NCBI GenBank assembly: GCA_001797815.1
Contig: MGQK01000011.1
Span: 1 to 26,406, forward strand
Direction: 5' to 3'
From: Deltaproteobacteria bacterium RBG_13_61_14
GTDB lineage: Bacteria; RBG-13-61-14
Length of the DNA: 26,406 bases
Made by a program: the position numbers and the translations under genes. How positions within the stretch are numbered: the stretch's first letter is position 1; every line of letters begins with the position of its first letter. Below the pieces are notes generated by a model. That model had not been told where the DNA came from. It ran no database searches and saw only the letters and a program-made list of their open reading frames with translations. Shown piece after piece: positions 1 to 26,406 of this stretch.

Positions 1-2
1 CC

Positions 3-152
3 GCGCTGGACGGGGTGGCGCAGCTGGTGGTGCGGGTAGATGGCACCGAAAGTATCCTGGTGGAGGTGGCGCTGCCTTATGATCCGGAAGTGCATACACA
101 GGCGCTGGACCTGACCCCGGACCCAAGCGTTCTGATCAACGTGGGACCCTGA
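3..152 (+). CDS. 3' end of an unidentified protein (partial)
   Basis: An open frame enters from the left edge and runs 49 codons to a TGA at 150-152. The other two forward frames are closed by stops. The visible residues (for example QLVVRVDGTESILVEVALPY near the start and VLINVGP at the end) look like alternating beta strands with ordinary GC-rich codon use. I recognise no family. It ends about 40 bp before the converging glycosyltransferase gene. A weak stem (GTCGG about 164-168 with CCGAC about 184-188) lies between them and could serve as a poor terminator. Confidence 0.45.
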   Translation, partial: ALDGVAQLVVRVDGTESILVEVALPYDPEVHTQALDLTPDPSVLINVGP

Positions 153-190
153 GTCAGAGGGGTCGGCGCCCAATGCGGTTATGACCGACT

Positions 191-1114
191 TCAAATTAGT
201 ATCAGACCAGAAATCGCTTCCTGGACATCTTCTAAATTGACCAAGCCGGGGCCGAGGTTCCGGGCATGGGGCTGGTTCACGCCCCAGATCGCCGGGTCGG
301 TAGCGCGGAAGATGGCCACCGTGGGAGCGCCGACTGCTCCGGCCAGGTGCGATACCCCGGAATCGTTTCCCACCACCGCCGCGGCCCCGGCCAGGATGGC
401 CGCCAATTCCCGGAGACTTAAGCCTTCTTTCACAGCGAGCGGGAATCCCTCCGCGGCCTTGACCAAGTTCGCTACCGCTTCCTCATCCGCCGGTCCTTTC
501 GGAACTACCACGGCTTTTTCAATTCGCGGCGCATAAGTTTTTGCCAGGCCGGCAAAGCGCTCGGCCGGCCAGTTTTTGCGGGGCGAGCCGCTGCCGGGAT
601 GGAGGACGAGGTAGGGGGAATCGAGCAGGTCCGGATGGGCCGAGAGCCAGGTGTGGCGCTGCTCCGGGGAAAGGGGGAGGCGCGGATGCTCGGTTTCGAG
701 CTTGAGCCCGAGTTGTCGCAGCGGCTCGAAATAGTAGCGGACGGCCGGACCGGAGCCGGCCGGGGGCGGGAAGGGGCCGGGGTGGAGGACGGTGGTTAAG
801 CCGAGCTTGCGCAGGCGCTCCGGGAAGACGTTCATGGCGCCGCGCATCCAGGAGACGGCGAGGTCAAAGCTTTGGAGGAAGGCGACCAGGCTTTCCGGCG
901 GTTCCAGCTCGGGGTGGAAGAGGGTATGCAGGCCGGGGTATTCGAGAGAGAGGGGGGTGTCAATTATCCCGGTCTCGGCCAGAAGCTGCATCGCCTCCAA
1001 CTGGCCGAGGCAGGTGAGGCGGGCCTGGGGCATTTGCCGGCGGAGCGCGTCGAGTGCGGGCAAGGTGTTGACAATATCGCCGATGGCGCCGGGGTGGAAG
1101 CAGATGATCTTCAT
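191..1114 (-). CDS. Glycosyltransferase family 9 (ADP-heptose:LPS heptosyltransferase-like)
   Basis: A 307-residue GT-B glycosyltransferase of family GT9, which transfers heptose or related sugars from nucleotide-sugar donors to lipopolysaccharide core or other surface glycans at the cytoplasmic face of the inner membrane. The N-terminus MKIICFHPGAIGDIVNTLPA (residues 1-20) is the family's acceptor-domain glycine loop. HPGSGSPRKNWP (172-183) and GNDSGVSHLAGAVGAPTVAIF (249-269, split here as GNDSGVSHLAG then AVGAPTVAIF) are the GT9 donor-site signatures. The length is typical or slightly short. It lies 44 bp downstream of the GH36 gene on the same strand, so the two may be co-transcribed. No waaA/waaC cluster is nearby, so the exact acceptor is unknown. 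Confidence 0.88.
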   Translation of the reverse strand: MKIICFHPGAIGDIVNTLPALDALRRQMPQARLTCLGQLEAMQLLAETGIIDTPLSLEYPGLHTLFHPELEPPESLVAFLQSFDLAVSWMRGAMNVFPERLRKLGLTTVLHPGPFPPPAGSGPAVRYYFEPLRQLGLKLETEHPRLPLSPEQRHTWLSAHPDLLDSPYLVLHPGSGSPRKNWPAERFAGLAKTYAPRIEKAVVVPKGPADEEAVANLVKAAEGFPLAVKEGLSLRELAAILAGAAAVVGNDSGVSHLAGAVGAPTVAIFRATDPAIWGVNQPHARNLGPGLVNLEDVQEAISGLILI

Positions 1115-1134
1115 GAGAAAGGGTGAAACGGTCC

Positions 1135-1150
1135 GGTGTCAGACACTGAC
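1135..1150. repeat. Small REP-like palindrome between the GH36 and GT9 genes
   Basis: GGTGTCAGACACTGAC contains a GTCAG-ACA-CTGAC palindrome and sits in the 44-bp gap between the two minus-strand genes. Its layout (G-rich lead, GTCAG arm, short centre, CTGAC arm, then AT-rich sequence) mirrors the REP family at 4279-8780, but the centre differs. It may belong to a sister REP/RAYT repeat family. One copy alone is weak evidence. Confidence 0.4.
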
Positions 1151-1158
1151 TTAATGAC

Positions 1159-3468
1159 TTAACGCTGAGGCAGGGGGATTTCGGCGTGGTCGGTGAACTC
1201 GACCGGCACCGGCCGCACGCCCTCGGCCCAGGCCACCCAGACCCGGCCCTGGCGCGCGCCCGGCAGGGTCAGGACCAGGCGGCCGCCTTCCCGGTCACTG
1301 ATCCGGGCCACGCCCTCGCTGCCCATGCCGAAGTGGAAGTCAAGACCCACTACCTGGGGCGGCTCTTCCACCGGAGTCAGGGCCAGGAAGCGGCAGCCGT
1401 GCGCCGGGACCACGCCCAGGTTGCGGGTGCGCTCGATTTGCCCCAAGTATTGCTGGGACCAATACTCGAAGACGTGGCAGGGTTTTTCGATGCCGAGCTT
1501 TGAGAGGTTCAGCTCGCGCGAGCGCGGCTCGCGGCTCCAGTTGAACACGGCGAGGAGCGAGGTCGGCTGGCCGGGCCGGAAAAAGAGCTCGGGGAATTCG
1601 CGCTGAAAAAGGTCCAGTGCCTGGGCCGGCCGCTCGGGCAGCGGCAGCATCTGCTCGAAGAGGGCCAGGCGCTCGGGGGCAAGCTGGGAGAGGTCTTCGC
1701 TGATCAAGAGGTAGCCGGCGAGCAGGTAAAAGACGGTGGCCAGGCTCCGGATCTCGTGCAGGTTCATGCCCCCGGCCGCGTGGCGGAGCACCAGGCAGTC
1801 CGGGTCATTGACCCAGAGCTTCTGGTGCATGAGGGCCCGGGCGAGGTTGTTGCGCAGGCAGTTACGCGCGCCCGGCGAGATCGGGAACCCCATCACCGCG
1901 TCCATGGGCCAGCGCCAGCGGATGTCCACGTCCTGGCTCACCCGGTTCGCGTCCACCAGCCCGACGGCCGGGCCGAGCGGCGCGCCGCAGCCCAGGATCG
2001 CGGTCTTCTCGCCCGCGGCCTGGCGGATGAGTTCCAACCCTTTGCGCAGGGCGGCCCCGCCGCTCATGTAGGGGTCGTGTCGTTTGCCGGGGAGCGCCGC
2101 GGCGTAGATGAAGTCGAGCTTGAGGAAGTCGAAGCCAAAGTCCTGGACCAGGGTCTTGATTGTGTCCGCCAGCCAGGCCTGCACGCCGGGGTGAGTGCAG
2201 TCCAGGGCATACATGAGGCGGCCTTTCCACTGCGGGTGGGCGTTGGCGAAAACCGGCCGGCCGCGCTCGTGGCGGAGCACCCAGTCCGGATGCCGGCGAT
2301 AAAGAGGAGCTGTCCGCGAGACCAGGAAAGGCGCGAGCCACAAGCCGGCCTTGAACCCGGCGGCGTGGATCTTGTCCACCAACGCCTTGGGCGGGCTGGG
2401 GAACTTTTCGTTCCAGCGGGTCCATTCGCCGATGTAAGGCTGAAAGCCGTCGTCAATCTGGAACAGCTCGATCTTGCCTTTGAGCTTGGCCTCGCACTCG
2501 GCCAGGTTGGCCAGGATCTTGTCCTCGCTGATGTTCCAGAAATAGTAATACCACGAACACCAGCCGGTGAGCGGCTTGGCGCTCCGGGCGGACATGGCCT
2601 TGGCCCATTGGCGAAAGTAATTTTCCTGGGCCTGGTGCGGATTATCGGAGAGAGAGAAAAGGAGCCATTCCGAGGCCAGTTCCGAGCCGGGGTCCACCCG
2701 GGCGCCGTCGGCATCCGCAATCGCCTCGAAGCGGCGGAAGCGGTCGTAACGGACTTGCAACTCCACGCGGCCGGTCTGCCGGGCAGTGGTGATGAAGCCG
2801 AGCAGGATGGACAGACCCAGACCCGGCTCGACCAGTTGGGCCATCCAGTCCGAGGCCTTTTCCCCCGGCTTCCGGGAATACCGGGTGCGGGGGTTGGCGC
2901 CGACCACCCGGGGAAAGAAGAAGCGGGGCGCGTAATCATGGTCGAGCACGCGCTTGGTCCCGGCCGGGCTCCAGGACTGGTAGCCGGTGCGATAGAACGA
3001 CCAACTGCCGTAGCCGGTGCCCATCTCCAGGCCCGGGTCCGCGCCCCGGTAAGCGAGCGGGGACAACTCAAAGACCCGGGCCGGCCCCTGGTCGTGGTTC
3101 TCCACCACCACCCGGCAAAGCCCCGAGTCTTGCCCAGGAAGCAAAGCCAGTTCCATGCGGAGCGCGAAGGGCAGGTTCCCCTGCACCCGAGCGCGCAGGC
3201 CGGGGAAAGAGCCGAGCGGAGTTTCCAGGGCCTTGACCGCCTCCGCCTCGCGAGCGCCGAGAACGGTGGAGACCAGGTGCTGGCCGCGGCCATCGTCGCG
3301 CCGCACCCGCGCGTGCATCAGCAAAGGGGCAAAGCGGATGCGGCCGTCGCGCCGGGCCAATCCGAAACTTCCTCCAGCCGGGTCCAGCGTAAGCTCCAGC
3401 GCCTCTCCAGTTAAAGCCACCACCTCTGGGCGATTCACGGGGGTCAACCTCACCGGGTATGATACCAT
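1159..3468 (-). CDS. Alpha-galactosidase, glycoside hydrolase family 36
   Basis: A 769-residue GH36/clan GH-D retaining alpha-galactosidase that cleaves terminal alpha-galactosides such as raffinose-type oligosaccharides. Residues about 1-290 form the N-terminal beta-sandwich, about 300-600 the TIM barrel, and the rest a C-terminal beta domain. Barrel motifs are GWCSWYYYFW (302-311), FQIDDGFQ (336-343, with D339/D340) and LKLDF (449-453), where D452 is the expected nucleophile. RVSQDVDIRW (509-518) carries D513 as expected acid/base. I see no signal peptide, so it is probably cytoplasmic, which would need an oligosaccharide importer not present here. Start choice is uncertain: AAGGG abuts the ATG directly, which is poor ribosome-binding-site spacing, and GTG codons 6 and 11 are alternatives. 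It is divergent from the PilZ gene. Confidence 0.92.
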   Translation of the reverse strand: MVSYPVRLTPVNRPEVVALTGEALELTLDPAGGSFGLARRDGRIRFAPLLMHARVRRDDGRGQHLVSTVLGAREAEAVKALETPLGSFPGLRARVQGNLPFALRMELALLPGQDSGLCRVVVENHDQGPARVFELSPLAYRGADPGLEMGTGYGSWSFYRTGYQSWSPAGTKRVLDHDYAPRFFFPRVVGANPRTRYSRKPGEKASDWMAQLVEPGLGLSILLGFITTARQTGRVELQVRYDRFRRFEAIADADGARVDPGSELASEWLLFSLSDNPHQAQENYFRQWAKAMSARSAKPLTGWCSWYYYFWNISEDKILANLAECEAKLKGKIELFQIDDGFQPYIGEWTRWNEKFPSPPKALVDKIHAAGFKAGLWLAPFLVSRTAPLYRRHPDWVLRHERGRPVFANAHPQWKGRLMYALDCTHPGVQAWLADTIKTLVQDFGFDFLKLDFIYAAALPGKRHDPYMSGGAALRKGLELIRQAAGEKTAILGCGAPLGPAVGLVDANRVSQDVDIRWRWPMDAVMGFPISPGARNCLRNNLARALMHQKLWVNDPDCLVLRHAAGGMNLHEIRSLATVFYLLAGYLLISEDLSQLAPERLALFEQMLPLPERPAQALDLFQREFPELFFRPGQPTSLLAVFNWSREPRSRELNLSKLGIEKPCHVFEYWSQQYLGQIERTRNLGVVPAHGCRFLALTPVEEPPQVVGLDFHFGMGSEGVARISDREGGRLVLTLPGARQGRVWVAWAEGVRPVPVEFTDHAEIPLPQR

Positions 3469-3482
3469 CCCTTGAAAAAAAG

Positions 3483-3510
3483 TTGAAAATATTTACAAAT
3501 CGGGTAAACT
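3483..3510 (+). promoter_or_regulatory. Sigma70-type promoter for the PilZ gene
   Basis: TTGAAA (3483-3488), a 16-bp spacer and TAAACT (3505-3510) lie in an AT-rich gap, 27 bp upstream of the PilZ start. Five of six -35 bases match consensus. Confidence 0.5.
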
Positions 3511-3537
3511 AGTATGGAAACTGGTGTGGAGTAAAGA

Positions 3538-4272
3538 TTGGTCCCCCCTGATCCCGGCCGCCGCAAAGATGCCCGCGTCAAGGCGCGCTTGAAAGTCCGT
3601 TTCAAGAACGCGCGGGCCTTTATTGCGGAATATACCCATAATATCAGCAAGGGCGGCCTGTTCATCAAGACGAGTAAGCCTTGTTCCTTGCGGGAAATAG
3701 TGGAAGTGGTGCTGCTGCTGCCCGAGGGAGGAGAAGAGGTTTCCTGCCTGGGCGAGGTGATCCACGTGGTGAGCGAAAAGGAAGTCACTGAAGAGAACCC
3801 GGCCGGCATGGGGCTTCAGCTCAAGGAGCTCTTGGAAGCAGACCGGCAGACGATCGAGAAGTTCATTGAGGCGGAGATCAAGAAAAGCGGCGACCAGAGC
3901 CTGGAAGGCCGGCGCCAGCATATCCGGTATCAGGCCCGGATCCGGGTGCGCTTCGGGAGCAAGGAAGCGCTGGTGGAGGAATTCATCCACAACATCAGCC
4001 ACGGCGGGATCTTCATCCAGACGGAAAAGCCCAAGCCCTTGCACGAGCGGCTGGTGGTGGTGCTCACCCACCCAGACACCCAGGAGGAGATGATCATGCA
4101 CGGCGAGGTGGTCCGCATTGTCGGCCCGGAGGAGGCCGAGGCCACCGGCCAAAAGCTGGGCATGGGCATCCGCTTCCTGGAAATGGACGAATACACCCGC
4201 AAGCAATTGGAGTCCTTCATCAACTCCAAGCACGTGTCCTTGCCGAGGAGCGTGGAAGTGGAAGAAGAATGA
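3538..4272 (+). CDS. Tandem PilZ-domain protein (two c-di-GMP-binding modules)
   Basis: A 244-residue soluble protein made of two PilZ domains of the kind common in myxobacterial and deltaproteobacterial paralogue families (TIGR02266-like). Domain 1 spans about residues 8-112, with R9xxxR13 and N35xS37xxG40 (NISKGG). Domain 2 spans about 124-232, with R126xxxR130 and N152xS154xxG157 (NISHGG). These RxxxR and [D/N]xSxxG motifs bind cyclic-di-GMP, so both sites look competent. No effector domain is fused, so it may act as an adaptor in motility, exopolysaccharide or development signalling. The start is TTG at 3538, six bases after TGGAG. An upstream ATG at 3514 is in the same frame but is closed by TAA. 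The stop lies six bases before the first REP copy. Confidence 0.85.
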   Translation: MVPPDPGRRKDARVKARLKVRFKNARAFIAEYTHNISKGGLFIKTSKPCSLREIVEVVLLLPEGGEEVSCLGEVIHVVSEKEVTEENPAGMGLQLKELLEADRQTIEKFIEAEIKKSGDQSLEGRRQHIRYQARIRVRFGSKEALVEEFIHNISHGGIFIQTEKPKPLHERLVVVLTHPDTQEEMIMHGEVVRIVGPEEAEATGQKLGMGIRFLEMDEYTRKQLESFINSKHVSLPRSVEVEEE

Positions 4273-4278
4273 CTCCTT

Positions 4279-4307
4279 GGGGTCAGGTCCTGACAATTCA
4301 CAATTTA
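4279..4307 (+). repeat. REP copy 1 (left end of RAYT element)
   Basis: The unit has two parts: GGGGTCAGGTCCTGAC, in which GTCAGG and CCTGAC are perfect arms around one central base, followed by AATTCACAATTTA, in which AATT-CAC-AATT is a second small palindrome. Five copies occur in this window: 4279 and 7779 forward; 5300, 8015 and 8752 reverse. Confidence 0.9.
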
Positions 4308-4308
4308 G

Positions 4309-4338
4309 TTGACAACGGCTTTGCCCTCTTGCTACACT
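4309..4338 (+). promoter_or_regulatory. RAYT promoter
   Basis: TTGACA (4309-4314), an 18-bp spacer and TACACT (4333-4338) lie immediately inside the left REP and 6 bp before the ATG at 4345. The same arrangement recurs at 20640-20668 in a RAYT remnant. Confidence 0.5.
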
Positions 4339-4344
4339 GTCGCT

Positions 4345-5292
4345 ATGTCCCGACCCTGGAGAATTCAATTCCCGGGCGCGATCTACCACGTCACCGCCCG
4401 CGGCAACGACCGGCAGGCCATCTTCCGAAATAATGCCGACCGCGAGGCTTTCCTCGAACTCCTCGGCCGCAGCCGCGACCGCTTTCATCTCCGCCTCTTC
4501 GCCTTCTGCCTGATGACCAACCATTACCATCTTTTCCTGCAAACGCCGCAACCCAACCTCGCCGCCGCTCTCCACTGGCTCAACGCCACCTACTCCGGCC
4601 GCTTCAACCGCCTCCACCGCCGCTCCGGCCACCTTTTCCAGGGCCGCTATCAGGCGGCGCTGGTCACCCAGGAAACGCATTGGCTCCACCTATCCATCTA
4701 CCTCCATCTCAACCCCGTCCGGGCCGGCCTGGTGGACGACCCCGCGGATTACGAATGGTCCAGCTTCCGCGATTATACCCGCGCCCGCTCCCGCTTCCCC
4801 TGGCTCTCGCCGGCCGCGGTCCTGGACGCTTATGGCTTAAACCCAATCGCCGCCCGCCGGGGCTACCGGCGCGAATGCCTGAGCCTGTCCGGCCGGCCCG
4901 CGAACTTCTGGGAGCAATGGAGAACCGCCCTGACCCTGGCCGCGCAGGAGCGGCTGAGGGAATGGGCGAAAAAATACCCGCCCGCCGGTCAGGCGGAAAC
5001 CGTGCCGGCCTTCCGCCGCGCGGCACGGGGAGCGCTGAACCTGCCGGCGGAGTTGAAACGGGTTTCCGCGGCTTTTGGCCGGGCCGTGGAAGAGCCTGGT
5101 CGAGGCCGCCACGGCTCCCTGGCCCGCCTCGCCGCCTATTACCATCTGGTGGAACATTGCGGGGGCAGCGTCAGGGAGACGGCCGGTTCCCTGGGCGTGG
5201 GCGCTTCCGCGGTCTCCCAGGGCCTGATCCGCTTCCGCCGTAAACTGCAAAGCGACCCGCGCTTGCGCGATCGGGTTCAGGCCTTGGCCTGA
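4345..5292 (+). CDS. REP-associated tyrosine transposase (RAYT, IS200/Y1 HUH superfamily)
   Basis: A 315-residue Y1 HUH transposase-like enzyme, expected to nick and rejoin single-stranded REP hairpins. MSRPWRIQFPGAIYHVTARG (1-20) is the classic RAYT start. TNHYHLFLQT (58-67) carries the metal-binding HUH pair H60/H62. The catalytic tyrosine is expected at Y119 in the SIYLHLNPVRAGLV segment. A C-terminal extension (about 225-315) ends in a helix-turn-helix-like segment (GSVRETAGSLGVGASAVSQG, 274-293), usual for the longer RAYTs. The ATG at 4345 is chosen over a possible in-frame start at 4309 because the family begins at MSRPWR. Both active-site elements are intact, so the protein may be functional. 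Confidence 0.92.
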   Translation: MSRPWRIQFPGAIYHVTARGNDRQAIFRNNADREAFLELLGRSRDRFHLRLFAFCLMTNHYHLFLQTPQPNLAAALHWLNATYSGRFNRLHRRSGHLFQGRYQAALVTQETHWLHLSIYLHLNPVRAGLVDDPADYEWSSFRDYTRARSRFPWLSPAAVLDAYGLNPIAARRGYRRECLSLSGRPANFWEQWRTALTLAAQERLREWAKKYPPAGQAETVPAFRRAARGALNLPAELKRVSAAFGRAVEEPGRGRHGSLARLAAYYHLVEHCGGSVRETAGSLGVGASAVSQGLIRFRRKLQSDPRLRDRVQALA

Positions 5293-5299
5293 AAAGGGT

Positions 5300-5328
5300 T
5301 AAATTGTGAATTGTCAGGACCTGACCCC
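5300..5328 (-). repeat. REP copy 2 (right end of RAYT element)
   Basis: Reverse-orientation copy, TAAATTGTGAATT then GTCAGGACCTGACCCC, starting eight bases after the RAYT stop. Its sequence is open in the forward frame and is read into the following RHS fragment (residues NCQDLTP). Confidence 0.9.
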
Positions 5329-6133
5329 GATGGCCCTAAATAATTATCTTTTTACTGGTGAACAATATGAGGAATGGATAAATGGTTATTATTTAAGAGC
5401 AAGGTATTATAATTCTGCTATTGGCAGATTTTCAAATATGGATCCAATTTTTGAAACAAAAAGCATGAATCGTTATATTTATGTGAATGATAATCCTGCC
5501 AATTCCTTCGATTATAGCGGCTTTTATGGACCAAAAATTCACCGTGACAAGACATTTGAATTTATGAATAAAGATTTGAAATTGAAATGTAGCGAGGAAA
5601 TCGAAAATGATATTGCTGACGCCGACGCGCTGGTTGATAGATTGCATAGGTTAGATTGGCAAGGGTGGCATTTTGTTCCATATGAACAAGCTCTTTTCCT
5701 AGTAAAAGAACAACTTTCTACATGTGATGCCAAGAAATTTGGGCAACGCTTGCATACATTCCAGGATACATTTTCTCATTGTCAAAAAACGGATAGTTGT
5801 GATAAGGATCCAAGTCATGGTGGAAAACCATATTGCAGAACATGTGAAGGTTGCCAAAACCAAGGTATCAATATTTGTCTTCACCCAAGGCCTCCAAAGG
5901 ATGTAACACAAAAGAAGTGCGATAATTTTGATCCTTGTGATGCAGGGACTTGCGATAAATGGAGAGAACAAGATGGTAAAATGAGAGATGAAGTGAAGGA
6001 TATTCTAAGAGAATTTGAACCTTGTTGCTTGTCAAACAAGACCCACAAACTTTTGAAAATGCTCGCCATGTCTACCTATGATATAGGCGATTTAGGAACA
6101 GTGCTATTTACGGCTTCAAGAGGCGGATTCTGA
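5306..6133 (+). CDS. Orphan RHS tip: end of RHS core plus a C-terminal toxin-like domain
   Basis: The 275-codon frame opens at a GTG inside the REP, but RHS homology starts near residue 11. Residues 14-75 are the end of the RHS-repeat-associated core (YLFTGEQYEEWINGYYLRAR, YYNSAIGRFSNMDP, NRYIYVNDNPANSFDYSG). The variable C-terminal domain follows (76-275). It contains H79, W121-H122-F123 and RLHTFQDTFSH (148-158; H150, D154, H158). That H-x3-D-x3-H pattern resembles zinc-dependent phospholipase C-like domains, so a metal-dependent lipase or nuclease-fold toxin is my inference. The stretch from C159 to C241 is unusually cysteine-rich. The RHS cage repeats and any secretion signal are missing, so it is a displaced tip and probably silent without recombination. 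Base composition is far more AT-rich than the flanks. The stop overlaps the next gene's ATG by one base. Confidence 0.75.
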   Translation: MNCQDLTPMALNNYLFTGEQYEEWINGYYLRARYYNSAIGRFSNMDPIFETKSMNRYIYVNDNPANSFDYSGFYGPKIHRDKTFEFMNKDLKLKCSEEIENDIADADALVDRLHRLDWQGWHFVPYEQALFLVKEQLSTCDAKKFGQRLHTFQDTFSHCQKTDSCDKDPSHGGKPYCRTCEGCQNQGINICLHPRPPKDVTQKKCDNFDPCDAGTCDKWREQDGKMRDEVKDILREFEPCCLSNKTHKLLKMLAMSTYDIGDLGTVLFTASRGGF

Positions 6134-6918
6134 TGAGAAAAATATTAATAATTGCAATATTATTTGATTGTATGGGGGTATTTTCATGTAAAAAATATTA
6201 TAATTTTTACAGGAATAATGTAGAACCTGGTAAAGAATGGACTGTAGCCCAGAGTGAGCATGTTTTTTCATTACATCCCCTTTTTTGGATAATGGGGCCA
6301 GGATCAGAAGGTTGGTATCTTTATAGCAGGATATTATATAAAAATATTAATGGGAAATGGGTAAAATGGGTAACTTTGGAACCTATTGTAAATTCTTATG
6401 AAGGCGAATTTTGTGATGATTATTTCCAACCTATATTTTGGGCTGATAATGGATTTATTTATATTTTAAATTGCTTAGGATTTATAGAGAATAAAGATAT
6501 TTATAAAACAAAAATGATAACTACGATATATCAGGTTAGTTTAAATAAGAGAGAAATTATTGCTAGGCAAAGCTTTGGTTGCCTCAGTGGAGATCCTTGT
6601 TATTACAATGGCAATTCTCTATGCTATGATAAAATATTTAGATATAAATTATTAAGGTATAATGATGATATTATATTAATCTTACCTGATCGTGGTGGGA
6701 GATATGATCAAACATGGTTAATTGAAATTAGTAATGATCTCTCAAGACAAATTAAATGTTGTTTAATAGATAAGAGTGTTGCGAATATTAATACCGATAT
6801 AATTGCTGAAATAGATGATAGCGATGTTTATATAAAATGGATAAATATGGACGGGAATTTAATTGAAAAGTCAATTAATATAAAAGATATAGAGGATGGA
6901 AAATGCCCAGAGAATTGA
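6133..6918 (+). CDS. Putative immunity lipoprotein paired with the RHS tip
   Basis: A 261-residue protein of no family I recognise. It begins with a lipoprotein-like signal (MRKILIIAILFDCMGVFSC, candidate lipidated C19), although an aspartate in the hydrophobic stretch is unusual. The mature part is rich in aromatic residues, N and D, and suggests a beta-rich or propeller-like fold (repeated W/Y-containing strands such as WADNGFIYILNCLGF). The ATG overlaps the toxin-tip stop (TGATG), and AGAGGCGG lies six bases upstream, inside the tip gene. This tight coupling and the shared AT-rich composition are typical of RHS/CDI toxin-immunity pairs. A membrane-anchored inhibitor would suit a toxin acting in the periplasm or on membranes. 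The role is inferred from position only. Confidence 0.6.
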   Translation: MRKILIIAILFDCMGVFSCKKYYNFYRNNVEPGKEWTVAQSEHVFSLHPLFWIMGPGSEGWYLYSRILYKNINGKWVKWVTLEPIVNSYEGEFCDDYFQPIFWADNGFIYILNCLGFIENKDIYKTKMITTIYQVSLNKREIIARQSFGCLSGDPCYYNGNSLCYDKIFRYKLLRYNDDIILILPDRGGRYDQTWLIEISNDLSRQIKCCLIDKSVANINTDIIAEIDDSDVYIKWINMDGNLIEKSINIKDIEDGKCPEN

Positions 6919-7793
6919 ACAAGAAATATCAAATTTGCCACCTTCAATTGAAAGGCACCGTCCTGGTCACCACCCTGACCTCCGGCGCCTTCGCCAGCAC
7001 CACCTTCCGGCTGGAAACCGTCAACCGTCCTCCCGAGCTCGTGATCCACTCCCCGGCCGACCAGGCCGCCATCACTTCGCCCACCAAGGTCATGGCCACC
7101 ATCCGCGACACCGACCTCGTCTCCTGAAAACTGGAATACACCCCGCTCCTCGCCGACGGCGCCTACGACCCCGCCGCCTGGGTCACTCTCGCCTCCGGGA
7201 CCCAGACGGTGGTGAACAAGAGCATCGCCGAGTTCGACCCCACCCAGCTCAAGAACGACTTCTACCTCCTCCGCCTCTCGGCCAAAGACTCCGAGAACCC
7301 GGAAAAGCAAGTCCTCCGCGAGGTCATCGTCTCCGGCGAACTCAAGATCGGCCTCTTCACCCTCACCTTCGAAGACCTGACCGTGCCCCTCGCCGGCCTG
7401 CCCATCGTCATCACCCGCACCTATTCCTCCATTGAGCGCCAGACCAAGGGCGAGTTCTCCTACGGCTGGAAAATGGGCATCCGCGATATTGACCTCAAGG
7501 AAGACGGGAACCGGAACGTGGAGATCACCATGCCCGACGGCCGGCGGGTGAACTTCCGCTACGACCTGACCCAGCAGAACCCGGTCACCCTCCGCGCGGT
7601 CTGGAAGCCGGAGCCGGGGGTGTATGACAAGCTCGAAATGCAGGGCGACAACCGCGTTCTCTACGACGCCTGGAGCGGCAAAATCCTCGGCTTCTTCTGG
7701 GACTACCTGGCCTACGACACGGGCTACGAGGACTCGGTGGTCCCGGGCTACAAGCTCATGGTATTGGGGTCTGGTATTGGGGTCAGGTCCTGA
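6903..7793 (+). pseudogene. RHS N-terminal body remnant (nonsense mutation, truncated at both ends)
   Basis: From about 6950 one GC-rich frame encodes RETVNRPPE-like presentation-domain sequence (LETVNRPPELVIHSPADQAA) and then the DUF6531-type start of an RHS protein (GLFTLTFEDLTVPLAGLPIV, ITRTYSSIERQTKGEFSYGW). A TGA at 7125-7127 interrupts DTDLVS-KLEYTPL where a tryptophan (TGG) is expected, and the same frame continues unbroken beyond it. RHS-like sequence stops at about 7770, where a 13-bp duplication and REP copy 3 close the frame. The first ~15 codons from 6903 overlap the immunity gene and are probably not part of the original gene. The codon use is like the chromosome, unlike the tip and immunity genes just upstream. 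Confidence 0.8.
7759..7784 (+). repeat. Perfect 13-bp tandem duplication at the REP junction
   Basis: TGGTATTGGGGTC occurs twice back-to-back (7759-7771 and 7772-7784). The second copy overlaps the first bases of REP copy 3. It is either a replication slip or a scar of REP insertion into the RHS remnant. Confidence 0.8.
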
Positions 7794-7806
7794 CAATTCA
7801 CAATTT
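7779..7806 (+). repeat. REP copy 3
   Basis: GGGGTCAGGTCCTGAC followed by AATTCACAATTT, same orientation as copy 1. With copy 4 it forms an inverted pair around a 208-bp spacer. Confidence 0.9.
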
Positions 7807-8014
7807 CTTCAGTAGAAGGGTTGAACGGAAAATTCCGTGATCCTTTTTCCGCTTGATCCGGCCAAAAAAAAATCCTTCGGGCTGATTGCCCCTGCTTCCC
7901 TGAAATTCCCTTCTTCCCTCCTCAGATTCAAAACCTCCCTTCACCTGCCCTTCCATCTCCTCCCTGCCTTCTTCGCCAAGCTCCCCTCCGGAAAGACGAA
8001 GAGCGCCGATTCCT
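7807..8014. other. Non-coding spacer between REP copies 3 and 4
   Basis: This stretch has a strong C/T bias on the plus strand (runs of CTCC, TTCC and CCTT), a run of nine A and a small CGGAAAATTCCG palindrome near 7825. A frame is open across it, but the residues (many F, L, S, P, K) look like a translated pyrimidine tract rather than a protein. It has no resemblance to the RAYT gene ends. It may be the cargo of a REP doublet (BIME-like unit) or unrelated DNA. Confidence 0.5.
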
Positions 8015-8043
8015 TAAATTGTGAATTGTCAGGACCTGACCCC
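8015..8043 (-). repeat. REP copy 4
   Basis: TAAATTGTGAATT followed by GTCAGGACCTGACCCC, reverse orientation, identical in sequence to copy 2. Confidence 0.9.
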
Positions 8044-8139
8044 GAAACACTGCCGCTTCGGGTCCGCGCGGAGTTCGTGGAAACCCTGAAGCGGCAGCTG
8101 GAGTTTGAGCGTGAGGAAGTGAAGCAGCGATCACGGTGA
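8044..8139 (+). pseudogene. Possible C-terminal gene fragment cut by REP copy 4
   Basis: Directly after the REP, 31 codons with chromosome-like codon use (ending VETLKRQLEFEREEVKQRSR) run to a TGA at 8137-8139. They look like a charged amphipathic helix. No family is recognisable, and the fragment converges on brnA, overlapping its stop by nine bases. It may be the surviving tail of a disrupted gene, or chance. Confidence 0.25.
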
Positions 8140-8349
8140 CCAGGACATTTTCAGTTCACGATGGGCAGTAGCGCAATCCTGGAGATACAGGTTAATTAAG
8201 GACTGATAGGGGATGCCTTTTTCCGACGACAACTCCTTGAAATACTCAATAACCTCCGGGTCCAGCCGAAGCGTGATTTGCTTCTTGAGCCTTTTGGCAT
8301 ACGGGTTTGGCCGCGATTTCATTTTCGAAAGGTCATATTCTTTTTTCAT
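8131..8349 (-). CDS. brnA: BrnA-type antitoxin
   Basis: A 72-residue antitoxin of the BrnA family (PF14384-like), which binds and neutralises the BrnT ribonuclease toxin and represses its own operon. MKKEYDLSKMKSRPNPYAKR (1-20) is the toxin-binding N-terminus. KKQITLRLDPEVIEYFKELS (22-41) followed by KGIPYQSLINLYLQDCA is the ribbon-helix-helix-like DNA-binding part. The ATG at 8347-8349 is chosen over a possible in-frame start at 8422-8424 because GGAGG lies seven bases upstream and the family begins here. Only one base separates the brnT stop from this start, so the two are translationally coupled. Confidence 0.9.
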   Translation of the reverse strand: MKKEYDLSKMKSRPNPYAKRLKKQITLRLDPEVIEYFKELSSEKGIPYQSLINLYLQDCATAHRELKMSWSP

Positions 8350-8350
8350 G

Positions 8351-8638
8351 TCAGGGCCTCCGATAGTGTTTGGATTCAGATTTCGTGGCTTTACGGGCCG
8401 AGATGATCCGGATTGTTCCTTCATCCTCTCGGTAGCAGTGGCACACCAGAAGGAGACGGGCGTGGGCGCTCAGGCCCAGGGGCAAAAAACGATCTCCTTC
8501 CTCCGAAAGGGGTTCGTCGAAAAATTCAATCGCGCATTCATCAAAAAAGACCGAGCGAGCCTCCTCAAAAGTCACGCCGTGCTTTTTGATGTTGCGCTTC
8601 GCCTTCCTGGGGTCCCATATAAACTTCAAACGCTTCAT
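8351..8638 (-). CDS. brnT: BrnT-type ribonuclease toxin
   Basis: A 95-residue BrnT toxin (PF04365), a RelE-fold ribonuclease that slows translation under stress. The start MKRLKFIWDPRKAKRNIKKH (1-20) and GVTFEEARSVFFDE (21-34) are the family signature. RIISARKATKSESKHY (77-92) is the conserved C-terminal basic motif with the catalytic-type R and K residues. The frame extends 19 codons upstream, but the extra residues are not family-like and include the promoter, so the ATG at 8636-8638 is preferred. Order toxin-then-antitoxin is normal for brnTA. All conserved elements are present, so it is probably active. Confidence 0.92.
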   Translation of the reverse strand: MKRLKFIWDPRKAKRNIKKHGVTFEEARSVFFDECAIEFFDEPLSEEGDRFLPLGLSAHARLLLVCHCYREDEGTIRIISARKATKSESKHYRRP

Positions 8639-8674
8639 AACTACAATGTAACTACACGCGGCAGGTTTTGTCAA
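8638..8674 (-). promoter_or_regulatory. brnTA promoter with a direct-repeat operator candidate
   Basis: On the minus strand, TTGACA (8669-8674), an 18-bp spacer and TACATT (8645-8650) precede brnT by six bases. TAACTACA occurs twice on the plus strand (8638-8645 and 8649-8656), 11 bp apart, which is about one helical turn. The pair covers the -10 element and the start codon. This would suit cooperative autorepression by BrnA, which is known for the family; the site itself is inference. Confidence 0.55.
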
Positions 8675-8719
8675 GCGCCATTTTGGAAACCGCATCTGTC
8701 TGCGGGAAGAATGCCTGCG

Positions 8720-8751
8720 TGATCAGGTTCAGAACTTGGCCTGACAACGGC
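8720..8751 (+). pseudogene. Remnant of a RAYT gene 3' end
   Basis: GATCAGGTTCAGAACTTGG and CCTGACAACGGCTT closely match the last codons and tail of the intact RAYT gene (5272-5300, GATCGGGTTCAGGCCTTGG then CCTGAAAAGGGTT), with the following REP in the same relation. It is what is left of a second RAYT element. Confidence 0.6.
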
Positions 8752-8780
8752 TTAATTGTGAATTGTCAGGACCTGACCCC
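8752..8780 (-). repeat. REP copy 5
   Basis: TTAATTGTGAATT followed by GTCAGGACCTGACCCC, reverse orientation. It ends one base before the stop codon of the quinone reductase-like gene, so it sits at the immediate 3' end of that transcript. Confidence 0.88.
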
Positions 8781-8781
8781 T

Positions 8782-9360
8782 TTAGAATTCTCGGCCCAGG
8801 CGATAGACTTCGTCCAGGTAGCCCTTCCGGGTGGCGTCGTCCGCGTTGAGCACGTTGTGGAAGATTAAATGGGAAACCCGGGGGATCCCGCAGAAATTCA
8901 AGGTGCCGTTGTCCATCACTTTCTTCATGGCCTCGGTAAAGCCCAGGCCCTGATACATGGGCTCCATGCCCCCGGCGGTGTTGAGGATCAGGGCCTTCTT
9001 GATTTTGAGGCGCGGCATCGGGCCGTTGGGGGTCATGTCGTAGGCAAAGCCCTTGCTCAGCACCCGGTCCAGCCAGCCCTTGAGCATGGCCGGCTGGCCG
9101 AACCACCAGATGGGGTAGATAAAGACCAGGGCCTCGGCCCTTCGGATTTTTTCTTGATAGCGGAGAATGTCCGGAGGGATCTCGCCCCGGGCCAGTTGCT
9201 CGAGCTCCGAACCGGTCAAGATCGGCTGGAAACCTTCCGCATAAAGGTCGGAAAGCTCCACCTCATGCCCGGCCTCTCGCAGTCCCTGGATCAGGCGGTC
9301 CCGGATCGCGGCGTTGAACGAGCCGGTCAGGGGATGGGTGTAGATGATATAGACATTCAT
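8782..9360 (-). CDS. NAD(P)H-quinone oxidoreductase-like flavoprotein (flavodoxin-2 fold)
   Basis: A 192-residue protein of the NQO1/MdaB/KefF family (PF02525), FAD- or FMN-dependent, catalysing two-electron reduction of quinones by NAD(P)H, usually in detoxification. THPLTGSFNAAI (8-19) is the N-terminal phosphate loop, and LVFIYPIWWFGQPAMLKGWL (78-97) followed by DRVLSKGFAYD is the diagnostic core. NTAGG begins the third conserved loop. The start is supported by AGGAGG seven bases upstream on the minus strand. KefF-type members assist Kef antiporters, but the CPA2 antiporter here is about 10 kb away, so no link is claimed. Confidence 0.9.
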   Translation of the reverse strand: MNVYIIYTHPLTGSFNAAIRDRLIQGLREAGHEVELSDLYAEGFQPILTGSELEQLARGEIPPDILRYQEKIRRAEALVFIYPIWWFGQPAMLKGWLDRVLSKGFAYDMTPNGPMPRLKIKKALILNTAGGMEPMYQGLGFTEAMKKVMDNGTLNFCGIPRVSHLIFHNVLNADDATRKGYLDEVYRLGREF

Positions 9361-9670
9361 GGCGGCGCCTCCTTCCTTTCAGTTCTCCTTCCAGACTACC
9401 ATATTTTCGGACCCGAAACCGAATCTTCGGCCGGAACCCGCCCAAGGGAACAAGAGATGAGCGGGCCAGCCTTGGACCGCGGCGACTAATGGCCCCGGCC
9501 CTGCTGACCCTTCATGAGTTTTTGTGTTTTGCATCTCCGCAGCGCTTGTGCTAAACTTAAGTCAATCAACTCAGCCACCCAGCCCAGCCGCACGTTGCAT
9601 TCTTGACCTCATGGCGCAAGACAACGGGCTCCGGCTTTTTGCCGAGCCCGAAACCAGAAAGGAAACCATC
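9361..9670. other. Divergent intergenic region
   Basis: About 310 bp between divergent genes. It holds the quinone reductase ribosome-binding site at the left, an AT-poor stretch without a convincing consensus promoter, and a leader hairpin at the right (9625-9650). An upstream in-frame ATG near 9524 gives low-quality, non-family residues and is not used. Confidence 0.5.
9625..9650 (+). promoter_or_regulatory. Leader hairpin just upstream of the Fe-S protein ribosome-binding site
   Basis: CGGGCTCCGGC (9625-9635), a TTTTT loop and GCCGAGCCCG (9641-9650) form a ten-pair stem with one bulged C. The AAAGGAAA ribosome-binding site follows within ten bases. It may stabilise the message or modulate initiation; there is no T-run after it, so it is not a terminator. 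Confidence 0.5.
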
Positions 9671-10732
9671 ATGTCCGAAGAAGTCTATCGCCGGCTCCGT
9701 GAATTCATGGACCGCATGCCCGGGGGTTATCCGGCCACCAAGAGCGGGGTGGAGATCAAGCTCTTGAAGAAACTCTTCGAGCCGGACGAGGCCGAGGTGG
9801 TGATGAAGATGGGCCCGTTCCCGATGCCGCTCGCCCAGGCGGCCAAGGCCCTCGGCCTGGAGGAGAAGGCCGCGGCCGCAAAGCTGGAGGTCATGGCCAA
9901 GAAGGGCCAGCTTTTCCGGATGCGGGCCGGTAATACCGTATTGTATATGGCCATGCAGTTCGCGGTCGGGGTTTACGAGTTCAGCATGAACCGGATGGAC
10001 CGGGAGACCGCCGAGCTTTTGGAAGAATACATGAAGGAAGGCGCGCTCCAGCAGCTCTTCACCCGGACCAAGACCCAGCAGCTCCGGGTGGTGCCCATCC
10101 AGGAGTCCTTGCCGGTCTCGCCGGCGGTGGCCTCTTACGACCAGGTGCGCGCCCTGGTGGAGAAGCATGATAAGTTCTCGGTTGCCCCTTGCATCTGCCG
10201 CAAAGAGCAGGCTCTGCTCGGGCACCCTTGCTCGCGTCCGTTGGAGAGCTGCCTCCAGTTCGGCCCGGCCGCGGACTATTACGTGGAAAACGGGCTGGGC
10301 CGCTCCATCAGCAAGGAGGAAGTTTTCCAGATCCTGAAGAAGGCGGAGGAAGCGGCGCTGGTGCTGAGTCCCACCAACTCTCAGGAGATCGGCTCGATCT
10401 GCTGCTGTTGCTCGTGCTGCTGCGGGGTGATCCGGAACCTGAGCAAGTTCGAGCGGCCGGCCGAGATCGTGGCTTCAGGCTATCGGGCGGCGCTGAGCGC
10501 CGAGGATTGCAGCAATTGCGGGGCCTGCCTGGACCGCTGCCAGATGGCCGCCATCGAGGAGGGGGATGAGCGCGTGAGCATCCTGGCGCACCGGTGCATC
10601 GGCTGCGGGCTGTGCGTGCCGGCCTGCCCGGAAGAAGCGATCAAGCTTTTGCCCCGGCCGGAGGCGGCGGTGCCGCCGGCCAACATTGCGGCCACCATGA
10701 TGCAGATCATGAAAGAGAGAGGCTTGCTCTGA
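9671..10732 (+). CDS. Cysteine-rich protein with two C-terminal [4Fe-4S] clusters
   Basis: A 353-residue cytoplasmic Fe-S protein. Residues about 25-95 look like a winged-helix region. A central region has C174, C176, C187 and C194 (PCICRKEQALLGHPCSRPLE...C), then the striking ICCCCSCCCG (243-252). The C-terminus is a bacterial ferredoxin pair: C280xxC283xxC286xxxC290 and C309xxC312xxC315xxxC319. Related proteins are annotated only as 4Fe-4S dicluster proteins in anaerobes; the partner and reaction are unknown. With 19 cysteines it could hold further metal besides the two ferredoxin clusters. The start at 9671 is chosen because MSEEVYRRL follows a usable ribosome-binding site. Confidence 0.8.
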   Translation: MSEEVYRRLREFMDRMPGGYPATKSGVEIKLLKKLFEPDEAEVVMKMGPFPMPLAQAAKALGLEEKAAAAKLEVMAKKGQLFRMRAGNTVLYMAMQFAVGVYEFSMNRMDRETAELLEEYMKEGALQQLFTRTKTQQLRVVPIQESLPVSPAVASYDQVRALVEKHDKFSVAPCICRKEQALLGHPCSRPLESCLQFGPAADYYVENGLGRSISKEEVFQILKKAEEAALVLSPTNSQEIGSICCCCSCCCGVIRNLSKFERPAEIVASGYRAALSAEDCSNCGACLDRCQMAAIEEGDERVSILAHRCIGCGLCVPACPEEAIKLLPRPEAAVPPANIAATMMQIMKERGLL

Positions 10733-10926
10733 ACCTGAGGCTGGTGCCTGATCCGGGATTAGAAAAAGAGCCTATTTTCAAGGGGTCTATCCTGCCGATT
10801 GTTTTTACTCAAGGTGTTGCAAAAACGCATCAATTCCCAATCTATTGGAATTTCAAGCTAAAATTAGCCTGCAAATTTTTAATAATCTATAGAAATTGTC
10901 AATTGGCAAAAAAACGAAAAAAGTTC
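10733..10926. other. AT-rich intergenic stretch before the Fic promoter
   Basis: After the Fe-S gene the sequence becomes AT-rich within about 30 bp and stays so into the start of the fic gene. I see no gene, antitoxin-like small frame or clear terminator in it. Confidence 0.5.
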
Positions 10927-10956
10927 TTGACAATAATCCCAGACATGCTGTATAAT
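10927..10956 (+). promoter_or_regulatory. Strong sigma70 promoter of the Fic gene
   Basis: TTGACA (10927-10932), an 18-bp spacer and TATAAT (10951-10956): both hexamers are perfect consensus. The leader to the ATG at 11038 is about 75 nt and AT-rich. Confidence 0.8.
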
Positions 10957-11037
10957 TGTTTAGAGATTAAAAATGGACATAATTTTAGCCATTATCAAAT
11001 TAACTCATTGTAATTTAAGTTGAATTTGGAGACATCA

Positions 11038-12216
11038 ATGCGGACATACGAAAAGACGCATGAGTTCATCAAATTCTCTCTTGATCTCCGCAATGCTCCA
11101 GCAGCTTTATGGATCACTCTCGGCGAATGTCAATCAAAATGTGGAGATATTTCGAGCATAACTTTGCCTCCTGATATTGCAAAAAACATCCAGAACCTGT
11201 ATCAAGCTAAAGGTTGCCTGGCTACCCTTGCGATAGAGGGCAATACCTTGACCGAGCCGGAGGTCCTCCAACATCTTGATAATAAACTGGAAATCCCTCA
11301 GTCCCGCGCTTACCTGGTCCAGGAACTGGACAACATCTGCGCCGGCCACCGCTACATTTTGGAGAATATGGGCGAAATCCGGGCCGGCAAGCTGGCCTTG
11401 AACCCTGATCTGGTCAAGAAACTAAACGAACTGATCCTGGCCGGCTTAAGCCTGGAAGAGGGCGTGGTCCCGGGCCGGGTGCGCCAGCACGAGAAACAGG
11501 TGATCCATTACCGGCCGGCCCCGGCCTCGGACTGCGAGTTCCTGCTCGAGCGCCTCTGCGACTGGATCAACCGCAAGACCTTTACCGCTCCTCCAGGCAT
11601 GGCCGTCGTTTACGGGCTGATCAAGGCCGTGGTCACCCACCTCTACCTGGCCTGGATCCACCCCTTTGCCGACGGCAACGGCCGCACCGCCCGGCTCCTG
11701 GAGCTGCTCGTCCTGCAGAGCGCCGGCGTCCCGCTCCCGGCCGGCCAGCTCCTCACCGTCCACTACCACCTGACCCGCAGCGGGTATTTCCGCCAGTTGG
11801 ACCAGTCCAGCCGCGCGGGCGGAGAGGTGGAGCCGTTCCTGCTCTACGCCGCCCAGGGCTTCCGCGACGGCCTGGCTACCCTGCTGGAACGAATCCATCA
11901 AGATCAGGCCCATACCCTCTGGCAAGCGCACGTCCTCCAAACCTTCCAGACCCAAACCGGTCCGGCCGCGGAGCGCCAGCGCCGCTTGATCCTGGCCCTT
12001 TCCGCCGCGGATCAGCCGGTGCCCCTGGCCGAACTGCCGGACTTAAGCCCCTTCCTGGCCAAGGTGTATGCGGCCCGTTCGATGAAGACCCTGGCGCGGG
12101 ATGTCCAGACCCTGATCCAGATGGGTCTGGCGGAAAAAGGGGAAGCCGGCATCCGGGCGCGCCGGGAGATTCTCTCGGCCTTCCGGCCGGTGGAACCGGC
12201 TCCACTCCTGGGCTGA
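11038..12216 (+). CDS. Fic-domain protein, class II (N-terminal inhibitory motif)
   Basis: A 392-residue Fic protein, predicted to transfer AMP (or a related nucleotide moiety) to target proteins. The core motif HPFADGNGRTAR (208-219) is complete, with catalytic H208. The inhibitory helix motif [S/T]xxxE[G/N] is present as T63-LAI-E67-G68-N69, the arrangement of self-inhibited class II proteins. VHYHLTRSGYFRQL (241-254) is the flap/target-binding region typical of Fic/DOC proteins. Residues about 310-380 look like a winged-helix tail. The ATG at 11038 has TTGGAG six bases upstream, preferred to TTG at 11020. The promoter and the first ~65 codons are AT-rich, while the rest is GC-rich. No separate antitoxin is needed or seen. 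Confidence 0.92.
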   Translation: MRTYEKTHEFIKFSLDLRNAPAALWITLGECQSKCGDISSITLPPDIAKNIQNLYQAKGCLATLAIEGNTLTEPEVLQHLDNKLEIPQSRAYLVQELDNICAGHRYILENMGEIRAGKLALNPDLVKKLNELILAGLSLEEGVVPGRVRQHEKQVIHYRPAPASDCEFLLERLCDWINRKTFTAPPGMAVVYGLIKAVVTHLYLAWIHPFADGNGRTARLLELLVLQSAGVPLPAGQLLTVHYHLTRSGYFRQLDQSSRAGGEVEPFLLYAAQGFRDGLATLLERIHQDQAHTLWQAHVLQTFQTQTGPAAERQRRLILALSAADQPVPLAELPDLSPFLAKVYAARSMKTLARDVQTLIQMGLAEKGEAGIRARREILSAFRPVEPAPLLG

Positions 12217-12301
12217 AGCCGCGGCCGGCCAGCTTGAAAAACGGTTCCATAACCTCTTTGGATTGATAACCCTCCCAAGCCCCATCTGCAAATTAAGGGG
12301 T

Positions 12302-12330
12302 TTGTGATCGTATTTCAAGAATGATATGCT
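12302..12330 (+). promoter_or_regulatory. Possible promoter for the nagB-symporter operon
   Basis: TTGTGA (12302-12307), 17-bp spacer and TATGCT (12325-12330) upstream of the start at 12390. The -35 is weak (4/6). It lies in the only moderately AT-rich part of the 173-bp gap after fic. Confidence 0.35.
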
Positions 12331-12389
12331 GTCCAACGATTCTCACCGCGAACCGGGATGATTTTTAGAGTTGTTCAAGGAATGTTGCC

Positions 12390-13139
12390 ATGCGGCTAAT
12401 CATTTGCGACAGTAAAGAAGAATTGGGAAAGCGGGCCGGGTCCGATGGGGCCGAACAGATCCGGCAAGCGATCCGCGAGCGAGGCCAGGCCAACATCATT
12501 TTGGCCACCGGCGCTTCCCAGTTCGAGATGCTGGCCACGCTGGTGAAGGCGCCGGGCGTGGACTGGAGCCGGGTCACCTGCTTCCACCTGGACGAATACA
12601 TCGGGCTGCCTGAAACCCACCCGGCCTCGTTTCGCAAATACCTGAAGGAACGCTTTGCCCGCCAGGTGCAGGTCCGGGCGTTCCATTTCCTCGATGGCGA
12701 GGCCGATCCCGCGGCGGAATGCCGGCGGGTGGGCGAGATCATCCGGCAGCACCCGATTGACCTGGCCTTTGTGGGCGTGGGCGAGAACGGGCACATCGCC
12801 TTCAACGATCCGCCGGCGGACTTTGCGACCGAAGAGCCTTACCTGGTGGTGGACCTGGACCAGGCCTGCCGGCGGCAGCAGCTCGGGGAGGGGTGGTTCC
12901 GGAGTTTGGAGGAAGTCCCGCGGCAGGCGATTTCCATGTCGGTGCGGCAGATCCTGAAATCGCGCCGGATCATCTGTTCGGTGCCGGAGGCGCGCAAGGC
13001 CCAGGCGGTCAAGGCCTGCTTCGAGGGTCCGGTCAGCCCGCTGGCGCCGTCTTCCATCCTGCAGGAGCACCCGGGGGCCGCCGTCTACCTGGACCGCGAC
13101 TCGGCCGCGCTCCTCCGCCGAGGCAGGAGGCAAGCATGA
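12390..13139 (+). CDS. nagB: Glucosamine-6-phosphate deaminase-like protein
   Basis: A 249-residue NagB/SugP-isomerase fold protein. NagB converts glucosamine-6-phosphate to fructose-6-phosphate and ammonia. [14 protein letters not shown] (38-51) binds phosphate, [10 protein letters not shown] (65-74) carries the expected general base D68, and [13 protein letters not shown] (129-141) is the active-site loop. In E. coli NagB the corresponding loop is GxGxDGHIAFNE (D141, H143, E148); here these are N133, H135 and D140, so the ring-opening triad is altered. Such variants are common in distant NagB-like proteins and may act on a different amino-sugar phosphate. AAGGA lies eight bases before the ATG. 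The TGA overlaps the symporter ATG (ATGA), so the two are coupled. No nagA or kinase is nearby. Confidence 0.8.
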
Positions 13140-14833
13140 GTTGGCTGGACGTGATCGGGTTGGTGATTTACCTGGGAGCGATGACCGTGATCGGGTTCTG
13201 GGCGGCGCGGCGGGTGAAAAGCATGGAAGACTTTGTCATGCCCCGCCGCTTCGGCAAGGTGTTCATGATCACCTTCAGCTTCGGCACCGGCACCCACGCC
13301 GACGACGCGGTGAGCGTCTCGTCCAAGACCTTTACCAACGGGCTTTCCGGCATCTGGTACCAGTGGCTGTGGCTCTTCTGCACGCCCTTTTACTGGGTGA
13401 TCGCGCCGGTGATGCGGAGGTTCCGGGCCATCACCACCGCGGACGTGTTCGAGGCCCGCTACAGCCGGAGCGTGGCCAACCTCTACACCCTGGTCGGCAT
13501 CGTTTACCTGATCGTGGACCTGGGCGTCATGCTCAAAGGCTCGGGCGCCATCATCACCGCCAGCACCGGGGGCCTGCTCTCGGCCAACACCGCGATCGCG
13601 CTGATGACGGTGGTGTTTGTGACCTACGGCATCGCCGGCGGCCTTTCCGCCGCGATCATCACCGATTTTATCCAGGGCATCCTCACCGTGGTCTTCTCCT
13701 TCCTGCTCCTGCCCTTTGTCCTGGCGGCCGTGGGCGGCCTGGTCGGGATCCACCAGAAAATCGCGGACCCGCACATGTTCTCCCTGGTCGCGCCCACCGA
13801 GATCGGGCTGTTCTACATCGTCATGATCGCGCTCAACGGCCTGATCGGGATCGTGACCCAGCCTTACATCCTGAGCAATTGCGCGGCCGGCCGGACCGAG
13901 ATGGACGGCCGGGTGGGTTTCATGGGCGGGAACATGATCAAGCGCTTCTGCACCATCGCCTGGTGCCTGACCGGGCTGGCCGCGGTGGTCTATTTCTCCG
14001 GCCGGGAGATGATGCCGGACCAGGTCTGGGGAACGCTGGCCCGCGAGTTCCTGCCCCGGATCATGCCCGGCCTGCTCGGGATTTTTCTGGCCGCGCTCCT
14101 GGCCTCGGTGCAAAGCAGCGCCGACGCGGTCATGATCGCCTCCGCCGGCCTCTTCACGGAAAACTTGTATAAAAAAGCGCTCCGCGATCGCTCCCAGGAT
14201 CACTACCTGCGGGTGGCCCGGGTGGCTTCGCTGGCCGTGGTGGTCGGCGCGGTGCTCTTTGCCTGGTGGATTCCGGGGGTGATCAAAGGCCTGGAGATCT
14301 TCTGGAAGATCGGCGGCATGATGGGGATCGCCTTCTGGCTCGGCCTCTTCTGGCGGCGGACCACCCCGGCCGGCGCCTGGGCCGCCACCCTGACCGCGCT
14401 CGGCGCCTGGTGGCTCTCCACCCAGTCCTTTTTCATCTCCGGGCTCTCGCGGCTGCCTTTTGCCGAAGCTTGGCGCCTGGTCATCGAAAAAAGCGCCGGG
14501 CCGGAATTCTATCTGCCCTGGCAAATGGTCTTTTATCTCGCGGCCGGACTCCTGGCCGGAGTTTTAGTTAGCCTGCTCACCAAGCCGGTGGCCCCGGAAA
14601 AACTGGAAAATTTCTACGCCCTGACCCGCACCCAGGTGACGCCGGGCGAGGAAGTGACGGCGCCCTGCACCCTGCCCAAGGGCGCCGTGGTCCCTCCGTC
14701 CGACAACCTCTTCCCCCGCACCAACCTGGAAATCCAAACCCCTTCCCGCACCTCGGTCATCGGCTTCCTCTTCGCCTGGGCCTTCGTCGCCGGCATCATC
14801 CTCCTGTTTTATCTGATCGCCCAAGGTCCCTGA
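13136..14833 (+). CDS. Sodium:solute symporter (SSS family)
   Basis: A 565-residue inner-membrane transporter of the SSS family (LeuT fold, about 13 hydrophobic segments visible). [20 protein letters not shown] near residues 18-37 and [13 protein letters not shown] (48-60) are the first core helices. [20 protein letters not shown] around residues 326-345 is the Na+-site helix typical of the family. The C-terminal ~100 residues include a hydrophilic stretch and a last membrane segment. Its ATG overlaps the nagB-like stop, so it is translationally coupled. The likely substrate is the sugar or amino sugar processed by that enzyme; this is inference from position. A good terminator follows. Confidence 0.9.
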
Positions 14834-14835
14834 GC

Positions 14836-14863
14836 GCGCCGGCAGCCTGGGGGCGCCTTTTTT
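14836..14863 (+). terminator. Rho-independent terminator after the symporter gene
   Basis: GCGCC (14836-14840) pairs with GGCGC (14852-14856) around an 11-nt loop, followed by a C and six T (14858-14863). The T-run merges with the -35 box of the next promoter. Confidence 0.65.
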
Positions 14864-14890
14864 GACCCTCGCCCCAATCCAGTTTATGCT
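14862..14890 (+). promoter_or_regulatory. Promoter of the acyl-CoA synthetase alpha gene
   Basis: TTGACC (14862-14867), 17-bp spacer and TATGCT (14885-14890), about 50 bp upstream of the start. Confidence 0.55.
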
Positions 14891-14941
14891 AACAAAGGAA
14901 GGAAGATTGGTGTCCATCCCCAGGTAAAGAGGAGTTTGGCT

Positions 14942-16375
14942 TTGCGCAAGGTTGGAAAAAACCAGGTTTTGGATCATTTCCAGGAAATAGACCGGCTCTG
15001 GCGGCCCCGGGCGATCGCGGTCGTGGGCCTGAGCGACAAGCTCGGCAACATGGGCCAGATGTTCGCGATCGCGCTCAAGAACCAGGGCTTTAAGGGGCCG
15101 CTGGTGGGCGTGAACCCGGGTGCGGAGGTGAAAAGCCTGCCCAGTGTGCGCCGGCTCCAGGAATTCGAGGGGCCGCTCGACCACATTATCATCTGCGTGC
15201 CGGCCCGGGAGATCGAGGGCGTGATCCGGGACGCGGTGGAAAAGGGCGTGCGCTGTGCGGCCATGTTCACCTCCGGTTTTTCCGAGGAGGGCCACGAGGA
15301 AGGCCGGCGGCTGGAAGAGCGGATCGCGGCCATCGCCCGCGAAGGCGGTCTGCGGCTGATCGGGCCGAACTGCATGGGCCTGCACTACCCGCCCCGCGGC
15401 TTGAGCTTCCGGCCCGATATGCCCGCCGCCTGGGGCCGCGCCGCCATGACTTCCCAGTCCGGGGGCATGGCCCTCTCCACCCTGATGAACTGCGCGGAGC
15501 GCGGCGTGCCGCTGGGCAAGGTGGTGAGCTACGGCAACGAGTGCGACCTCACCGCCCAGGACTTTATCCGCTACTTTGCCGACGATCCCGAGACCGACCG
15601 CATCGTCATGTATATCGAAGGCACCAAAAACGGCCCTGAGCTTATCCAGGCCATGATCGCGGCCGGCCGGAAAAAACCCCTGATCGTGTGCAAGGGCGGC
15701 CGCACCTCGGTGGGCACCCGGGCCGCGGCCTCCCACACCGGCGCGCTCGCCGGCTCGCGCGAGATCTGGCAGGCAGCCTTCCGCCAGGCCGGGGCCAGGG
15801 TCGCAGGCAGTATTGACGAGTTGGTGGACTTGATCGAGGCGGAAGAGCGCATGGAAAAGCCCCAGGGCCGGGGTCTCGCGGTCCTCACCATCTCCGGCGG
15901 CTTCGGCGTCTTTGCCACCGACGTGGCGGCCGAGCATGGTTTCTCGGTCCCGCAGTTTTCCGACGCGACCCGGACGGCCATGGCCAAGTTCATCAATTTT
16001 CCCGGCACCTCGGTCAAGAACCCGCTGGACATGGCCGCGGCCATTTTCTTCCAGGGCGACCACGTGCCCATCTATGCGCCCCTCGGCCAGGACCCGAACA
16101 TTGACGCGGTGCTCGTGCTGCTCAGCATCGAATACATCCACCTGATCGAGGGCTTCGGACCCCTGGACCCGGTCAGTTTCACCAAGTGGTTTTTGGAGCA
16201 GATGTTCAAGGGGCTCCGCGCCGCGGGCAAGCCCGCGGCCTTTGTCTTTTTCGAGTCGGTGAAGCAGGCCCAGCGCCTGGAATACGTGAAGCTCATCCGC
16301 GATTCCGGCTTCCCGGTCTTTCCCACCGTGGAAAGGGCGATGAAGGCGCTTGCTGAGAAAGTAGGCAATAGATAG
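14942..16375 (+). CDS. Acyl-CoA synthetase (NDP-forming), alpha-type subunit
   Basis: A ~477-residue protein of the ADP-forming acetyl/acyl-CoA synthetase family, which makes ATP from acyl-CoA, ADP and phosphate in anaerobes and archaea. The N-terminal CoA-binding Rossmann domain has RPRAIAVVGLSDKLGNMGQM, then succinyl-CoA-ligase-like domains (GPNCMGLHYPPRG, MTSQSGGMA). The catalytic histidine expected to be phosphorylated is in AAASHTGALAGS (H265 from this start). The ATP-grasp beta domain is absent and no beta-subunit gene is adjacent, so it needs a partner elsewhere or has a changed role. Start: TTG at 14942 has GAGGAG seven bases upstream. TTG at 14936 is in frame but too close to that site. 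It has its own promoter and is followed by a GC hairpin repeat. Confidence 0.85.
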   Translation: MRKVGKNQVLDHFQEIDRLWRPRAIAVVGLSDKLGNMGQMFAIALKNQGFKGPLVGVNPGAEVKSLPSVRRLQEFEGPLDHIIICVPAREIEGVIRDAVEKGVRCAAMFTSGFSEEGHEEGRRLEERIAAIAREGGLRLIGPNCMGLHYPPRGLSFRPDMPAAWGRAAMTSQSGGMALSTLMNCAERGVPLGKVVSYGNECDLTAQDFIRYFADDPETDRIVMYIEGTKNGPELIQAMIAAGRKKPLIVCKGGRTSVGTRAAASHTGALAGSREIWQAAFRQAGARVAGSIDELVDLIEAEERMEKPQGRGLAVLTISGGFGVFATDVAAEHGFSVPQFSDATRTAMAKFINFPGTSVKNPLDMAAAIFFQGDHVPIYAPLGQDPNIDAVLVLLSIEYIHLIEGFGPLDPVSFTKWFLEQMFKGLRAAGKPAAFVFFESVKQAQRLEYVKLIRDSGFPVFPTVERAMKALAEKVGNR

Positions 16376-16376
16376 A

Positions 16377-16410
16377 GGTTGCGCGGGTGGGGTCACCCGC
16401 GCCCCTAAAG
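16377..16410 (+). repeat. GC-hairpin repeat, left border copy
   Basis: GGTTGCGCGGG (16377-16387) and CCGCGCCCCTAAAG (16397-16410) are shared exactly with the copy at 17728-17773; only the middle differs. Here GCGCGGGTG (16381-16389) and CACCCGCGC (16394-16402) form a nine-pair stem with a GGGT loop. It starts two bases after a stop codon. Without a T-run it is not a standard terminator. Confidence 0.75.
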
Positions 16411-16438
16411 AGCCCGCTCCGGATGCCTCCGGCGTAAA

Positions 16439-16467
16439 TTGACAAGGCCGATACCCCCATGTAAAAT
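16439..16467 (+). promoter_or_regulatory. Promoter of mntA-hepT
   Basis: TTGACA (16439-16444), exactly 17 bp, TAAAAT (16462-16467); 27 bp upstream of the mntA ATG. Confidence 0.7.
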
Positions 16468-16494
16468 ACAAAACCAAGAGATCGGAGATCAGAA

Positions 16495-16797
16495 ATGAGT
16501 CCTCGCTTTCAAGTTGACCCGGCCAAAATTATCGCCTTCTGCCACAAGTGGAAAGTCCGCGAATTCTCTATTTTCGGCTCGGTCCTGCGCGAGGACTTTA
16601 ACCCGGAAAGCGACGTGGACGTGCTGGTCAGCTTCGAACCGGATGCGCCCTGGAGCTATTTTGAATGGGCCGACATGACCGACGAGTTAAAGGAGATTTT
16701 CGGCCGGGAGGTGGACCTGGTGGAAAAAGAGAGCCTGCAGAACCCTTATCGCCGCCATTCCATTCTCAGCTCCCGGCGGGTGCTCTATGCAGCCTGA
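16495..16797 (+). CDS. mntA: MNT-type nucleotidyltransferase antitoxin
   Basis: A 100-residue minimal nucleotidyltransferase. In characterised MntA-HepT pairs it inactivates the HEPN ribonuclease by AMPylating a tyrosine near the active site. The signature GSx10DxD is exact: G28-S29, ten residues, D40-V-D42 (FGSVLREDF then NPESDVDVLV). The third carboxylate is expected at D74 or close by in GREVDLVEKE. The stop overlaps the hepT start by 11 bp, so the pair is coupled. A consensus promoter lies directly upstream. The length is normal for the family. Confidence 0.9.
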   Translation: MSPRFQVDPAKIIAFCHKWKVREFSIFGSVLREDFNPESDVDVLVSFEPDAPWSYFEWADMTDELKEIFGREVDLVEKESLQNPYRRHSILSSRRVLYAA

Positions 16798-17152
16798 CCA
16801 GCGGGATGCCGCGCTCCTCTGGGACATGGTCAAATACTCCCGCCTGATCGGCCAAATCACCCAAGATGTTGCTTATGCTCACTATCTGAAAGATCGCAAA
16901 CTGCAACTAGCCGTGGAGCGAGCGGTCGAGGTCGTGGGTGAAGCGGCCCGGCATGTTTCCCCGGCCTTCAAGGAGGCCCATCCGGAAATTCCCTGGCGCG
17001 GGATCATCGCCCAACGCAACGTCCTCGCCCATGAATACGGGGAAATCAATCAAGACCGTCTCTGGATGGTGGTGACCGAGAGAATTCCGAAATTGCTCGA
17101 ATTCCTGGACCGCCTCGAATTGCCTCCCAAGCCGACGGATGCTGAAACTTGA
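16787..17152 (+). CDS. hepT: HepT-like HEPN ribonuclease toxin
   Basis: A 121-residue all-helical HEPN protein (DUF86/HepT family), a toxin that cleaves RNA as a dimer. The catalytic RX4HXY motif is complete: R77-NVLA-H82-E-Y84, with Y84 the expected target of AMPylation by MntA. WDMVKYSRLIGQ (12-23) and AVERAVEVVGEAARHVSP (42-59) are typical helices. It overlaps mntA by 11 bp. The intact motif suggests an active toxin held in check by its partner. The pair probably works in phage defence or stress response, as for known homologues. Confidence 0.92.
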   Translation: MQPDQRDAALLWDMVKYSRLIGQITQDVAYAHYLKDRKLQLAVERAVEVVGEAARHVSPAFKEAHPEIPWRGIIAQRNVLAHEYGEINQDRLWMVVTERIPKLLEFLDRLELPPKPTDAET

Positions 17153-17212
17153 TCTCAATCGGTGATGCGACTGCGCCTTAGCCTTTTGTCCTATCATTAA
17201 GGAGGTTACGAA

Positions 17213-17680
17213 ATGGGTTCTAAGCATTCAGGAGATCAAGGGGAGAGGGAGGTCATAAGAAAAGTCTGTTGCCCTAATTGTGGCAAGAAATTAATGGTAT
17301 TACCTCCAAATTATCCTTTATATGATATCCAATGCACGGGCTGTTATTTTCGAGCTCAAATCAAAACCAACAAATGCAGGCCAAAAAATGTTGTCTTCGG
17401 TGCCGGTTGGGAAATTGTCAATAAGGTTTTAAAATCGGGATTTATCACACCGCCCTTGATTCTGAACTTCAAATGGGAGGAAGAGAGTAAGCCAAAACAA
17501 GAAATTCGTTTTTATCCTTTTGTCCCTAGAAAAAACTTAAAGCATTATAAATTATCTAAAAAGGCAAGGAGGGCAGGTTATCGAATGTTTAATTACGTTG
17601 AAATGGATAAAGTGCCTTTTTTTATTTGGACTTCCTCTGGAATTTGGAGTATAGGGGGCATAGCTTCAAATAACATCTAA
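17213..17680 (+). CDS. Small DpnI-like PD-(D/E)xK endonuclease domain protein
   Basis: A 155-residue protein that I align by eye with the catalytic domain of DpnI, which cuts adenine-methylated GATC. Shared features in order: a zinc ribbon, C20-PN-C23 and C41-TG-C44; D38 and QIK (49-51), with the same 11-residue and 2-residue spacings as DpnI D53/E64/K66; and KKARRAGYRMFNYVEMDKVP (116-135), like the DpnI TARRAGWIGCNIDLSQVP segment. The central acid is Q here (D...QxK), a variant known in Mrr-type nucleases. The DpnI C-terminal winged helix is absent, so specificity may differ. The ATG has AAGGAGG seven bases upstream. It is AT-rich compared with its neighbours, has no visible methylase partner, and sits 60 bp after hepT. 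DpnI residue numbers are from memory. Confidence 0.72.
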   Translation: MGSKHSGDQGEREVIRKVCCPNCGKKLMVLPPNYPLYDIQCTGCYFRAQIKTNKCRPKNVVFGAGWEIVNKVLKSGFITPPLILNFKWEEESKPKQEIRFYPFVPRKNLKHYKLSKKARRAGYRMFNYVEMDKVPFFIWTSSGIWSIGGIASNNI

Positions 17681-17727
17681 TGCTTGACCGGTGAAGAGCT
17701 TGAAAGTGCACAGTTAACGGCTTTAAC

Positions 17728-17773
17728 GGTTGCGCGGGATGATGCATGGCTGAGGTCAGCCGCGCCCCTAAAG
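17728..17773 (+). repeat. GC-hairpin repeat, right border copy
   Basis: GGTTGCGCGGG (17728-17738) and CCGCGCCCCTAAAG (17760-17773) match the copy at 16377-16410 exactly at both ends, with a longer, different centre. The two direct copies enclose mntA, hepT and the DpnI-like gene. Confidence 0.75.
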
Positions 17774-17788
17774 TTTTGCTTAAAATAA

Positions 17789-17842
17789 AATCTGCGTAAT
17801 CTGCGAAATCCGCCTTCGCGGAGGACGTAGCGCTTCGGCGGA
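17789..17842 (+). repeat. Intergenic dispersed-type repeat with hairpin
   Basis: An internally repeated AATCTGCGTAATCTGCG-like run (about 17789-17805) is followed by TCCGCC (17809-17814) and GGCGGA (17837-17842), able to pair around a GC-rich loop. The style is that of dispersed intergenic repeats in environmental genomes; only one copy is in this window. Confidence 0.4.
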
Positions 17843-17874
17843 GTCTCTCTGCGGATGTTCCTCTTATTCCGAAT

Positions 17875-18783
17875 ATGGATAATTCTCTAACCGCGGTTAT
17901 TACCAACGTCCAGCGCTTCTCGACTGAGGACGGGCCGGGGATAAGGACCACGGTCTTTTTCAAGGGCTGTCCGCTTCGCTGTCCCTGGTGCCACAACCCG
18001 GAAGGCCTGCTCACCAAGCGTGAGCTGGTGTTTTACGAGAGCCGCTGCATCGGCTGCAAAGAGTGCCTCAAGGTCTGCGTCCACGGAGCGCCCATCCCCG
18101 CCGGCGAGGACCGGGAAAACTGCGTGCTCTGTTTCCAGTGCGCCGAGGCTTGCCCGGCCATTGCCCGCCAGGTGATGGGCGAAGAGGTGACGGTGGAAGA
18201 GTTGGTCCGGCGCGCGCTCCGCGACCGGGTCTTTTACGAAAAGTCCGGCGGCGGGATCACCGCCTCGGGTGGCGAGGCTTGTGTCTGGGCCGAGTTCCTG
18301 GCCGAGTTCTTCCGCAAACTCAAGGCCGAGGGCGTCCACACCGCGCTCGACACCTGCGGCGTGATCGGCGGCGAGCGGTTGAGCCGGGTGCTCGAATCCA
18401 CCGACCTCGTGCTGCTCGACTTGAAAATCATGGACCCGGAGCGGCATCGGCAAATCATCGGCGTTCCGCTTCCGCCGATCCTCGAGCACATCCAGGAGAT
18501 CGCCCGCACCGGGCTCCCCATCATCATCCGGGTGCCGGTGGTCCCCGGCTACACCGACGGCCCGGCCAACCTCCGCGCCATCGCCGATTTCGCCCGCACC
18601 CTGCCCGGCCTTTGCCAGGTCGAACTCCTCGCCTTCCACCAACTCGGCCGGCCCAAATACCGCCAGCTCGGCAAGCCCTACCCGCTCCCGGAGCTAAAGC
18701 CGCCCTCGGATGACGACATGCTCCGGGCCAAGCAGGTCTTCCTTAACGCCGGTCTTCCTGCTATCATCGGCGGGAAAGAATAG
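17875..18783 (+). CDS. Glycyl-radical enzyme activating protein (radical SAM, PflA-like)
   Basis: A 302-residue radical SAM enzyme that installs the glycyl radical on a partner of the pyruvate formate-lyase superfamily. The SAM cluster is C32xxxC36xxC39 (GCPLRCPWCHNPEG). An inserted ferredoxin domain has two [4Fe-4S] motifs, C58xxC61xxC64xxxC68 and C83xxC86xxC89xxxC93, as in activases other than PflA itself (for example those of diol dehydratase or decarboxylase types). GGGITASGGEACVW (125-138) matches the usual GGGxTxSGGEP loop, but with A-C where P-L is normal. No glycyl radical enzyme gene is in the window, so the substrate enzyme is unknown. There is no clear ribosome-binding site before the ATG, but the family begins at about this point. 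Confidence 0.88.
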   Translation: MDNSLTAVITNVQRFSTEDGPGIRTTVFFKGCPLRCPWCHNPEGLLTKRELVFYESRCIGCKECLKVCVHGAPIPAGEDRENCVLCFQCAEACPAIARQVMGEEVTVEELVRRALRDRVFYEKSGGGITASGGEACVWAEFLAEFFRKLKAEGVHTALDTCGVIGGERLSRVLESTDLVLLDLKIMDPERHRQIIGVPLPPILEHIQEIARTGLPIIIRVPVVPGYTDGPANLRAIADFARTLPGLCQVELLAFHQLGRPKYRQLGKPYPLPELKPPSDDDMLRAKQVFLNAGLPAIIGGKE

Positions 18784-18805
18784 GGGAAGGGTTTTTACCA
18801 CAAAG

Positions 18806-18883
18806 ACACAAAGAGCACCAAGAAAGAAAAAAAATTTTAACGCCTTTAACTTCTTAGCTTTTCGTGTCTTGGTGCCTTTGTGT
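18806..18883. repeat. Imperfect inverted repeat in the activase-antiporter gap
   Basis: ACACAAAGAGCACCAAGA (18806-18823) is nearly complementary to TCTTGGTGCCTTTGTGT (18867-18883), with one extra A in the left arm. Between them is an A-run, then TTTTAACGCCTTTAACTTC. This is the kind of CACAAAG-CACCAAG dispersed repeat often seen between genes in environmental bacteria. It could fold as a long RNA hairpin and act as a two-way transcription barrier. Confidence 0.65.
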
Positions 18884-18929
18884 TTAAGTCCTTTTTCCTC
18901 TGTTTAGTCGAACTGATAAGCTGTTAAGA

Positions 18930-20615
18930 ATGGAATTCTGGAGCATATTACTCGACGTCGTTACGCTGCTCGCCGCAGCGCTGGTGCTGGGCATGGTCTT
19001 CGAGCGGCTCCGCCAGAGCGCCATCCTCGGGTATCTCCTCGCCGGCATCCTGCTCGGGCCCGGCGCGCTCAACTGGATCAGCAACAAGGACGCGCTCTCG
19101 GCTCTGGCCGAGCTGGGCGTGGCCCTCCTCCTCTTCACCATCGGCCTCGAGTTTTCCTGGAAGCGGCTCCGAGCCCTGGGCGCCGTCGCCACCGCCGGCG
19201 GAACTTTGCAAATCCTCCTCACCGGCGGAGCCGCGGCCGCGGCCGGCCTTTTCGGGGGCCTGGACCTGAAGGCGGCCCTGGCCCTCGGCGCCATGATCGC
19301 GCTCAGCTCCACCGCCTCGGTCCTGCGCATGCTCCAGGACCGGGCCGAGCTCGACAGCGTGCACGGCCGCAATTCGCTGGGCATCCTCCTGCTTCAGGAC
19401 ATCGCCGTGGTGCCCCTGGTCCTGCTCGTGACCATGCTCGGGACCGGGGGATCGTTCTCCCAGATGACGGCCGCCCTCGGCCGGGTCGCGGTGCTGGGCT
19501 TGCTCTTTTTGGGGGGACTGTATTTATTAAGTTCCTATCTCCTTCCCCGGCTTCTCGCCGCCACCGCCATCACCAAGAACCGCGAGCTGCCCATCCTGCT
19601 CGCGATCGCGGTCTGTCTCGGGTCGGCCTGGGCCGCGCACGCCCTCGAGCTCTCGCCCGCGCTCGGCGCCTTCGCCGCCGGACTCTTGCTCGGCGAGTCG
19701 CCCTATGCCACCCAGATTCGGGCCGACGTGGGGCCTTTGCGCACCATGTTCGTCACCCTGTTCTTTACCTCGATCGGCACCCTCACCGAGCTCGCCTGGG
19801 CCAGGGAACATTGGCCGGCCCTGGTCGCGGCAGTGGTTGCCATCATCGCCGGCAAGGCGCTCCTGGTCTGGCTGGTGGTCCGGCTCTTCCGACATTCCCA
19901 CCGCCACGCCCTGGCCACCGGCATCTGCCTGGCTCAGGTGGGAGAGTTTTCCTTTGTTCTCGCCCAAAGCGCCTGGTCAAGCCAGATCATTAGCCAGGAC
20001 CTGTTCCGACTAGTTGTTTCCTCGACCGTGATCACCCTGTTTCTGACTCCTTTTCTAGTCGCCATGGCCCCGAACCTGGCTCGCCGGGTAGAGAAAAGGC
20101 TCGTTTGGCTTGGATTAGTTGCGATCAGAGAACACGAGCTCGCCTTGGGGGAAAGACGTTTGAGCGGACACGTGATCGTCGTCGGCTTCGGGCCGGCCGG
20201 TCAAGGAGTGCTGGAGGCCTTAAATCGCGCCGGAATTCTTGCCCTGCTCGTGGAACTAAACCCCCGCACCGTGGCGACGGCCCGCCAGCGCAGGATTTTA
20301 GCCGAGGTCGGCGACGCAACATCCGAGCCGGTGCTGGCCGGCCTGGAGGTGGCCGCGGCCCGGGCGGTGGCCGTGACCGTGCCCGACCATCGCACCGCGC
20401 TCCTGATCATCCGCCAGGTCCGGGCCTTGGCCCCGCACGTGCCGATCATTGCCCGGGCCCGCTACCACGTCTATGCCGAAGACCTCCGCTCCTCCGGCGC
20501 CCATATCGTGGTGGACGAGGAGCGGGAAATCGGCGGCCTGTTGGGCCAGGCGGTGATGCGCTGTTTGCAACATCATCCGCCGTCGCCGGACTCCGGGCAA
20601 GCTCCTTCCCCTTGA
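18930..20615 (+). CDS. CPA2-family monovalent cation:proton antiporter with RCK domain (Kef-type)
   Basis: A 561-residue inner-membrane antiporter. Residues about 1-385 form roughly a dozen membrane segments of the Na+/H+ exchanger type (PF00999), with ILGYLLAGILLGPGALNW early and the ion-site-like ALGAFAAGLLLGESPYA around residues 243-259. About 410-525 is a cytoplasmic TrkA-N/RCK Rossmann domain with the nucleotide loop GHVIVVGFGPAGQGV and acidic strand end LVELNP, which gates Kef/YbaL-like proteins by NAD(H) or similar ligands. It probably exports K+ or Na+ in exchange for protons. No KefF-like gene is adjacent. The gene stands alone between two repeat-containing gaps. Confidence 0.9.
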   Translation: MEFWSILLDVVTLLAAALVLGMVFERLRQSAILGYLLAGILLGPGALNWISNKDALSALAELGVALLLFTIGLEFSWKRLRALGAVATAGGTLQILLTGGAAAAAGLFGGLDLKAALALGAMIALSSTASVLRMLQDRAELDSVHGRNSLGILLLQDIAVVPLVLLVTMLGTGGSFSQMTAALGRVAVLGLLFLGGLYLLSSYLLPRLLAATAITKNRELPILLAIAVCLGSAWAAHALELSPALGAFAAGLLLGESPYATQIRADVGPLRTMFVTLFFTSIGTLTELAWAREHWPALVAAVVAIIAGKALLVWLVVRLFRHSHRHALATGICLAQVGEFSFVLAQSAWSSQIISQDLFRLVVSSTVITLFLTPFLVAMAPNLARRVEKRLVWLGLVAIREHELALGERRLSGHVIVVGFGPAGQGVLEALNRAGILALLVELNPRTVATARQRRILAEVGDATSEPVLAGLEVAAARAVAVTVPDHRTALLIIRQVRALAPHVPIIARARYHVYAEDLRSSGAHIVVDEEREIGGLLGQAVMRCLQHHPPSPDSGQAPSP

Positions 20616-20639
20616 GCCAGTGGACCGTGGCCATCTTTC

Positions 20640-20668
20640 TTGACACGGGCCTGCCGCCTCGTTACGAT
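20640..20668 (+). promoter_or_regulatory. RAYT-derived promoter upstream of the 20737 gene
   Basis: TTGACA (20640-20645), 17-bp spacer and TACGAT (20663-20668). The position relative to the following MNQPWRIQFP start is the same as in the intact RAYT element (4309-4338), so this promoter seems to come from a RAYT copy. Confidence 0.6.
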
Positions 20669-20674
20669 GAGCTT

Positions 20675-20740
20675 ATGAACCAGCCCTGGCGGATTCAATT
20701 TCCCGAGGCCCTGGTTGAGAGGAAAGGCAATCACCGATGA
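20675..20740 (+). pseudogene. RAYT 5' remnant: 21-codon leader peptide
   Basis: The frame MNQPWRIQFPEALVERKGNHR matches the RAYT start (MSRPWRIQFPGAIY...ARGNDR), then stops. Its TGA overlaps the ATG of the next gene (ATGA at 20737-20740). It is either a deletion remnant or a leader now used for coupled translation of the downstream gene. Confidence 0.75.
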
Positions 20741-21312
20741 AAGTTCTCAAAGGCTCCGCCATCCTGGATTATGTCCGGATCATTCGCGCGAACCCGGACA
20801 AGAACTGGGACCGCTGGCTCACCCCGGAAGACTGGGAAATCATCCACAGCAAGATCCTGCCCTCCCAGCGGTATCCTTACGAAACCTTCCGCAACCTCGG
20901 CTTCGCGGTGTTCAAGGAGATCGCCGGCGGCGACCTCAACGTGGCGCGTCAGTTCGGCCGCTTCACCATGAAGAACTGGATCGAGATCTACCGGAGCAGC
21001 ATCCTGGAGCCGGGCGACCCGCTGCGCAGCCTTGAGAAGCTGGCCCTGATCCGCCGAAAATTCATGGATATTGAAAACGAGACCAAGGTGGGGGAGCACG
21101 GACCGGACTGGGTCCGCTACCAGATCATCCACTACACCGATGAACCCGATGAAGAGCGCAAACTGGCCTATGTTTACCAGATGGCCGGCCAATTGGAAGA
21201 GGTCGTGGCCCAAGCCGGCGGCCAGAACCCCTCCACCACGATCAGCCCTATCCCCGGCGGACACGAAATCCTGGTGAAGTGGACGCCGGCCGCAACCGCC
21301 GCTTCTGAGTAG
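20737..21312 (+). CDS. Uncharacterised soluble protein (possibly DUF2378-like)
   Basis: A 191-residue protein without membrane segments. It has helical N-terminal sequence (KGSAILDYVRIIRANPDKNW), then YPYETFRNLGFAVFKEIAGG, EHGPDWVRYQIIHYTDEP and a final beta-like GGHEILVKW. The order helix bundle, G-P-x-W-V-R-Y strand, hydrophobic helix and terminal V-K-W strand recalls the myxobacterial DUF2378 / heme-NO-binding-like family, but this is a loose match from memory. Its ATG overlaps the stop of a RAYT-derived leader peptide, and GAGAGGAAAGG inside that leader supplies the ribosome-binding site. A terminator-like stem follows at 21503. Confidence 0.7.
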   Translation: MKVLKGSAILDYVRIIRANPDKNWDRWLTPEDWEIIHSKILPSQRYPYETFRNLGFAVFKEIAGGDLNVARQFGRFTMKNWIEIYRSSILEPGDPLRSLEKLALIRRKFMDIENETKVGEHGPDWVRYQIIHYTDEPDEERKLAYVYQMAGQLEEVVAQAGGQNPSTTISPIPGGHEILVKWTPAATAASE

Positions 21313-21502
21313 GAACCTCGACCGCTGGCAACTCCTCCCCTTGCCCTCCCCTCGCTTTCCGACGACAGGGAGCGCGCTTAGCATCAAGGCCGGCGAAGGC
21401 CGCGACCCATCGCGCCTCTACCCGCTTTCCCCCAAGAAGGCAAAGCCATTGATTGCCACCCAGGATTGTGTTAACCTAATAAGCAGATAAGAACTCCGGA
21501 CC

Positions 21503-21544
21503 AGTCCGGGCGGACGAAAAGGGATCCTCTTCCCCGGATTTTTT
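21503..21544 (+). terminator. Terminator-like stem for the 20737 transcript
   Basis: TCCGGG (21505-21510) pairs with CCCGGA (21533-21538), followed by six T (21539-21544). GTCCG (21504-21508) can instead pair with CGGAC (21511-21515), or CCGG (21496-21499) with CCGG (21506-21509), so alternative folds exist. Confidence 0.45.
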
Positions 21545-21561
21545 CATTTTCTGAAAAATCA

Positions 21562-21590
21562 TTGACAGCCTGAAAAGGGCGGAGTAAATT
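21562..21590 (+). promoter_or_regulatory. Promoter of nfnAB
   Basis: TTGACA (21562-21567), 17-bp spacer, TAAATT (21585-21590): perfect -35 and five of six at -10. It predicts a leader of about 130 nt. Confidence 0.7.
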
Positions 21591-21683
21591 AAACAGGTGC
21601 TCGGTTTGGCACAAATCCTTACATCGTCGTCACGGCAAACCCTGCAACCCACAGCCTAACCTAATCCGGTGGGGAATTCTTCT

Positions 21684-21709
21684 CCGGCCCGGTTTGTCTT
21701 CCGGGCTGG
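21684..21709 (+). promoter_or_regulatory. Hairpin in the nfnA leader
   Basis: CCGGCCCGG (21684-21692) and CCGGGCTGG (21701-21709) form a nine-pair stem (one G-U) with a TTTGTCTT loop. It ends about ten bases before the purine-rich ribosome-binding site (AGGGAGGGGG) of nfnA. Confidence 0.5.
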
Positions 21710-21727
21710 AGCCAGGGAGGGGGAAGT

Positions 21728-22582
21728 ATGGGTCGAAAAGTCGTGCACAAGGAACAACTGGCTCCGAATGTCATTCGGATGCTGGTGGAGGCGCCGGAGA
21801 TCGCGAAGAAGCACCGGGCCGGGCAGTTCATCGTGCTCCGGATCAACGAGACCGGCGAGCGGATCCCGCTCACCGTGGCCGACGCCGACGTGGTTAAGGG
21901 GACGATCACCCTCATCTTCCAGGTGGTGGGCAAGACCACCATGCTGCTGCGCGATGTGCCCGTGGGCGGCGAGATCCTGGACCTGGTCGGGCCCCTGGGC
22001 ACGCCCACCCACGTCGAGAACTTCGGCACCGCGGCCTGCGTTTGCGGCGGCATCGGCACCGCCCCGCTCTATCCCATCGCCAAGGCCCTGAAACAAGCGG
22101 GCAACAAGGTGATCAGCATCGTCGGCGCCCAGAAGGCGTCCCTGCTCATCCTGGAAGAAGAGATGCAGGCGGTCTCCAGCGTGCTCCACATCTCCACCGA
22201 TGACGGCTCCAAGGGCTTCCACGGCCTGGTCACCGACGTGCTGAAAAAGATCCTGGACTCGGGCGAAAAGGTGGACTACATCATCGCCATCGGGCCTCTG
22301 CCCATGATGAAGGCGGTGGCCAACACCACCCGGCCCTACGGGGTCAGGACCATGGTCAGCCTCAACTCGATCATGATTGACGGCACCGGCATGTGCGGCG
22401 GCTGCCGGGTGATGGTGGACGGCCAGCGCAAGTTCACCTGCGTGGACGGGCCCGAGTTCGACGGCCACCAGGTGGACTTCGACAACCTCGGCGCCCGGCT
22501 CAAGACCTACCGGGAGATGGAAGAGCGCTCGCGCAAGGAATACGAAGAACACCTCTGCCGCCTGCAACCGGCCGCCAGTTAA
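21728..22582 (+). CDS. nfnA: NADH-dependent ferredoxin:NADP+ oxidoreductase, small subunit
   Basis: A 284-residue FAD/[2Fe-2S] subunit of the PyrK-like ferredoxin reductase family, paired with the large subunit below. Together NfnAB couples NADPH oxidation or formation to NADH and ferredoxin by electron bifurcation in anaerobes. RIPLTVAD (45-52) is the FAD loop, and GGIGTAPLYPIAKAL (107-121) binds pyridine nucleotide. The iron-sulfur site has D218, C223, C226 and C238 (MIDGTGMCGGC then FTCVDGPEFDGH), fitting the unusual Asp/3Cys ligation described for Thermotoga NfnA. It could also be annotated as sulfide dehydrogenase beta subunit. The promoter, leader hairpin and strong ribosome-binding site are upstream. 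Confidence 0.88.
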   Translation: MGRKVVHKEQLAPNVIRMLVEAPEIAKKHRAGQFIVLRINETGERIPLTVADADVVKGTITLIFQVVGKTTMLLRDVPVGGEILDLVGPLGTPTHVENFGTAACVCGGIGTAPLYPIAKALKQAGNKVISIVGAQKASLLILEEEMQAVSSVLHISTDDGSKGFHGLVTDVLKKILDSGEKVDYIIAIGPLPMMKAVANTTRPYGVRTMVSLNSIMIDGTGMCGGCRVMVDGQRKFTCVDGPEFDGHQVDFDNLGARLKTYREMEERSRKEYEEHLCRLQPAAS

Positions 22583-22592
22583 ATCCAATCTG

Positions 22593-22622
22593 GGTAGGGG
22601 CATGGCATGCCATGCCCCTACC
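22593..22622. repeat. 30-bp perfect palindrome between nfnA and nfnB
   Basis: GGTAGGGGCATGGCA (22593-22607) is followed at once by its exact reverse complement (22608-22622), then TTTCTCC. It fills much of the 67-bp gap. The GTAGGGGC...GCCCCTAC style is that of a dispersed intergenic repeat. In RNA it would form a long stem inside the operon message, 27 bases before the nfnB start. Confidence 0.9.
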
Positions 22623-22649
22623 TTTCTCCTGAAGTAAGGGAGCAGACCG

Positions 22650-24122
22650 ATGAACGAAAAACCCGAGCAACCCAAAAAACCCAAAAAGGAAAAGATCCCC
22701 CGCCAGAAAATGGCGGAGCAAGACCCCCGGGCACGGATCCAGAACTTTGACGAAGTTCCCTACGGCTTTACCGAGGACCAGGCCAAGCTGGAGGCCAGCC
22801 GCTGCCTCCAGTGCAAGAAGTCCAAGTGCCGGGACGGCTGCCCGGTCGACATTGACATCCCCGCCTTCCTCAAGCTGATCCAGGAAGGCGAATTCATCGG
22901 AGCGGCCCGCAAGATCAAGGAACAGAACGCCCTTCCCGCCATCTGCGGCCGGGTCTGCCCCCAGGAAGAGCAGTGCGAAAAGCTCTGCCTGGTCGGCAAG
23001 AAGGACCAGCCGGTCTCCATCGGCTACCTCGAGCGCTTTGCCGCGGACTTCGAGCGCAACTCCGGCAAAATCTTCCTCCCGGCCAAGCGGCCCCCGACCG
23101 GCAAGCGGGTGGCGGTGGTCGGCTCCGGCCCGGCCGGGCTGACCGTGGCCGGAGAGCTGATCAAGCTCGGCCACCAGGTCACCATCTTCGAGGCCCTGCA
23201 CAAGACCGGCGGCGTTTTAGTTTACGGCATCCCCGAGTTCCGCCTGCCCAAGGCCGTTGTCCAGGCCGAGGTGGACTACCTTAAGGCCCAGGGCGTGGAG
23301 ATCCAGACCAGCGCCGTGGTCGGCCAGAGCGTGACCGTGGATGAGCTTTTGCGCGACGGCTTTGACGCGGTCTTCATCGGCACCGGCGCCGGGCTCCCCA
23401 TGTTCATGAACGTCCCGGGCGAGAACCTCAACGGCGTCTATTCCGCCAACGAATACCTCACCCGCTCCAACCTGATGAAGGCTTACCTCTTCCCCCAATA
23501 CGACACCCCCATCATCAAGGGCAAGCGCGTCGCCGTCATCGGCGGCGGCAACGTGGCCATGGACTCGGCCCGCACCGCGCTCCGCCTGGGCGCGGACAAG
23601 AGCATGATCATCTACCGCCGCTCGCGGGTGGAGATGCCGGCCCGGGTGGACGAGGTCGAGCACGCCGAGGAAGAGGGTGTCGAGTTCCACCTCCTCACCC
23701 TGCCCCTGGAAATCAAGGGCGACGAGCGCGGCTACGTCAAAAGCATGATCTGCCAGAAAATGGAACTGGGCGAGCCGGACCAGAGCGGCCGGCGCCGGCC
23801 GGTGCCCATCAAGGGCTCGGAATACGAAATCGCCGTGGACACCGTGGTGGTGGCCATTGGCAACAACCCCAACCCTCTGGTGCCCAAGACCACCCCGGAT
23901 ATTCAACTCCACAAGTGGGGCGGGATCGTGGCCGACGAGGAGACCGGCAAGACTTCCAAAGACGCGGTCTATGCCGGCGGCGACATCGTCACCGGCGCGG
24001 CCACCGTCATCCTGGCCATGGGCGCGGGCAAGAAAGCGGCCCGGGCCATCCACAAGCAATTGACCGGCGAAGACCTGACGCCCCCGCAGCCCTCCGGCGG
24101 GAAGGATAATGCAGAAGAATAA
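22650..24122 (+). CDS. nfnB: NADH-dependent ferredoxin:NADP+ oxidoreductase, large subunit (GltD-like)
   Basis: A 490-residue homologue of the glutamate synthase small subunit. It holds the bifurcating FAD, two [4Fe-4S] clusters and the NADPH site. The N-terminal cluster motifs are C52xxC55xxxxC60xxxC64 (CLQCKKSKCRDGCP) and C99xxxC103xxxxxC109xxxC113 (CGRVCPQEEQCEKLC). VAVVGSGPAGLTVAGEL (154-170) is the FAD loop and VAVIGGGNVAMDSARTALRL the NADPH loop; YAGGDIVTGAATVILAMGAG near the end is the conserved FAD-binding tail. A lysine-rich N-terminus precedes the domain. GGGAG lies eight bases before the ATG. With no glutamate synthase large subunit nearby and nfnA directly upstream, the NfnB role is preferred over GltD. 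Confidence 0.9.
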   Translation: MNEKPEQPKKPKKEKIPRQKMAEQDPRARIQNFDEVPYGFTEDQAKLEASRCLQCKKSKCRDGCPVDIDIPAFLKLIQEGEFIGAARKIKEQNALPAICGRVCPQEEQCEKLCLVGKKDQPVSIGYLERFAADFERNSGKIFLPAKRPPTGKRVAVVGSGPAGLTVAGELIKLGHQVTIFEALHKTGGVLVYGIPEFRLPKAVVQAEVDYLKAQGVEIQTSAVVGQSVTVDELLRDGFDAVFIGTGAGLPMFMNVPGENLNGVYSANEYLTRSNLMKAYLFPQYDTPIIKGKRVAVIGGGNVAMDSARTALRLGADKSMIIYRRSRVEMPARVDEVEHAEEEGVEFHLLTLPLEIKGDERGYVKSMICQKMELGEPDQSGRRRPVPIKGSEYEIAVDTVVVAIGNNPNPLVPKTTPDIQLHKWGGIVADEETGKTSKDAVYAGGDIVTGAATVILAMGAGKKAARAIHKQLTGEDLTPPQPSGGKDNAEE

Positions 24123-24274
24123 AGCGGTCTAGTGCTGATCGCATTCGGGGCGCGGCAGGCCGTGTCCATACAATCAGTGCCGGGGTTCCTCACTGTCCAA
24201 TGAATAGCGCTCCCATTAGTATCTTGGAACACGTCGCCTGTTTAGCCGCAAATTCTGGTGAGGAGCTCTTTTCT
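24123..24274. other. Short convergent gap
   Basis: About 150 bp between converging genes. I see no strong hairpin with a T-run on either strand and no gene. Confidence 0.4.
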
Positions 24275-25045
24275 TTATTTCAGAATGCCGAAAAGCCGGA
24301 GGATCTGGGCCATCAGGGCCGCCCGGGAGGAGACGCCCAGCTTGGGATAAATGTGCTTGAGATGGTCCCGCACGGTGACGACGTCCACGCACAACTTTTC
24401 GGCCATCTCTTTCATGGGCAGTCCTTCCAGGGCGAGCTTGGCCACCTCCACCTCGCGGCGGGAAAGCCCGCCCAGGCGGAAATGCTCTTCCAGCCAGGCG
24501 GCCGGGTCGCTCCGCCGCAAACGCTCCGCCCGGTCCTCTAAAATCCTCTCCAACTCGGGAAGAAGCTTTTGAACCTTCCGCTTGTCCCGGGTGTTAAAGT
24601 CGCGGCTGCCCTGGACTCTCCGGCAGAGCGTGAGGAAACCGCCGATTTGGACGCTATTCCCAACAAAGGCCACCAGATAATAGCTAAAATCCGTGTGCTC
24701 GATCAGAGCCAGACCCAGGACGCGGAGCGCGGCCACGGCATCATCGCTGGCCCGGGGCCGCAGGCGGAGCAATTCCGCGGAAGTAAAGACCTGGCCCCGA
24801 AGGTTGCGCGACCTGGCGGCCGGGCCGTTGAAGCGGCGGAACGACTTGCGGCACAGTCGTTCAAAATGTCGCGACTCTCTCTCCGGGTTATTCACGGAGA
24901 ATTTCAAGGAGAAGGGGCCCGGCCAGCGGTGCATCTCGTAAAGACATAGCACTTGATAGGGGACGGCGCTGCGTAATTGGCGGGCCCATTTCTTGAGGGC
25001 GTTGGGAGACTTTCGGTGGTTGGGTTTTACAGGCGCCTTTTTCAT
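24275..25045 (-). CDS. LuxR-type transcriptional regulator
   Basis: A 256-residue protein with a C-terminal LuxR/GerE helix-turn-helix (residues 193-250): GGLSRREVEVAKLALEGLPM, KEMAEKLCVDVVTVRDHLKH, then IYPKLGVSSRAAL. The N-terminal 190 residues are not a receiver domain (no phospho-acceptor aspartate layout) and may be a GAF/PAS-like sensor, with hydrophobic strands VAALRVLGLALIEHTDFSYY and a basic linker. It probably responds to an intracellular signal rather than to a histidine kinase. Its targets are unknown; its promoter faces that of the glycosyltransferase gene, which makes that gene one candidate. GGAAGAGG precedes the ATG closely. Confidence 0.85.
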   Translation of the reverse strand: MKKAPVKPNHRKSPNALKKWARQLRSAVPYQVLCLYEMHRWPGPFSLKFSVNNPERESRHFERLCRKSFRRFNGPAARSRNLRGQVFTSAELLRLRPRASDDAVAALRVLGLALIEHTDFSYYLVAFVGNSVQIGGFLTLCRRVQGSRDFNTRDKRKVQKLLPELERILEDRAERLRRSDPAAWLEEHFRLGGLSRREVEVAKLALEGLPMKEMAEKLCVDVVTVRDHLKHIYPKLGVSSRAALMAQILRLFGILK

Positions 25046-25104
25046 CTTGCCTCTTCCTTGAAATGCGGGTCGGTAGAGCAGGCTCTAGTTTTCTTTTATA
25101 GCGA

Positions 25105-25134
25105 ATTGTAACATTATTGTTCTCTCATTATCAA
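25105..25134 (-). promoter_or_regulatory. Promoter of the LuxR-type gene
   Basis: On the minus strand, TTGATA (25129-25134), 18-bp spacer and TACAAT (25105-25110), about 60 bp upstream of the ATG. Confidence 0.6.
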
Positions 25135-25205
25135 CCAGGTGATGGCCGAGATCAATCCTATTTTTCAAGGATTTTTCTCCTGGGGATTTTCCCAGGTATT
25201 AGGGA

Positions 25206-25236
25206 TTGACCCGGGTAGGGAAAGCGTCTCTAATAT
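25206..25236 (+). promoter_or_regulatory. Possible promoter for the membrane glycosyltransferase
   Basis: TTGACC (25206-25211), a longish 19-bp spacer and TAATAT (25231-25236), about 135 bp before the ATG at 25372. Confidence 0.35.
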
Positions 25237-25371
25237 ACCATAAAGGATGAAAGCATGAGGGATGAGGGAGCCCGGATGCAGAATTCAATAAAACCTCTTT
25301 TCCTCTGCCGGTCGTTGTCCCTCGTGCCCCGTCCTCCTTGATTTTCCGGCCCGCTTCGCCATAATGAGCCT

Positions 25372-26406
25372 ATGGCCTCGGCTCTTTCTTCCTCCACCCG
25401 GCGCTGGCTGGCGGGGCTGGCCGTCACCTTTCTGCTCGCCCTCCACTTCGGCCTGGGATTCATGAGCGCCCGCCACAAAGCCGTGACCGCCGACGAGCCG
25501 TTCCACCTCGGCCGCGGCGTCTCCGCTCTTTTCTCCGGCGATTTCCGGCTGAATGTCTCCCACCCGCCGCTCTTCAACCTGTGGAACGCCCTGCCCTTGC
25601 TGTTTGTCCCCGACCTGAAGATCCCCTATCACGACCCCTATTGGCAAAACCCGTCGGTGGACGATGCCGACCGCAAATACCGCTTCGCCATGCTCTTCCT
25701 CTGGAAGCTCAATCCCGATCCACTCCGCCTCATCACCCTGGCCCGCATCCCCACGCTTTTGGCCTCGGTGCTCCTCGCCGGCATGGTCTTTCTCTGGACG
25801 CGCCAGCTCTACGGAAACGGCGCCGGGCTGTTCGCCCTCTTCCTTTACTCCCTCTCGCCCAACCTGCTGGCGCACGCCCCGCTCATCACCACCGACCTGG
25901 GAGTCTCCCTCACCATCTTCCTGGCCGCCTTCTTCCTCTGGCGCCACCTCGCGGCCCCCTCCTGGCCCCGGCTCCTCTTGGCCGGCTTCTTCCTCGGCCT
26001 GGCCCAGCTCAGCAAGTTCACCGCCATCTTCCTCTACCCTCTCGACCTGCTCATCCTCTGGCTGGCCTTGCCCGGAGACGGGAAAGACAAACTCCGCTCG
26101 TTTTTCACCATGGATCCCCGGCGGTCCGAATTCTTGCGCGGGCTCGGCGCTTTCCTGGTGATGTTCGCCGCCGCCGCTTTCATGATCTGGGCCGGCTACG
26201 GCTTCGAGATCCACTCCCTCCACAACTTCGACCTGCTCCTCCACCCGCCCGCCTCCCCCGAGCTCCCGGCCACCTCCGGACTCCACCGTCTGGCCGTCCT
26301 GGCGTTGTCCAAAGTCCCGATTCCTCCGCCCACTTACTATTACGGCCTGGCCCGAACCATCAACGACACCGGCCAGCACCTGCACCCCCTCTACTTCCTG
26401 GGCCGG
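25372..26406 (+). CDS. PMT/ArnT-like membrane glycosyltransferase (partial, 5' 345 codons)
   Basis: The frame is open from ATG 25372 to the window edge. It is an integral-membrane GT-C glycosyltransferase using polyprenyl-phosphate sugars, as in the GT39/GT83 families. After the first membrane segment, VTADEPFHLGRG (residues 39-50) gives the catalytic aspartate-glutamate of the first periplasmic loop, and NVSHPPLFNLWNALPLL the next conserved segment. Later segments LFALFLYSLSPNLLAHAPLI, TTDLGVSLTIFLAAFFLW and FLGLAQLSKFTAIFLYPLD are characteristic. The visible end (PTYYYGLARTIND) is the long periplasmic loop. The acceptor may be lipid A, a surface polysaccharide or protein. Confidence 0.85.
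   Translation, partial: MASALSSSTRRWLAGLAVTFLLALHFGLGFMSARHKAVTADEPFHLGRGVSALFSGDFRLNVSHPPLFNLWNALPLLFVPDLKIPYHDPYWQNPSVDDADRKYRFAMLFLWKLNPDPLRLITLARIPTLLASVLLAGMVFLWTRQLYGNGAGLFALFLYSLSPNLLAHAPLITTDLGVSLTIFLAAFFLWRHLAAPSWPRLLLAGFFLGLAQLSKFTAIFLYPLDLLILWLALPGDGKDKLRSFFTMDPRRSEFLRGLGAFLVMFAAAAFMIWAGYGFEIHSLHNFDLLLHPPASPELPATSGLHRLAVLALSKVPIPPPTYYYGLARTINDTGQHLHPLYFLGR

Follow-up and report, generated by a model that had tools for sequence, protein, structure and literature searches.

How much of a modification-dependent restriction enzyme can be lost before it ceases to be a nuclease? An open reading frame in a 26,406-nucleotide contig of Deltaproteobacteria bacterium RBG_13_61_14 (MGQK01000011.1; hereafter the window) raises this question: its product resembles the catalytic domain of DpnI, with glutamine in place of the central acidic residue and no winged helix. 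The initial annotation, aligning it to DpnI by eye, proposed either a defense nuclease of new specificity or an inactive DNA-binding relic. Homology, residue mapping, conservation, gene neighborhood and atypical composition are established directly below, and together they bear on this choice.

A stand-alone homologue of the DpnI catalytic domain

The reading frame (17213–17680, + strand) begins with ATG, lies 7 bases downstream of a Shine-Dalgarno-like AGGAGG identified by sequence reading (17200–17205, +), and encodes 155 residues. The product matches the Pfam DpnI model PF06044 over residues 12–135 (E 1.1e-9, 38.6 bits; curated gathering cut-off 26.7 bits), and other short forms score 31.9–56.3 bits. 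The PADLOC mREase_II model (type II methyl-directed restriction enzyme) also matches (E 8e-6), a profile of 12 short relatives recovered the PDB DpnI sequence (E 6.3e-6, chain residues 27–150), and profile–profile comparison with full-length patescibacterial DpnI gave a probability of 98.1% (E 8e-14). The proposed homology to DpnI is thereby borne out. So is the absence of the winged helix: Pfam returned no PF17726 match in the 155-residue protein, and a full-length protein does show one. Homology stops near DpnI residue 150–155, and the Gln18 contact of DpnI and ~27 C-terminal residues of its catalytic domain are absent. AlphaFold models, built from 4 and 5 sequences, reached mean pLDDT values of 37 and 40, too low to be usable; the predicted PD-(D/E)xK fold derives from homology only.

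Profile and profile–profile alignments both place D38 (codon 17324–17326, +) on the catalytic D53 of DpnI and Q49-x-K51 (17357–17365, +) on E64-L65-K66, in agreement with the by-eye alignment. In the DpnI crystal structure, D53 and E64 are metal ligands and K66 is the catalytic lysine (PMC4117772). The two halves of the zinc ribbon are supplied by C20/C23 (17270–17281, +) and C41/C44 (17333–17344, +), and E11 within a GxxGE motif (17243–17245, +) aligns with the conserved E25 on helix 1 of DpnI, which is invariant in full-length forms. The cysteines, the D...QxK residues and the KKARRAG block all lie where the initial annotation had put them. E11, D38, Q49, K51, T52, C20, C23, C41 and C44 are invariant in 12/12 aligned short forms, so that no variation at D38 or K51 was found among these same-length homologues. 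The aspartate and lysine of the DpnI D...ExK triad are thus retained, and the glutamate is replaced by glutamine in every short form, whereas ExK is present in all nine full-length patescibacterial DpnI proteins and in one full-length protein from another genome; the E-to-Q change is thus a fixed trait of the short lineage.

By analogy, glutamine at this position need not imply inactivity, because the BisI-family enzymes NhoI and Eco15I have working QVK and QIK sites in which the glutamine coordinates metal (PMC11347163), and because a QLK site occurs within PF06044 itself, in a winged-helix-bearing DpnI relative (L093) whose R-x-x-W-x-G loop is intact. Since that protein combines QLK with a winged helix, the glutamine is not coupled to winged-helix loss. 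Its domain order is swapped (G510, minus strand 1429–2250), with PF17726 at residues 26–91 followed by PF06044 at 103–250.

Distribution and genomic neighborhood

A scan of genome contigs identified four relatives at 61–66% identity, all in Patescibacteria MAGs. Among 379 patescibacterial genomes, 9 carry a short form (about 2%) and 9 a full-length DpnI; two further matches in this sweep were full-length and were left out of the short-form count. Across 386 genomes selected for their relatedness to the window genome, the short form was detected in the window genome only, the two other matches being full-length. Members of the short-form clade are stand-alone proteins of 140–150 residues, and an Azospirillum plasmid carries a further stand-alone copy, divergent at about 31% identity. 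Phylogenetic analysis set the short forms apart from the full-length ones (support 100/99) and placed the window copy among the patescibacterial copies, without fixing its exact position. The window protein is thus a member of a recurring family rather than a lone relic. In-frame stops interrupt 2 of 14 copies, as expected of dispensable defense genes or of MAG errors. Searches of viral contigs and phage sequences yielded no relative of the short form, and the literature examined contained no published description of a short QxK form, which is not proof of absence. Weak PF06044 matches in other Patescibacteria (L024–L027, L032) were dropped as zinc-ribbon proteins, several of which bear a metallopeptidase motif of the HExxH type.

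Five of the 12 patescibacterial copies lie co-directionally downstream of restriction-modification (R-M) genes: HsdM-HsdS in G200, HsdS and HsdR in G125 (with HsdM further upstream), HsdM-OLD-HsdS in G173, HsdS in G006, and an AlwI-like nuclease with a CcrM-like methylase in G028. Of the six HsdS clusters that these genomes contain, four fall within 5 kb of the short-form gene, an outcome with a probability of about 3e-7 under random placement. No R-M gene was found within 4.5 kb at the remaining 7 of the 12 patescibacterial loci or at the window copy, so the expectation of defense-gene neighbors holds for part of the family. R-M linkage is also not significantly more frequent than for full-length DpnI (5/12 versus 1/9; Fisher p 0.18). 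At L050, an AlwI-like nuclease gene and a CcrM-like methylase gene lie downstream of a fusion of a RadC domain with a D12-class adenine methylase (9028–10842).

The adjoining MNT–HEPN pair of the initial description lies directly upstream of the window nuclease gene (16495–17152), comprising an MNT-type nucleotidyltransferase antitoxin (16495–16797, +; PF01909, E 1.5e-17), which the MntA model matches below its cut-off, and a HepT-like HEPN RNase toxin (16787–17152, +; PF01934, E 1.2e-24). Beyond this pair, the nuclease gene sits among metabolic genes. A fixed link between nuclease and MNT–HEPN was rejected, as no MNT–HEPN pair was observed beside any other copy; at the L003 copy, a SocA-like antitoxin gene comes next. 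Copies of a genome-wide palindromic repeat bracket the cassette on the left (16375–16410, +) and right (17738–17773, +). This repeat, ending CCGCGCCCCTAAA, occurs in 28 exact copies in the window genome (G000), against 0 for the reversed control; five copies are clustered at C130:61855–62621. The nuclease gene has a GC content of 37% versus 60% for the contig, indicating that the window copy was probably acquired; most relatives, too, have a lower GC content than the DNA around them. That the AT-rich gene stems from contamination is disfavored: the repeat is found on both flanks and throughout the genome, so the DNA around the cassette belongs to the window genome. Elsewhere in the window, an AT-rich gene pair (5306–6918; 37% and 28% GC) begins with the RHS-core-like YLRARYYNSAIGRFSNMDP; neither ORF has a Pfam match, and the pair looks like an acquired RHS tip with a partner gene.

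Target reading and probable function

Loss of the winged helix had been equated with loss of the methyl-DNA-reading domain. The winged helix is indeed absent, but the statement is too strong, as the catalytic and winged-helix domains of DpnI are each specific for Gm6ATC on their own (PMC4117772). The DpnI catalytic domain holds the methyl groups via L129, R135 and W138, with G140 packing on the tryptophan (PMC4117772). In the window protein, profile and profile–profile alignments match the loop LSKKARRAGYRM (17552–17587, +) to this cleft, aligning L114, R120, Y123 and M125 with L129, R135, W138 and G140. Two of the four residues, the leucine and the arginine, are therefore kept, while W138 is replaced by tyrosine and G140 by methionine. 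Tyrosine or histidine at DpnI position 138 is known in homologues and such variants are partly active, whereas glycine at position 140 was reported to be required beside tryptophan (PMC4117772). Methionine occupies the latter position in 11 of 12 short forms, and the ARRA block is partly missing in two family members; the Azospirillum copy retains both the tryptophan and the glycine. With the cleft partly kept and partly altered, reading of some adenine modification by the short form is plausible, and the exact DpnI specificity is doubtful. Strict Gm6ATC specificity would also fit poorly with the methylases present: the window genome encodes a solitary Dam/DpnM-like adenine methylase (L059, 1336–2238 on contig C117), and several short-form relatives adjoin m6A methylases. 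D12 and CcrM-type methylases adjoin some copies, and a conflict over GATC was considered; the specificity is not readable from sequence.

We favor, with a probability of roughly 0.6, a catalytically competent, minimal DpnI-type PD-(D/Q)xK endonuclease built on a zinc-ribbon catalytic core and acting as a mobile restriction nuclease. In this model, metal would be coordinated by D38 and Q49 and water activated by K51, with the loop around ARRAGY recognizing a target that is probably adenine-modified DNA in some sequence context. Its most likely role would be that of a horizontally mobile restriction nuclease, either a type IV-like enzyme or an extra nuclease beside a resident R-M system. Recurrence of the compact form in the tiny, uncultured Patescibacteria, often beside restriction genes, suggests a working defense nuclease that probably moves between genomes; cleavage, modification dependence and an antiphage role of the short form are what we infer from this picture. 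A bolder and rather doubtful extension would see in the short forms an undescribed single-domain PD-QxK lineage, passed between Patescibacteria and larger bacteria, that serves R-M operons as a second nuclease, the R-M system cutting unmodified DNA and the PD-QxK enzyme cutting foreign adenine-modified DNA.

The five copies that follow type I or type II R-M genes in the same direction would also suit a modification-independent accessory nuclease of R-M operons, whose substrate would be DNA that the neighboring R-M enzyme has marked or stalled, or unmodified sites protected by the neighboring methylase; a published survey in which 87% of winged-helix fusion nucleases had no methylase within three genes on either side (PMC11037411) is in keeping with this view. 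Yet the neighboring systems vary among HsdM/HsdS, HsdR and CcrM-like plus AlwI-like genes, and there is therefore no fixed R-M partner; the seven patescibacterial loci and the window locus free of nearby R-M genes, together with the non-significant contrast with full-length DpnI, likewise make this account improbable. Somewhat less likely still is a catalytically dead, DNA-binding DpnI relic whose role is confined to sensing DNA or regulating neighboring genes. Decay would agree with the missing winged helix, the replaced canonical acid and the in-frame stops in two copies, but invariance of D38, Q49, K51 and E11 across the 12 short forms, one of them at 32% identity, would be unexpected had catalysis been lost, and the working glutamine ligands of the BisI family (PMC11347163) further disfavor the inactive relic entertained at the outset. 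Weak matches to Elf1 and RPC10 could hint at a non-nuclease, zinc-ribbon transcription-type protein that is DpnI-like in its ribbon only; these matches are confined to the ribbon, whereas the DpnI match covers about residues 11–135 of the 155, including the loop far from it, leaving such a protein very improbable.

Comparison with known systems

To our knowledge, the short form would, if active, be the smallest DpnI-type nuclease. Activity would show the winged helix to be dispensable, extend a typically ExK family by a QxK branch, point to a compact defense gene that larger cells share with ultra-small epibiont bacteria, and possibly provide a small modification-reading tool enzyme.

R.DpnI (PF06044 plus PF17726; PDB 4esj, 4kyw) shares with the short form the zinc ribbon around a PD-(D/E)xK site, the D-x10-[E/Q]-x-K spacing, the L129 and R135 cleft residues and the RRAG loop. 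The short form differs in having no winged helix, a catalytic domain shorter at both ends, and the replacements E64 to Q, W138 to Y and G140 to M. BisI/Mrr-type PD-QxK modification-dependent nucleases such as NhoI and Eco15I likewise have QVK or QIK as the metal-binding motif instead of (D/E)xK, but belong to another family and target 5mC, and no sequence match between them and the short form was found. Some winged-helix fusion type IV nucleases also deploy a DpnI-like PD-(D/E)xK module in modification-dependent defense (PMC11037411); they carry the winged helix and mostly have no nearby methylase, whereas the short form dispenses with the winged helix and often lies beside R-M genes.

Follow-up and report, generated by a model that had tools for sequence, protein, structure and literature searches.

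Why should a short reading frame that resembles the beginning of a transposase stand, together with a promoter, directly in front of an unrelated gene? The question is raised by a contig of Deltaproteobacteria bacterium RBG_13_61_14 (MGQK01000011.1, assembly GCA_001797815.1), whose 26,406 nucleotides were analysed at full length and are called the window here. An earlier note on this DNA had proposed that the promoter and a 21-codon frame correspond to the first part of a RAYT element (TnpA_REP; IS200/IS605-like Y1 transposases), that the frame supplies the ribosome-binding site of the gene behind it, and that a transposase start has thereby become a coupled leader for a cellular gene.

The features of the locus are collected in Table 1. 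The 191-aa gene (the recipient) shares its direction with the antiporter gene, whose stop lies 24 nt before the -35 hexamer and 121 nt upstream of the recipient. In the promoter scan the TTGACA-17-TACGAT site scores 10 of 12 matches, its 17-nt spacer occupying 20646-20662. The overlap of the leader's stop with the next start, also claimed in the earlier note, is plainly present as ATGA at 20737-20740; a stop/start spacing of -4 nt on the same strand is the geometry of a coupled pair. Further upstream, the window carries two adjacent genes that overlap by a few bases (16495-17152), one NTP_transf_2 (MNT-like) and one HepT-like, which probably form an MNT/HepT toxin-antitoxin pair; adjoining them is a gene of the DpnI/Dam-replacing family (17213-17680; 38.6 bits against a cut-off of 26.7).

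Table 1. Features of the relic locus and of the intact element used as yardstick (window coordinates)
Feature	Position	Strand	Basis or remark
Intact RAYT, yardstick	4279..5328	+	GGGGTCAG end, promoter, ORF from ATG 4345, CTGACCCC end
Antiporter gene, CPA2-type (KefB/KefC/YbaL-like)	18930..20615	+	Pfam Na_H_Exchanger + TrkA_N, NCBIfam
RAYT-derived segment: promoter, start codon, RAYT codons 1-12	20637..20710	+	nhmmer, ungapped
-35 hexamer TTGACA	20640..20645	+	promoter scan; 35 nt before leader ATG
-10 hexamer TACGAT	20663..20668	+	promoter scan; 6 nt before leader ATG
Leader ORF MNQPWRIQFPEALVERKGNHR, 21 codons + TGA	20675..20740	+	ATG at 20675; codons end 20737
Leader tail, uncertain origin	20711..20736	+	RAYT codons 16-23 minus two codons, or the recipient's own 5' region
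Shine-Dalgarno-like GAAAGG	20722..20727	+	9 nt before ATG 20737; read from sequence
Recipient gene, 191 aa	20737..21312	+	ATG overlaps leader TGA (20738-20740) as ATGA

A DNA profile was built from the 5' ends of 18 RAYTs, drawn from the source genome and two genomes of the same order. Run with nhmmer against the window, it gave two significant matches in total: the intact RAYT, at 94.6 bits, and an ungapped match at 20635-20710 (28.7 bits, E=1.4e-8). A second model with a longer 5' flank matched 20637-20710 (33.5 bits, E=3.6e-10) with no extension to the left. An ordinary promoter followed by a short frame might come to look like a RAYT start by chance, and promoter hexamers by themselves are not rare, 14 of 3000 random placements scoring at least 10 of 12 in the null distribution. 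Against such an accident stand the ungapped match over 74 nt, with E values in the window of about 1e-8 to 1e-10, and the background of the 5'-end profile, which never exceeded 11.3 bits in 5 Mb of simulated order-2 Markov sequence. The protein level points the same way: a 26-residue profile of RAYT N-termini finds the leader at E=3.7e-5 (genome-wide), aligning it to profile positions 1-23/24 with a two-residue gap, and the leader carries the N-terminal pattern of the lineage's RAYTs, M-x-x-PWRIQFP-x-A. Finally, a degenerate DNA motif for PWRIQ[FY] has 10 exact matches in the 4.7 Mb genome, namely eight intact RAYTs, one truncated RAYT and the leader locus, and is thus otherwise restricted to RAYT starts. 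Given the DNA profile, the protein profile and the uniqueness of the motif, we reject a chance resemblance, which we consider highly improbable; to judge by its sequence, 20637-20710 almost certainly descends from a RAYT. The single RAYTs nearest to this segment are on contigs C27 and C78. DNA-level homology ends at 20710, in codon 12, leaving a relic of 74 bases.

RAYTs have been described with inverted REPs on both flanks (PMC2817692), and the intact RAYTs of this lineage likewise carry inverted multicopy end repeats: GGGGTCAG opens the element about 25-30 nt before the -35 hexamer and CTGACCCC closes it near the stop of the ORF. The intact RAYT of the window is recognized by Y1_Tnp at 43 bits and by NF047646 at 79.7 bits, just short of the cut-off of 80, and more RAYTs occur in the source genome and in the two genomes of the same order. 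The REP-like repeats GGGGTCAG/CTGACCCC are found at window positions 4279, 5321, 7779, 8036 and 8773; they are multicopy genome-wide, and some copies lie outside RAYT elements. A search within the window found neither GGGGTCAG nor CTGACCCC near the relic locus, the nearest copies of the RAYT end repeats being at 8773 and at 22340, the latter inside a gene. Within 20301-21900 there is no credible RAYT region past residue 23, and the HUH/Y1 catalytic domain is absent. With both end repeats and the later parts of the transposase missing, the relic must be immobile; read from its sequence, it is a promoter and a start only, not a RAYT gene.

The promoter, too, is of RAYT design. Of 19 RAYTs tabulated, 18 of them intact and one truncated, 14 carry the pentamer TTGAC plus a sixth base of any kind, and the hexamers are retained while the spacers are diverse. 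The distance from -35 to ATG is mostly 34-38 nt in the lineage, 35 nt being commonest, and that from -10 to ATG about 6-9 nt, most frequently 6 nt; the relic has exactly these commonest values. A gap of mostly 6 nt leaves little room for a Shine-Dalgarno site, and with this -35/-10 spacing transcription would begin on the ATG or immediately beside it; RAYT mRNAs of this lineage are therefore probably leaderless. By the same spacing, the transcript of the captured leader would probably start near 20675 and be leaderless as well.

The end of the leader is a different case. With the two-residue gap allowed for, its last residues, VERKGNHR, fall on RAYT residues 16-23 (V..GNxR), and BLAST alignments of the leader reach RAYT residue 23; among 5000 random 8-residue tails, 113 (2.3%) matched the RAYT equally well. 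This is suggestive at the peptide level, whereas the DNA of the tail is unremarkable against RAYT (p=0.23). A RAYT origin of the entire leader, GAAAGG included, is thus unsupported at the DNA level, and the correspondence asserted in the earlier note holds for the promoter and codons 1-12 (28.7-33.5 bits) and is not demonstrable for the last 26 nt. A further similarity links the tail to the purine-rich 5' region of a paralog of the recipient on contig C7 (p=0.02); we did not accept this as proof of a native origin, because a Shine-Dalgarno tract rich in purines and common to both would be enough to produce the likeness. That the leader supplies the ribosome-binding site is accurate insofar as GAAAGG lies inside the leader ORF, but it sits in the portion without demonstrable RAYT origin and may be the recipient gene's own site.

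The recipient belongs to a lineage-restricted paralogous family with 13 matches in the source genome and more in the two relatives; a GTDB scan yielded one distant homolog, 32% identical. The family is conserved from a VKGS motif near residue 4, and conservation so close to the N-terminus makes the ATG at 20737 a credible start. The nearest paralog, that on C7, has about 50% protein identity and a quite different upstream region with no RAYT leader. None of the other members inspected has a RAYT leader upstream, and the idea that the family is RAYT cargo was rejected for this reason. The AlphaFold model of the 191-aa protein (pLDDT 92) gives H-NOX as the top Foldseek match (E=6.5e-6, TM about 0.6), followed by TRAPP Bet3-like folds. 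The sequence matches no Pfam or NCBIfam family and lacks the heme motif YxSxR, and Pfam HNOB reaches only E=0.22, for one family member. The predicted fold is H-NOX-like, and on present evidence the protein is not an H-NOX heme sensor.

The surroundings of other RAYTs bear on how such a start could come to lie before a gene. Longest-ORF gene calls turned out unreliable in the GC-rich sequence analysed here, and neighbour counts were for this reason restricted to Pfam-confirmed genes. Eight of the 18 intact RAYTs (L169-L186, genomes G000-G002) have a co-oriented Pfam-confirmed start 0-15 nt past the element end, with distances from the CTGACCCC end to the ATG of 0, 1, 4, 4, 10, 13, 14 and 15 nt, and one further intact RAYT has such a gene 30 nt after its CTGACCCC end. 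The probability of eight close placements in 18 is about 1e-6 if 5% are expected by chance, a figure that is our own rough estimate. At L180 the ATG of the next gene begins 8 nt before the RAYT ORF ends. Some RAYTs of other phyla (among L187-L204) also seem to adjoin co-oriented ORFs, and at L188, L190 and L191 the CTGACCCC-type end is read as SRPDP or RSDP.

The three genomes hold six other RAYT 5' relics (G000 C70 and C99; G001 C4; G002 C308, C687 and C759), the match on C99 being weak (E=0.008). C687 stops at the contig edge; each of the five readable cases is followed by a co-oriented, Pfam-confirmed gene (galT-like, SSF symporter, PALP enzyme, DUF362 and Mrr-type); with the window relic, a co-oriented gene follows in 6/6. 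One RAYT, cut down to about 0.3 kb by internal deletion (L166; G000 C70, about 16000-16300), lies just upstream of the galT-like gene; its end repeats and promoter region are retained along with about 40 RAYT codons, and it is possibly a promoter-bearing mini-element.

The following course of events would account for the locus. A RAYT would formerly have stood in the gap downstream of the antiporter gene, oriented like the 191-aa gene behind it, a placement that is frequent among intact RAYTs of this phylum. Its left repeat would have been lost, and likewise the stretch from about codon 13 through the right repeat, by a deletion route that we infer, bringing the remaining promoter and 12 codons next to the start region of the recipient. 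RNA polymerase would now start near 20675, yielding an mRNA whose 5' end coincides with the AUG or lies one or two nucleotides from it. Ribosomes would read the 21 codons in leaderless fashion and stop at the TGA that overlaps the recipient ATG, where reinitiation would be aided by GAAAGG, a site that would also permit direct initiation. That a RAYT promoter and start were captured by deletion and act as promoter and coupled leader of the recipient is, in our estimate, just on the probable side. Both promoter use and coupling are inferences here, since the three genomes of the phylum that were searched yielded no orthologous locus for a before-and-after comparison.

Taken separately, a contribution of the relic promoter to expression of the recipient is somewhat probable from its sequence. 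It has to be weighed against a neutral relic, that is, a decaying RAYT 5' end next to a gene expressed by read-through from the antiporter or from another promoter. Read-through is a serious alternative, the co-directional antiporter gene being close enough upstream to express the recipient in this way, and function is not required for such remnants to exist: a distance of 240-490 nt separates other RAYT 5' relics from the genes that follow them, and some of these relics have stops or weak promoters. Simple decay fits less well with hexamers and spacing that are intact (10 of 12, spacer 17). The stretch from promoter to codon 12 has moreover been kept while the element ends are gone, a pattern that fits retention and is also explained by a recent origin. 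We give a neutral relic substantial weight while regarding it as less than probable.

Translational coupling of leader and recipient, as predicted from the arrangement, is a possibility that we place a little below the probable. The RAYT promoter might instead drive the recipient with the 21-codon frame being incidental and translation starting independently from GAAAGG. The position of GAAAGG, 9 nt before the ATG, would suit this, as would a native origin of the tail that contains it; and because the recipient starts with ATGAAA, the ATGA overlap would arise whenever the leader frame is the right one, a one-in-three chance. If transcription began on the AUG or right beside it, on the other hand, translation of the leader would be hard to avoid, and the ATGA overlap is standard coupling geometry. 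Capture of the promoter without a working leader seems to us rather unlikely, and the earlier note's view that a transposase start has turned into the coupled leader of a cellular gene stays plausible on this reading of the DNA.

The locus can be set beside several known systems. The relic's 12 codons, MNQPWRIQFPEA, and its promoter match the 5' ends of intact RAYTs in the lineage, and the inverted multicopy end repeats of those RAYTs are of the kind described for RAYTs (PMC2817692), whereas the relic has neither catalytic region nor repeats. In E. coli, translation has been found for upstream ORFs that open with a 5'-terminal AUG and precede a gene with a Shine-Dalgarno site, and such ORFs can influence that gene (PMC4965119). 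The locus shares with them a predicted 5'-terminal AUG, a short ORF and a downstream gene with its own Shine-Dalgarno-like site; the E. coli cases were shown experimentally, while the AUG here is a transposase start whose use is predicted. NTGA is the commonest coupling spacing of adjacent genes and among the most efficient (PMC12548453). The -4 nt overlap of leader and recipient takes this form as ATGA, although the upstream cistron is not a complete gene but a transposase fragment of 21 codons. In Salmonella, the 5' end of IS200 tnpA, a related Y1 transposase gene, has been domesticated by the host as the small RNA 5'tnpA (PMC12594629); that product is a regulatory RNA processed from the tnpA transcript, whereas the relic's role would be that of a promoter and leader in cis. 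Searches of open-licence papers turned up no RAYT 5' end described as serving as promoter and leader, and co-option of a mobile-element promoter is already known as a kind.

One might generalize, tentatively and against what we regard as unfavourable chances, that elements of this RAYT/REP family prefer sites directly upstream of co-oriented starts and, through their leaderless promoter and a stop placed close to the next start, amount to mobile promoter-and-leader cassettes, internal deletions of which fix captured starts as coupled leaders; the relic of the window would then be the most reduced case seen. The intact copies beside start codons suggest a bias in target site or in retention, and to our knowledge such a bias of RAYTs toward start codons has not been described. 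Discussions of RAYTs usually present them as domesticated agents that spread REP sequences. Should their 5' ends repeatedly remain before genes as promoters with a translated start, RAYTs would exert a second, cis-acting influence on host expression, a role that could be tested with ordinary transcript mapping.
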